DNA of 64,000 nt from Kalaharituber pfeilii (taxonomy: Eukaryota > Ascomycota > Pezizomycetes > Pezizales > Pezizaceae), in NCBI GenBank assembly GCA_015179045.1, contig WHUZ01000001.1, forward strand, positions 434,001 to 498,000, read 5' to 3'. Each line of letters begins with the position of its first letter. Within the stretch, counting starts at the first letter, position 1. Made by a program: the position numbers and the translations under genes. Positions 1-64,000 of this stretch are shown here, one piece after another. Below the pieces are notes generated by a model. The model saw only the letters and a program-made list of their open reading frames with translations, ran no database searches and was not told where the DNA came from.

Positions 1-252
1 GCTCCACCACCTCACTACATACCCCCTCTCGTCACACCACTCCACCAATTCCTTTAGCTCCTTCCACCCCAGACTTCCCTTCGCCTTAACATCCATTGGC
101 TCCTGTTCAGCCACCTCTTGAGCGACCTTAGTCGGCTCACCGCCAAACGTTCCTTCCACCGCCCCTCTATAAACCTCCTCTCCATCTACAATAATCACCA
201 GCTTGTTTAACCTCCACTGCTGTATCGTGCTGACACCTACACGAATGGCCAT
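1..252 (-). CDS. partial ORF running off the left edge, unknown protein
   Basis: An ATG at 252 opens 84 codons on the minus strand with no stop before the window edge. The predicted product is mixed hydrophobic and charged. It starts MAIRVGVSTIQQWR and includes the stretch LGWKELKELVEWCDERGYVV. The composition looks like real protein, but I recognise no family and the C-terminus lies outside the window. A non-LTR element protein is possible because the neighbourhood is TE-rich. No intron is required within the visible part. Confidence 0.4.
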   Translation of the reverse strand, partial: MAIRVGVSTIQQWRLNKLVIIVDGEEVYRGAVEGTFGGEPTKVAQEVAEQEPMDVKAKGSLGWKELKELVEWCDERGYVVRWWS

Positions 253-1542
253 GACGGCTGCCCAGAGGGTGGAGGAAATGAAAGTCTGTGGGTGGATAGC
301 AGGTACCTTCGCAGAGTAATTGTGGAGTGAGGCCTCACCAAACCAGACTCCAATGGCTGCTCTGGGGGCTGCAGTAGTGACCGCGTGGGTTGACGAGCTT
401 GATGGCCGACCATCGGTACTGGTACTGGCACTGGCCTGGGGCAACCAAACGCAGCCACTGCAATGGATAATTAGGTCCCCGTGATTTGACATGCGGAGTT
501 GCATAGGGTTGTTGTAGCTAATGATGGTGCTAAGGTCCGGGACGAAGATTCGGTGACTCAAATTTGACATGATACTATTATAACTAAATCGGCGAGCTAT
601 ACCAGCACCGATCCAGGAAGTAGTGGTTAGCATTTTGTTTACTTCAACCAGACTAGAGTTACTTGTTTCTGCGAGATGTCAACTTGCCAGGGAGGGCTGC
701 CGGCAGGTGGCTTATGTAACTGCCCAGGTAGATCTAAAGGCACAAATTCAAACAACCCGCTAAGGGTGATAACTAGGGCTCCTCCAACTCACTTTCTATC
801 GCGCCACTTTCCTCCAGCTGCTGCTGCAGCCCTGGATCGAATTAAATTCGCTCAAAGTCCCCCGATGCTGGCTCCGGCCGTTTGTGTGCCCCCGAGACCC
901 ACGATCAACCCAGAGGTATGGCAAATCTGCACCAACACGTTCTCAAAGTGGCGTGTCAGCAACGGAAACCGTTGCAGCAGATGCTGCACTGCGTGTCCTG
1001 GCAGTGTGGGGTTGCAGTCGCCGCAGGAATATTGAAGGGTGTGCTATGCCAGTGGAGCAGAGAAAAGATGGAGGGAAGCGGGGAACTAGAGGAAGAAGAG
1101 TCGGTGGGGGGGGGGAAGCTTTATAGGCTTCTTCCCGATCTAGGGCCTAGATAGCTCAATGGTTCTGCTCATGGCCACGCCCTGTGCGTCGGCCTAGCCA
1201 GGCTCGGGGACTTCTCAGTATCGAATCGGACTCACCACGCCGCCTCGCTCGGCCGGAGGTTCAGTCAGAAGCGGTTGACAACTCTTGAGGCATCGGAAGT
1301 GCTGAGAACGATATATACATATATATGTGTGGACCCTCCTGGGGAAACATCAGCCGACGCATTGTGTAGTATGGCGAAGTTTAGGCACGTTTCTTCGTAA
1401 CGACGGAACTAGAGCTAGAGTGAATCAATAGGAAGAAGAGGAAAAAAAAAAAAAGTTTCACGTTACACGGTGTGGCATAATAAGATGAATTGCCAGCGAC
1501 AAGCTTAGTCATTTCCTAGGTTAGTCATCGGCTAGTGATATA
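253..1542. other. gene-free stretch
   Basis: I see no convincing gene here. Short ORFs overlap one another and lack start context. A tRNA-like fragment with an A-box-like TAGCTCAATGGTT sits near 1150, followed by a weak B-box-like segment near 1230. I cannot fold it into a complete tRNA, so it may be an old SINE head. Confidence 0.5.
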
Positions 1543-1552
1543 TAGGTATGGG

Positions 1553-1613
1553 GTTTTTTTTTTTTTTTAAAAAATTCACGTAACCCCGCCTGCAGCTGTT
1601 CGCCATCGCAGGG
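1553..1613 (-). mobile_element. family A hairpin mini-retroposon
   Basis: The poly(T) run is followed by the complement of the family A hairpin (foot CCCTGC, partner GCGGGG). The 10-bp direct repeat TAGGTATGGG flanks it at 1543-1552 and 1614-1623, which marks a target-site duplication. The insert is about 61 bp and starts at the hairpin foot. Confidence 0.8.
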
Positions 1614-1623
1614 TAGGTATGGG

Positions 1624-2208
1624 AGTAGATGGGATGCTTCTTCCTTTCTTTCTCCTAAGCCTTTTGTTTATTGCCATACGACTGCCTATGTTATTGATTG
1701 CGTTCTTCTGCTCTTTCAGTTACTATTTAGCTATTGATAGCCACCAAGTCCTAGATCCGGTCCTCGTACATGCCGGCGTAGTATCATCGTATACTCTCAT
1801 ATGTCTACAATGGAGCAAGTGAAACTTCTTAATTACTGATACAAACGGTGAGTTAGGAGTGGCAACGATTGGGACTCTACGAGGTCTAAGCTTAAACCGA
1901 TCTCAAGGCTCTTGATGATGAACAGGCGGTTACATCTCGGCATCGTACCCCGCATCAAAAAAAACAGCTCCTCCGCTCGACTCAGATCCAAATGTCACAC
2001 TAGAGTACTAAGGATAGTGACCTCTGTCACACTGTCGGGCCATACGATGCTGCCCGCTTTCACCTCAGCCGGAACCTGTTCCTAACTTGCTCATGGGCCA
2101 TCCCAAATTGAACAGATATTAATGTGACCTGCCCCAGGCTGCTGTAAGATCCTGATACATCATTGAAATTGATTCACTAACCGTTCGAGCTATTCACAAG
2201 TCTTGCTG
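1624..2208. other. gene-free stretch
   Basis: Nothing coding or structural is recognisable between two mini-retroposons. Confidence 0.5.
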
Positions 2209-2219
2209 AATTGTTCACA

Positions 2220-2266
2220 GTCGCCAGCCCATAGGACGGCACGCGAGTAATGATAAAAAAAAACAA
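2220..2266 (+). mobile_element. family B hairpin mini-retroposon
   Basis: A 47-bp insert carries the family B 3' hairpin ending GCGAGTAATGATA plus poly(A). It is flanked by AATTGTTCACA (2209-2219) and AATTATTCACA (2267-2277), an 11-bp target duplication with one mismatch. Confidence 0.75.
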
Positions 2267-2402
2267 AATTATTCACATCCCAGTTCACTTGAGAAATGAA
2301 GCTATTCCAGCCGGACTCAGGCTGTTGATACGATTAGTACATGAAGGGGATTCTTCCATGCGACAGTGGGGTATGTCTTAGCGACCTTGCATCCACTGTA
2401 TA

Positions 2403-2490
2403 TTTTTTTTTTTATTATTATTTTAATATCATTACTCGCATGCCGCCCTGAGGGTGGTATGAGACTACCCTGAGGGCTATGGCGAGGTTA
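2403..2490 (-). mobile_element. family B retroposon, 5'-extended copy with internal duplication
   Basis: A poly(T) tract leads into the reverse complement of the family B hairpin and then into the upstream LINE-tail sequence (minus-strand ...TTATGTAACTTAACC). The hairpin contains a duplicated CCCTGAGGG segment separated by about 13 bp. I did not find a target duplication. Confidence 0.65.
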
Positions 2491-2693
2491 AGTTACATAA
2501 GGAATAAAGGGAAAAATAAACAGATTAACCACATGATGCCCGCGGCTCTCGCTGGTGTTGCGGGTAGTGTCCTCCTAACTCAGCTTGTACGAGGACCTTC
2601 CTATTTCCTGCCTCTGTCCCACTCGTACGCGCTCGACCTCAACCGCCTTCCTCCGAGCCTCACTTTCCCGATCTCCGTTGGTGTCTCCAGGTA

Positions 2694-2757
2694 TTTTTTT
2701 TTTTTTTTTTTTTTAATATCATTACTCGCGTGCCGCCTGTGAGGCTATGGCGAGGTT
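2694..2757 (-). mobile_element. family B hairpin mini-retroposon
   Basis: Poly(T) plus a reverse-complement B hairpin. A perfect 12-bp target duplication TGTCTCCAGGTA flanks it at 2682-2693 and 2758-2769. The inner stem reads GCCT/AGGC instead of GCCC/GGGC, a compensatory change. Confidence 0.85.
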
Positions 2758-2769
2758 TGTCTCCAGGTA

Positions 2770-3886
2770 GACCACCACAGAGTCCACTGTATATATGTCC
2801 ACACAGCGCAGCACTTACACGCTGCTACCCGTTCATGCAAGCAGGACCGGCGTACGCCAGCAAAGGAGACTTGAAGAATGAGAGACCAATGTTCCTGGCA
2901 GCGGAATATGTAGCAGTGGTAGTTTCATATTTCAGCGAATTGGGGACCATTTCAAGTAGGCGGATGGAATATCGAACGGCATTGGACGAGGCGAGCTTGG
3001 ACATTGCCGGGGACGATGCCGCAGGATAACCTGATATTGCTGGGTTGGGTGGTCAGCATAAAAAGGCGGGTGGCAGTCTACAGGAAATCAAGCCAATCGA
3101 AGCACTAATAATCAAGAGACCTATTGGAGAGACTGTCTAGCCACAATTCTATAGCAATTATGGTGAGCGTTGACGGGAAGTAGTGCATCCTACCCTCCAG
3201 TGAGTGCACTTTGTATGGGAAGTCCATATAAATGCATGCCAAAACATCAATGAAAAACTCAATGGTGCCATTAACCGACCACAATGTCCTTTCAGTACAA
3301 ATAGAGGTATGAAGTGAAGAGTAACCCTCTATATATTTTCCCTGAAAAGGGCATACAAAATTCTGTTCTGGTGGTTGAGATGGATGTTGTCGCACACAAC
3401 TGTAAAACGTGCGTCGGGACGTGGTGCACGTCGGGTTGAGGTGAAAGACAGTAACTCTATCCCAGAAGATGCACAATTCTAGTGCTGCAGAGCATTGATC
3501 TATCATGTCTGGAAATAACCTCTGTAGGTCATCTTCCCCTGAAGAGCGGGACAAACACTCATCACGCACTGAAACAGAACAACAGTTATACAATGATAGC
3601 CGGGAACGTGTAAGTCTTAAACAAGCAAATTCTCCGTACATGACAAATTACCAACCACATGTCCCAGCACTTGCATTCAAGTGCGTACATACATGACCAT
3701 AACCCGCGAAAATTCCTAGCAAATCCGCATCCTTAAAGCCCAAATTTTGCCATCTTACGTCCCTGTTCATCCGATGTAATGAACCCCATGCTGCTTCCAA
3801 AATTCACCTAGACTAGAGCAACGGAAATCACAAATGTATCAATTGGAGGTTTAATTTCAGAGGACACTAACATATCATAAAATGCT
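2770..3886. other. gene-free stretch downstream of the lipoxygenase
   Basis: A 178-codon minus-strand ORF (3105-3641) is present, but its cysteine- and serine-rich composition, lack of homology and lack of start context argue against a gene. I see no repeats. Confidence 0.4.
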
Positions 3887-6279
3887 CTAAATAAGAACTG
3901 ACACGGCAGTCTTGTTGGGATCCAGAACGTCGTAGATAAGCCCACCACTCACTTTGCTGTTGGCTGCGAAAATATCGGTTAAGTTTGAAACCGGCGGTGT
4001 CACTTTCCGACCCGTATCTGGGTCAAGACCAGTGAGTTTGTGGTAGAAGTCGGTTGCAGCTTTCGCTACACCGTCATGATTCAATATTCCTGGCTTTGCC
4101 GCATGCCTCCATGACTTCGCGCAATTGACCAGGGTCTGACCTTTACCAACCTCGGAATTGAGCAGATGAGGTACATGTGCTGCAAGTAGCCACTGTCGAT
4201 GTGCCTTCTTATTGACCGGAAGAGCCTCCATTAATTTTTTCTGGTCATAGCCCATCAAATCCTTGCCATCGGGTGACGTAGGAGGGACAGCGAAGAGAGC
4301 TGGCGGCTTATTTATAACAAAGACCTGGAAGTATTCCTGGAGATAGTTGACCGCTGTATGCTGTGGTGACGCAATGTGTATACACATGGTAACTGCATCA
4401 ACGAGCTCATCGAATGTTTTAATGATAGGGAACGAGCCCATGTTGGCTCCTATCTTTGGGGGATTTTGTGCAAGCAAGTCTATCTTTCTTACTTCTGCTG
4501 GATTGGAAGCTCGCATTTCTTTGCACCAGTTCTGGATCTCCTTGTCATTCAGAACATTGTCGTCGTTGGTAAGCTCAGGCTTTACAGCGGTAAGGAAATC
4601 TTTCACGAACGTGCGGATTGCATTCCACATGTGAATCATGTTGCGGCCATATGCGTAGTTTTTATATTTCGGATCAATATGGGCATTATCCTTAAGCAGC
4701 TCCTCTGGAGGAAATCCACGTGCAGTCAAATCAGCCGGAACGTATTTCTGCGTCCAATTGAAGTTTTGATATGCATATTGCACAAAATTGTTCGCCTGTT
4801 CCGGTGCGAGGCCGGTCAATGGGATGACGACCTCAGGGAGTAAGATTTTGCGAGCGGCGTGGTTCAATGAAAGTGTTTTGAGCCAGTGAGGCTGCAATAA
4901 GCGATAGACAGGATGATCGGGTTCGAACGCTCTGTGGGCGGCCACTATGGTGGCCTCCTCGACAAAATGTGTTTCTGTGAGATGTATTCCTGCTTCGTGT
5001 CGTAGCCAGTCGGAACTCTGAACACAGGTCTTCGCATATCTCCAGGGCCAATCTTCCTTTTCTTCTTGTTCGCTTGCTATTCCAGGTTTCAGATGCTTGT
5101 TGAAGATGACGACAGAATTGTCCATGCTGCCCCGCCAATCAATCACAATTCCCAAGGGATGAAGCCGACCGTCGTCATTAAGTTCAAAAAGGCACACGGA
5201 AGCAACAGTCCATCGTTGACCATCTGGGTCGTTCTTGTCTCCTTGAGTTAGGTCTTGGTCGTATGATACTTTGACTGCATCTCGGAAATAGCTGTAGTCT
5301 TGCACGTATAGCGAACCATGATTAACGTTGTCGAGGTATCTAACGACGTCGTCGCGGTTTAGCTTTTGTGCTTTATGCTGGAACATCCCGATCCAATTTT
5401 GGGCTAGCGTGATTGTCACAGGATTGGGGCCAGTCAAGTGCTGCTGGGCGAAAACCTCGTCCGTGTACCAGGGTGGATCATTTCTCTTGCCGTAGCCCTT
5501 GTTACCAACGTTCTCATGGTCGTAATAAATGCTCAAATAGTCATGGAGGAGGTTCATGTTCGCTTTTTCAATGTCATCCAATGATTTACCATCATCGGGC
5601 GATCCATCTATGCGATCCTCAGCCCATTCAATGCCATCGTCAATAATCGAGCCCCACTTTCCTAACCAAGTGCTATTTTTTTCTTTCCAAGTGCTATTTT
5701 TTTCAAGGGGTGTAAACTCGGTAGGTAGAAGGACCTTTATGAGTCCCATAATATCCAACAGGGGACCGAGATCAAAAATGCTGAAAACGGAGTAGTGCTC
5801 TTTCTCAGCCCCTTGGGGGTCCACCTTTTCTTCGTCCAACAGGGAGGGGGGGTCATCGTGAAGATGTGGAGGTAGATTGTCTTTCCTTGCGTCGGACCAT
5901 CGGTAAAGGCTCTGTCGTTCCTTGACGCTCCTCCACAAAGGAATATGGGGCTCAGAGCCCCTAAGATCATGATACGTGGTGAGCCTATCAAATACAAGTT
6001 AATCATGATTAAATGCATAACCACAAATGGGGCGGCGAACCTCTGTAGAATGCGGCTGTAAACCTCTGTCAGAGCCCTGGCGGTGCCAGAGATTGTCCCC
6101 TCTTTGATTACGGGCAACTGCGATTGCCCACTACCATCTGCACCCCCGGACACTGGAGGCCCGACCCGTCTGAGAGTGATGCGCTGTTTCACTAAAGTGT
6201 CATTGAAAACCCCGACGTCCCACTCCTCTGTAGCTGGCAAGTCATGATTCGAAGTGGAAGCTTTATCTGGTGGAGACAT
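3887..6279 (-). CDS. lipoxygenase, two exons
   Basis: This gene encodes a non-heme metal lipoxygenase that would add dioxygen to polyunsaturated fatty acids such as linoleate. Exon 1 is 6279-6041 and exon 2 is 5984-3887, giving 778 residues. The 56-nt intron (GTTCGC..GATAG, with a TTAAC branch) is the only join I found that keeps frame. Around residues 410-435 the product has a HLTETHFVEEATIVAAHRAF metal-binding helix preceded by VQSSDW. Around residues 615-630 there is HIASPQHTAVNYLQ, which supplies a third His and an Asn ligand. The chain ends in isoleucine, the usual carboxylate ligand. No signal peptide is seen, so the product is probably intracellular, unlike secreted Mn-lipoxygenases, although the metal cannot be told from sequence. 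A short repeated EKNSTW segment lies near residues 175-190. All key ligands are present, so it looks functional. Confidence 0.92.
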
Positions 6280-8188
6280 TGAGGATTGGCAACTGGATAT
6301 GATGGCCTAAAGGGATTCAGACCCCATTAGCTCTTATCCTGACTATCATAAACTAGAAAGAGCGCACTAACCTGGTGTTCAATATTCAGAACTCTGATGG
6401 AGAGTCAAGAAGAAAACAAAGGGCAGGAGTCTGAAGGTATTTATATATCTCTCGATTTTGCAAATTGTGCTATGCCATCGGAGTATTTGCGTCTCTAATC
6501 CCTTTGATGTGGCTGAAGTAATTGCAAATGCGCCTAGATCAATCAATGCGTCGTACAACGTATACCTCAGCTGAAATAATGATGCTTGCGATGCCTTGTT
6601 GGGGTCCAATTTGGCATTTCTCAACTTCTTCAGCTTGCTGAAGCAATTGCATCAGCCTACAATATCCCAGTTAATTACAAGTACGGTTCTCGTCCCTAAG
6701 CTATGTACTAGTATACCGGGTCTTATGTCACAGTTCAGAGACTCTATTGCCAATATGTTTCTCTATCTGATCCTGGACACTCGCTGATAGCAGAGGGAGC
6801 CAAATTTGATCATCGTGCAGCATGCATCAACGTAAATTCGAGCTGAAACGCCCACTACCAGGAGCACACGAACCCCAGAGAGCCTCTCAGGGACATACTA
6901 AACCACTAGGCACAGGAGCTGAACAAGAACCATCGTCTTAACCTGATAGATCTAAACTTTTACGCCAATGCACGTGGAGGCACACGAAAGTGCTCCAGAA
7001 TACATTTCAATTTATGATAGCCATCCTGCACATGCAGAACCTTTTGCAGTGGATTTGCATCTTACAGCAGGCTATGTTATATTTTTGGTGACTAGTATTA
7101 CACTCCTCCTTATCCTCCGGACAGGGGTCACACGCAGCCGAATTGAAGCCCTCTCGTACGTAACGACCATTGCTTGAAGCGAAGCTTCCAGTTAGCATAA
7201 AAGAAATCGAACAATGTTCAAACATTCTTAGTAGTATGAGACATTCTAACATACGATACAAGAAGGACGGGAAATAGTAATGCCATTTTCACATCGCTTT
7301 CTAGCGAAGGCTTCAGCAAAATATAAAAGTTTGCAGTTGAGGAATCGCGCGCGGTTTGATTAATACGAACAAAAGTCCCCAGTGGGGCCTAACTCCGATA
7401 ATACCTAGTCGCGGTGGGGGAAGGCCGATAAATACTCTGCGGAATGAACGTACAGTATCAGCTGGGATAGAATGAACGTGGTAGCCTAGGTGGTATGGTA
7501 GACGAGAATAGCGTCGGGGATGTGCGGGCAAATCGAAATTGGCCAATGGTTGTCTTTTGCATTTCGGCCGCCGTTAACATGGCGTTGTAACGTTGTGTTA
7601 CACACGAAATGCTAACCAAATCGGGCAGATTAGCCACGCTTGCGTAATAGCTTGGTAGTGTAAGTTTGGCGAGGCGAGAGTTGTGCTTGGCGCTTTATCG
7701 CCATATGAATATCATATTCTTAAGACAAAAACAAAAGCCAATTCTTGATAGTCTCATACTGTTCTCGTGCCCAGACTGTCTTATACCGAATTCTTGATGC
7801 TCCCCAACTTTTCTACTTCTCAATTTAAAATTGATATGATTGTTCAGCTTGATTTAGGGAATATATCCACAGCTTCTTCAATTGAAACCGCAGTTAAGAG
7901 TTAAGTTCTTGGACGAGTTAGTTTTCAAAATTTTGTATAGGTAGGCAGATCCCTTGCCCATCATAGCAAAGGTTTTTTTTTCCCTTCTGTTTTTCCCTCG
8001 GCTTTCTTCAAATTGATGGGGCGCACATTGAGAAAGTGTAGCTAGATTTTTCAGTGTGGGGCTTCCAGCACTCTGTGAATGTTTGATGCATACTCTGACT
8101 GCTAATCCCCGCTACGCCCGAGCGTTAAGAAATTTGACTGTACTCGTACAGGTGACCCTGGCTATAATGAATGACCGATTTGCTTCAC
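6280..8188. other. gene-free stretch
   Basis: This contains the lipoxygenase upstream region and then unassigned DNA. Short ORFs do not resemble proteins. No TATA box is convincing near 6279. Confidence 0.4.
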
Positions 8189-8190
8189 TA

Positions 8191-8561
8191 GCGGTATTCA
8201 GATTAGACTGTCCTCATATAAAATGGAATCCGGCGGACAAAGCAGTTTATCCGGTCTGTAGTCTGAGTACCCTCTTGTGAAAATCGGATTTTTTGTCAAA
8301 TCGGAAACTGGTTTTGGGTCCAAAAATCCACCAGAATTTATGCACACCAGGTCCTGAATATTGCATCAAGGCCCGCAAAATGCATCATATATATGCAGTT
8401 GTCGCAAAAATCGCAAAAAAACGTGAAAATAAACCGGTTTACCTGGTTTATAACATGAAAATACCAGATAAAATTGTGTATGGAGATGACCGGATTTTTC
8501 GGACTTGATAAAATTCTGAAATCCGGGAAATCTGGCCAGATTTTTCTAATCTGAATACCGC
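8191..8561. mobile_element. MITE with perfect 18-bp terminal inverted repeats (Tc1/mariner-type TA target)
   Basis: The left end carries AGCGGTATTCAGATTAGA and the right end its exact complement. TA dinucleotides lie at 8189-8190 and 8562-8563. The 371-bp interior holds repeated CCGGATTT motifs and no coding capacity. Related deleted copies lie at 12210 and 28866. Confidence 0.8.
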
Positions 8562-8563
8562 TA

Positions 8564-10956
8564 ATATAACCAGTTTTCACTAGCGAGGGGATTTTCTTTA
8601 CCTGTGTACACAAAGAATCTCGCTCATCCCTTCACTTACTATAGCCAGGGTCACCGTATTGATTAGCGCGACGCTGCTAGCAGTCTGTAAATGATTTGAT
8701 GGATACAGGGAATTTACCCCGAGCCCTAATCACCGCTACGTCCGAGCATTGAATTCAGCTTGTGTTGAAGGGGATCAAGTTTGGTGCACGCATCCCCACT
8801 CAATTTGGTGTAGTCTGGGTACGAGAACATATTCACAGCTGAAGTACCCATGCAACATATGCGCGTTGACGACCTTCAAATCTCTACTGCAAACTCTGTC
8901 CTGCAATACTCTTCAGCCACAACTTACTTGACCGGAACCGATCCGAAGCTAACTACCAGTATGTACGAGGATGTCGTACTAGAAATGACAGGGATATTTG
9001 GCACCTCTCCCAATCACAATCTCACAGAATAGGATTTATTGCGTTGAATAGGATAAATTGAGTGCGCTAAGTCCAAGTTGGTAGTCATAAAGACGAAAAA
9101 GATACATCTAGAGCAGCTACAATTTTGTGGACTTCAACACCTTGCAGAATAACGTCCTCCCGCTCTCATGAACTTATCCACCTTGGTCACTCATTCCTAG
9201 CAATACCACTACCGGCAGGATAGCACAAGAGGAGGCCAGCAGAATTCGCTAGCTATAGTAAACTATAGACCGCCGGAGGTAGGTGAGGTGTACAGAATAC
9301 CCCCCAAAGCATACAAGGAACAAAATAGATACTTGTGCGTGATACCAGACCACTTAATGATACTGCAAAGTTCAGAGCAATTCACCTTGTATTGGTTAGA
9401 TTCAGGCTTTTTGAGATCGTACTCTCCAAACGGCATCAGAACACCAATTGCTGAGCTGTGAACGTGGTGTTGAAACGGAGCTCGGTTGCGCACGGCGAAA
9501 TCTTGCCATACATGAGGACCCTTGCATAACTTATCCAAACCACGAATATTAACCGTTAATCCATGCATAGCTACGCACCCGGTCTCGCGAATCACAGTGA
9601 CCGTAATAATGTAAATTTATAACCCCGCACCATTTGAAATGCAGGCAGCCAAGCGGTAAAGGTGGTAGTTCTCCCTTGACAGGGAACCAATTATAATTAC
9701 CCATGGCCAACTGGAGTGAATTCGAATCTACGCTTTGGTATGGTTGTGGACTCCTTTAGTCGGCACATTTTGATCCTAAAGTTCAACGCAAATCATTGAG
9801 GCAACAAAAATCGTAAAAATTCAGAACCGCATATAGGTATGAAGAGAAATGAATATTCAATCTATAGTGCGTTTCTAATTTTATAAATTTATTTGAAAAA
9901 ATTATTCATAAGTTAAAGAGAGATGATCTTTGGTGGGTAACTCCTAATCGAGTTATGTACTACTAATACAATTTAGGTAAGATTGTAGCTTAGTAAGCAA
10001 GAAATTCAACTTAAAGAAGTTACCGTAGATTTAAGTATATTGATCACCACTTGCTATATACATATTCCTGAAACTTGTTTAGTTTTATAAATATCCATTA
10101 GAGTATGCATCAAGAAGTCGCATACAATGCTCATAGCAGTGAAAATTAGAAATACTTTGCAGAATGTAAAGCAGCAGGTACTGTACTTCGTAAGTCTTCA
10201 AAGATATATTGACAGTTCTCATGAGCATAATATTTTGCTGCACAACAAAATCTTTTCGATGGAGTTCAACTCACAATGAAACTTGTATGGTGCTGCTGCA
10301 TGGTAGCGGGCGAGGGAGTAAAGAGCAAGAGGCGCAGTATGCCGAACGGTGGAGGGCGCGTAAGTGTTAACGCGTCTACTTTCTTGAACAAGAATTACTT
10401 CTCCATTGGTGAAGTTCGAAGATGGGTAAGCTCGGCCTCGACTTGACTGCTGGTTCTGTGTAGAAGAGCTTGTACTATTCCAATGCGAACCACCAAACCG
10501 ATCGAATGCCCCCCACATATGCTCACCAGGCCTTGGCATGCGTATTGGTGGACCGCATTCTGATAGTCAGCCTCTGGTTACCATGAACATGAAGTAGACG
10601 CCGCTGCGCAGCACTGCCTGCTCCACGCCTCAATGCTTTCTGCACTGGGGTCTCGCGCCCGGGCGGATATGACAGTTACACGTGGCGCCTTACGCGATGT
10701 GTGGGCGTCGGTACAGGGAGAACTCAACAGACTCTAGATATCCGAGACACACCGTATACGTGTGTATCACTGTCTTACGTAGAGTAACATCACCTACCAG
10801 GATATTGTGCATCGGTGGCATATTGCGCACATGTCCAGGAATAACAAAAGATGACTTTCCAGAAACCAGAAAGTTATATTATTTAATTAACCGCAAATTA
10901 CCTACACAGAGACAAGTATATGTAGAAACCTATTCAGCGCGTCAGTTAGGCATGAA
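8564..10956. other. gene-free stretch with tRNA-like debris
   Basis: No gene is supported. Around 9645-9735 there is a degenerate tRNA-like sequence with an A-box-like AGCCAAGCGGTAAAGG and a B-box-like TTCGAATC, but the stems do not pair well. 9840-10200 is AT-rich. Minus ORFs at 9263-9595 and 10219-10539 are weak candidates without recognisable domains. Confidence 0.4.
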
Positions 10957-10961
10957 ATAAT

Positions 10962-11278
10962 TATACGAGTGTGAGGGTCTGCGAGGGCTGCTTTGTCACG
11001 GTGAGGACTAGATATAGAGATACCGTTGAGTCTATTGAACGTAGAGTCGCAAGAACAGCAGGTTTATATACATGAGAAAGCATAGCATAACGTGACTTGT
11101 GAACCATGACTGAATAGGAAATTATCAGGGAAGATATCATATCAGGAAAGGTGAGAAAGGCACGGGATGCGTGGCTTGCAAAGAGAACGCCGTGGCGTAA
11201 GCCACATAAAAGCTGGAGTTGTGATAACAGAAATAAATAATAATAGCAACAGGTGGCAACGGATGTAATGTTCCGACA
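10962..11278 (-). mobile_element. solo LTR of a Copia element
   Basis: Read on the minus strand, it starts TGTCGGAACATTACATCCG and ends CTCGTATA, aligning in outline with the 331-bp Copia LTRs at 29759 and 34645 (TGTTGGAATGGTACATCCG ... TTGATA). Shared internal blocks include GTCATGGT, AAGTCACGTTAT and the TATATAA box. The 5-bp repeat ATAAT flanks both sides (10957-10961 and 11279-11283). It is diverged, so older than the intact Copia. Confidence 0.85.
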
Positions 11279-11283
11279 ATAAT

Positions 11284-12207
11284 GTCTTACTTTAGGATTT
11301 ATAGCTACCCTTTCAAATAGGATACTGATACAGGTGTTAGAGAGAAAATATTGAGAGCTTGAAGATGCAATGCCGGGGACAACAGAGTACATGTCGTGCA
11401 GTGTAATGATGTCGAGAGGACGGGTGAGGATACAATATCAGGGGAGGGTAACCGTGCGATCGTATCCCATGTACTTCCGAATTCCCGATGCAGTAGCTCT
11501 GGTCTTCGCCTCAGCCTTGAGGACAGTACCAGCCTCGTCCCAGCGCAGTACCTACTGTGTTTCATTACGTAGCGACGCACATTTTTCTCTGTAAATTGCT
11601 CATTAGACATGGAGGAGGTTTCGCAGGCAACTTGCTTGCGGTGGCGGGTAACATGGTCAGAGGTTTCTAAATTGTATTGCAACTTCGATACTTTCTCGGA
11701 ATTGAATATAAGGAGCTTTTGCTAGGCATTGAGGCAATTCTTTGGATTCCCATCTGGAGACTAAGTGGATAATATGGTATGACACTGCTGGACCCATTTG
11801 CTCCTAAAATGCAAGCCAAGCTGGCTCCGGATCATAGTGATAAAAAAAACGACCTTCTAAGTTCATGGCTATTACAAAATTTGTAGTCAGATACTTCCAG
11901 ATTTTTCATTGTCTAGTTTGGATCAAGATGGACCATTCCCACGATCAAGACATTGCAGTGCTTAAAATTGCTTATCAGTACCATATTGCGATATATTCTG
12001 GGTATTACTTCGAATGGGACCCGTATCCTTACGGAACTACCCCGGTCTCTCGTTTGCTAGGAATTCTTGACGTTCATAGTAGGCACGCATTACCCTCAAG
12101 TGGCTCTCTGCTTCCGACTTGAGGGCCGGAGATGTGCTCAACTTCTCGTGTCCTGTCCTTCTGTATATTTTTTTGGGAGGAAAAGCTGATACAATGAATG
12201 GGATAAA
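11284..12207. other. gene-free stretch
   Basis: Overlapping short ORFs only. I see no repeats or domains. Confidence 0.4.
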
Positions 12208-12209
12208 TA

Positions 12210-12367
12210 GGTATTCAGGTTAGAAAAATCTGGCCAGATTTTCCGGATTTCAAAATTTTATCAAGTCCGGAAAATCTGGCCATCTCCATATAGAATTTTA
12301 TCTGCTTTTTTCAGGGTATAAACCAGTTAAACCAGTTTATATGGGGACAGTCTAATCTGAATACTGC
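12210..12367. mobile_element. deleted copy of the 8191 MITE
   Basis: The ends GGTATTCAGGTTAGA and TCTAATCTGAATACTGC match the terminal repeats of the element at 8191. TA lies immediately outside each end. Only about 158 bp remain, with the shared TCTGGCCAGATTTTCCGGAT core. Confidence 0.75.
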
Positions 12368-12369
12368 TA

Positions 12370-13372
12370 ATGAATGTGCAATGTGGAACATGGCAACCAT
12401 GACAACGCAACACCGGTACAAATTCTGTGAGGAATTATGCACTTAAAGAAAATGTGAAATGATAAGAGTATATGAGAATAAAAGGAAAAACAATATACCG
12501 CTAAATACAAGAAGCTTAATAGTTAGTATACCACCCACTGCACAACTACAACGCTCGTCTCAACAACCAGAAACAGAGTTTAGCAAGCGCTTGCCAGGTA
12601 ATGGGTTATCCTTCGCATTAGACACTTCGATTCATCCCAAAAATATAGTGCGATCGATTAATAGCCCTCCATTTAGGTTATTCAAACGGGATACAAAAAT
12701 CTGCTTTTGTTGTTGAGATACTGTATATTCTCTTCGCCGTGCGCAGTTCTGGTGTGAAATGTGCGTGGCGTGGTGTGTCGCTGCGTCTGAAACACAGGAT
12801 AGTTATGAGTAGATGTTCTGGCCTGCCGACGAACATTGCGGTTCGCGAATCGGCAAATTCGTCGCTAATGTTACTAAGATGACTCCCAATTTGCCACTTC
12901 CTACCCACATGCTAGAAGATAATAAAGACAACATAATTAAAAATATGCTGCACTTCTAAGAATGCTGTACTTAAGAAAATAGATTTGTTATCAATAGCTA
13001 TATAATTGTTAACAGAATAATTACAAGAAAATTAACAAATAGCTAGTATTCTTCTTGCTCTAGGTGAAATGTTGGAGTGTTATCTTCTTAGGTAGAGATA
13101 TCCGGATTCCTCCGCCATTTCTAGTATTATCTTGTGGTAGTAACAAGGATTGTGGGGATGCCAAGACTTAAATTTTGGTGGTTGTATTACCAGAATTGGC
13201 ACTTGATAGAATCTTAGCGAGTGCCAAGCATCCACTATAAGCAAGTTGGTGCTCTATCCCACTGGTACTGCTCCTAATCTTACTCCTGCTGGGATTGAAT
13301 CTGCCTGGGCTTCGGGTATACTTTGCTCCTCTAGGTATATCACAACTGATCTGATGATTACCTCCTCAACCC
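12370..13372. other. gene-free, partly AT-rich stretch
   Basis: No gene or repeat family is recognised. 12930-13060 is strongly AT-rich. Confidence 0.4.
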
Positions 13373-13380
13373 CCTCTATT

Positions 13381-13452
13381 GCTCTGCTATGGCGAACAGC
13401 TGCAAGCGGGGTTACGTGAAATAAATAAAATAAAATAAAATAAAATAAAAAA
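13381..13452 (+). mobile_element. family A hairpin mini-retroposon with AAAATA tail
   Basis: The family A hairpin begins near GCTCTGCTATGGCG and runs to the conserved GCGGGGTTACGTGA. The tail is an AAAATA microsatellite rather than pure A. The 8-bp duplication CCTCTATT flanks it (13373-13380 and 13453-13460). Confidence 0.8.
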
Positions 13453-13497
13453 CCTCTATTACCTATCTAAGGCCCAATTCATGACTCATGTGCTGGC

Positions 13498-13527
13498 CCC
13501 GTGAAAAAACCATATGTTTTTCACGGG
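13498..13527. repeat. short perfect inverted repeat
   Basis: Arms CCCGTGAAAAA and TTTTTCACGGG (11 bp, perfect) enclose an 8-bp loop, followed by an alternating GGCC tract. It could be a fold-back remnant or a protein-binding palindrome. Confidence 0.6.
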
Positions 13528-13529
13528 AC

Positions 13530-14165
13530 CGGCCGGCCAGTTCACGAACCGGAGAATGTTCGTTGGTGGGCCAGAACAGTTGTTTGTATGATGCAGGTCA
13601 GAGAGGGAAGAGAAGAAAGAGCAGAATCAAGCACATACCATCGCAACTGCGGTAGAAGACCGCAGGGTTGGTGTATATGACGAAGAAAGGGCGTTGGCCC
13701 TGGATGTGCAGCAGAAGCGGCAGGGGAGGCCTGATATTCCTCTCGGTGAGCGCTATGTATGTTTTGTCAGCGCGACGTTGACGCATTCTGGGAGAGACGT
13801 TCCTATACATAAAGTCACGCAATCCTAGTGTAGCAGATCCAGTAGAGCCTGAAGGTCAGCGGCCGAGCTATTGATAAGTGCGTCAAGCACCGTGGCAACA
13901 TCAGGTGAGAGATGGGGGCGAAGTGTCCCAGCAAGTTACAGTTGCACAGTGCTATAAAGACTCTTGAAGCACTAAGTTGGCCGGTCAGTGAGTGCTGTTG
14001 CAGGTACACCGCCAGCAGAAGGGGAGGACGAACTGATGGGATGGGTAGAAAAGATGAAAGCTGATTCTCGGGCTTCATGTTAGGGACAGCGGAGTCAAGC
14101 AATGGGTTGTGGTTCTGGTACTTTGATGGTGTTATTTTGATTTGGCCTGTTTATTACTGCAAGAT
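13530..14165. other. unassigned region with two weak minus-strand ORFs
   Basis: Minus ORFs at 13598-13822 and 13815-14102 abut and could be parts of one decayed gene, but no domain is recognisable. Confidence 0.3.
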
Positions 14166-14169
14166 TTTG

Positions 14170-14285
14170 TTTTTAGCTTCTATGTAATTAATCTCGCCGC
14201 AGTTCACGTGCCCCAGGGCTAAAACCCGCCTGGGGACGAGGCTACCAGGGCGGTATGTGAGTAATGATAATAAGAAAAAAAAACA
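14170..14285 (+). mobile_element. family B retroposon variant
   Basis: The LINE-tail context TATGTAATTAATCTCGCC is followed by an enlarged hairpin region and then GTGAGTAATGATAATA plus poly(A). The loop is about 35 bp longer than consensus. No target duplication was identified. Confidence 0.55.
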
Positions 14286-15559
14286 GAAATTGTCGAAGAT
14301 GGCCCACCAGGCCTCCACTAATACTACATCAATATTCTATCTTCTGGTGCCTTCAATCTATATAGGATTCTTCCGTTTGAAGGTTCTTTTTCGTCTATCA
14401 TGGACTCCCTACACTCAGCAGGACTGACAATTTAGCTGTAACCACAGTTGAGTAATGGTGTCACGGCTTGGCGTGCCATGGCGGCAGAGGGAAGCTGATT
14501 ACTAGTACGTGTGGACGTCTAAGGGAGCCAAGATCCTTGACCACGTGCGCAAACGTAAGCGAGTCGCTGACCGGCCCGTACGGATACTCCTATATATACC
14601 GACCGCACTACCGGGTGGTACCGGTAGTTCTACCTTTTGGTGCAACGGTTTGCAAACGGTCGGTTGCAATCCGTAACAAATGGTTAACCAAGATGAAAAT
14701 GCAAAAGGAGCGTCGTATCTCTATAGGGTGCAAGAGATGTCTACTTCCTCTTCGTTCCCCTGGTTCCCAAGCTGCAAGCCAACCCTCGCCCGTGCCTGCA
14801 CCGTCCTGAAGCCAGTATTACATTCAGGTCCTGCCTACATATGATATTATCGAAGGAATGTTTCAGCAGCCCTGAGATTAGATCAAAAACGATTCCTGCC
14901 AGCGAGGCATCAACCGGATGGAAGAAAAAAGGAGAGAATGTATCGACGTTCATAATGTTCTGGGAGGGGGGCTCTACAAACTATGACATCCTCATAAAAC
15001 TTCCAGCAACGTTCCTCTCAAGGCAGGTCAGTACCCTCCCTTTAAACGAATGTCTAGAAGAAGTTTGACTGTTGAACAAATTAGGCCAGTGAGCTCTTTG
15101 ACATACAAGAAAGAACAATATCACGATCGCCGGTTACCAACATCCCGTCCTAATACCATCCTATTACTCCCACTTCACCGTTACCAATATTCTCAGCGGT
15201 AATTATTTGCAGGCTGAAGGAAGTGGACGTATGGCCGGAGTACACGAAACGTTGGGTAAGCATGCTCTTCGGTTGAGACTGGAAAGGTGATGAAGGGATG
15301 GAAGTTGTAAGGATTGAGGAGATTTAAGTGGGAAAGTTTTGATAATCATTTCCTATGTTCTGTTTGTCCATTTGCCAATGAACATGCTTGAATCCTGTTA
15401 GTACATGGTTTGCGCATGCTGATTCATTGCTGCTCTGGTGATTATTTGCATTTACTTCTTGTTTTACGATGAAGTTGTTATTCCATAGTTCAATTCATTT
15501 TCCTACTTTATTTCTTTCAAAAAAGATGGGGAATGTTCTATGGCCAATGCTTCGCTAGC
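14286..15559. other. gene-free stretch
   Basis: I see no recognisable gene or repeat. Confidence 0.4.
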
Positions 15560-15573
15560 ATTCTCGAGAACCC

Positions 15574-17314
15574 AGAGGCGGGGGAGGAGGGGGAGGGGGA
15601 AGCGGAGGGGGAGGGGGACGAGAGGGAGAGGGGGAGAGTGGAAGGAGAAGTGAGGGCTGCGTTGCAGGGCACCAAGAACAATTCGGCACCGGGACCTGAC
15701 GGAATCGGATACCGATTGATCAAAGCTGCCCTGAAGACTCCCATCGGAGATGAGTTAGTAAGGGAGATCGCCGACAACTGGATCCGGAACAGGACCCCGG
15801 CGGAGTGGAGGGAGATGAGGGTCGTCATGATACCGAAGCCAGGCAAGGACATCAAGACGGCGAAAGCGTGGAGGCCAATCAACCTGATCAATTGTATCGG
15901 GAAGATCGGGGAGAAAGTCATGGCCAACAGGCTGCAGAAAGAAGACTTCCACAGGCTCCAGCTGGGAGCACGCAAGGGGAGGAATGCGATCCAGGCGATG
16001 GCGAGGGCGGTAACAAAGGTGCAGAGGTGCCTGCACAGGGGGGGGAGAGCAGCGTGGGTGACGGCAGATGTTAAAGGAGGCTTTAACATCGTGAGGAAGG
16101 AGGTGGTCCTGGGAAGGATTGAGGAGAGGGGGAGCGAGGGGGTGAGAAAGAAGCGGAGGTGGCTGGAGGAGTTTATGGGAGGCAGGGAGTTCGGAGTGTG
16201 GTGGGACGGCGAGGAGAAAGGGAGGGGCAGGTCGAACGTGGGGGTTCCGCAAGGGTCACCACTGTCGCCGGTCATCTTCCTCATCTTCATGGCACCCACC
16301 ATTGAGAAGATGGAGAGAAGGCTGAGGGGGGTGGCGGTGGGGGCGGAGGTAGAAGTGCCATCGTACGTCGACGACCTGGCAGCAACGATCCTGGACTGGC
16401 ACGGGTACTGGGATATGGGGCGGCTCAGGGAGAAAGTGAAGGTGGCAATGGCGGAGGTGGCGGAAGAAGATCAGATCCCGCTGGAGGAGTCGAAGTGGGA
16501 GATGATAACTTTCGGAGTGGGGAAAAGGTGGAAGAAGGAGGGGGAGATGCTGAAGTGGCTGGGAGTCATTTTCGACGAGAAGCTGACCTTCAGTGCGCAT
16601 TGGCGAAATAGGTTGAGTAGGGCGAGGAGGCTGGCAGGGGCACTCTCAGGACTGGGAAACCGGGACTGGGGGATGTCACCACGGAGCTGGCGGCAGGCGT
16701 ACACAGGGATGGTGAGGGCGGTGGCGATGTGGGGGAGTGAGATCGGGTGGAGGGGCCAGAAGGAGTGGAGGAAGGAGATGGAGCGATTACAGCTGCAAGT
16801 TTTGAAGAGAGCAGCTGGAGGGGGGAGAGGTGCCGGGGTGGAAGGGGTGAATGCGGTTTGCGGAGTGGAAGACGTGGAGACGGTCCTGGATGGCGCGCAA
16901 GCGAGAGCGATCGTCCGGGAGGTGGAGGCGCCGTCAGAGCTGGCGGAGCTTTGCACGGGTGACTTCGGAGGGAGTGAGGAGAGAGAGGAGGAGGCGAGAA
17001 ACTGGAGAGACTGGGGGCTGCAGTGGGCGGCGGTCGAGAATGATGGGTATGAAGCAGTGCTGGACCGCTGGCAAGGTCAGTGGGCGAGGTTCTCGGAGGA
17101 GGGGGAGGAGATCTCGTGGGGAGGGGGGTGTGAGAAGGTGGAGGTGGAGACCGCGGTGAGGCTGGGAAGAAAGAAGGGGGAAGGGAGGAGTGGGAGACCT
17201 CGGTTGAGGAAGCCGGAAGAGGGAGGGCGGTCCTGTTCTCGGATGGTAGCAAGGTCGAGGACAGCAAGGTGGGGGCGGGGGTGTGGGGGAGATCAGCGGT
17301 GGTGGCGGAGGTAG
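15574..17314 (+). pseudogene. LINE reverse transcriptase, 5'-truncated and frameshifted
   Basis: The frame encodes RT fingers and palm: GPDGIGYRLIKAAL, then VMIPKPGKDIKTAKAWRPIN, QLGARKGRNAIQA, VPQGSPLSPVIFLIFM and the catalytic VPSYVDDLA (about 16363). The visible frame starts inside the domain because of the truncation. The reading frame leaves homology near 17200 and runs out at 17314, while the RNase H continues in another frame. It is therefore dead as a single ORF. Confidence 0.9.
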
Positions 17315-17991
17315 TAGGGAGAACGGCGACGGTTTTTGACGGGGAGGTGAGGGGGGTGAGAAGGGCGCTGGAGAGTGTACCGGAGGAGGTACCGGTCCTG
17401 GTTTGCTTAGATTCTGAAGCTGCTGTCATGGCGATTCAGAAGGCAGGCAAGGAGGGAAAGGGAAAGACCGAGGATGTGAGAAGGGTGGTGAACGCGGTAG
17501 CGAGGAGGAAGAAGAAGGGAGGAGATGCGAAATTGATGTGGGTCAAGGCTCACATCGGAATCGCAGGAAATGAGAAGGCGGATGAGTGGGCGAAGAAGGG
17601 GACGGTGATGCAGGGGAAGGAGGTGGCCACCGGAAGTGGGGTGCGCCAGAGGGTGAAGGCGTGGAGGAAGGAGAAGAGAGAAGTGGAGGGCTTTGGAGGA
17701 GGAAAGGTCATGGAGTGGAATAGGATGGCAGTATCCAATTTCACTGCCTTGCGCCTGGAGAGAGGGAGGTGTGCAGTGTGGTTGAAGAGGATAGGGGCGG
17801 CTGAGTCGGATAAGTGCAGGTGCGGGGAGGTGCAAACCGGGGAGCATCTCGCTTTCCGATGCAGAAACCAGAAGACCCGTCCAGAAGGCTTTGAGAGGTG
17901 GGGCGACATGGAAAAGAATTGGAAGAGAAAGGCGGAGAATGGGGAGGAGTATGACGTTTTGGAGAATTTCTTCGCTGGGGTCAAGTTCTAG
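17230..17991 (+). pseudogene. LINE RNase H and C-terminal zinc knuckle, separate frame
   Basis: In the frame shifted relative to the RT, the sequence encodes AVLFSDGSKVEDSKVGAGVW (first catalytic Asp), VCLDSEAAVMAIQKA, WVKAHIGIAGNEKADEWAKK and a knuckle-like CRCGEVQTGEHLAFRC. This is a type I RNase H followed by the terminal Cys/His motif typical of Tad-clade elements. A frameshift near 17200-17225 separates it from the RT. Confidence 0.88.
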
Positions 17992-18192
17992 AAGGTAGGA
18001 GAATGCGGGGTCAGGTTCTAGAAGCTAGGAGAGCGGGGGCGACGGCGCGTGGGGGCCATGTACGTAGAGAGTTAGTTTAGCCTGTCTCCGGGCTATGAGG
18101 GCTTGCCCAGGGACCCTGTCATGGCCAAGTGCTACAAGCGGGGTTATGTGATTAAAAAAAAAAAAAAAAAAAAAAAAAATTCTCGAGAACCC

Positions 18193-18245
18193 GCCATAGC
18201 CCACAAGGTGGCATGCGAGTAAAAATATATTAAAAAAAAGAAAAA
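18193..18245 (+). mobile_element. family B mini-retroposon at the LINE 3' junction
   Basis: GCCATAGCCCACAAGG...GCATGCGAGTAA followed by A-rich tail, inserted in the 3' target duplication of LINE copy 1. ATTCTCGAGA occurs immediately before it and again at 18246-18255. Confidence 0.75.
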
Positions 18246-18255
18246 ATTCTCGAGA

Positions 18256-21200
18256 GCCACATTGGCATTATAGGCTATATGAGTTAAGCTTAGTTCACCT
18301 ACTGTACCCTTTCTCCGCATCTTGGATCTTGAGATCCCAGCAATGCATGTTATCTTCTAGAGAGAGAAGAGAGTCTATTTGCTCGTTCGATTAAAAAAAG
18401 AAAGTGACGAAGCAAAAAAAACGGAGAAGAAAGTTAACTGGGTAAAGAAGGAAGAAAAACTAAAAATAAAATTTCTTGGGACTGATACTGTAATTATATC
18501 TGATTGAACGAACTTCATGATCCCCTTTGATACCCTTTCCTTCCAGCAATTTCCAGGGTCACCAGGTTGCCAATTCGGGAAGTTCCATCGTTTGCCATTC
18601 TGAGTAACTATGAATTGCCCTTTTGAGTAACTACTATTTTGCTGTTTTGAGTAACTACTTAGGTTTGCCGTTTCGAGTAACTACTTGGTTTGCCGTTTTG
18701 GTCTTAGCCTCTTTTTCCGACTGGGGTACGAGAAGCTAATCTCTTACAATTGCATGAGTGACAACAAGCCCTCACACGATTGTTGTGACGCCAGTGAGTG
18801 ATCCTGGCACGGTGAGTGAGGGAGTCATAGCCAAGAAAGTTCATTTGTGCCAATGGTAAGGTTGGACTTCTATCCAATCCGCCTTGTCCCTTTTTTAGGT
18901 ATTTGTTTATGGTGATAAGAACAGCTAGTGCGCCAGCGTTCGAACGTGGCGTGGAAGCATGGATACAACTTCAAAATTGCCTTTCAAGCAAGGAATCATG
19001 CGACTACCTCTGCTCACAACGAGCCTGCGTATTCCACCTGCATGGTACAATTTACGATTACTCTATTAGTGCTAGTACTCGAGTACAGTTTCAAAAGACG
19101 TTGATGGAGGCGTATGCATCAACGGGCCTGATCGGCAACAGGCCTGATCGGCAACAGGCAGTACACACTGTACATACCTACTCACTCGTTACGTATGCCA
19201 GCGTTCGGTAGCCAACTTTTCTAGCCCGTGCAAGGTCTAATTGACAGCTCAACATAGGAAAAAGCAATATCGAAATCAATGAACTAGTCTCCCATCACCT
19301 GCACACAGCTATGCATAGAACAGCCGCATCACCCAACGATGATCAACCATGTAATTGGAAGCCTTCTCTGCATGACAAAAAAAAAAAAGGGTGTGGGTGC
19401 ACCTGTGAGTCCTGAAATTTATTTGCGGGCGAGGTTGTTTAATTTGGCGATTGGTTGGTCCAATTGCGAATCTTATCGCTGCACAAGCTTTGCCTCCCTG
19501 TCAGCCCCCAAGATCTGTCACAAAATTCAATTTAAAAAATCTCGAAAACACGGGTTGTGAAAATGCAATCGAAGCTCTATTTTGCGAGAAAATTAAGCCC
19601 CCTTGCTCAGCAAGTAATTTCGTCCTGAACGACTTTGGTGACGCGTGCCCGGCACTTCTGTAAAATCACAAACTCTGAACTCCAATTGGGAGTTGTCAAC
19701 CTTGTTTGCATCCCTGTCATGTCGGCTACTCGTCGATTTAATCCATGTGTTGCACCCACTTCAAAAAAAAGTTTGTCAATTCATGTCCGCACCAAACATG
19801 CATCCTTCGACATCACTAGACATTGTGAGTCAATCAACTGCAGCTTGAGTGAATAAGGCGATGCATTGCCGACCAGCGACTTGGAAAAAGTAGCATACTA
19901 TGATCTGGCTCTCAGCGAAATTCAAACCGAAGCATCTAGTCACTTCTGAGTGAGCACCCTGAGCGGATTTGTTGACGCCCTCAACCAATTAGTGTGATTC
20001 ACTCCCAAAATAGGGCGAGCGAATAATTACTCAAAACAGTCAAAGAGCAATACTCTCACGTGTAAAAATGCATAAAATTGATTTTCGCTAGTCTTTTGAA
20101 GATACGTAGAGTAGATTCGAATTTAGCTACCTAGTTTGGTGTTACCCAGAACATATTGCGGTGGCCGAAGCTTTCTATGATGCAATAGTTTTCGCCTGTA
20201 CCCGAGCCTAAATTTCAGGCAGGGGACATAGTTCCAGACGGCAGTTTAGTCTGACAATGCTTCAGCTTACGTTCTAGCTATCCCTTCACGGGTGGCTTCC
20301 GCACTGGTACAATACTAAAGTGACTAACAATGGCTCTCTAAACTACAACAGGAATGATTTCACGCGCCTTCCCGTCCCCATGAACAACCCCAAATTGGAG
20401 TTTCCATCAAACAGCTTCTGGTTTAACTTGGGCTCAGGTAAAATATAATGGTGGTTACCTACCATGCTCAGCGCATCCCGCGCGGCGAAGGAAATGTAGC
20501 ATTCCAATGCCAATCAGAGCAATTTACTGCTGTGGGGTGGAGAACTGAGGCACTATGATCACGTTCTCCGGGATGTACACGAAATGACTTCAGACGGCCA
20601 TTTGACTTGAAACTGCAGCTGGCATCAATGGTTCTGATATCTAGAACAATCAACTCCGCACGTTAGTTTGTACGCATGACAGCTTGGATAGCTAAAGGCA
20701 GCCTCGTCGCAACCCACCGGGCCAGCAAACAGGTAACGAACAAAAAGAGAAAGAATTAAACAAGCCTGTTCCAACCTCCTGGCCCAAAGAGTATCGAAAC
20801 GCAGTCTCGAACCAACCAAAGCGACTCAGAAGAGCGAAAATTAATTGGAGCAATCGACTCAGGATAACCCGTTTTACCCTTGCCCCTCGACCGGTTTGCG
20901 GACCTCAAGCCTTAAAAGGAACACAACAACGAAACAAAACAAAAGCAAAGCAGAAAAAAAAAAAAAAGATCCTCAAGCCTGTACCGTGTGATGTGATTTG
21001 CCTGCGACTTGATGTAGATCCCCTCTCACGAGCTGCATCTCATCAAGCCGTTCGATCTCTTGGTCGCCCCTCAGGAATTGCCCATGTCCATGTACTCCAG
21101 CCTCAGGACGTAAAAGCGGCACTGCGATGACCCATTTGTTATGATGTCAAAGGAAAAAGTTTAGATGGCTGTCCCAAGTCAATACGTACTCTGCGGTAAC

Positions 21201-21707
21201 TCATAGATGCGCGCACATGAAAGCATTCATACCTACTGTTATCACAGGACCGAAAGGAATTGGTCTTCGCATGGCTCGTCTCATCTACTCGAACACCCTA
21301 CGTTACACAGTATTCCTGTTCTTAAGGCGGGCAAGGCAGAGCCCCAGGCCACCCTGTGCATCGATGGCATCCCTGCTGCCCTCACCTGCCCTGTGCGCAT
21401 CTACTACTCATAGTCCACCCCATGCAGCTGCTAGGCCAGCTGATGCAGCTGCAAAGGTAGCTGCAGGCAGCTGCAGGCCAACCAGGGCGGCCCAATGGGA
21501 GTGGCCGCGTTCCTGCGCAGCCTAGCGCAGTAGAGGTGTCGTCAACGCAACCCCACAAGCGTTGCTTCGCAGTGACCACAAGGGGGGCCATCTTGATGGT
21601 TCGAGTCAGCGAGCTCTGAGGAACATAAGAACAACAGCTTTCGCTCGCCTTTTGCTCCCTAACTTTCCCCTTCGTTCCGTCACAAGCGCAAGCACCGCAA
21701 AACAACA
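18256..21707. other. gene-poor stretch upstream of the zinc-finger gene
   Basis: No supported gene. A tandem repeat lies at 18591-18702 (listed separately). A 16-bp tandem duplication GCCTGATCGGCAACAG occurs near 19130-19160. 21610-21700 is CT-rich and probably belongs to the promoter and leader of the gene starting at 21708. Confidence 0.45.
18591..18702. repeat. short tandem repeat, about 24-28 bp unit
   Basis: About four imperfect units of the type TTTTGAGTAACTACTTGG followed by TTTGCCG. Units drift at their edges. Confidence 0.7.
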
Positions 21708-23472
21708 ATGGCGCAACCCCAGCGCCCAGCGCCAGTGAGAGACCCAGACAAATTTCCCCCGCATCCAGATCGAGCTATCCTACACTCGCGAGAATCTAGC
21801 TATGCGAGGACCAATATACCAGTACCAGTACCGAACAAGATTGGGCGAACCAACAATGCACAGATGTTAGATGATGGGCCGATCATATTCATGAATATGA
21901 AAGACTTGAATTTCCCTGTGTCCCTGATTAAGCTGATAACGAGGAAATTTGTTTGGAGTTTTTCATATGAATGCATGTTTCTCCATCGGTAGGAATCCCC
22001 CAGCACTTTATTGCCTTGCTGAGACGACGTCACTAACCAATGCAGTTGCTCACTGTGGATTCGCTTTTGCCTGTCAGTCCTCTGCCTGTTGTTCCAACGT
22101 GCTGGCAATGAATGTCTACCGCCAATAGTAAGTTGTAGCATAGACCCAGCGCATATTAGGATTTCGAGGACAGTGCTAACATATAGTTCTGGCGACTCTT
22201 CAGGTGTCCTCAATGAAAGTTCGGGAAATGATGGATCTCGAAGATGTCATGCACGTTCTGGGATTCCATTGGATAGCTGGATTGAGCAGAGTAAGTTTTC
22301 AAGATCCTTTAAACAATGGTGGCATATTCACTAATCAGTTTGCACTACAGAGGTGGTGTGCTCCCTTGGGAAGACGCTCGATACTTGGATGGAAGTTCTT
22401 TTGCCATACCCCTCGCCGAGAGGTCGGAGGGTCAAGGTATCAATATGCTGCGTTGAGATTGAGAGGCCCAACGAGATATGTTGGAATGTACCCGCACTCC
22501 GCGGACCCACCATCAAGATACCCGCCGGAGTACTACACCGATCAACCCGCCACCAAGCAAAAGCATTACCCGCAACCACTCTTCCAGATACACACACGTT
22601 TTGCCCTTTCACAAGCGAAGTTATTCATCCTTGTGTTCCCATCAATAGTGCTGCAAATACAGTCTCCACGACCAATGGAGTTTTCACTAGGCCATGCTCT
22701 CGATTGGGAGCAATGCATAAAGCTAGCAAATGATTTGGACCCTCCCGCATTCGAAGAGCTTGCCACTCAGCTCGTCTCACAGGTACTTCTCTCCCAGCCC
22801 TATTCGGGGCCAGATGGTGTACCATCGACAAAGGTACGAATGAACTCTTCCCATCTCAAGGGGCAGGATTCTGAAATGGGCTCGCCAACGCAGCTGGTCA
22901 ACGTTCCAATGGTCCCAGCAATGTGCATCGACAGCAGAGATCCTACATTTTGGGGTGCAGAATATCCTACTGGTAATTTGGACGTCAACGAATTTCCCAC
23001 ACCCCGACCATTCCCTAGCGCTGGCTCTGTCTCCCTGTACAGCAGTCAAATGGAAGGAGATACCCCGGCATCAACTCCTGAAATGACGTCCGATTCCAGT
23101 GTTGCAACGATGTCGCCACCATCCAGTTTTTCGACCCCTTCAGAAGTCAACGGGTCACCTTCTACTTCAATCAGCTGCTCGCCCACACAGCCATACAAGT
23201 GCCAGCACCATTCCTGCGAGCGATTTTTCGCAAAGAGGCATGAAATGAGGAGACATTTCAGAGAAGTCCACCGGAAACCCTACCACTGCCCGTACCCTGA
23301 TTGTCCCGGGAGGTTTTCTAGTAAAAAAGATCAAAAACGGCACGTTAATAGTAAACTTCATTTGAATAGTTCTCTATTTAAATGTCCTCAGTGCGAGAAG
23401 GGAGACAGTAGAAAGGATAACCTTCGAACCCACATGAGGGACGTCCATGGCATAGACGACCCGCAGATTTGA
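21708..23472 (+). CDS. C2H2 zinc-finger protein, probably four exons
   Basis: The C-terminus carries three C2H2 fingers: YKCQHHSC...HFREVH, YHCPYPDC...HVNSKLH and FKCPQC...HMRDVH (the last about 90 residues). This is the pattern of a fungal DNA-binding transcription regulator, so nuclear location is likely. The region before it is rich in Ser, Thr and Pro. A CAACAATGGC start context at 21708 follows a CT-rich leader. Exons 21708-21988, 22046-22127, 22204-22290 and 22351-23472 join in frame to 523 residues. The introns have GTAGGA or GTAAGT donors and CTAAC or CTAAT branch points. The third intron is 60 nt and free of stops, so retention would also be in frame. A conservative alternative is translation from the ATG at 22675 (265 residues), with the upstream exons as leader. 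The fingers are certain; the N-terminal half is not. Confidence 0.8.
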
Positions 23473-23911
23473 GCAATAGGCTCTACAAAGATTACGCGCA
23501 ACTTTTCCTTTTCTTTTTGTTCTCAATTCATCATCTTTCTATGCGTGTTGTGTTCATTTTTCTCCACTTTCTGCACCAGCTCTAATATCTCGTTTACTTT
23601 TCTGTTTTGATTATGCAAGTTTGTCAGAAGCTTTTTCCTGTCATGAATTGAAACATCTTTAAAAAAAAACGACTTAACTAAACAAAAAAAAAATTTAAAA
23701 AAGAGAAAAGAGATAACAAAAAAAAAACCCTCCCCACTCCGCAAAGTGAAAACTTAGCAGCGAATCGATCCTCTTGATTTTTCCATCACTCGATCTCACG
23801 ACCTTTTGTCGTATTTGGAGGATTGTGAACTGGAAAATTGCAGTCTCGAACTAGACTTTTCACTTAGCTTACTAACTCTTCACCTACTACGCAAAGGGTT
23901 CGTGTAGTGGG
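23473..23911. other. 3' flank of the zinc-finger gene
   Basis: AT-rich DNA with several A-runs near 23660-23730. No gene. Confidence 0.4.
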
Positions 23912-23921
23912 TCCTTTGTGT

Positions 23922-23988
23922 TTTTTTTTTTTTTTTTTGTTTTGTTTTTTATATCATGAATCGCGTGCCGCCCTAAGGGCTATGGCGA
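23922..23988 (-). mobile_element. family B hairpin mini-retroposon
   Basis: Poly(T) plus a reverse-complement B hairpin. A perfect 10-bp duplication TCCTTTGTGT flanks it at 23912-23921 and 23989-23998. Confidence 0.85.
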
Positions 23989-23998
23989 TCCTTTGTGT

Positions 23999-24588
23999 AG
24001 TGGGTGGGCCGGTCGTTCAGTCCGCTAAGCGATAAGTCTGCTTCGAGACTGGGATTTCCCAGTGCACAAACCCCCAAAGAACTAAAGATGCTATAGGTTA
24101 TGGTTCAAGACTGGGAAGTCTGGTCTCAGGCCATGCCTCGGGCTGCCAAACTCTCGTTTCGAGCGCACGCCAGCCAGCGGCCTGGCGTGAGACTAGGGGG
24201 GATCCAGTCCGTTGCAGATTTATGAATGTTATCTAGAGAAATGCCATAGTTAATTGACAATACAATCATCAAGGAAAACAGGCGGTGCATACTTGGTCAT
24301 ATGGTGTGCAGAATTGAGTCCCTTGTGCATGTAGCTTTGTTTCACCAGGTACCCTTGTATGATAAATGTGATCTCGTACCCAGCTGTTAAGTGGACAGCT
24401 GGCGGCCTCCGAATTTGTGACTTCTACTTATTCCACCGGAAAATTTTGAGTACCTTTGTTTTGCAAGGCAGCATCCAAAGGATGTGTGGGTTGCTTGCCT
24501 ATGCTGAAATAGGAAGGGGAACTCATTGTCTATGGACAACTCCTGTCTAACGTATTTGTATTACAGAACACACCTACAGTATTATAAA
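23999..24588. other. gene-free stretch
   Basis: No gene. A sequence resembling a serine or leucine tRNA D-arm (CAGTCCGCTAAGCGATAAG) occurs near 24018, but no complete tRNA folds. Confidence 0.4.
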
Positions 24589-24593
24589 GGTCC

Positions 24594-24989
24594 TGTCACG
24601 GGCCTACCCAGAGATGCTGGGGATATCCACCTGAGTTGACCCGTAAGGCTGCTAGTGACCATTCGGCCTGATCAACCGATAGCTACAGCAGGGCAATACA
24701 ATTGACAGGTCGGGTCACGGAAGTGTATCACAAGCAGAGCGCATGGTTGAGTGAGTGAGTTGCGCCACCGAGTGGCAAGAGTACGCGTAGGCTTATTGTG
24801 CACAGCCTCAGCTACCAAGACGTTATTGATTGTTAAGCATAGATAGCATAAGCAATAGAACATACAGTGGGCATGCGCGAGGAGCTGGCTATATAACGAG
24901 GGCCTTCTGCCCTCGAGTGATGGTCAAGCTTCAAGCGTTGTCCTAAGTTACACCCTCACTTTAGCTACATCATCGTAGACTCCGTAACA
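24594..24989. mobile_element. solo LTR, probably Gypsy type
   Basis: Begins TGTCACGGGC and ends CCGTAACA, 396 bp, with the 5-bp duplication GGTCC at 24589-24593 and 24990-24994. A TATATAA box lies near 24893. The TGTCACG start is shared with LTR-like segments at 58508 and 60182 that accompany Gypsy integrase relics. Confidence 0.8.
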
Positions 24990-24994
24990 GGTCC

Positions 24995-25579
24995 TTTTTA
25001 CTATGTAAGAATTATTTTTGCTCGGTACAATGTCATATCCGCCGATGTTGTTGAGCTTTGGGTAGAAAGAGATGATTGTTATTCCTTCGTAGAGAGAGTA
25101 GCCAAAGTAATACACCTATATACATAGAGCATGAGGTTGCTCTCGGGCCCTTACCACCCTTTATCACGGACCTCTCTGATATCCGACACCTCCGACATTA
25201 CTGTAGATCTCTAACAGATGTTAGTGGCTTGAGATGGAGAGTCATGTCCGTCCCAATGTCGCGGACGGAATCACGCAGGAAACTGACGATTTGGGACTAG
25301 TCTCATGCCAGATTTGGGAACGCAAGGACAAGATGTTTTTTTAAGGTCGCGTAACCCCGCATACAGGCTACCTGCCTATCGCAGGGCGCAGGGAGAAGCT
25401 TGGCCTGGGCCACACGTGAAGAACGTCTCGCACGTGAGGAATTTCATGGGTTACATATGGATATTCTGTATCGTAGTTACAACAATCAAGCCTCTCTTCT
25501 TCTCTTTCGCACCCGAACTCGCATCAGTCACACATTCGATCCGCCAGCTTCCTCCAACCCGGTGGGTGCAGAGGCGGTA
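24995..25579. other. gene-free stretch
   Basis: Apart from the family A tail at 25336, nothing is recognisable. Confidence 0.4.
25336..25388 (-). mobile_element. family A variant mini-retroposon
   Basis: The minus strand reads CCCTGCGATAGG...TATGCGGGGTTACGCG: same stem and 3' end as family A but a different loop. The T-run is short and no target duplication was found. Confidence 0.55.
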
Positions 25580-25590
25580 GCGGAATACTA

Positions 25591-25848
25591 ACATGGGAAA
25601 GAAAGTGGCCAGGGGGACGAGACGCCCGAACGAAACCTCCGAGAGGGGCCGATGGGGAAGGAGACCCGCTCGTTGAACTGATGGAGTTGGTGGAAGGATA
25701 GGGGAATCTACATGTGGCTGCTAGAGTCATAGTTTTATCCTTTATTCTCTTTATTTTCCTTCCTTCGATCTCTTATGTAACTAAACTGTCGCCGTAGCCC
25801 CTAGGGCTGTACACGTCTAATGATATTTTTTTTAAAAAAAAAAAAGAA
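25591..25848 (+). mobile_element. 5'-truncated copy of the family B LINE
   Basis: About 258 bp: the end of a coding region (GGGAAAGAAAGTGGCCAGG), a 3' untranslated stretch, the B-type end GTCTAATGATA and poly(A). It is flanked by GCGGAATACTA (25580-25590) and GCGCAATACTA (25849-25859). This shows what lies upstream of the B hairpin in its parent element. Confidence 0.75.
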
Positions 25849-25859
25849 GCGCAATACTA

Positions 25860-26720
25860 TCCGTTTGTCTTACACCGTGGAAACTGGTGACTGGACTTTG
25901 TAGAAGTTCGGTCAACGAGAAGGTGACAGCGCTGAGGAATCTATTGTAGAAAGATTTTGAAGCATATAGTATCCTCTACTTGGTGGACCACGTTTAGACC
26001 ACTCGAGTCTTGAGAAGCCCGGGCCGCTAACGAATCTCACCCAATTCCCGACAGGCCCGGTTCGTTCGCAGAATAGCTTGTCCTCTCTAGGTCTAAACTA
26101 CTTCTCGCTACGGAATGCGTCCAAATAGCCACGGCCTCTTCCTTCCGCGTCAGCCACTAAGCCTCTAAGCCTCTAAGCCACATCCTTAGATCTACTAACC
26201 AGACTGATTAGAATACATCTCATGGTATGCAGTAGCTAAGTCATTGGTCATGCAGATATCGTGCACGTTTCCTTTTTTCTGCAGGTTAAGGTTTCGGACT
26301 TCAGTGATCGACCATTAAGGTGGAGAAAGCTCCTTCCTCTTCTTCTCCCCTCTCCTCACGAAAAGCCACCATCACAGGATTTTCCTCCACAAAGTGTAAG
26401 CGTGACTGCCAACATTTCAGCACGCCCATCCAAGCGACACCCCACGATGGCAGCACGCAAAGTCCTAGCCCTTTTCGCTCATAATGGTTTCCTTAGAGTC
26501 GAAAGCGTGACTCGAACCGTTATCAAAATCGCCCGACGCTCGAAGAAGCTTGAGCGCGACATCAGTGCGCTGCTGCCTCAGTTCTTAGGAACTCGCGTGG
26601 CGAAAACAGAGTGCATTCGGATGGTGACGGTGCGGTGACATCACAGATAGAAATGCTGCTGGCAAGACTTACGATGGCGGCTAGAAAGGTGCCTACATAC
26701 GTTCCCGCGTGACTGCTGCC
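25860..26720. other. gene-free stretch
   Basis: A 125-codon plus ORF (26261-26638) is basic and has no recognisable domain. I do not call it. Confidence 0.35.
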
Positions 26721-26805
26721 TTTTTTTTATTTATTTTTATATCATTGATCGCAGGCCGCCCTATGGGCTATGGCGATTTAGGTACATAAGAAATAAAATA
26801 GAAAT
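26721..26805 (-). mobile_element. family B retroposon, 5'-extended
   Basis: T-rich tail, reverse-complement B hairpin with stem ATCGC/GCGAT (compensated relative to CTCGC/GCGAG) and upstream TTATGTACCTAA on the minus strand. No clear target duplication. Confidence 0.65.
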
Positions 26806-26878
26806 GAAAATAAGATGACATCGGTGGGTGCCCGCTGCTGATGACATATCTTAGGAACAAACCATCGCAGTTACTAAG

Positions 26879-27693
26879 ATGTGCTGGGACAATCTTCCGC
26901 TGCAGAGCATCTACGTCAATGTGAAGGATAAGAACCATTTGTATGGATATACGGTCCTCAACCAAGCCGATGTGTGGTCCCTCTCTGAGGACAATCTTGA
27001 GTTGCCAGTAGATCCGTTTTTAGATGCGTATTGGTGAGCTCATTCCACCGATATCAATCGCTAACTTACTTTCTCCAGCCGAAGGCACGAAGCGCATCCA
27101 AGCCGTTGTGTCTCAAAGCCCTGAGACTGTCGTCAGATTTCTCATTGACATGGTCCTCATACAGCGACTGTATACCTTGTCGAGCTCGGCACCACCAAAA
27201 AATTATCCATCCACTACGAACGAAGACCCCTACACAGAAAGCCCGACAGCTTCCCCCGCCCAGCTTGCCTTGTTTCCGGCGTACACTCTCTCTTACCGCA
27301 CTGGAGCCCCCCCACAACATCAAAATCACGGGCAGGGTTGACTACGTCATTGGCTACCAGTCGCCATCCCCTCAAACGCTCTGTGGAGTCCTCCCGCCCG
27401 ACCCTGCCATCGCGTCCTCCAACTTTCTCCTAGCAATCGAAGCAAAGACCACTGATATCGCGCAAGGCATTTTGCAGTGCCTTGCGTACATGGGCATCCT
27501 CCACTGCCACCGCAGTGCTGCTGAGAGACGTAACGCGGTTGTGTATGGTATCGCCACGACAGGGACCGACTGGGTCTTTCTTCGCATTGAAAACAATGGC
27601 AAGGCAACTCGTAGCAAGCAGCTCCAGTTCTCAGTTCACGCAACTCAGATCCTGGCATTCGTACAAGGACTCCTTGAGGCTGCTGTAAGATAG
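26879..27693 (+). pseudogene. PD-(D/E)XK nuclease-like protein, broken reading frame
   Basis: Exon 1 (ATG at 26879) encodes LPLQSIYVNVKDKNHLYGY and SEDNLELPVDPFLDAYW. A 45-nt intron (27034-27078, GTGAGC..TCTCCAG with GCTAAC branch) follows. The C-terminal half encodes TGRVDYVIGY, then FLLAIEAKTTDIAQGILQ and VYGIATTGTDWVFLRI. The D...E-x-K...Q layout is that of PD-(D/E)XK nuclease-fold domains, which fungi often carry in large families of unknown role, sometimes linked to Crinkler-type proteins. The frame fails at the splice junction by one base and again at a run of seven C (27307-27313), where one C fewer would restore continuity. Either the locus is decaying or the C-run holds a sequencing error. 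Confidence 0.6.
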
Positions 27694-27874
27694 ACAGATA
27701 GTATCCACTACTGCCTTTCGATGGACCGGAGCGGTGAGAACTGGCGGAACGAACGTACGATCAAATGCGAGTGCGAGTGCGAAAGCGTGGGTGCGAAAGA
27801 AAAGAAGAGAAGGTTGTTGATTGTATGTGCTACAGTACGAAGGTCTATATGGTATCACCTCACGTGCTGCCCTT

Positions 27875-27932
27875 TTTTTTTTTTTTTTTTTATTTCACGT
27901 AACCCCGCTTGTAGCTGTTCGCCATGGCAGGG
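27875..27932 (-). mobile_element. family A hairpin mini-retroposon
   Basis: Poly(T), then the complement of GCGGGGTTACGTGA and the rest of the A hairpin, ending exactly at the GCCCTGC foot. A perfect 14-bp target duplication CACGTGCTGCCCTT lies at 27861-27874 and 27933-27946. Confidence 0.9.
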
Positions 27933-27946
27933 CACGTGCTGCCCTT

Positions 27947-28520
27947 ATATCCACGTGCCTTCCATGCAAAGCTTGCCTTTACCCTCCTCTTCGTCGTCAC
28001 CACCGCCAGGGCATCAAGCACCACAACTATCACCCACCAAGGCATTACTCAAGAATCGTGACAGTAGATGGAGCAGTATGGATGAGCAGAATTATGACGT
28101 TGGGGATGATACCAACCGCGGGGATGATGACATTTCTGGAAATCGATACGATTTCGGCGTCGTGGCAGCGATGAGAGCTGTGGCAGAAGTGGGAAATCGA
28201 TGTGGTTAGTGCAGAACGTGTTCTGGAGAAGGGTGGAGAGGTCCTAGATTTCGCCCTAAATCAGGCTCTTGCTGCTATGGATGCTCTTGACCTTGCGGGC
28301 ATTGCAGGGAGCACTATTGGGCAAGAATCGCACCTGGGAATGTAGTGACCTGAGGAAAGCTAGCCAACTGATGCTTTTTGGATGGCAGCATAGTTGATTC
28401 ACAGTCCATATAACCTGTCTGTTGGATAAATAATGGTACGCTTTTTTTCCCTCTAACACTGCATTTACCGTTGCCTACTTAAGTAGTTATATGCGAATTT
28501 CTATTTTGGCACTATGATCG
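27947..28520. other. gene-free stretch
   Basis: Overlapping short ORFs only; nothing recognisable. Confidence 0.35.
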
Positions 28521-28524
28521 GGGT

Positions 28525-28690
28525 CCGAAGACGAAGGAGGAGGGAAGAGACTCGCTGAGGGCGATGTTGGAGTGGGCGGGGCGTCGAGCCGCAAAGGGGG
28601 ACGGGGCCTAGTTACATTCTTAGTTATTTCTTTATCTCTCCTATGTACTTGATCTCGCCGTGGCCCTTAGGGCAGTATGCGAGTAATGAT
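28525..28690 (+). mobile_element. 5'-truncated family B LINE tail
   Basis: A purine-rich coding remnant is followed by TATGTACTTGATCTCGCC and the B hairpin ending GCGAGTAATGATA plus A-run. No duplication was found. Confidence 0.6.
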
Positions 28691-28865
28691 AAAAAAAGAA
28701 AATTTTTTAAAAAAAGGTAGGGGGCGGAAAGTGAACGGGAAGCGCAATAATTGTACCTTTTTTTTTCCTCCCCAATATCAACTTTCACATCTAAGCTATA
28801 GACGATTCTAGAATTATATTGAATTTGTATACTCTATATAGTATTACAGTGGGTGACTTCCTGTG

Positions 28866-28896
28866 ATTCAGATTAGAAAAATTCGGCCATCTCACA

Positions 28897-28946
<50 letters not shown>

Positions 28947-29025
28947 CCCAGGTATAAACCATTTAAAACAGTTTATTTTCGCGTTTTCGTAAAATAAATC
29001 CGGTCGGATTTTTGCAGTTTAGTTA
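28866..29025. mobile_element. decayed copy of the 8191 MITE with T-run expansion
   Basis: ATTCAGATTAGAAAAATTCGGCC matches in part the left end of the element at 8191, and TATAAACC...AGTTTATTTTCGCG matches its interior. A very long T-run replaces the middle. The right terminal repeat is lost. Confidence 0.55.
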
Positions 29026-29265
29026 ATATAATCTTCAATAAATACTCAGCAAGTTAGAGATGACTCGTTACATCCTCTCTGTGAGTGCTTGATAGCTTGT
29101 CCTTAGCTTTTTTATTCTTGAGTTTTCCACCCCCCCTCTAGGGGGGGAGAAGCGAAAAATACTATAAGGCTTCTAATACAATATTTTCCGCTTCGCTCCT
29201 ATTGATTATACGTTCATGTTATCATAAAGGATGGTGATGTATGAATTTTAATTCTATAAATACTA

Positions 29266-29362
29266 CCCTCACCCCTCACCCCTCACCCCTCACCCCTCAC
29301 CCCTCACCCCTCACCCCTCACGCACACCCTCCCTCTCCCCTCCCTCTCCCCTCCCTCTCCTC
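29266..29362. repeat. heptamer microsatellite followed by CT-rich repeat
   Basis: About seven copies of the 7-bp unit CACCCCT, then copies of a 12-bp CCCTCCCTCTCC-like unit. It is not the fungal telomere hexamer. Confidence 0.85.
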
Positions 29363-29758
29363 GCTCCGCTCCCAGCCCCTCCAAAATCCCATCTCGGATT
29401 TCCTAACCGCCCATATGAGGCCTATCTTCTGCCTTCTTGCTCACCCCTTATCCCTCTTTCGCATATTACATTCTCTCTTTCCTCCTTTCCCAGCTCTCTG
29501 CCTTTTCTCGGCTATTATTTTCTCACTCTCTTCAGCTGCTACTATTTTCGAAGTGCTTTGAATTGGATTCATTCCAAATCTTCCGTATAGTGCATTCAGT
29601 AAAATTTTAATTACATAGTACAGTATTTAGGGTTATCTTCTCCAACGGAACTTTTTTTCATATAAGTCTTTAACATATTCCTTGAATACCTAGGTTCCCT
29701 CTTTGCTTTAACTTTATCGATACTATATAAGCTATCATCAGCTGGGGCTTATGCATAT

Positions 29759-30089
29759 TGTTGGAATGGTACATCCGTTGCGCTTATGTTGCGGTTTCCT
29801 TTAATAGTAATTCACCCCGTTATCACTTGTTTCACTTGATTATTTCATGCATATGAACCATGTCTGGCGCTTATAGTGTTTCGGTTATTATTAGCGTTGA
29901 CTCACACACCTCTCGGTTGGATTATGTTTTCCTTTTCTGTCATGGTATTGAAGTCACGTTATATCTCACTTTCTGTGTATATAAGTTGGGCAATTCTGCC
30001 ACTTCTTAATAGATCAGACTCAACGAGCTTGCCTTTCATTCCCTTCGTGAATACAAGCATTTACCAAAAAGACTCCGCTTATTTTGATA
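29759..30089 (+). repeat. Copia 5' LTR
   Basis: 331 bp, TG start, TA end, TATATAAG promoter box about two-thirds in. It matches the 3' LTR with no difference that I can see. Confidence 0.95.
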
Positions 30090-30101
30090 GGTTATGAGCC
30101 C
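30090..30101 (+). promoter_or_regulatory. Copia primer-binding site, half-tRNA type
   Basis: GGTTATGAGCCC is complementary to GGGCTCATAACC, the anticodon stem-loop of initiator tRNA-Met. This is the priming mode known for Drosophila copia, where a cleaved 5' half of tRNAi-Met is used, rather than priming by the tRNA 3' end (TGG start). Confidence 0.75.
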
Positions 30102-30286
30102 GGCTTGACGCCGCACTTGAATTACTGTTCCTACACCCTTCAAAAGCAACTCTTTTTCGGTCCCTTACATAGTCTCCTCCACTTACCGCAAAAGTGGCAG
30201 AATCAATTGCTCCACCCTCCTCTTCCGCTACAGGCTCTAGCTCCTCTATTTCTCCACCGAAAGATTCGAAGAAACCATCTTCCAAC

Positions 30287-33200
30287 ATGAGCGACGACTG
30301 CAACTACTCATACCGTATCTTCTCCTTCACCAAACTAGACCCCTCCAACCCCAACTATCAATCGTGGACATCACGAGCGAAAGTACATCTCAAAGGTGCT
30401 CAGGTATGGGAGATAGTATCTGGCGAAGAAAAGAAACCAAGTGATGCAAACGAAGCCAAAAAATGGAATAATAAATCAGCCTTCGCGAACTCGTTACTCT
30501 CGCAGATGATCGATGATGACCTCGTCTACTTGGTGTCTGAAACAGATGATGCTCACATAGCCTGGAAAGCTATAGAAGAGCGATTCGACCGCAAAAATGT
30601 CACATCTAATCTCTCTTTCCTCCTAGCAGTTCTTAACGCCCACAAAGAAGAATCCACGACCATGATCGACCATATACAGCAATATGAAACGCTTTGGCAA
30701 AGATTCAATGCTCGGGTCGCTTCAGCGGACGCCTCCTCAAAGAAATATCTTCAAGGCCTCAAAACTGCATGGGAAGACTCTGTCTTCAAAAGTGTCTTGC
30801 TTATCAACTCTCTTCCTCCGTCACAACAGCAACTAAAAGAAACTCTACTCGCAGTCGCCGAATCCTCAGAATACGCGGATATTCGACAACGCCTGTTAGA
30901 TGCCGTCTCCTCTACCTCTACAGCTGGTGCTGCGTTTCCTGCGGCTACGACTACCCCGAAGCCTGCTACCACCAACACCACAGCCTCAAAGGGCAAGAAG
31001 AAGAGGAACAACAAGAAGAAGCAACCATCGACTCCGGCTGGCAAAAATGAATGTTCCTGGTGTAAAAGCAGGGGACTTACTTTTGTTGGACACATCCATA
31101 CGACCTGTGACGTACTTAAGCAGTACAACCAGTCTCTTTCTGCACTTAAGGCTGGTACTCCTCGTCCTGGTTTTGCGGGTCTCGCCTCTTCTTCCTCTAC
31201 TGCTGTTGTTCCGTTCTCCTCCTCCTCCTCCTCCTCAACAACTGATATCTTTCCCATCTCATTCTCTCCGGACCAAGGTACTGGTAGAGCAATGATAGCA
31301 ACAGCTCTTCCTATTGTCGGGACAGCTCTCAAAGCCGAGGGAACAGATACATACGAGGTATGGCTCCTTGATACCGGCGCATCTCATCACATCACCGCTA
31401 ACTACCACTACCTAGAGAATCCAGTTCTCAACAGGACACCAATAAGAGTTGGTGGAGGTGCTATACTCTATAGTACCCATAGTGGAACAGTGAGGATGAA
31501 TGTGAAGATGGATGGTCGTGTTCTAGAGCTTTCCTTTGATAATGTTCTGTTTATACCTGGTTGGAATGAAGCGTCTTTGATTTCTTGGAATGTTATTGCT
31601 GCCTTGGGAAAATTTCGGTTAATTGCGGAAGATGATTGGATGGAAGTTAGAAGAAAATCTGATAATGCACTCTGTTTCTCTGCTCGCCAACAACACGGGA
31701 CTTTTCAAATAAATCCCCTGTCCAAGTTCGGAACTGCACTCTCTGCCTCCGTACGTTTTTGGCACGAAGCTCTGGGACATTCCTCTCCTGAAAATTGGTC
31801 TAAAGCAAGAGAGAGATACATTGACGGTGACAAACTCCCCAAACGTCCACCGACATTTTTTTGTGACATGTGTGAAAAATACAACTCGCGTCGAATTACA
31901 CCCAAGCCCTCCATTTCCATCACGACCTCTCCGTTTGATTTAGTTCATACGGATGTAGCTGGTCCTTTTGCGGTTAACTCCCTGTCTGGTTCACTCTATT
32001 ATCTTTCGTTCATTGATGACTTTTCCAGATATGCTGAAATACGCTTTCTGCGGCACAAATCTGATGCCATCACTAGCCTTATTCACCTATGCGAAATAGT
32101 CAATCTCAGCACGAAACGATACCCCCGTCGCATTCGCTCTGATAGGGGAGGAGAATATGTCAATAATGCATGGAAATCCTATTGCGAAAGTAAAGGGATT
32201 GTTCTAGAATTTACTGCTGCATACTCTCCAGAATCTAATGGTGTGGCTGAGAGATACAACCTCACCTTAACCAACATGGTACGACCCGCACTTGGAGACG
32301 CTCCCAAATTTCTCTGGGCAGAAGCCTTTAATTGGGCTACTTATACCAGAAATCGTCTTCCTCATACGGTACTTCAAGGGAAAACACCGTACGAAATACT
32401 ATACAACAAACGACCACAGATCGGACACCTACGTCCCTTCTTCTCGAAATGCTACGTTCATATACCTCAGGAAACTCGGGGTGCCGGAAGCAAACTGAAC
32501 GCTAGAGCATTCGAAGGTCACCTTGTGGGATATTTGCCTAATGTCAATATGTTCCGCATTTACAACCCTTCAGATAGGACAGTCAAAGAGTATCGACATG
32601 TTCGGTTCGTTCCCATCTCAAACGTCACCGACATCGAAGCAGGCATACAAAACCTCAATTCTTCGACTGATCCAGCTGTCAAGTTCACTACTCATACTCC
32701 TCCTCAGCAATCAATCCCTGGTACCTTCCCCTCCTCTCCCAAAAGGATCGAAGAAATCGGAACCGGTACAGAGTCCCCACTGTCGTCAATATCTACCCCA
32801 TCTATTCCACAATTCAGCGCCTCTCCCTCAGCTCAACAGTCTCCAAACAAACAGTCACCACGTATTACACCTACCGAACCAACGCAGGAAACTACATGGT
32901 TTCATAGGTATGACACGCATTGGCCGACCGCTGTTAAAGAACGAACTCTCGAGCATGAAGCAGAAAGTCAACTTCTCTTTGAACATACTTCCCGCCAAGA
33001 TACGCCAGAGCCCTCCTCCTCCACAACGCGCAGATACCCTGAAAGAGAATCCAGAAACCCTAACCCGGATTACACTGGATTTTCAGGATTCGCCTTTGCT
33101 GCCAGAGAGCCTCAAACGTACAAGGAAGCTATGTCAGGATATGACTATGCTCAATGGACACAAGCAATTCAAGAAGAACTTCAGTCCATCTTGGATGCAA

Positions 33201-34288
33201 AAGTATGGGATGAATACGACACCAAGGACTTACCACCAGGAAGAAAGCCTATCCACTCCCGATGGGTCTTCAAGATTAAGCATAGAGCTGATGGATCAAT
33301 TGAGCGGTATAAGGCGAGACTAGTAGTCAAGGGCTTCAGCCAACAATATGGAATTGATTATGACGAGACCTTCGCACCAGTAACACGGTATGATTCCCTA
33401 CGACTCGTCATAGCCCTAGCAGCTAGTCTTAACCTCCTACTGGAACAACTTGATATAAAGACAGCGTTTCTGAATGGTAACCTGGACGAAGAGATCTGGA
33501 TGCTACCACCACCCGGCATCGGTCTTGAAGGAAAAGTACTTCGTCTAAAAAAGGCATTATATGGTCTCAAGCAAGCTCCACTGAAATGGTATGAAAAATT
33601 AACCTCAGTACTTGCTGACCTAGGGTTCAAACCTCTGCACTTCGATCCATGCGTCTTCGTTTTCTTTAATGCCAACCGCAGGACAATTCTTGTGGTATAC
33701 GTTGACGACCTTACCATCAGCGGTGTCCGAGCTGATTTAGATCTCTTAATTGAGCATCTTCAGAAGCACTTCACGGTAACAGTGAAGGGACAACTCCAAT
33801 GGTTACTAGGAATCGAAATTCAACAAAATAGAGAGAGTATTACTCTCAGTCAGTCACAGTACGTCGAACAAATACTCAAGCGTTTCGGTATGAAATCCTG
33901 TCGGCCAGTCACTACCCCTATGGATCCAAAATTAAAGCTCCAAAAAGCTACCGAAGATGATGAACCTGTCGATACAACCTTATATCAGCAGATCATTGGC
34001 TCGCTAATGTATTTAGTCACCGGAACCAGACCTGACCTTGCGTATACTGTCTCTTTCCTCTCTCAGTTCTCTTCACGACCTCTAAAGCCCCATCACGAAG
34101 CCGTCAAACGCGTACTAAGGTACCTGTCTGGAACTCGTCAATGGAAACTCACCTATCCTCGTGGAAGATCTCTAGTTCTTACTGGTTACGCAGATGCATC
34201 TTATGCGTCTTGTTTGGATACTCGTCGCTCATGGTCGGGATATGCGTTTTACACTTGGAGACTGCCTTATTTCCTGGAGATCAGTTAA
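30287..34288 (+). CDS. Copia gag-pol polyprotein, frameshifted near the end
   Basis: From the first ATG (MSDDCNYSYRIF) the order is as follows. Gag (FDRKNVTSNLSFLLAV, UBN2-like) comes first, then a Cys/His segment CSWCKSRGLTFVGHIHTTC with an unusually long spacing. Next are the aspartic protease WLLDTGASHHIT (about 31370) and the pre-integrase FWHEALGHSSPENW. The integrase has HTDVAGPF, SDRGGEY and SPESNGVAERYN. The reverse transcriptase has KARLVVKGFSQQYGIDYDETF and VVYVDDLTISG (about 33698). RNase H begins DTRRSWSGYAF. The frame ends at 34288 because of one extra T in a TTTT run near 34247, and the rest of RNase H continues in the next frame. Confidence 0.95.
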   Translation: MSDDCNYSYRIFSFTKLDPSNPNYQSWTSRAKVHLKGAQVWEIVSGEEKKPSDANEAKKWNNKSAFANSLLSQMIDDDLVYLVSETDDAHIAWKAIEERFDRKNVTSNLSFLLAVLNAHKEESTTMIDHIQQYETLWQRFNARVASADASSKKYLQGLKTAWEDSVFKSVLLINSLPPSQQQLKETLLAVAESSEYADIRQRLLDAVSSTSTAGAAFPAATTTPKPATTNTTASKGKKKRNNKKKQPSTPAGKNECSWCKSRGLTFVGHIHTTCDVLKQYNQSLSALKAGTPRPGFAGLASSSSTAVVPFSSSSSSSTTDIFPISFSPDQGTGRAMIATALPIVGTALKAEGTDTYEVWLLDTGASHHITANYHYLENPVLNRTPIRVGGGAILYSTHSGTVRMNVKMDGRVLELSFDNVLFIPGWNEASLISWNVIAALGKFRLIAEDDWMEVRRKSDNALCFSARQQHGTFQINPLSKFGTALSASVRFWHEALGHSSPENWSKARERYIDGDKLPKRPPTFFCDMCEKYNSRRITPKPSISITTSPFDLVHTDVAGPFAVNSLSGSLYYLSFIDDFSRYAEIRFLRHKSDAITSLIHLCEIVNLSTKRYPRRIRSDRGGEYVNNAWKSYCESKGIVLEFTAAYSPESNGVAERYNLTLTNMVRPALGDAPKFLWAEAFNWATYTRNRLPHTVLQGKTPYEILYNKRPQIGHLRPFFSKCYVHIPQETRGAGSKLNARAFEGHLVGYLPNVNMFRIYNPSDRTVKEYRHVRFVPISNVTDIEAGIQNLNSSTDPAVKFTTHTPPQQSIPGTFPSSPKRIEEIGTGTESPLSSISTPSIPQFSASPSAQQSPNKQSPRITPTEPTQETTWFHRYDTHWPTAVKERTLEHEAESQLLFEHTSRQDTPEPSSSTTRRYPERESRNPNPDYTGFSGFAFAAREPQTYKEAMSGYDYAQWTQAIQEELQSILDAKVWDEYDTKDLPPGRKPIHSRWVFKIKHRADGSIERYKARLVVKGFSQQYGIDYDETFAPVTRYDSLRLVIALAASLNLLLEQLDIKTAFLNGNLDEEIWMLPPPGIGLEGKVLRLKKALYGLKQAPLKWYEKLTSVLADLGFKPLHFDPCVFVFFNANRRTILVVYVDDLTISGVRADLDLLIEHLQKHFTVTVKGQLQWLLGIEIQQNRESITLSQSQYVEQILKRFGMKSCRPVTTPMDPKLKLQKATEDDEPVDTTLYQQIIGSLMYLVTGTRPDLAYTVSFLSQFSSRPLKPHHEAVKRVLRYLSGTRQWKLTYPRGRSLVLTGYADASYASCLDTRRSWSGYAFYTWRLPYFLEIS

Positions 34289-34637
34289 ACAAAACTGTGT
34301 CTCAGCATCCACTACGGAATCAGAATATATCGCTCTCTCACTTGCTGTACGACAAGCCATCTGGTACAAACATGGTTTCGAAGAACTCAAATTCAAGATA
34401 CCTATACACCTTTGGGCCGATTCTACCTCCGCCATCGACATATCCAACAATCCCATGCATCACCAAAGAACAAAGCACATTGATGTTCACTATCATATCA
34501 CTCGTGAACACCTAGCAGCTGGAGACTTTACACTCGACTACTTCCCTACAGACACTAATCCCGCTGACCTCTGTACAAAGGCTTTGGAATTCGTAAAGCA
34601 CAATCGTTTTTCTCAACAACTTGGCTGCAACGTCTGA
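34250..34637 (+). pseudogene. Copia RNase H C-terminal part, +1 frame
   Basis: Continues the polyprotein with RFTLGDCLISWRSVKQN, the Glu of SASTTESEYIALS, the Asp of LWADSTSAI and a C-terminal NPADLCTKAL block. It ends just before the purine tract and the 3' LTR. It is separated from gag-pol by the single-base shift. Confidence 0.9.
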
Positions 34638-34644
34638 GAGAGAG

Positions 34645-34975
34645 TGTTGGAATGGTACATCCGTTGCGCTTATGTTGCGGTTTCCTTTAATAGTAATTCA
34701 CCCCGTTATCACTTGTTTCACTTGATTATTTCATGCATATGAACCATGTCTGGCGCTTATAGTGTTTCGGTTATTATTAGCGTTGACTCACACACCTCTC
34801 GGTTGGATTATGTTTTCCTTTTCTGTCATGGTATTGAAGTCACGTTATATCTCACTTTCTGTGTATATAAGTTGGGCAATTCTGCCACTTCTTAATAGAT
34901 CAGACTCAACGAGCTTGCCTTTCATTCCCTTCGTGAATACAAGCATTTACCAAAAAGACTCCGCTTATTTTGATA
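34645..34975 (+). repeat. Copia 3' LTR
   Basis: 331 bp, matching the 5' LTR at 29759 on reading; preceded by the purine tract at 34636-34644. Confidence 0.95.
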
Positions 34976-34980
34976 CATAT

Positions 34981-36037
34981 ACGGTTAGGCGAGAAAGAAT
35001 CGGGTCTTTCTCAATCTGATGAGCGTCAGTGTATTTTGCTGGTACAAGTCAATTTTTACAGTAAGTATGTAGGTGTTTTACGGGTGATGTTAAGTACAAG
35101 TATGACGAGTATGTATGTAGTCTCGTAACTAGGTACGTATGTAAGTATATATGTAGCCTCTTTATGGGTGTATGTATGTGCAATTTTTGAAGAGAACTAT
35201 TTTTATGCAAGCTCGGGCGATGAATTATGTTTCAGCATTTTCTATTCAGACTTCCCAGCCCCACATACTTACTCAGCCCTCCGACCGTGACCCTCAAAGT
35301 GTCTGTTTTGAGTTCCTACAAGTTCCGTTATTGGATCATTGATTATATACATCTTCAGTAGATAGTTTGTTTATTTCTCCCAGGGAAACATGTACGAGAG
35401 GAGGATACATCTGCATTGAAAGCGAATGATGTACAAATCTATATTTGATCTTCACTTATGATCACAGCAATCAGCCTTGGAAATCCACTTTTAACCGTTT
35501 CATAATTACCGTCATACTAATGAACTTATAAGATTCAACTCCGTTACACCCTCAAAATCGAAGGTCCCACTTAAGACAGGATGGCGCACCCGTCGTGAGT
35601 TCTTGGCATTGCTGCCAAGTATTCGTCCTCCATATGAGATGTGTTATTGTATATATGCAGTTTCGAATTACCTGCATGCTTTGTAACTTAATTTAAGGTG
35701 CACGCATGATACTCAGTTGTGCTACATCACTAAGCCCCAAAGTGTCGAATTTACCCCCAACTAGAATCATAAACTTGCCGGGTGTCGGCCCAGGTTTCCG
35801 GGAATCTCTACTTTGCCTAGGTTTGCCCTGCGGGTATAGTAGTGGTGATGCGCTTTTGTGCAACAAGCCAAGTAAATGTTCTCATGTTGCAAACCTTGAG
35901 TGTGTTAAACGAGAATACAGAAACGTGGTGCTGGGGTCCAGCTATGCATGCTATTTATTGACAGAGATCCGCAACAACTCAAACTTGACTTCTATCTCAC
36001 CATTGGGACTTATTACTTTCGCCTTTCAAAACGAACA
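34981..36037. other. gene-free stretch
   Basis: GTATGTA-type short repeats occur at 35060-35180. A 131-codon plus ORF (35706-36101) overlaps the secreted-protein gene in another frame and is not called. Confidence 0.4.
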
Positions 36038-36402
36038 ATGTCACTTAAGAGCTGGGATCTCTCAGTCGCAGTCCTACTTTTGTTATGGCTTACGGTTGTA
36101 GTTGGGGCACCAACACCAGCAGCGGAGGTATATATATGCTATCATCACTTATTGGAGCTCATTATTATTATGAATTTTAAATAATTTTGCCTATAATACA
36201 GCCCACTATCCTTGATGCACATCTTCACAGGCTGATCGACCGGCAAGTTGTCCTGTTAGACTGTAACGACGTAGCGCTGATCCTCCTCCTGCAGGGACAA
36301 TATTCCAACTGGCACATCAACCAGTGCCAGCACAATCACCGCGCCACCAAGCTCGTCAACACGCACATACGATTGCAATTCGCCAGTAACGACTGGAAGT
36401 GA
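36038..36402 (+). CDS. small secreted protein, two exons
   Basis: Exon 1 (36038-36127) encodes a signal peptide: MSLKSWDLSV followed by a Leu/Val-rich core ending VVVGAPTPAAE, with likely cleavage near Gly-Ala. A 74-nt intron (GTATAT..ATACAG) joins in phase 0 to exon 2 (36202-36402), giving 96 residues. The mature part has two cysteines (LLDCND and INQCQH), so one disulfide is possible, plus a His/Gln-rich middle. No family is recognised. Short single-gene secreted proteins of this shape are common effector candidates in plant-associated fungi, but the role here is unknown. Confidence 0.5.
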
Positions 36403-36723
36403 TTCTGGATGGTCCAGGATTTTCTCGCAGTGCGGCGGTTCCGGTTATACAGGGCCAACATCGTGCGGAGGGTGTCTGTATTGCTATTCAATTCTTCGTA
36501 CGTTCTGTATTTAATTCCGCAGGTCACAAACTGAATTTTCAAACTAACGAACCTGTGCCATAGCAACGTTCTATCAGTGTCTGGGTGCAGGATATCCGTA
36601 CCCTACCGTCTTTCCAACTCCTGCCTCCAACTAGAGAGTAACAAGGGAAATAGATGCAGAGGGAGACGAGGAATATATAAGGATGTAGGTGAGGAATGAG
36701 TGCTCATAGTGATACATTGGTCT
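36403..36723. other. 3' flank, no gene
   Basis: No recognisable feature. Confidence 0.4.
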
Positions 36724-36734
36724 AGCTAGAGGAA

Positions 36735-36786
36735 TCTTTTTTTTTTTTTATATCAGTACTCGCGTGTCGCCCTATGGCTATGGCGA
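36735..36786 (-). mobile_element. family B hairpin mini-retroposon
   Basis: A 52-bp insert: T-run and reverse-complement B hairpin starting CCTCGCC on the minus strand. A perfect 11-bp duplication AGCTAGAGGAA lies at 36724-36734 and 36787-36797. Confidence 0.87.
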
Positions 36787-36797
36787 GGAGCTAGAGG

Positions 36798-37643
36798 AAG
36801 TTTAGGGCTTAACACTTGGGCTCTTAGTTAGGCCTTATGTGTGAAATGGTGTAAAATATCTCTCACGTCAATTCATGTTTAGATACGATTGTGCGTTTAA
36901 TGCGAAGATAGTTTTCACTCGTTGGCTGCTGGGTCAAAAACATCCTACGTTATCGATATGTATGTTGAATTTCCAAAGCGACATCCAGCTGTGAGGAGGA
37001 AGATTTCACCTTAGGGGTACAAGTCCGCTCATTGACCATGTTTGGATAAGTTTTGCTCGTGAGGTTCACTGAACAAAGGTGACACCAAAGGGATTATTTA
37101 CATGAGAAAGTGATTCTGACTTATTCCTTGCTTGGGTGACGGCACACCTATGGGGGGCGGGGAACGAGACTGCGAGAAGAAATAAGGCCGGCAGCAGGGT
37201 GAAGCTTGTGTAAGTGAAGGCATCGAAATGAATGAGAAGGTGAATTAGGAAGCCAAGATGGTGACAAGAAGGGGTAGGTCAGTGGTCACAGGAGGCTGCA
37301 ACAGAAATGGAAACAGGTGATGGCAGAGTCGAGGAGGGAACCAGGTTACCAGGACATGGAAGGGGGAAGATCATGGGGTGGGGTAGGCGAGCAGCAACCA
37401 CCTTTATGAGGCTTAGAATTGGAAGGGGGACGATGAAGGACTGGGATACAAGAATTGGCAGGAGAGAGGGGCAGAGCGTGAGTGCGGGGAAAGACAAACA
37501 CTAGTGAGTATCCTGAAGGGTGGGAAAGATGAGAGAGCGTAGAGCAGGGAAAGTGAGTGGAAAGGAAGGAGAACGGCAAGGAGATGGACATTTTTGAATA
37601 GCTTTTCTTCTCCATCAAGATTTTGAGGGCAGAGGGAATACGG
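36798..37643. other. gene-free stretch
   Basis: Purine-rich plus strand from 37140 to 37600 gives overlapping low-complexity ORFs; none is convincing. Confidence 0.4.
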
Positions 37644-37651
37644 GAGCAAGG

Positions 37652-37986
37652 TAGTGAGCGGCACGAGCCGAGCCAGCTCGAGCTTAAGACAGCCAAGATC
37701 ACGCTAGTGTTTCTCTTGACAGCTCGCTAAAATGCTCAGCCAGCGCAGGGTTTCATAAACTTGCAGCAGGAGTAAATGTAGAAGAAATACTGAATTTAGC
37801 GGAAAGCGGAGAGGAGGATGAAGCTGTAGAATAGTTTAGATTAGTTATCAATATCATGTAATCAAGGCTCCCTGGCTCGAGCCCACCTTCTATTTGACGA
37901 GCTCGGCTCGAGCCGAGCTCACTTACCCACGAGCTGGCTCGAGCTCACCCTCCAGCTCGGCTCGAGCTAGCTCGTGCCGCTCACGA
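37652..37986. mobile_element. hAT-type MITE, copy 1
   Basis: 335 bp. Left end TAGTGAGCGGCACGAGC and right end GCTCGTGCCGCTCAC form perfect 15-bp inverted ends. The 8-bp duplication GAGCAAGG (37644-37651 and 37987-37994) is the hAT hallmark. Subterminal GAGCTCGGCTCGAGC palindromes cluster at both ends. No coding capacity. Confidence 0.85.
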
Positions 37987-38128
37987 GAGCAAGGGTCATA
38001 TAGGTAGTGTAGGGGGGCCTCTCCTGCCCGCAAGGCCGCGATTGCAGGGGTGTCTACATGGGACTGTATAAGTTTTCAGCAAATGAGTGAGAGGAGAGGT
38101 AGGTTCTTCAATTCAATGAATCCAACAG

Positions 38129-38716
38129 GCCAGGCCAGGCCAGGCCAACCGGAGGCCTGGACTGGCCTGGACCATGAAATTCTGGGCCTGGCCTGGCCTG
38201 AACAATCAGGCCAGGCCGTGAGGGCCGCCTGGACCGGCACAGGCGGCCTGAAACAATCAGGCCGATCAGGCCATTCAGGCCGGTCCAGACCAACCAGGCC
38301 ATTTACGTAAATTCAAGCGATTTTAGAATTTAACCCAGGTGAATTAGATTTCAATAGTCCTGGATATTTCCACTATTAGTAATTGACAGTTGCGCATTAG
38401 GTATCATCATCGAAGAATTGAGTCCCGTCTGTTGTATTATCTGGAAGGTCCATCATTTCTAAAATATTTCTTAGTATATATACTTGAATACAAAGTGTGA
38501 TACATACTTGACAAGAGTCATAGACCGCTGCTGTTTAGAATTCTAGATATACGGGAGATTCTACTCATTTAAATACTGAAACAATCTGGTAAATACTGGC
38601 CTCAATTCACCCTGGATAGCTGTGGAGTGATTCGTTTAATTGGCCTGAACCGGCCTGATTGGCCTGGACTGGCCTGAATGGTCTGGACCGGCCTGGTTGG
38701 CCTGGACCGGCCTGAA
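38129..38716. mobile_element. CAGGCC/GGCCTG palindromic element
   Basis: The left 170 bp are packed with CAGGCC motifs and the right 80 bp with GGCCTG. The left segment CAGGCCGGTCCAGACCAACC is nearly the exact complement of the right GGTTGGCCTGGACCGGCCTG. The interior is AT-rich and non-coding. Such arrayed subterminal motifs suggest a non-autonomous DNA transposon whose transposase binds GGCCTG. The right end abuts a family B insertion, so the target duplication could not be read. Confidence 0.6.
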
Positions 38717-38748
<32 letters not shown>

Positions 38749-38875
38749 CATTAATCGCATGCCGCCCTATGGGCTATTTTTTTTTTTTTTTTTTAATTTC
38801 ATTACTCGCATGCCGCCTTATAGGCTATGGCGAGGTGCCCTATGGGCTATGGCGATGTTTAGTTACATGTGAGGA
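38717..38875 (-). mobile_element. family B retroposon, outer copy of a nested pair
   Basis: T-run, B hairpin split after GGGCTAT by another insertion, then the remainder with ATCGC stem and upstream TAACTAAACATCGCC on the minus strand. The stem pairs as ATCGC/GCGAT. Confidence 0.8.
38778..38836 (-). mobile_element. family B mini-retroposon nested in another family B copy
   Basis: A 59-bp insert flanked by a perfect 14-bp duplication GCCCTATGGGCTAT (38764-38777 and 38837-38850) that itself belongs to the host B hairpin loop. Confidence 0.88.
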
Positions 38876-39535
38876 AATAACTTAGAGAACTGAAAACGTC
38901 AATAAACGACTGTAAATGTCACAGGATTACTGGAATAGTATGATAAAAGTAGTGAGCGGCACGAGCCGAGCCAGCTCGAGCTCAAACGAGCCAAGATCAT
39001 GCTAGTGTTTTTTCTTGCCAGCTCGCTAAAATGCTTAGCCAGTGCAAGGTTCATAAACTGTAAATACCTAATATAGTAATAATTAGAGACTTGGAGCTCA
39101 TTCTGACCTGCCAACACCTTCGAAATGCTCAATTTAGCTTTTTTTTTTTTTTTAAAAAAAAAAAATCACATAACCCCGCTTACAGCGCCAAGCCATGGCA
39201 GGGTCCCTGGGCAAGCCCTCGAAGCCCGGAGACAGGCTTAACAAAGAACTTTCTATCTACTTCTACCACCTGATTCCAGAAACCTCCGGACGGACCTTCC
39301 GGTTTCTGCCCCCCTCCCCTCTTCCCCACACTTTCGCATCCCGGCAAGGAAACTTCCCCGACGGCAAATTTCGCAGTTTCCTCCACACCTTCGCAACCTG
39401 CGAATTTTTTCCCGACCCGGGTCGGTAAATCGCCCGGCGCACTAAAACCTGATCCCGGAGAAGAACCTTTCCAACTCATCCCACTCCTCCCCATTCTCTG
39501 CTGTCCTTCTTCAGTTCTTCTCCATATCCCCCCAC

Positions 39536-40318
39536 TCATCTAAATCCTTCTGGGCGAAACCTCTGCTGACTGCACTGGAAGGCTAGGTGCGCCCCCGTCT
39601 GTGCCTCCCCGCAGCCGCACTTCTCCGATTCCGCCGCTCCCATCCTCTTCAACCACACCCTGCATCTTCCTCTCTCCAGTCGCAATGCTGTGAAATTGGA
39701 CACCGCTGTCCTATTCCACTCCATTACTTTCCCCTTCCCGAAACCTTCCACCTCCCTCCTCTCCTTCCTCCACGCCTTAATCCTCTGGCGCACCCCGCTC
39801 CCGGTGGCCACCTCTTTCCCTTCCACCGCCGTCCCCTTCTTTGCCCACTCATCAGCCTTCTCATTCCCTGCAATTCCGATATGAGCCTTGACCCACATCA
39901 GTTTTGCGTCCCCTCCCTTCTTCTTCCTCCTCGCCACGGCATCCACCACTCTCCTCACATCCTCGGTTTTTCCCTTTCCCTCCCTGCCTGCCTTCCGGAT
40001 CGCCATGATGGCAGCCTCAGAGTCTAAACAGATCAGTACAGGGACCTCCTCCTCTGCACTCTCCAGCGCCTTTCTCACTCCCCTCACCTCCCCATCGAAC
40101 ACCGTCGCCGTTCTCCCCACCACCTCCGCCACCGCTGCCGACCTCCCCACACTCCTGCTCCCACCTTGCTGTCCTCGATCTTGCTGCCGTCTGAGAAAAG
40201 GACCGCCCTTTCTCTTCCGGCTTCCCCGATCGCGACTTCCCATCTCCCCCCTCGTCTCCACTTCTCCTTTCCGCCTCTCCACCACCTCCACCTGCCCCTT
40301 CTCACACTCCCCCCCCAC
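39536..40318 (-). pseudogene. LINE copy 2 RNase H and zinc knuckle
   Basis: Encodes VLICLDSEAAIMAIRKAG, WVKAHIGIAGNEKADEWAKK and CGCGEAQTGAHLAFQC. The first RNase H motif (AVLFSDGSKIEDSKVGAGVW) lies in another frame near 40180-40140, so the domain is split by a frameshift. Very close to the copy 1 domain. Confidence 0.88.
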
Positions 40319-40456
40319 GAGATCTCCTCCCCCTCTTCTGAGAACCTAGACCACTGGCTCTGCCAGCGGTCCAACACCGCCTCATACCCGTCTTCTTTCC
40401 CCAGTGCCCACTGCACCCCCCAGTCTTTCCAGTCCCTCGCTTCCTCTTCCCTCTCC

Positions 40457-42376
40457 TCATTCCCCGGCCTGAAGTCCGTCGTGCATAGCTCCGCTAGTTC
40501 TGACGGTGCTTCCACTTCCCGGACTATCGCCCTCGCCTGCGTTCCCGTCCAGGACCGCCTCCACGTCCTCCACCCCACACACCGCACTCACCCCTCCTAC
40601 CCCCGCTCCTCTCCCTCCTCCAGCCGCCTTCTTCAACACCTGCAGCTGGACTCTCTCCATCTCCTTCCTCCATTCGTTTTGTCCCCTCCACCCGATCTCG
40701 CTTCCCCACATTGCAACCGCCCTCACCATCCCCGTGTAGGCTTGCCTCCAGCTGCGTGGAGACATCCCCCAGTTCCGGTTGCCCAGTCCTGAGAGAGGCC
40801 CCGCCAGCCTCCGCGCTCGGCTCAGCCTGTTTCGCCAATGTGCGCCAAAGGTCAAGTTCTCATCGAAGATGACCCCTAACCACTTTAGCATCTCCCCCTC
40901 TTTCTTCCACCTCCTTCCCACCCCGAAGGTTATCATCTCCCACTTCGACTCCTCCAGCGGGATCTGGTCTTCCTCCGCCACCTCCGCCATTGCCACCTTC
41001 ACTTTCTCCCTGAGCCGCCCCATATCCCAGTACCCGTGCCAGTCTAGGATCATTGCTGCCAGGTCGTCAACATACGATGGCACTTCTACCTCCGCCCCCA
41101 TCGCCACCCCTCTCAGCCTTCTCTCCATTTTCTCAATGGTGGGTGCCATGAAGATGAGGAAGATGACCGGTGACAGTGGTGACCCTTGCGGAACCCCCAC
41201 GTTCGACCTGCCCCTCCCTTTCTCCTCGCCGTCCCACCACACTCCGAACTCCCTGCCTCCCATAAACTCCTCCAGCCACCTCCGCTTCTTTCTCACCCCC
41301 TCGCTCCCCTTCTCCTCAATCCTTCTCAGGACCACCTCCTTCCTCACGATGTTAAAGCCTCCTTTAACATCCGCCGTCACCCACGCTGCTCTCCCCCCCC
41401 TGTGCAGGCACCTCTGCACCTTTGTTACCGCCATCGCCATCGCCTGGATCGCATTCCTCCCCTTGCGTGCTCCCAGCTGGAGCCTGTGGAAGAGTCTGTC
41501 TTCTTTCTGCAGCCTGCTGGCCATGACTTTCTCCCCGATCTTCCCGATACAATTGATCAGGTTGATTGGCCTCCACGCTTTCGCCATCTTGATGTCCTTG
41601 CCCGGCTTCGGTATCATGACGACCCTCATCTCTCTCCACTCCGCTGGGGTCCTGTTCCGGATCCAGTTCTCGGCGATCTCCCTCACTAACTCATCCCCGA
41701 TGGGAGTCTTCAGGGCAGCTTTGATCAATCGGTATCCGATTCCGTCGGGTCCCGGTGCCGAATTGTTTTTGGTGCCCTGCAACGCAGCCCTCACTTCTCC
41801 TTCTACTCTCTCCCTCTCCCTCTCATTCCCCTCCTCCTCCGCTTCCTCCTCCTCCGCTTCCCCCTCCCCCACCTCCTCCCCCGCATCTGCCTCCCCCTCT
41901 TCCCTCCACGCAAAATTCCTCTCCACCAGCGCCCTCACCTTCTCTCCGTCCCCCTCCAACTCCCTCCCCTCCTCATCTTTCAACCTTCCCATCCTCTCCT
42001 TTCCTCCGAAAGGGTCCTTCGCCACCCTCACCACCCTCCACGGGTCGCTATACCCTTCTTCTTCTACGAACTCCCTCCAGCACTTCTTCTTCTCCTCCCG
42101 GATCTTCCACTTCATCCTTGGCACCGCCGCCTTCCAACCCCTCACCCTCTCCCCCTCCGTCAACCTTGCTCTGGCCCCTATCCCCCCCGTGCCAGCCTGT
42201 TGACTTCTTTCCTCATCTCCTCTATCTCTTCCGTCCACCACCTCTTGCTCCTTCCCCCCACTCTCACCTCTTTCTCTAGGGACCTCTTCCACCTTTTCAG
42301 CCTCTCGTATGCGGTCCCTCCCCCCACCCTCTCCAACCACTCCTTCCTTTCCTCCTCCCCCCACTCCCCCCCCCAC
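40457..42376 (-). pseudogene. LINE copy 2 reverse transcriptase
   Basis: A long frame with GPDGIGYRLIKAAL, MIPKPGKDIKMAKAWRPIN, VPQGSPLSPVIFLIFM and VPSYVDDLAAMI. It retains the N-terminal RT extension missing in copy 1 and contains an Ala/Glu-rich low-complexity stretch near 41830-41900. It overlaps the endonuclease frame and loses frame near 40520. Confidence 0.9.
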
Positions 42377-42727
42377 CCCTCTACCTCCTCTTCCATCCTC
42401 TCCCAGTCAACCCTCACTACCCTGTTCTCCCCTTCTTCCACCTCCCCCTCTCCCCTGAATTCTACCACCAGCCCCGAGTGATCCGACCCCACGTCCACCA
42501 GGCCCACCCGGTCCACCGTCACTCCCCTTACCCACACCAAGTCGATCCTCGACTCTCTCAACCTCCCCTCCACTTCCCTCCTCCACGTTGCTTCCCTTTC
42601 TCCCACTAAGGTGAAGCCAGCCCCCTCCATCCTCTCCCTCAGAATCCTGCCCCTCCCACTCTCCTCCACCCCTTCCAGACTCCACGCCGGGCTGTGCGCA
42701 TTCCAGTCCCCCACTAGGACGCACCTG
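42178..42727 (-). pseudogene. LINE copy 2 APE endonuclease, C-terminal part
   Basis: Encodes GDWNAHSPAW, SRIDLVWVRG and SDHSGLVVEF, the last three conserved blocks of apurinic-type LINE endonucleases. The N-terminal half is absent because of 5' truncation near 42740. The RT is in a different frame. Confidence 0.88.
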
Positions 42728-42884
42728 CCCTGCAGCTCAATAATAGTGAGAAAGATGAAAATTTAGCTTAGTTTAGTTTAGTTTTTCAATATTATATACA
42801 TATATATCATAATCAATCCAGGCTCGAGCTCACCCTCCAGCCCGGCTCGAGCTAGCTCGTGCCGCTCACTAGTAGCTCAGCCCT

Positions 42885-43190
42885 AGCCTGTTTCTCTCTT
42901 CTGCTCGTTGGGCTCTAACCTCCATGCGTAGTTCGCTTTCTGGGATTGTTTCCGTTTGGTACTGGAGTAGGGCTCCTATCTTGGCTGCTCGGTCGGCACT
43001 TTCGTTGCCTTTTTATGCCGATGTGTGCTTTTGTCCACTTTATGGGGACGTCCAGCCCTCCCCGTCGTTCAGTGCCTTGGCGAACGCTATGAGCTCCGCG
43101 TCGTTTACCATACCTCGTTACCCTAGGTAATAGGATGCCGGGGTTGACTTGGGTATGATAGCCTGTATGCGCGGTTATGTGACCCAAAAA
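42885..43190. mobile_element. LINE fragment with inverted 5' part
   Basis: The minus strand of 42915-43130 encodes a decayed RNase H block (IKWTKAHIGI), whereas the 3' tail CCTGTATGCGCGGTTATGTGA plus A-run at 43160-43190 is on the plus strand. The two halves face opposite ways, as in twin-primed LINE insertions. Confidence 0.6.
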
Positions 43191-43247
43191 AAAGAGCCTT
43201 CAGTTCTTAAGACCACGTAAATATCTATAGGGAGGGCTCCACCACTT

Positions 43248-43349
43248 TTTCTTTTTTTTCAAAATATATCTCATAACTCCGCTTATCGCTACTCGCTATG
43301 GCAACGTCCCTGGACCGAAGTCCTCATGGCTCGGAGACAGGCACCTATA
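43248..43349 (-). mobile_element. short LINE 3'-end copy
   Basis: 102 bp on the minus strand with CCTGTCTCCGAGCC, the A-type hairpin region and an A-rich tail. It is flanked by CCACCACTT (43239-43247) and CCACTACTT (43350-43358). Confidence 0.7.
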
Positions 43350-43358
43350 CCACTACTT

Positions 43359-44104
43359 GTAAAAGCATCCCATATATAAACCAAAGAAAACACAAAAAGA
43401 GAAAAAAGAAAACCGATAACTTCCAGTGACACAGAGGAAACACAAAGCGAAAGCCCAATCCTCCAAGAGAAAATTAAGTACAAATACCCAAAATTTCCCC
43501 AGAAAAATGAAACAGTCATGTTCATTTTCTTCATGTTCCTCCCCTTCCCCTTTCCATCCATCTTTGTAATTCTGTCACAGTCATACAGGCACGAGTGGTG
43601 CCACTCACCTGATAACCTTACCTGTGCTGGTATTTGACTATCTGATTTTACCTCCCCGTCAGGTAGATAACAATCAAGCTAGTCTTCTTTCCTTCCCTCC
43701 TTTCTTTCCTCACCAACCATCCCGCCGCAACAATCTTCCCCATCCATGGGTCCATCCAATCTCTTTGCCAAGTTTTTATGTCACTGCTATTCCATGCACC
43801 ACAAATACCGAGCCAGATTGTAGGAGTCTTACTTCTGGGATAGTCTTGCTGTTGGAGATAGTGTTAGAGGCTTCTTTTTCCTTTGCCAGTTTGGATGTGT
43901 TCTGCTTGGAGAAGGGTTGGCACTGGATCCCCTTTCTGCATTTTTGGATTGGGAAGCGTTGGACTTTGTTCGGTCTTTTGGTGGTGCTGCTGGAGGTTGG
44001 TTAGACTTGTGTATAGGGGTGTTACGGGTTCACCGCAACCGTAGGGCGGGCGGTCGGTGGATGCACGCGCGCATACGAAATGCACATACGCTACAAGCGA
44101 TAAC
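43359..44104. other. unassigned, possible decayed element
   Basis: Minus-strand open segments (43289-43561 and 43864-44157) suggest an old protein-coding repeat, but I cannot name it. Confidence 0.3.
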
Positions 44105-44990
44105 GCGGGATATTGCGCACTACCGTACCGGGATATTGCGCATTTTCCGGATACCACAACAAAAAGTTACTATGAGTGCAAATGGTCCTCAAGTGGGCTC
44201 AAATTGAAGCCAGAGCATGAGAGAGTATGTTAAATTATCCTTTATATATTTCCTAGTCTTATTTGTAGCACATAAGTGATGACTTATTTGGTACATACAA
44301 AATCTTATGCTAGATATCTTTCAAGCTGCCATGTGTTAATGATTCTATCCTGAGACCTTATTGACCTCACTGTATACTTTGCTGTCTATTTCCATGAAGT
44401 ATAGGATGTTTGGTGGTGCTCAGGCTATTCTGTAAAGAATTGCACTATCATATTGAAGTATATATCTTTCCTTATGCATATATACAGCAATTCTGGGCTA
44501 CTATACAGTATAAAAGCATTGTGTAGAGAATCTCTGAGGCTATAAAATAGAAACACATATATAATAAGGTACTTGCTGAACTGCTTGCAGTACTAGCTGA
44601 TGGAATTGAGCCATTAGGTACTATTACGTGAATTTTATACATAAAGCATTTCAAGAATACTCACCAGCTCTCTATGTAGCTCTGTGGTATTTGCAACTAT
44701 GGTGCCTATTACTGCTATTACTTACCTCATTACCTATTATCATCTATATCTAATGTATATACATATTAATATGCTAATATCACTACATCCTGCATACCTC
44801 TCTACTCAAGCTACAAATAAGCCTAGGAAATATATAAAGGATAATTTAACATACTCTCTCATGCTCTGGCTTCAATTTGAGCCCACTTGAGGGCCATTTG
44901 CACTCATAGTAACTTTTTGTTGTGGTATCCGGAAGTGCGCAATATCCCGGTAGTGCGCAATATCCCGGTAGTGCGCAATATCCCGGTAGC
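44105..44990. mobile_element. fold-back element with about 150-bp inverted arms
   Basis: Left arm 44105-44254 and right arm 44822-44990 are near-perfect complements (for example TTGTGGTATCCGG against CCGGATACCACAA, and GGATAATTTAACATACTCTC against its complement at 44222). The outer tips are tandem units of TAGTGCGCAATATCCCGG, three on the right and two on the left. The interior is AT-rich and non-coding. Confidence 0.8.
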
Positions 44991-46694
44991 GTGCATTATG
45001 CGATAGCCAGCGACGGCGTCGCAGTTGCATAAATGAGTGCGATATGAGCTACGCATGACTAGCGAGCATCGCTGGTCAAGTGTCTTTTTAACCTGGCGGA
45101 CGGTAACTCTCTGCGTTTACCAGACCCGTTACAAGGGGTGTCTTTGGTGGAATGTGCTGTGAAACCATTGCTGCATAGGACAGCAGAGGTGGTGTTTCTG
45201 GTTCAATTTGTGTTGCCCTTCCTGGAATATCCTCTTTATGTTTTTGTGTGCAGATCTTTGCAAGTCTTTCCCCCCACCCTCTTTGCGAGACCATTGATAA
45301 ATATCTGCGCATCTTCGATTTTTGAAAGGAATTCATCAGCCGGCTCGAAGTTTGGTCTTGTCATTTGGTCTCCTATACATTCGGTAATGTGTACAATGAC
45401 AACATACTCGAGCTTTAGAATTTCAAGACGGGCAGGAGCTATGGCACCTGCACCTGCATTCTTCGGTGCTGGGCTACCCAGTACCATGAATCTATGAACT
45501 TGTCCGATCCATGGTGGGAGTGCCAAGAAGTCTGGAGTTGTGCTGGCAACGGGTGGAGAACTGAAAAATTCCTCAAAATTCATCCCGAAGGGGATCCTGA
45601 GGAGTTGGGTATTTTGGAATAAAATTTAGATTGAAAGATTCAGCGCACTGAGAGCTTTTGATCTACCTCCATTGCAAACCCTCCTGTGCTATTTATCCAT
45701 CTTGGACATTGTTGTACTGCACCCACCATGCACTTCAATCTTTTGATTGAGGTTGTCAATAACTCTTCATTTGCGCATCCCCAGATCCTCAAGAATTCCT
45801 TGCCATTTCCTCCATATCATCTTCTGATCCGGTTATAGCCCCTTCCAGATCCGTTTCAATGCCCTTGCGAATATAATGCATTATTGAGCTTTGGGCATCC
45901 AGTGCATCCTTGATCTCTTTATCACGTACTCCAGCGCTTTATCTGTTAATGGTAGCCATAATGATACACTTTTACAAAATTATTTCATAAGCTTTAATTT
46001 GATTATTCTCAGTCCATGCATCCAGAAAGCTGCGAATATCTCCGAAACGTTCATTTCCTCAATTATTGCTACAAGCTCACATGCAGCTAGAGTTCTCTAA
46101 TGAGTGCTTCCTCAACCAGCTTGGATGGTCGGCCTCTTCTATTTATATTCTCCATAATATAGAAACCTTCCCAGAATTAATTACGGGTTCTCTCCGCAAC
46201 GCAGATATATCAATTTTGATGAATACATGTTTAGGTAAATGTCCTTATAGTATCGTGGGTCCCTTGAACTAGGCTCCATACAGAGTCTGGCACGAGAACA
46301 GCCCCATACAAAAATATTCGATACCATATAGGTCGTAACGATTTGCATACCAGTAATGCTGGCACTCTCCCGCCAGACCGGATACAGGTAAATCTCACTG
46401 GACATGGCTCTTGTACAGTATATACGAGGAATTAATCATAAACAATATTGACTGCGCGGATTCTGAATCTGAAAAAAAAAAAAAAAAAAAAAAAAAAAAA
46501 CATTCATGGCATCTACAGTTCTATCACCTCTATACCTTGTGAAATAACTCCCACCAGTGCTCACCAGCAAATACCAACTCTCCACCGATCATGCAATAGT
46601 GGCAATGGTACTGCTAGGGGAGACTAAAAGTTGATGGCGATGCGTCCAAGTGGCAGCCACCTAGTCCCGCAACCAGGCAGCCACCGTTTTTCGG
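44991..46694. other. decayed coding relic, minus strand
   Basis: Minus-strand segments at 45236-45583 (ending GKTCKDLHTKT) and 45088-45336 (SYAAMVSQHIPPKTP) overlap in different frames and look like one broken protein. Near 46160 the minus strand reads MENINRRGRPSKLVEEAL, an AT-hook-like start. A LINE ORF1 origin is possible. A 30-base A-run sits at 46471-46500. Confidence 0.3.
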
Positions 46695-46742
46695 CCACGT
46701 AATCCCGCATACAGGTCGATCCTATGATAGGGAGAAGGGCAA
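46695..46742 (-). mobile_element. family A variant hairpin without long tail
   Basis: Minus strand CCCTATCATAGG...GTATGCGGGATTACGTGG: same 3' end as family A with a variant loop. Only five T remain as tail. Confidence 0.5.
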
Positions 46743-47420
46743 GCACAACGGAGAGGTTTTGGGTTCTGCATAAGATCCTCCTGTTGGACGTGAACATCGT
46801 ACTCCATACTCTGCTCTACCTGGATATTGCGCATAACTGAATTTCTCGCAGACGTGACCGCAGCTGATGTCGCATTATGCCGGCCATGTTTAGGACATAT
46901 TAAGGGTATTCAAATTACACTCTATCGCAATGTTATTTCTGTATTGAAATCAGATGAAAAGCTGAATGAAGGATCCACGCGAACAAATTATCAGCAGCTT
47001 CAAGTTAGTCACATGCATATGCCAAGCCCATTGGACTCGAGTGTGTATTCGAGTACAGAGCCCGCTGTTAAGGCCCCCTACATGGGTATGGCTTACATTG
47101 CATGATATAGATCGACATCTATCCTGTAAGTCGCGGGGCACATTCCTACCAAGTATAAGTCAGTATGAAACCAGAAATGCCTTCATAATATACGGTTGGC
47201 GGCAACGGTATATATTATGCTGACCCCTCAAAACACCGCAAACGTCTTTCATTTTTTGGTACCGCGCAGTCACCCTGTGGACGAGGCTAGCAGTCACCCA
47301 CCACGCTTTCCTTTTACCTTCAAACGACGTCTCGTTCCAATTCTCATTCCAGGGTAATTAGGAAACCAATAAAAATCGCAAGAGCTCGAGGCGCATAGGA
47401 ACCTTGGATTAAGTGCAATT
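46743..47420. other. upstream region of the membrane-protein gene
   Basis: No gene. The last 100 bp may hold its promoter; no clear TATA box. Confidence 0.35.
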
Positions 47421-49542
47421 ATGGCTGCGAGCGTCCCCGACAAAACAGACATCCCGGCTACCGGTCCGTCCACTACGCGAAAGGGCAAGGCACCAGCTTC
47501 CTGGCCCACAGTGGTCACCAGCAACCTCAGTACTTCAACAATGGCTCAACAAGCCGATGACTGGGACCTAGATACGGTCTCCGAAGCAGGCATTCTCACT
47601 CCCCAAACTGGTGCCTCAACCCCAACTAGGAATGCTCTAGAGTTTGCGCTAGCTGGTATTGCACAAATGGGCAGTCGCAGCGATGAAACCAGCCCAATAA
47701 GCCCAGAGCTCACACAAATATACACAGGTTGCGATGAGGAAAGTATGATACTGAAGGTCAATTTTGTGCCGAAATCCTCTAGAGATGTGATCTATGCATG
47801 GTGTTTCCGTGTTGCCGAGGATAAAATTTGCCAGAGCCCAGTGTTGAAATCCGCTCTGCAGGGATGGACTGGAACCAAGGATGTGGGCATTTTGCGCACT
47901 ACGTGTCGAAAAGCTCCCATTGAAAACAGTCCTGGGATAGAAGTGAAAGTTCTTACGCTCACTTGCCCTATCCCATTCTCGGCATCCACAAGCGAAAAGG
48001 ATCGGGAGGACCTTCATCAACAAGTTGATGCTGTCCGTGACATTCTAATGGCATTGCATGGGAGGAGAGAACAAATTCCTGCCACATACAGTTTGCCCGA
48101 AGTCGAGTACCGTGTGATGTGGGCCCACTGGTTCCAATGGGTTGAATCAATCTTGACGCAAATTCGGCTGTGGCTTATAGCACTCGAACCGACGATCACA
48201 GAACAGCTAATGGAGCAGAGAATGGAGCACAAGGAAGTGAAGTCACTGCTCAACATATCTTTCATTCTAGGCGACATGCCAGCCTTTGAATATTTTTCTC
48301 GACGGTATATATTAACAATGATACCACGCTCAGCTACCTCAGCACCATCTTCCTTTCCCACACTTAATGTGTACGATTTTGTTGTTCCGATCATGGAAAT
48401 TCAAGGTTAGTCCCTCCACCAAACTCCACGCGGGCTACTTGCATGTTGCATAACTCAGGCTAAGCCATTGCCGCATTGCGTGTGTTGCAGATCACATTAT
48501 AAGCACGATAGAAGATGCTAGAGGGAAACTGAGAAAGCTGGTTAAGTCGATCGTGTTCTATCTCGTGAAGTCCAAGAGTGTGAGAACAGACCACCCTGCA
48601 CTGGATATGAAGGGCTTCGTATTGGACTGGGACAGCTTAAAGTCTCGTTGTTCCCTCATTATGCTCGGCATCTTGCTCCAGAACCTCGATGCTGAGTTCG
48701 GTCATGCTGGTCCCTGCATCACTAGTCCGAGTTCGACCACAGAAAGTGCACGATTGTGGAGCACACCATGTAACTTTTGCGATGGGATGCCTTGGTGTCT
48801 TGCGGCTAATGACTCATTATTTCAAATTTTCGAAATATTTCAGAGGGTTGTCGACAGTGTGCACAAGATCTATGAACAGCGCTGCTTGCACCAGCCTTCC
48901 TGCACTTTGTTCCTTCAAAACATTCAACAGACACTATTCACAATTGAAAGTGAAATTGAGGGGTTCAAACTCCTGATCTCACAGAAGCAGATAGATCGCA
49001 TTCTTCGCCCATGTATCCAGAGCAATCTGGTAAAGAGGCAAAACCTTGTAGAACGGCTTGAGGGGCAGGCGCAGAAATTGGACTTTTCGGCAGCATCAAA
49101 AAGACTGGAGTTCTGGGGTCTGAGTGGCTACTTGCGACGAACCTGGGATCTTCCGCAGCGTTCAATGGAGGTAGAAAGGGATTTCATGAACGGATGTCCT
49201 CGTACACAGCCTGAAGAGACGGGTTCCCAAGCCGAATATTCAAGTAATTCTGCAAGCCCGTCCGCTAAGGCAATGCAAAGCCCGAAGAATAATAGTTTGG
49301 GCACGAGAACGATGAACGGAGCTTCGCATCCTAGATCAAAGTGGCCTTGGTATCTATTGGCGATTTTGCTTGTTGTCGTCCTGCCCCTTCTTTTGATGGG
49401 GTTTGAGACTGAACAAAGAAAGTTTGAAACTGAACAAAGGAAGTTCGAAACTGAGCCAACAAGATTTGATTCTGAACAAAGTAAGTTTGAGACTGAACGA
49501 ATGAGGTTTGAGACTGAACAAAGGAAGTTGGAGACTGAATGA
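47421..49542 (+). CDS. membrane protein with heptad-repeat array, ends at an in-frame TGA
   Basis: Exon 1 (47421-48405) and exon 2 (from 48491) join across an 85-nt intron (GTTAGT..TTGCAG) in phase 1, giving 678 residues to the TGA at 49540. The N-terminus is Ser/Thr/Pro-rich; the middle is helical with many leucines and cysteines (GVLDW-type WDSLKSRCSLIMLGIL). A hydrophobic span (LLAILLVVVLPLLLMGF) near 49350-49404 is a likely transmembrane helix. It is followed by a 7-residue repeat FETEQRK (24 units in DNA), which would form a charged coiled coil. The frame is open again after the TGA and ends in a second hydrophobic span, so the ancestral protein probably continued. Family unknown; no enzyme motif seen. 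The stop arises where a sister unit has CGA. Confidence 0.7.
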
Positions 49543-49905
49543 ATGAGGTTCGAGACTGAACAAAGGAAGTTTGAGACTGAACAAACAATGTTCGAGACTG
49601 AACAAAGGAAGTTCGAGACTGAACAAAGGAAGTTTGAGACTGAACGAACAACGTTCGATACTGAACAAAGGAAGTTTGAGACTGAAAAAAGGAAGTTTGA
49701 GACTGAACGAACAACAGTTGAGACTGAACAAAGGAAGTTCAAGACTGAACGAACAATGTTTGAGACTGAACAAAGGAAGTTTGAGACTGAACGAACGAGG
49801 TTCGACACTGAACGAAGGAAGTTTGAGACTGAACAAAAGAGGTTCGAGACTGAACAAAGGAAGTTTGAGACTGAACGCAAGAGGTTCGAGACTGAACAAA
49901 AGAAG
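49402..49905 (+). repeat. 21-bp minisatellite encoding a heptad repeat, 24 units
   Basis: The unit is close to AAGTTTGAGACTGAACAAAG; the array is exactly 504 bp. Units vary mainly at the last two codons (CAA or CGA, then AAG or ATG). The frame is kept throughout except for one CGA-to-TGA change at 49540. The minus strand is also open, a by-product of the repeat. Confidence 0.95.
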
Positions 49906-50007
49906 GCAATGAGGGATGTAAAGAAGATGGAAAAGCTATATTACTGTATTGTCATTCTGTTGTTGATTTTCCTCTCCTCCTGTATGCTATCTCGTCATAA
50001 CCCATAG
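49543..50007 (+). pseudogene. in-frame continuation of the repeat protein, second membrane span
   Basis: Same frame as the upstream CDS immediately after the TGA. It holds 17 more heptads, then MRDVKKMEKLYYC and a hydrophobic span IVILLLIFLSSCML. The last residues (SRHNP) and the TAG stop come from a family B retroposon. It could be read by stop-codon readthrough, or be a dead tail. Confidence 0.65.
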
Positions 50008-50034
50008 GGCGGCACATGAGTAATGATAAAAAAA
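49989..50034 (+). mobile_element. family B hairpin mini-retroposon supplying a stop codon
   Basis: CTCGTCATAACCCATAGG...CATGAGTAATGATA plus A-run. The hairpin base pairs CTCGT with ATGAG (one G-T wobble). No target duplication found. Confidence 0.7.
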
Positions 50035-50870
50035 TGAAGAAAGGTAGTCTGGTTGCTAGAAAAAAAGGCTATGTGAGCTTAACCGCATCAGGAAAGCTCG
50101 CTAACCTACTAGAGAAATATAATATTGGCACCTTCAGACTGGCACTTGCTGGCGTCTCATACCCGTAGTATGTAGGTTATTGCTTTAGATTACCGTACCT
50201 TTACCTCTCGGTGCTTGCAAACCACAGTACATAGAACTGTCACCAATCTCCATTCCAGCCCTCCATTTGGACAAGATGCGAGGCATGGAGGAGAAGGTGG
50301 CCAGGAGGACGGGATGTAATCAGGACCCGCTGGTGGCACTATTGAGATAGATAGAAAGGTGAGACTGGGACGTTTGTGGTCTGCTTATGTTGTTTTCTTT
50401 ATGGCTCCGCTTGTTTTAGCTTCACTATTATTTCCCTCATCCCCTACGTTAATGATGTAGGGGAAAAAAAAGAGAAAAAAATTTTTTCACCCCCCGCTCG
50501 GATATATAGAGCACTGCAACAAGGGTTAGAGAAGAAAAGAGGAATCCTGAGGGAACGAAGCCAAGTGTGAGGGATTTGGTGACGTAATTAGTTGCACCTA
50601 AACTTGACCTGCGTATATATGCCAATGATAGGCTGGTAACGTTATCTGACCCAAGGGAAAAAAAACATGCAAATTGCTACAATGCCACCTGCCACTCCTG
50701 ACTTTGCTATACATAATCCTCCCTGATGCTACCGCCTTGGCACTTTAGTATGGCTGATTACGCTTGTGAGGCCACCTTCGAACCATATTAAATGCGAGTA
50801 ATGATATTAAAAAAAAAAAAAAAAAAAAAAAAAGAACCATAATAAGGCTATGGTGTCTGCACTCCGCTTT
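50035..50870. other. gene-free stretch with LINE-related remnant
   Basis: 50262-50345 (GGAGAAGGTGGCCAGGAGG...GGACCCGCTGGTGG) resembles the coding end of the family B LINE at 25600 and 51480. An A-run of about 25 lies at 50809-50833 after a GCGAGTAATGATA motif, marking another family B 3' end. Confidence 0.5.
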
Positions 50871-50924
50871 TCAAACTCTATTGCTGAATGCTCATGAGAC
50901 AACTAAACCGAGCCATATTGAGGG

Positions 50925-51076
50925 CATGTGAATGTGAATTTATAGCACTGCAAGGTACCATCTTTGTCCTTCCTCTGCAGCTGGGGCCGCTCCAGCTCGG
51001 TGCACCTAAACACCACTCGTGCTCGTGCCGATCTTCTTCCGCCACATGGTGCCCCCTTTCCCAGTCCGCAGCCATG
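50925..51076 (-). mobile_element. LINE RNase H C-terminal remnant
   Basis: Minus strand MAADWERGHHVAEEDRHE and ELERPQLQRKDKDG parallel AADWERRSDVRRE and ELERPQKKNKDG of the LINE at 60846, so this is a decayed copy of that family. Confidence 0.6.
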
Positions 51077-51077
51077 T

Positions 51078-51142
51078 GTAGGTTTTTTTTTATATATATA
51101 TATCATTACTCGCGTGCCGCCCTGTGGGCTATGGCGGGGTAG
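51078..51142 (-). mobile_element. family B hairpin mini-retroposon
   Basis: T-run with TA repeats, then ATCATTACTCGCGTGCCGCC and the rest of the reverse-complement hairpin. Target duplication not clear. Confidence 0.65.
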
Positions 51143-51416
51143 AGCCACAGGCGGGAGCCCCTTTGATGACTAATCCATTTGTACGAGGCTTGGCATGTAA
51201 CATCTGGTAGAATTCCTAACAAAGTAAAAAAGCTTTGAACCTTATTAGTTTCACAATGAATAAAGTTTTCGCCATGAAAAAATCATAGAGTGATAAAGCG
51301 TCTCTTTCGCTGCTTCCTCCTCCTTCTTCACTCACCATTCAAGCCCACTCCCCCACCGACTAACGGGATCAAGATCCAGCATACAAGTAGCAAACCTCAG
51401 ACTTCACGATGCGCTT

Positions 51417-51723
51417 GTGCGGAGAGGCGGAGGAGACCACCAGACATCTACTGGAGGGGTGTAGAGTGTGGCAGAAGAAATGGCCAGGGGGGATGGCAGC
51501 AATAAGAAAGCCCCCAAAGCGCAGGAAAGGAGAAGGTGACCCACTACAGGGGCTGATGGAGATGATGGAAGAGGACGGAGAACCTTAGCCACATTTTAGT
51601 TTGACAGTATTTTATTCTCTTTATTTCATTTTGCTTTTTGCTCCCATCTATTACATGTACTTAACACATCGCCATAGCCCACAGGGCGGCAAGCGATAAA
51701 TGATATAAAAAAAAAAAAGAAAA
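51417..51723 (+). mobile_element. 5'-truncated family B LINE inserted at a start codon
   Basis: 307 bp. It encodes a Cys/His knuckle (CLCGEAEETTRHLLEGC) and the last residues of the LINE ORF, then the 3' untranslated region, the ATCGC/GCGAT hairpin and A-tail. A perfect 13-bp duplication TCACGATGCGCTT lies at 51404-51416 and 51724-51736. Confidence 0.9.
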
Positions 51724-51728
51724 TCACG

Positions 51729-52431
51729 ATGCGCTTCCCAATTTCTGCCACGTTGATTTCTCTAGCTCTTGCGCTTTTGGGACTCGCTGCCCCCGCCGTT
51801 AGCCCTGCTGAGATCGAGATTTCACAGCGTTCACCCAGGGTGGCCTGCGAGTAATGATTAAAAAAAAAAAAAAAAAAAAAAAAACGCCAACTTGAAAACC
51901 AAACTTGGGTTAGGATGGCAAAATCACCCTAATCAAAGAGATTGGCACTCTCGTTCCAGTAAGTCCCAATTCGACATTACGAAGAACAAATGGTGGACTG
52001 ATATTTACTGATTACTTCAGGGACGAGCTGAAGATGGCAATCCACATGCTCTCTCCAAGAGGACTCTAGGTAGGCTCTTCATTTGCCCTGGATTGTAAGT
52101 CTTGTAACACCTCTGCTCCATACTTGCTGCTTCCGAGAGCTGATAGCTAAGAAGTCATACATAGTATAAAACAGTAACTGGAGCTCTGATCAAGGGGTCG
52201 GCTGCACATACGTTCGTTCTTGGCTATAACCAATGCATTGTCCTCAGCGATTACTGCCACTGGTCCATCAGCTCTGTTGGACCTGATGCAGGTTTGTCAC
52301 TACTTCCAATTAAATTGTTCTAGCAGACTTGATGTTCTAACACAGGCACTGTGCAGGCACTTGGTGCGTCCTCCACCTGTCAACAGATTGCAGCTGGGGC
52401 GGATCTGACGGGTTCTCCAATCCTGGTATGA
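51729..52431 (+). pseudogene. small secreted-protein gene interrupted by retroposons
   Basis: The ATG at 51729 opens a signal peptide (MRFPISATLISLALALLGLA, then APAVSPAE). Later exons fit together in phase: 51914-51958 (DGKITLIKEIGTLVP), 52021-52069 (GRAEDGNPHALSKRTL, with a Kex2-like KR), 52184-52291 (LIKGSAAHTFVLGYNQC, then LSDYCHW) and 52346-52431 (GTVQALGASSTCQQIAA, stop TGA). Introns are 62, 114 and 54 nt with GTAAGT, GTAGGC and GTTTGT donors. Three cysteines lie in the C-terminal half. A family B insert at 51836-51884 destroys the end of exon 1 or its donor site, and a LINE fragment separates the ATG from its old promoter. The product was probably a secreted pro-peptide-type protein of about 130 residues. 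Function unknown. Confidence 0.55.
51836..51884 (+). mobile_element. family B mini-retroposon in the secreted-protein gene
   Basis: CCCAGGGTGGCCTGCGAGTAATGATT and a run of about 25 A. It lies at the exon 1 boundary. The 5' stem arm is missing and no clear duplication is seen. Confidence 0.65.
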
Positions 52432-53026
52432 GCCAGCTCACCAGCTACTGGGAACCATGGAACGACAACACTGGGTCTATTAAATGCTGGTGGTAGATTG
52501 ATGATTGAGATAGCTTCATAATAGATAAAAATAAGAAAGAGGCTTAACAATAGAAATTGATAGACTAATATTTATACTTACTACAATAATATTAATACAA
52601 TTGGCCTATATATAATAAAAACTAGTTTAGTAAAGAGCTAATGATTGCTTATAACCTTTTATTATATATAGACTAGTTATAATATATATATTTAATCTTA
52701 GTTAGGTTTGGAAGTACTACTGTCTCTAATAACTATATATACTAGTATAGTAAAGAGCTAATAATTACGTATAATATTGGGTCATTGCAGTGCCTTTTTT
52801 GTGCTATCACAAGATGATTACAGGTAGTTTGCTGATGTAGTAGTAATTTCGAGATCCAGGTTTTGGTATATACAGTATGTTCTCCCCACTGGGGGGAAAC
52901 TTCCCATTCGCGAACAGGCCAGTTCGTAACGAGTGTGTCTGTCGCGAATGGGAACAAGTTAATAGGTTGGCCTACTCATGAACATGCAGAGTTCATAAGG
53001 AATATAACTCACATACGAATACCGTA
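52432..53026. other. AT-rich gene-free stretch
   Basis: 52500-52780 is strongly AT-rich with a repeated segment TAGTAAAGAGCTAAT at 52630 and 52747. A 13-bp-arm hairpin lies at 52901-52954. Confidence 0.5.
52901..52954. repeat. inverted repeat, 13-bp perfect arms
   Basis: TTCCCATTCGCGA at 52901-52913 pairs with TCGCGAATGGGAA at 52942-52954, with a 28-bp loop containing AGTTCGTAACGAG. Confidence 0.65.
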
Positions 53027-53036
53027 TAGGTAGCAC

Positions 53037-53102
53037 GCCCTGCCATGGCGAACAGCTGCACGCGGGGTCACGTGACAAAAAAAAAAAAAAAAAAAGTATA
53101 TG
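53037..53102 (+). mobile_element. family A hairpin mini-retroposon
   Basis: Starts GCCCTGCCATGGCG, ends GCGGGGTCACGTGAC plus A-run. Duplication TAGGTAGCAC at 53027-53036 and 53103-53112. Confidence 0.88.
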
Positions 53103-53181
53103 TAGGTAGCACCATAGGCGCTATTTTTGCCGTAGCTAGCATGCAAGAAATGTCATTAGTATGTTTGCTATATTCTTGAGG

Positions 53182-53452
53182 CTTTCTTTATTTAGGCTCA
53201 TTAGGGATGGTTTTACGAGGGGACTGAGACTGATGGGACCATTTTCCTCCTCCTCCTTTTCCTTACTTCTCATTATAGACAGGACAGATTGTTTTCCTCA
53301 ACCCTTCCTTTCCTTTTTCTTATCTTACTTCTCATTACAGACGGGACGATTACGGGCGACGGAGATTCTTTCCTTGACTTTTCCTTTTATTCTGTACGTA
53401 TTTCATCTCGCCATAGCCCCTAGGGCGGCACGCGAGTAATGATATAAAAAAA
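53182..53452 (+). mobile_element. 271-bp family B retroposon
   Basis: Ends CTCGCCATAGCCCC...GCGAGTAATGATA plus A-run; pyrimidine-rich interior. Perfect 12-bp duplication ATATTCTTGAGG at 53170-53181 and 53453-53464. Confidence 0.85.
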
Positions 53453-53464
53453 ATATTCTTGAGG

Positions 53465-54594
53465 ATCAAAATGTGCTTTGCGCCTATACTAGTTATTGCC
53501 ATAAGTACATTTTCCTGGTGCGTAAAAGATTATACGAAACTACCAGATTTTTGTCAGGATCTTCTCTTGCTCTGTGTGAAATTTTGAATTGATATCTTTA
53601 CAGGCAGAGATATCCGAATCCTCCATTATCCCAGGTGTCATTCAGTATACCTGTTCTGGAGATGACAGCGACCTGCGTTAATGCCAAGCATGCTATTTTG
53701 GGTTGTATTGTGGCCATATTGGGTAGTCGGTGGACCCATGCCAGCACCAAGTAACCACCTTAAGGAGGTCACAACCAAAGCGGCGGTAATACCATACCAT
53801 GATCTCTTATCCGATTGAGACAATCTTTTTGCACCGACGAGATGCTGAGATGTCTGGAGAATGCCCTACAGTAGTTGAATGGAGTGGCGATGTCGGATGG
53901 GGCGGTCTAAGAACTCCAGGAAAATTTGAGGCTCTGCAAACAGGTCAAGTGAGAAATATTAATATCACACAATGCCATTGTTCAGTCAATTAGACCTCTT
54001 CCCTTTGGGTTCTTGGCCGGAGCAGAATCGGCTCCCGGGGGAAAAAGTTCAAACTAATTCGATAACTGACAACTAATGATTACTGCAGCGAAATCCCCTC
54101 CAGTATCACGAATTATCCCTATTACCATCTTTTCGAGATCCTCAACAGTAGGAGCCCCGCCTGTGGGACACCACCAGAAGAAAACGGAGAAACGATGTAG
54201 TGAAATCAGGAAGGAATAAAACCAAAACAAAGGAAACTGAGCCGCCAAAAAACCAGATCCCAGTTCCAAATTAAAGTCCAATTATACCGTTCCTTTTTGT
54301 ATATCCCTCCAGAACAAGTGAAATATGAACAGAAAAGTCTAAGATCATGAAATGAAGAATAGAAAAATGGGAGTCCATTGCGGACTATGTGGTTGTCTGT
54401 ATCCAAATATTGCCCTTCATCTTGAGAACATTATTTCCGATTGTGTAATTACGCAATTGTGCATTTGCAGTTGAGCAGTCTGTTGTTGGTAGCTTGTCAT
54501 AACCTATCATTCTAAAGTCAATATTACTTTTCGAAAACTTGTCTGGATTGATCAATTGATTCCAACTTACCACCCGCAACCTCAGATCGTGTTT
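53465..54594. other. gene-free stretch
   Basis: Only short unconvincing ORFs on both strands. Confidence 0.4.
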
Positions 54595-55242
54595 TTAGTA
54601 GATAATTTTAAGGATGAGATCCACAACCCATGGGGTAACAATTCCCAACACCTTACCAGCTGCCCAGCTGCCAATGATGTTCTTCAAGACCTTCTTCAAA
54701 GCACCCTTAATCTTGTTACCGAGCCAGTTCCTGTGGGCTTTGGTGATTTGTTTCAGGGTCTTGGCCTTGCTCTTCAGGTACTTGGTGATAGACCTCCGCA
54801 GAGTACCACCAAGCGCATTCCAGACCTTCTTGGCGAGGGACGTCTTGCTGATCTTCTTGAGGAGGATCTTAACAAGTTTGTCAACAATCCCACGTCTCTC
54901 AATGGAGTCACGGCGCTCCAGCGCAACATCATCATCGTCATCCTCTTCTGGGAGGTCAGCAAGGCTACGGAGGAAAGCCTCATCCTCAGGGTCAGCGAGC
55001 TTCACAACATCGTTCTCATCCTCTGGGATCTCAGGGACATCTTTATCGTCATCATCGACTGGGGCCACAGAGGTCAAAACAGGCTCTGGTGCTGCAGCAG
55101 GAGCTGGAACGGCCTCCCGTTTGGTGAGAGTCGAGTCTGCGACCTGAACATCGCGGGCATCGAGCTCGGCTGCCGGGATGACAAAGGCGTTCACAGCGAT
55201 GGCAGAGAAAGTAAGAGCGAGGAAGGCAGTGGTGAACTTCAT
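54595..55242 (-). CDS. secreted precursor of a strongly cationic C-terminal peptide or domain
   Basis: A single 215-residue ORF. Residues 1-19 (MKFTTAFLALTFSAIAVNA) form a signal peptide. The pro-region holds a KREA site at 41-44 (Kex2 then dipeptidyl-aminopeptidase pattern, as in alpha-factor precursors). It also has very acidic runs (DDDDK at 63-67; EEDDDDD at 99-105) and two Arg-Arg sites at 110-111 and 116-117. The rest (118-215, about 98 residues) has roughly 20 Lys, 3 Arg and only 2 Asp, no Cys, and alternating hydrophobic and Lys positions (KLVKILLKK; IKGALKKVLKNII), ending in a hydrophobic segment. This acidic-pro, cationic-mature layout is typical of membrane-active or antimicrobial peptide precursors, and Candida candidalysin is also Kex2-processed. 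No homology is claimed; the activity is inference. It stands alone, with no obvious partner genes. Confidence 0.8.
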   Translation of the reverse strand: MKFTTAFLALTFSAIAVNAFVIPAAELDARDVQVADSTLTKREAVPAPAAAPEPVLTSVAPVDDDDKDVPEIPEDENDVVKLADPEDEAFLRSLADLPEEDDDDDVALERRDSIERRGIVDKLVKILLKKISKTSLAKKVWNALGGTLRRSITKYLKSKAKTLKQITKAHRNWLGNKIKGALKKVLKNIIGSWAAGKVLGIVTPWVVDLILKIIY

Positions 55243-56516
55243 TCTGAATATGCTTTGGATTCGAAGTTGGGACTTGATGGAGAACTTGGTGCAAGTGAGG
55301 TGTCAAGTCAACGCGTTCGAAGCTAAAGCTGCAGAGTTGATATTTCAGATGAAGTTCTGAGGAAGGAGCGAAGATGTGAAGGGGGAATTGGTTGGTGGGT
55401 GGTGAGAAAAGAAGGAAGCAGTTAAGGATGGAACTCTACATCTCTTTATAGATGTTCGAGGGAAAGTGAATGCACAATATTCATGAAGAAATATCATAAC
55501 AGTATCCTGTAGTGATTGCAATGATGCAACAGCATGTCGGTGAAAAAGAGGACTGCTACTCAGACCGCTTGTAAAGCCGCGGTGTAACATAGAGATCACA
55601 GCATTGACATTTCGAATTTCGCGCATCTCCGTGAAGTGGTTGAGTACGACGCCGCGAGGGTCGTTTTCGGTGAGAGTCTTTACAATGAACCAGGGCCGAT
55701 GCAATTTGAGGACGTTTGACTAGCGCATTGGCCGTGAAACGTTGTTTGTATCGCTGAGTCCGAATTCAGTAATGAAAACCTAGGATTAAACCACCAAGAT
55801 TAGTTAGGGCCTGGTCCCCACGGGAATGCCGAACGTCATTACCGTCACTGCGGCTAAGCCGTTAATTAAGAAATCACCAATCAGCATCCAACTTTCAAGG
55901 TGCATTAGGGAATTGGTAATGGCTTGTATTTGCAAACATGTTGAAACGTTGTCATGTCTATATACACATTATCCACCATATGCTTTATTCAGTCTCAGTG
56001 GATAAAACGAAGTGTATACATCGCAGCCTGAAACCCCTCGCGCTATGCGCACGGCAGCATTGGCAGTTACTCGTGCACCACTCGGCTGCCAAGCGACAAG
56101 CTGGGGTTAAGGGATTCCCATGAAAATGCTGCGTCCAGGTTATGACAGTGCCTGTATCACCGAACATAAAGTCAAGTAATGGCTTCAATTTACAACTCGT
56201 TAACTGGGACAAGCATGCGTGCGAGCCAGGAACCGTACCGTGGATCTCAGATCCGATGCAGGTGAGAACTCTACAGATGTAGATGCAGCTGAGAACTCTA
56301 CAGATATAGATGCATCATCCTATAATGCGTTTGTTACACCTCGCACGGTGATTTCCGAAGTGAAATTCATGCAAGGGGCAGTGGGCGTTAACGCTAAGGT
56401 TGAACGTTGCCAGTGGGTATCATAACGTGGTACACGCGGGGATGGCGATGCCGATCGGCGGATAGTGCTGCCGCTTAGTTACAGTCGCACTGTGACCTAA
56501 CCTACCACCATGAGTA
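55243..56516. other. upstream region of the precursor gene, then gene-free
   Basis: Contains the TATA-like site at 55445 and no gene. A direct duplication GAGAACTCTACAGAT occurs near 56264 and 56291. Confidence 0.4.
55445..55450 (-). promoter_or_regulatory. TATA-like box of the cationic precursor gene
   Basis: TATAAA on the minus strand, about 200 bp upstream of the ATG at 55242. This spacing would leave a leader of about 170 nt. Confidence 0.4.
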
Positions 56517-57288
56517 CAGTCAGACCTTGCTATAATGAACCTCGCTATAGTGAAAACCTTGCTATAATGAACATACCACGCTCTCGGATTTCCATCCCCA
56601 TACAATTTTACCTTGCTATAATGAAATCACACCAAATAGTGTAATGAAAAAAAATCTAGAGGAAGTTATTTTTATCTACATACAAATTGTTCTTGCTATA
56701 ATGAAAAGATGCTCATGAAACCCATCGAAACTCCCCTGCTACTGCCTTGCCTCCTGCGCACCAGTGATTCTTGAACAGTCCAGAAAACAGCAACTATGTC
56801 GCTATGCGCTAGAGGTTGGTTTAAACCAAGTTGTGAGTGTCTGTTGCTTCCGGGTATATTGCTGGTATAATTGTCGCCGCTGGCTAGTAGATATCTCGAC
56901 TGTTAGAGCTCTGATCACGGAAGTCAGTCTACAGTGACCCGTGAAAGTCTTGGGGATTGGGCAATATTGGGGCAAGTGTATCATGCAAGCCTAATCCCCA
57001 AGACCTTATACGGGTCACTATACTATTGATTTACTTTTGATTTATATTCTTCTCCCACTATCACTGCTTCTTACATTTCTATTTCCATTCCTAATGATCA
57101 CTACCACCACCGTCCCATTCGAATTGATTTCTTCATGTGGCTATTTCCATTACTAGTAAGTCTTAATTAGTCGAACTCAGCTGCCAAGACTATATGACTA
57201 ATTTTCCACAATTTTCTATACTGAAAACCTTGCTATAGTGAAAACAAAGGGCCGAATTTTATGTATTCATTACAGCAAGGTCTGACTG
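56517..57288. mobile_element. pogo-like DNA transposon, deleted copy
   Basis: Terminal repeats CAGTCAGACCTTGCTATAAT and CAGCAAGGTCTGACTG, each next to a TA target dinucleotide (56515-56516 and 57289-57290). Subterminal CCTTGCTATAATGAA units recur on the left. The minus strand near 56802-56900 encodes QRRQLYQQYTRKQQTLTTWF, resembling the C-terminal tail of pogo/Tigger transposases. The catalytic domain is missing. Confidence 0.8.
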
Positions 57289-57290
57289 TA

Positions 57291-58507
57291 CGTGGCGGGA
57301 GTTGAATTATTCCGACAGGGAATTAACTTCAGGCATTAATTAACCAGTGGCAGTGCACAAACAAAAAACTCCTCGAACAAGAAAAGTACAGGATTTGATC
57401 ATTCTAGAATTTTTCCTAATTGAGTCTCTGTGCCAAGCGAAGCTAGGTATCGCCATCACAAAAGCTAACAAATTCTGAAAAGAGAAGAAATCAACCAGTA
57501 AAAGAATTGAAGAAATGGAATATGAAATATATATGTCGTGCTGACATACTGTACATAATGTTTGCCTTGACTATGTGAACTGTGCAGTGTATAGGCGATT
57601 GGTTGTCAATCACCGTTTTGTTAATCATGCACATGATCCTAAAGCGATCAAATGATGCTCTAAGATCAGTCTGGTTGCTCTATGATACTAGTGGAACGGA
57701 TCTAGCAACCCTAATTCTTAAAATTAGATAATGATTACAGTGGCTTTTTCAACCTGGAATCTTGCCGATTCGCTGTAGTCCATATCATAGCCACAATATG
57801 ACTTTACCATAGCGTCAATGAGTCTCAACCTTCTCCATTTTGCTTGCTGGTCCAAGCTTCCAAGCGATTGGCCAGTCTTCGGGTGTGTCTTGGTGCAATG
57901 TCCATTTCGCCACTTCCGCCCGTACTTCCACCTGTACTTGGTTTCTTATAACACTCTCTACCGCACCGCTCTGCAATGCACTGCTTTGTACATTATCATT
58001 CGCACTGCTTTATATACCACAGTTTGCACTACCCTTTGTGCCCCTTCCTCCAATACAATTCGCTCGTGGCATAAGATTAAATACGTCCGCTGTGTATATT
58101 ACGGTTCGCATCGCTTACACATCATGATTCGCACTGCTCTCCATAGTACCATGACAAATCTACATACCAGTGGTATCCACACCACACCTATCCCCTTTTG
58201 CTGATTCGTTTACCTATTATCCATTCAACTACGCATGATTCTATGATATTCTACTTCCAATACAAGAAATCACCTCAAACAATTACCTTTCTTCTTTATT
58301 CAACCGCACTTTCTGACCAGAGCTTGATTCTTGCTTCCTGTTTGTGAGCTCAATTTCCACTTCCTGTATGTGAGCTCGATTCCCGCTTCCCTATTCATGA
58401 GTGAGGTTGATTAAGAATTCAGTCACCAGTTTCAGAATATCTTCTATATATGATACGCTGTTTTTCCTGCTCTCAGGTTTACATGGTTGATTTTTATCCA
58501 GATTTGT
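57291..58507. other. gene-free stretch
   Basis: A low-complexity plus ORF (57818-58204) with recurring CGCACTGCTTT-like motifs is probably repeat DNA, not a gene. Confidence 0.4.
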
Positions 58508-59339
58508 TGTCACAGCCCGTGCCCTACAGCCTCCGCACACTCACGGCACGACCACCTCCTGCTGACAGCCGGCAGCTCATAGAACCGGCTAGCTATAGGT
58601 AGCTAGCCAGCCGTCAGTTACTGCCCTCCCACCGACAGCCGGCAAGATCAGAACTGGCTAGCTATAGCTCATAGAACCGGCTAGCTATAGGAAGCTAGCC
58701 AGCCGTCAGTTACTGCCCTCCCACCGACAGCCGGCAAGATCAGAACTGGCTAGCTATAGCTCATACAACCAGCTAGCTATATGTAGCTAGCCAGCCGTAG
58801 CCAGCCAGCTGCCAATAGCCCGCATCCCTGCCAAAAGTAGGCCTATGGCTTATCATGGTTGCTATAGTGAAAACTCTGCCTTCGCCGCTGCGCTTCCCTC
58901 GCCACGGCCCTCATTTCTGCCTCTCCCCTGCACTTGCTACTGCCCTCGTCGCCGCTCCTACCTTTATATTATGTTTCTTGGCTAATGGGCCTATCATATA
59001 TATAAAGGCCCCATCTGGCCCTCATGTAAATAGTTCTTTCTCTCCTTGCCTGTTGTCTTGTCTTCTTAATAGACTCATATGGTTCCTCGCAGTCCATATG
59101 TTCTTGTTATTCTTGTCAATCTCTAAATCTTATACAGTATCTGATCTTCCTCTCTGCCTCTTCAACATAGCCTGCCATCGCCGCTGAACTGGAACCGCTG
59201 AACTGCCACTCACGAGCCTCTGCTGTCGAGCCTCTCCTGTCAAGTTTATCAAGCCTCTGCCGTTCAGCGCCTGCGAAACTACTGTTACCCTGAACCGCTC
59301 GTATCCCTTAGCAGCGCCCGCCCACCGCCGCGCGTGACA
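58508..59339 (+). mobile_element. LTR-like segment, Gypsy type
   Basis: Starts TGTCACAG and ends GCGTGACA, 832 bp, with TTTGT before and TTTGC after it as a near-duplication. It contains a TATATATAAA box near 58998 and a 92-bp tandem repeat. It lies upstream of Gypsy integrase debris. No second copy is in the window. Confidence 0.6.
58552..58805. repeat. 92-bp tandem repeat inside the LTR
   Basis: About 2.7 units of GACAGCCGGCAAGATCAG followed by a palindrome-rich CTAGCTATAG / GCTAGC stretch. Confidence 0.85.
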
Positions 59340-59751
59340 TTTGCGGCACTCTATTAGAGAGCTCAGGATGCGATGTCAACTGGCTCTATTTGCAGGGGCT
59401 CTGGAACGACGACAAGGCCCCTTTGCTCAACACCCTGGTGATAGAGCCAGCAGGGGTCAGAGGCCAGACAGACTGGCTGTAAAAAATGCGTTTTCCCAGT
59501 TGCGGTGGCTCCTAACAAAAAATTAATCATTGTACATACATGCAAACTCACTGAAAAAATATTAAACTAGCACATACGTACAGACTTTATACCACACGAG
59601 AACTCCATGCGACACGAGAATTCCATGCCACACGAGCGCTCCACAGCCCATTCGGCTACAGAAAATGCACCTACAATTTCAAAGATGCTAAATTCACCTC
59701 ATTTCGAGGAGTTTAATCAATCACTAAGTCCTCTACCATGGGGTGACTCAG

Positions 59752-59895
59752 AACCCAAAGATCCCCAGCAGCCTATACCTGAAGACTAAAGACTCCCAGC
59801 GGCCTATACCTGAAGACTCCCAGCAATATCCTGGAGACTCCCCGGAATCTATTCCTGAAAACTTTGAGCAATCTATACCTGAGTTTAAGCAGCGG
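59752..59895 (+). repeat. degenerate tandem repeat, proline/glutamine-rich when read
   Basis: Imperfect units around GACTCCCAGCAGCCTATACC (about 24 bp). The first unit reads DPQQPIPED; later ones are broken by stops. Possibly a decayed gag tail. Confidence 0.5.
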
Positions 59896-59934
59896 GTTGG
59901 AGTCTGAATCAATTCTGGATTGGCAGGCATGAGA

Positions 59935-60160
59935 AGACCATGTCATGATAGACAAAACCGTTGGGTCACTTGGCTACCACTAGCCGAGTATGCATGCAAT
60001 ACCTCCAAAACGTCGACCCACGGTTATACACCCTTCGAGAGCCAATACGGATTTAACCCCAAAACAATACACGTCTCGGATGAGCATACCTTTGCCTCAC
60101 CGGCAGCTGAGGACTGTATCACAAGCGGGCTGTCTAAACGACCAAGGGATACGTTCTAGC
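59935..60160 (+). pseudogene. Gypsy integrase fragment (core C-terminal part)
   Basis: Encodes RWVTWLPLAEYACNTSKTS and GYTPFESQYGFNP, the well-known end of the Gypsy integrase core. It is interrupted after 60130 by an LTR-like segment and resumes at 60582. Confidence 0.8.
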
Positions 60161-60181
60161 GGATTCTAGCGATTTCGGAGG

Positions 60182-60581
60182 TGTCACGGTTCAGGAGTTC
60201 AGAGGTGTCACGGTTCAGGACTTCAGAGGTGTCATGGACTCAGGCCAGGCGGATCGTTGATTGACAAGACAACAGATGAGGAAGGAAAGAACTATCTACA
60301 AGGCGGCCATATTGGGCCCTTATATACATGGTGGGCCCTGTGGCCAAGAAGCAAAGACATGGCGGCGAAACACAGAATTTTCACAACAAGGACGCGCAAC
60401 AAGGACGCGCGGCGAAAGCAGACTTTTTCACATCTAGCGGACGATCAGTAACCGGCCTCTCTTGGTGGTTCGGTAGCCGGCTTATCATGGAAGTTCAGCG
60501 ATCGAGCGGTAGCCGGTTTATCTGGGCGGTAGCCGGCAACCGTTACCCTGAGTGCGGCGATGCAGGCATCGGGTCGTGACA
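60182..60581. mobile_element. solo LTR-like segment splitting the integrase relic
   Basis: Starts TGTCACGG and ends GTCGTGACA, 400 bp. Its first 72 bp are three copies of a 24-bp unit (TGTCACGGTTCAGGAGTTCA...). No matching 5-bp duplication was found. Confidence 0.6.
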
Positions 60582-60845
60582 GACTGGCTAGATCGGATGA
60601 CCACCGTACATAACCAGATACACGACACCCTCAAGAAACTTAATGATAAGAGGTCAAGACTCTTCACCGAAAAGTCAAGGCAGTTCAAAATAGGGGACAA
60701 AGTACTTGTTGATCGACGGAACCTACAGGTTAAGTCGGGCAACAACCGAACACTCACCAATAAGTATAATGGTCCCTACTACGAGGTGAAGAGAGTCGTG
60801 AGTCGCCATGCATACAAACTTGAGCTACCGAAAGGCATGCGACGT
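60582..60845 (+). pseudogene. Gypsy integrase C-terminal fragment
   Basis: Encodes DWLDRMTTVHNQIHDTLKK, FKIGDKVLVDRRNLQVKSG and GPYYEVKRV...AYKLELPKGMR, the integrase C-terminal zone. It is cut by a LINE insertion at about 60846. Confidence 0.82.
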
Positions 60846-61603
60846 TGATGGCAGGGTGAAGGTGTTGCTGCTTGCAGACTCTCAGGCAGCAATCAGCGCA
60901 GTGAAGACAGCAGGAGAAACTGGAAAAGCGAGGAATGTGGACCTGGCATGTGTGGTAGAGCTCGTAGCAGAAAGGCGGCGAAGGCTGAGGGATACCGTGG
61001 CTGTGAGGCTTCCAAGACCCAAGATCCATGTGGGGATAGAGGGCAATGAGAAGGCAGATGAGAAGGCCAAAGAGGGGGCTAGGTGTATGAGGTACGATGG
61101 GCAGGCTACTGAGGGTGGACTGCGCCGGGGGTTAGTCCGAAAGAGAAAGGAGGAGAGGGAGCGAGCTGGGTTTGGGAAGGGCAAGTTTGTGAAGTGGGGC
61201 AGAAGAGCTCTCATAAATTACACAGTGGCTGCGGACTGGGAAAGGCGGAGCGATGTGAGGAGGGAGATCAGTGGTGAGGAGGTGCAATGCACCTGTGGAG
61301 AGATGTGGAGTGCTGAACTGGAGCGGCCCCAGAAGAAAAATAAAGATGGGGCGCAAGTCACCTAGCAATCTTTGGAGGACTTAAAGGAGAAAGGGTGGCA
61401 ACAAGAGGGCGTGGTGGGCGACCCGGTCCAGTATTGGTTTGCTATCCTTGATCTGGGGTAGCTGACGTGTGTACTAGTACGTAGAGCATGTAGTTAGTGG
61501 CCTATAACCTTACTGTACCCGGGTATATGGGTGCGTGCCATAGGCTGGTAGCCTGTATGCAGGGTTACGTGACTCAAAAAAAAAAAAAAAAAAAAAAAAA
61601 AAC
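60846..61603 (+). mobile_element. 5'-truncated LINE (RNase H end only)
   Basis: The first half encodes VKVLLLADSQAAISAVKTAG, IHVGIEGNEKADEKAKEGA and CTCGEMWSAELERPQ: an RNase H and the start of the zinc knuckle. The 3' end reads CCTGTATGCAGGGTTACGTGA plus a long A-run. It belongs to a family distinct from LINE copies 1 and 2 but with a related tail. Confidence 0.85.
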
Positions 61604-61715
61604 GGGTGGTCGGGGAGAGAGACTTCTAACTTTTAACTTATTTCCTTATTTCCATATGTACTCGTCATAGCACATTGGGCGGCACACGAGTAACGATATA
61701 TAAAAAAAAAAAAGA
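61604..61715 (+). mobile_element. family B retroposon tail
   Basis: TATGTACTCGTCATAGC...GGCACACGAGTAACGATA plus A-run. The stem is CTCGT/ACGAG, a compensated version of CTCGC/GCGAG. It directly follows the LINE poly(A). Confidence 0.7.
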
Positions 61716-63270
61716 AAAGTTGTGATATGGCATTCTTTTCCAGAACTAGGAAAGTAGGTCACTTGACCTGTTCGTCACTTTGGCAGTTTCATGCCAAGCT
61801 CCTAGCTATCTTCCGTGAGGGATAAAGCGCGGTCCGGTAGCGATATGTTGTTATGTGCCGCTGTGGAGAGTCTGGGCGCGAGAACACCGCTGTGGGATGG
61901 ATGTGCCTTGGGGACGCAATCCCTTAATAGCAGGATGTTAGGTAGCCCAAAAGACATTTTGCCTTCGGTGTCCTCGTCTGCTCCCTACCGCGCCGGTAGT
62001 GCAACAGGCATGTAGTACCGCGTACAGTAACCCACTCATGCCACTTCTATCACTGCCTTTGCGCTTCCCCCAATCCTGCTTCTCCTTCTTGGGGGAGCCA
62101 ATTGTAATGCTTCGGGATAGCGGCTACGTCGAGGTCCGGCTTATGGAAGGCTCGATGGCATTCAGACACGAAGGTTCACCGGCGTTACCGCTGTGGGCAG
62201 CTTTTCCACCTTCAGTATTAGCGCGAGAATCGTGTGTCCTGTTTGTACTAGTATGAGTTCATTTATGCATGTGAGAAGACGTGCCTCGTCAGATTAGTCC
62301 AGCACGGCTGCATACGAGTACTTCAGAAAATAAAAAATCAAACAAAAAGTCATTGGGCAAAACAATAGCTGAAGCATGTACTATAGGTTGCTATACCACA
62401 GAGTTGAAGCGGTAGAGGGTAGGACACAGGGTTGACTAAGAAGGGCGAGTTGAGTTTTCTATCGATGGTCAACTGTAATAGGGTTCCTTGTAATTATAAT
62501 AGAGGTCTCCTAAGCATAGAGTTGTCCTCAGTTATACTCGCTATATATCGTAGAAACCGTAACACAGCAAGCGAAAAGTGAGGCTAGTGAGCACAGCAGT
62601 TTTCTTGCAAATATGTGGAGGATTGCTAATGGTATTCGACCACCGGTACCGGCAGGACATGGACATGCGGACGCAATGCATACGCCAGACTGCCGACTCA
62701 AGGAAGCCTGTTCGGACAGCAAAAAATTATGAGTATTAGTATCTCAGAAGACGTCAATGAATTGCAATACAAGTGGCTTAGCCAGTCTCGAGACTCAGAA
62801 GCTCCACATCCATAGGCCAGTTTTAGAATTGGGATTAGGCTAAGATTTCTGCACTGGCTAGTATATGTTGAGTTTGGAATAATACTACAGTGTATGTAGT
62901 AATACCACCGGTTTTGATTTGCATAGTTTCAAAAAGGAATTCAGCTCTCACATCGACGACCGATTCGATGCAAGCTAAGCAGAATTTCCGATACTAGCGA
63001 GTATTACTCTGTGTGTACTAGTGGTGCTCTCTTTGCATATGACGAAGGGCCCGGAACAAAATATAACTATACAATAGGAGTGAAAGATATGACGGCCCAA
63101 CGATATGGTGTAACGTACTAAAGTATGTAATACTAGGCGTAAGTTGGGACCAACTTATTAATAATATTTAGAAACACCGAGCATGAGATCTATAATTCCA
63201 GCATCTATTACACGAACACTACCACATTGTACATAGTACTGGTACTTCTATCCGCTTACGCGCTCCAAAT
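61716..63270. other. gene-free stretch
   Basis: Short ORFs only; no recognised repeat. Confidence 0.4.
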
Positions 63271-63286
63271 TTGTATTATATTATAT

Positions 63287-63344
63287 TTTTTTTTTTTTTA
63301 TTTCACGTAACCCCGCTTGCAGCTGTTCGCCATGGCAGGGCTGC
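63287..63344 (-). mobile_element. family A hairpin mini-retroposon
   Basis: T-run, complement of GCGGGGTTACGTGA and the A hairpin, ending at the GCCCTGC foot. Short duplication ATTATAT at 63280-63286 and 63345-63351. Confidence 0.75.
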
Positions 63345-63589
63345 ATTATATGATAAACCGGAATAGTTTATATTCTTCGCCGACGGTGGGCAGACAACAG
63401 TCTTCATGAGGAAGGTTTGAAGTCTCATGTCGAACGGGTGGCAGTAATATCTGTATACTCTCCAGCTCTTATAAGTTCCTGAAGTTGTGAACTGCTATAA
63501 GTTACAAATTAAGAGAATCTGCTAAGTATATGATAATGTCTCAGAAACTGATGACGAGGAGAAAAGCAACGTTACGACCTACACTCATA

Positions 63590-63636
63590 TCTGGTCGTAG
63601 CTTCTGGCCGGTACACGAGTTATGATAAAAAAAAAA
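63590..63636 (+). mobile_element. family B hairpin mini-retroposon
   Basis: 47 bp ending ACACGAGTTATGATA plus A-run. Flanked by GACCTACACTCATA (63576-63589) and GACCTACGCTCATA (63637-63650), 13 of 14 identical. Confidence 0.82.
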
Positions 63637-63703
63637 GACCTACGCTCATACTAGGCTTGTACAGACGGCCCCTACACAGTGCATAAAATTGAACATGCTG
63701 AAA

Positions 63704-64000
63704 TTAAACCTCCAACGTATCAACAACACCAGTCCCTTCATTTGCAGTGGAGTTGACTCTCTTTGACTCCAACAATCGCACTATATCTTCATGTCCGCTT
63801 TTGGCTGCCAAAGCTAGTGGTGGGCGAATATAGTTGGAGAGGGCCGGAATCGGATTGGCCCCTCGATCAAGTAGGAGTGTGACAAGTTCTTTCTGACCCG
63901 TAAATGCAGCTGCACCCAGGGCAGTCCCGCGCCCTGCCATGGCGAACAGCTGCAAGCGGGGTCACGTGATATATAAAAAAAAAAAAGGGCAGTCCCGTAC
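63704..64000 (-). CDS. ankyrin-repeat protein, C-terminal part, interrupted
   Basis: The minus strand encodes two ankyrin units, TALGAAAFTGQKELVTLLLD followed by RGANP, and PPLALAAKSGHEDIVRLLES, then a short tail to the stop at 63704. The gene continues past the window edge. A 57-bp family A insert with its 11-bp duplication sits just upstream of the first unit and adds 68 nt, which shifts frame. However, the insert read in this direction supplies a T-run, a GTGAC/GTAAC-like branch and CTTGCAG, after which the frame runs on into the ankyrin unit (LFAMAGRG). It may therefore act as a new splice acceptor. Role unknown: ankyrin repeats mediate protein contacts and are common in fungal NLR-like and other adaptor proteins. 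Confidence 0.75.
63930..63986 (+). mobile_element. family A hairpin mini-retroposon inside the ankyrin gene
   Basis: 57 bp starting at GCCCTGCCATGGCG and ending GCGGGGTCACGTGATATAT plus 12 A. A perfect 11-bp duplication GGGCAGTCCCG lies at 63919-63929 and 63987-63997. Confidence 0.92.

Follow-up and report, generated by a model that had tools for sequence, protein, structure and literature searches.

Short inserts that begin at the foot of a conserved 3' hairpin of two LINE families in Kalaharituber pfeilii

The DNA analysed here (hereafter the window; 64,000 nt of contig WHUZ01000001.1) contains copies of two LINE families, A and B, together with much shorter inserts that hold one hairpin followed by an A-tail (Table 1). 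In the window, separate frames of family A carry the domains for reverse transcriptase, RNase H and endonuclease (Pfam RVT_1, RNase_H and Exo_endo_phos). For family B, RNase H is encoded in the long copy L036 along with a C-terminal knuckle (a zf-RVT match that falls short of the Pfam cut-off), and a partial RVT_1 match, also below the cut-off, lies in a B-like frame of L124. In the RNase H-knuckle part, the two families share 29% identity over 255 aligned residues. With RNase H and a C-terminal knuckle present, the Tad1/I-like clade is a candidate placement. The first-pass annotation had described the hairpin as the 3' end of a knuckle-bearing LINE, citing longer copies at 25591, 51417 and 53182; the coding content of the long B copies bears this out, and LINE sequence and target duplications were confirmed for all three. 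The window also includes a 21-bp tandem repeat (24 copies, 49401-49905) within an open frame that encodes FETEQRK repeats, and a lipoxygenase whose best PDB match is entry 6ns2, presumably a fungal enzyme.

Table 1. Hairpin-only inserts and longer LINE copies of families A and B in the window
Feature	Position	Strand	Start, target duplication and remarks
Hairpin-only B insert with A-tail	2694..2757	-	start 3 nt upstream of outer stem (AACCTCGCC); 12-bp duplication TGTCTCCAGGTA on both sides
Hairpin-only B insert	2220..2268	+	start at foot (GTCGCC); duplication TTGTTCACA/TTATTCACA, one mismatch, by eye; script score 8
Hairpin-only B insert, ATCGC/GCGAT stem type	23922..23988	-	duplication CACAAAGGA by eye; script picked a different repeat, placing the start 8 nt upstream of GCC
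Hairpin-only B insert	36735..36788	-	start CCTCGCC; duplication TTCCTCTAGCT
Hairpin-only B insert (ACCTCGCC), nested in hairpin of older B copy	38778..38836	-	duplication TAGCCCATAGGGC by eye
Diverged hairpin-only B insert	63590..63637	+	duplication GACCTACACTCATA/GACCTACGCTCATA
Hairpin-only B insert	18189..18246	+	start ~ACCCGCC; TTCTCGAGA at 15561, 18180 and 18247
Longer B LINE copy: knuckle-coding end, 3' UTR, hairpin, A-tail	51417..51719	+	duplication TCACGATGCGCTT
Longer B LINE copy, hairpin at end (L016)	53182..53451	+	start 228 nt upstream of GCCATAG; duplication ATATTCTTGAGG
Longer B LINE copy, diverged hairpin at end	25591..25847	+	GCGGAATACTA/GCGCAATACTA by eye
5'-truncated A LINE, A-type hairpin at end	15574..18179	+	Pfam RVT_1, RNase_H; duplication TTCTCGAGAACCC by eye
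Hairpin-only A insert (GCCCTGCCATGG..CACGTGA)	63931..63986	+	duplication AGGGCAGTCCCG
Hairpin-only A insert	53037..53094	+	imperfect duplication GTATAGGTAGCAC/GTATATGTAGGTAGCAC by eye; missed by script
Hairpin-only A insert	13381..13452	+	duplication CCTCTATT, script score 8 (under count threshold)
Hairpin-only A insert	27875..27933 (low end approximate)	-	duplication AAGGGCAGCACGTG
Hairpin-only A insert	1553..1614 (low end approximate)	-	duplication CCCATACCTA
Probable hairpin-only A insert	63286..63341 (low end approximate)	-	weak duplication, score 8

All seven of the short B copies listed previously are present, each with a recognisable duplication, but two of them have a different history from the one proposed. 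The copy at 38778 is a nested insertion. The copy at 18193 had been read as the product of a LINE junction; by eye, the tiny B copy is the older of the two inserts, and the family-A LINE (about 15574-18179) later hit its left duplication. The starts, which had been called uniform near the 5' foot of the hairpin, are uniform to about +/-3 nt but are not base-exact. Tiny B copies inside the hairpins of older A or B copies were seen in three cases (38700-38860, L169 and L190), with duplications, as judged by eye, of TAGCCCATAGGGC, about TCGCCATAGCCTTAC and TATAGCCCTGCCAT, respectively. A second start peak at the foot of the inner stem was considered and rejected, since its example in the window is a nested insertion.

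The RNA end of family B is predicted to fold into an outer stem (CUCGC/GCGAG), an asymmetric internal loop (CAUA/GGCAC), an inner stem of 4 bp and a 3-nt loop, in agreement with the two-stem hairpin originally described, and with energies of -12.0 to -13.6 kcal/mol and z values of -2.1 to -2.3 (three sequences). Two base pairs covary among 102 distinct family-B hairpins, and the observed pairing was never equalled in 1000 column shuffles. The outermost pair is formed in 93 of the 102 hairpins (C-G in 60, A-T in 27; shuffle maximum 70), and the innermost in 95 (C-G in 64, T-A in 27; shuffle maximum 86). The remaining seven pairs are nearly invariant, and so carry little information on covariation. 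The hairpin of family A is homologous to that of family B: the two are built alike, and in an alignment of ten A and B hairpins GCCATRG and the 3' flank match up. Its predicted folds have energies of -14.3 (subtype A1) and -15.0 kcal/mol (subtype A2), and are not unusual with respect to shuffled sequences (z -1.1 and -1.2). By the two covarying pairs and the alignment of A with B, these LINEs have the conserved 3' stem-loop that is expected of the stringent type. With gathering scores as the cut-off, Rfam gave no match in the window; at four loci it gave only two weak matches (E 4.2 and 4.6), neither of them at the hairpin; ARAGORN found no tRNA in the window. A third family-A hairpin subtype, with the inner stem GGCU/AGCC, was seen at L032, L099, L120 and L122, where the copies are LINE-like or unassigned. 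Separately, in a longer family-B copy at 2431-2490 the hairpin loop is enlarged by 20-odd bases, with repeated CCCTCAGGG.

Use of a 71-bp copy as the query against the whole genome (78 Mb, 360 contigs) yielded 2985 candidates at first look, and 40 of them were scored. Three hairpin patterns had 400 (200 per strand), 486 and 87 exact matches across the genome, and the reversed pattern of each had 0. Inspection covered 90 of 100 listed places for the pattern with 400 matches, 30 of the 486 and 20 of the 87, along with 40 of the 84 exact A1 copies (two of which, L184 and L185, look like a single duplicated place) and 20 of the 27 A2 copies that lack a LINE prefix. Family-B copies were detected by the 3' half of the hairpin and the A-tail only, a procedure that is blind to the 5' end. 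In this paper, the chance sample is the set of copies met in the window and in 3-kb stretches that had been fetched for another copy (76 distinct family-B copies, 50 with a mapped duplication), and the listed sample is that of places fetched on purpose and selected by an intact hairpin (n=140, 76 mapped). The mapping threshold was a duplication score of 9; for chance level, mismatched pairings reached at least 8 near the foot in 3 of 267 cases. Left out of the family-B counts were the central copies of L001-L008, chosen by similarity to a tiny copy, as well as L169-L172 and L193-L223, and copies with identical flanks were entered once in the start, class and covariation counts. In one such pair, L084 and L088, a single tiny copy recurs on contigs C38 and C45 with flanks that are identical as far as printed, which points to contig ends that are duplicated or else to a segmental duplication. 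The counts of starts, covariation and classes come from a redone search; the figures for duplication length, target letters and microhomology come from an earlier catalogue, in which diverged copies are undercounted because its fuzzy search skipped weaker matches that preceded better ones. The early listing of family-A copies was made with the same kind of search.

The 50 mapped starts of the family-B chance sample, measured in nucleotides upstream of GCCATAG, are concentrated at one point. Seven are inside the hairpin, 18 are at 0-8, two at 9-20 and one at 21-40; farther out there are two at 41-60, six at 61-100, five at 101-200, four at 201-400 and five at 401-1500. The 9-nt stretch at the 5' foot of the hairpin thus contains 18 of the 50 starts, as against 11 across the next 92 nt. 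One of the seven inside-hairpin starts is that of the nested copy at 38778, which the script mis-set to -26 and which is really a foot start. LINE-like sequence lies upstream of 11 of the 26 unmapped copies. In the listed sample, foot starts account for 30 of the 76 mapped copies. Upstream similarity to other copies was found for three of the 18 chance and three of the 30 listed foot starts (6 of 48), some of which may be misplaced; for at least one, the copy at 18210, the similarity is due to a preceding poly(A) run. In four copies (L066, L198, L199 and L133) the start is close to a recurring (C)ATGTA motif, at 11-19 nt upstream of the foot.

Ordinary random 5' truncation, which has no fixed start point, had been judged incapable of producing such starts, and the smooth spread that would speak for it was sought in the samples and not seen. 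The density of truncations does climb toward the 3' end, as random truncation would have it, but the peak persists in the chance sample, for which only the 3' half was used in detection: there, 18 of the 27 starts within -26..20 (p 9e-8), and 18 of the 36 within -26..100 (p 5e-12), are at the foot when compared with an even spread. We consider it hardly credible that the peak is due to random truncation or to a bias in the choice of copies.

Across the family-B copies counted (n=216, of which 181 could be assigned), 48 start at the foot, 125 are longer, eight start inside the hairpin (the nested 38778 among them) and 35 are without a class, so that about one quarter are at the foot. The share of foot starts does not differ between the three B stem classes (12/29, 25/99 and 11/41; p 0.23). 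Because tiny copies occur in all three at similar rates, they appear to form repeatedly, and a single tiny-SINE lineage is rejected for family B. The proposal that a minimal hairpin RNA is mobilised as a tiny SINE is accordingly not supported for this family, but may still apply to subtype A1 (see below). A CCT..AGG subtype was also considered as one that has tiny copies only, and was rejected: of 20 places inspected among its 87, six are tiny copies whose start was mapped, some 11 look LINE-derived by eye, and three are ambiguous or start farther upstream.

The foot-start effect is not limited to family B, and the peak is sharper in family A. Of 43 family-A copies in the chance sample, 20 were mapped, with 13 starts within -2 to +2 of the foot (seven exactly there); beyond this cluster the next mapped start is at 176, and the rest are farther. 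The subtypes A1 and A2 both yield tiny copies, and differ strongly in how many of their hairpins belong to longer LINE copies. For A1 there are 84 exact hairpins. Among the 40 inspected, LINE sequence lies upstream of five (L150, L158, L178, L179 and L183; three by the script filter and two more by eye), and 35 have none in the printed bases, although eight of these 35 are without a mapped duplication. With the rows assigned to LINE by the script set aside, ten A1 rows are unmapped and 27 starts are mapped, 26 of them at 2-9 nt before CATGG, including 12 exactly at GCCCTGC. The remaining start, at 84, is that of L190, where by eye a tiny family-B copy landed inside the A1 copy. The A1 LINE-prefix pattern matches 13 places, 11 of which are among the 84 hairpins; in one of these 11 (L149), a tiny copy, it is the end of the duplication that by chance reads GAGGG. 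For A2, the LINE prefix is present in 77 of 104 exact hairpins, a very different share from that of A1 (11/84; Fisher p 3e-16, computed with 13/84, the contrast being no weaker with 11). In the 20 inspected of the 27 A2 copies without the prefix, ten start no more than 2 nt from the foot (nine mapped, and L211 weak), nine are LINE variants, and L200 is ambiguous.

Tiny copies thus make up most of subtype A1, which may be a retroposon lineage in its own right, 39 nt in length. With 35 of 40 exact copies lacking visible LINE sequence upstream, a single 39-nt sequence and a near-fixed start, it speaks for a tiny SINE in the strict sense, i.e., a hairpin-only RNA that is transcribed from source loci of its own and bred as a lineage. 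However, the same hairpin also ends LINE copies (the five above), A2 yields tiny copies as well, those of family B are spread across all stem classes, and a promoter within 39 nt is, to our knowledge, hardly possible. For these reasons, transcription from dedicated source loci seems an unlikely origin for the inserts.

The joints of tiny and longer copies are much alike. In the earlier catalogue the median duplication is 12 bp for both foot (45) and long (61) B copies, and the letters at the nick are similar, although the A before the nick is partly a product of stripping a leading A from the duplication. Microhomology at the 5' joints is mostly 0-2 nt for tiny copies and 0-1 nt for ordinary truncations; the groups are not clearly different, and microhomology was dropped as a means of discriminating run-off from stopping. 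Insertions shorter than the hairpin also occur. In five of 42 A-runs without a hairpin, a duplication ends 4-9 nt before the run (null expectation ~0.05 per replicate for those bins), leaving a stub with poly(A) between target duplications: CACGTG in L024, AAAAG in L102, ATGTGATTT in L117, and TTGATAT and TGAT in L126. Four of these resemble A or B tails and the fifth (L102) does not. Given the tail-only inserts and the inside-hairpin starts, the enzyme therefore also stops short of the foot. A 40-nt insert of another kind lies on the minus strand of L023 (about 1721), with a duplication (ACTCCACCGAGA) and an A-tail and without an A or B hairpin. It holds CCCGC..GCGGG followed by CATCATGT, resembles the window at ~2530-2575, inside a longer B copy, and is perhaps an alternative 3' end.

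Such early stops are what one would expect if target-primed reverse transcription were abortive, that is, if the enzyme lost its grip once the hairpin had become RNA:DNA, so that a fixed share of inserts ended at the foot although the template was intact and longer. The constant share of about one quarter of B copies at the foot, whatever the stem class, is likewise as predicted by a fixed failure to escape. On the other side, A1 and A2 have similar folds and very different LINE shares, and the composite inserts described next show the enzyme going on to another RNA past the foot. We hold abortive copying to be possible, if on the doubtful side.

Composite inserts, in which the end of a B hairpin is followed within 32 nt by the start of another hairpin, were found at eight places genome-wide with a search pattern that demanded a hairpin start next to the tail. 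In five of the eight (C7, C124, C157, C223 and C295), no more than about 3 nt separate the end of the A-tail from the next foot; one of the others is nested (C299, L169), and two (C309 and C348; L198 and L199) are joined 11-15 nt upstream of the foot rather than at it. A single outer duplication surrounds the whole pair in L194 (C124; TAGGGCACACTC) and L195 (C157), with a score of 12 each, compared with a chance level of 10 in 952 trials over 800 nt for scores of at least 12. L091, which is outside the eight pattern matches, has a direct joint without an A-tail and an outer duplication of score 10. None was found within the available flanking DNA of L193, L196 and L197. The three composites with outer duplications show that the reverse transcriptase passed from a hairpin foot to another LINE RNA. 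In L194, copying went on for ~350 nt (counting the tail) once the foot had been reached, and this continuation makes the structure easier to reconcile with run-off at the end of a template than with loss of the enzyme. Most simply, the first RNA of each pair would have ended at the foot. As judged from the inserted sequences, and in small numbers, the composites would favour template RNAs that end at the foot over an enzyme that stops there.

Taken together with the start peak, this suggests that a hairpin-only RNA fragment may itself be copied into the genome. Our preferred explanation, to which we assign a probability of about one half, is accordingly worded in terms of template ends. The RNAs of two related LINE families would end in a conserved hairpin of 35-40 nt right before the poly(A) tail, and this hairpin most likely serves as the recognition mark for the LINE's own reverse transcriptase. 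In addition to LINE RNAs, both full and broken, the cell would contain polyadenylated 3' fragments whose 5' end is at the foot, arising, for example, by 5'-to-3' decay or a cut that is halted at a protein-bound stem. Such fragments would be complete templates for target-primed reverse transcription: the enzyme would copy tail and hairpin, run off at the foot, and either join the target or jump to the tail of another LINE RNA, and the genome would thereby gain inserts of ~40 nt plus tail. A tentative extension is that polyadenylated hairpin-only RNAs of ~40 nt are a normal substrate of retroposition, and that A1 is now a self-standing retroposon lineage of 39 nt in which only the recognition mark for the reverse transcriptase is left. 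The foot could alternatively be set at the DNA level, if the hairpin folded as DNA and so fixed the end of the cDNA or the second-strand step. The cDNA of the hairpin could probably fold as well, and the starts do coincide with the foot of the stem, but no fold-back product happened to be noticed among the inspected copies, and we regard DNA folding as very improbable.

Known SINEs have a head with a promoter. Unlike them, the inserts described here are hairpin and tail alone, and arise in several LINE subtypes; the inspected ones hold no RNA polymerase III head (tRNA, 5S or 7SL), and have the LINE-shared 3' tail, the A-tail and the target duplication that define the rest of a SINE. R2 elements are known for end-to-end template jumping, and the composites resemble R2 jumps and the joints of ZfL2-2 in their head-to-tail arrangement and their small microhomologies or extra bases, unlike which the jump point here is at or near the hairpin foot. 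For the 5' joints of ZfL2-2, the cited section of PMC2666801 gives ~40% with extra bases and ~50% with microhomology, and proposes a template jump. According to the cited sections of PMC4176376 and PMC3747384, stringent LINEs recognise a 3' stem-loop that is shared with SINEs, and such pairs are reported in the Tad1 clade too; as in these partners (UnaL2, ZfL2-1/ZfL2-2), the 3' stem-loop or tail is here common to a LINE and to short elements. In the same part of PMC3747384, the truncation points of 5'-truncated LINE copies are said to vary, and the copies to be 100 to 1,000 bp long. The inserts are like these in having a target duplication, an A-tail, similar joints and a missing 5' part, and unlike them in that their starts pile up at one structural point. 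The human L1 enzyme engages a stem-loop of its template Alu RNA, and hairpin-only inserts are not described in the cited part of that report (PMC10830416). In the open-licence papers searched, the accessible sections gave no description of hairpin-only LINE inserts.

Inserts of ~40 nt plus tail are probably easily overlooked by repeat annotation. The 18 family-B foot starts in about 271 kb would correspond to an order of five thousand in 78 Mb, a rough figure, as the sampled stretches are the window and copy-adjacent DNA rather than random DNA. If the preferred explanation is true, the tiny inserts would be a genome-wide footprint of the smallest RNA that is accepted by such a LINE enzyme and, with two related hairpins and several subtypes, would allow the determinants of a LINE insert's 5' end to be assayed by counting natural copies.
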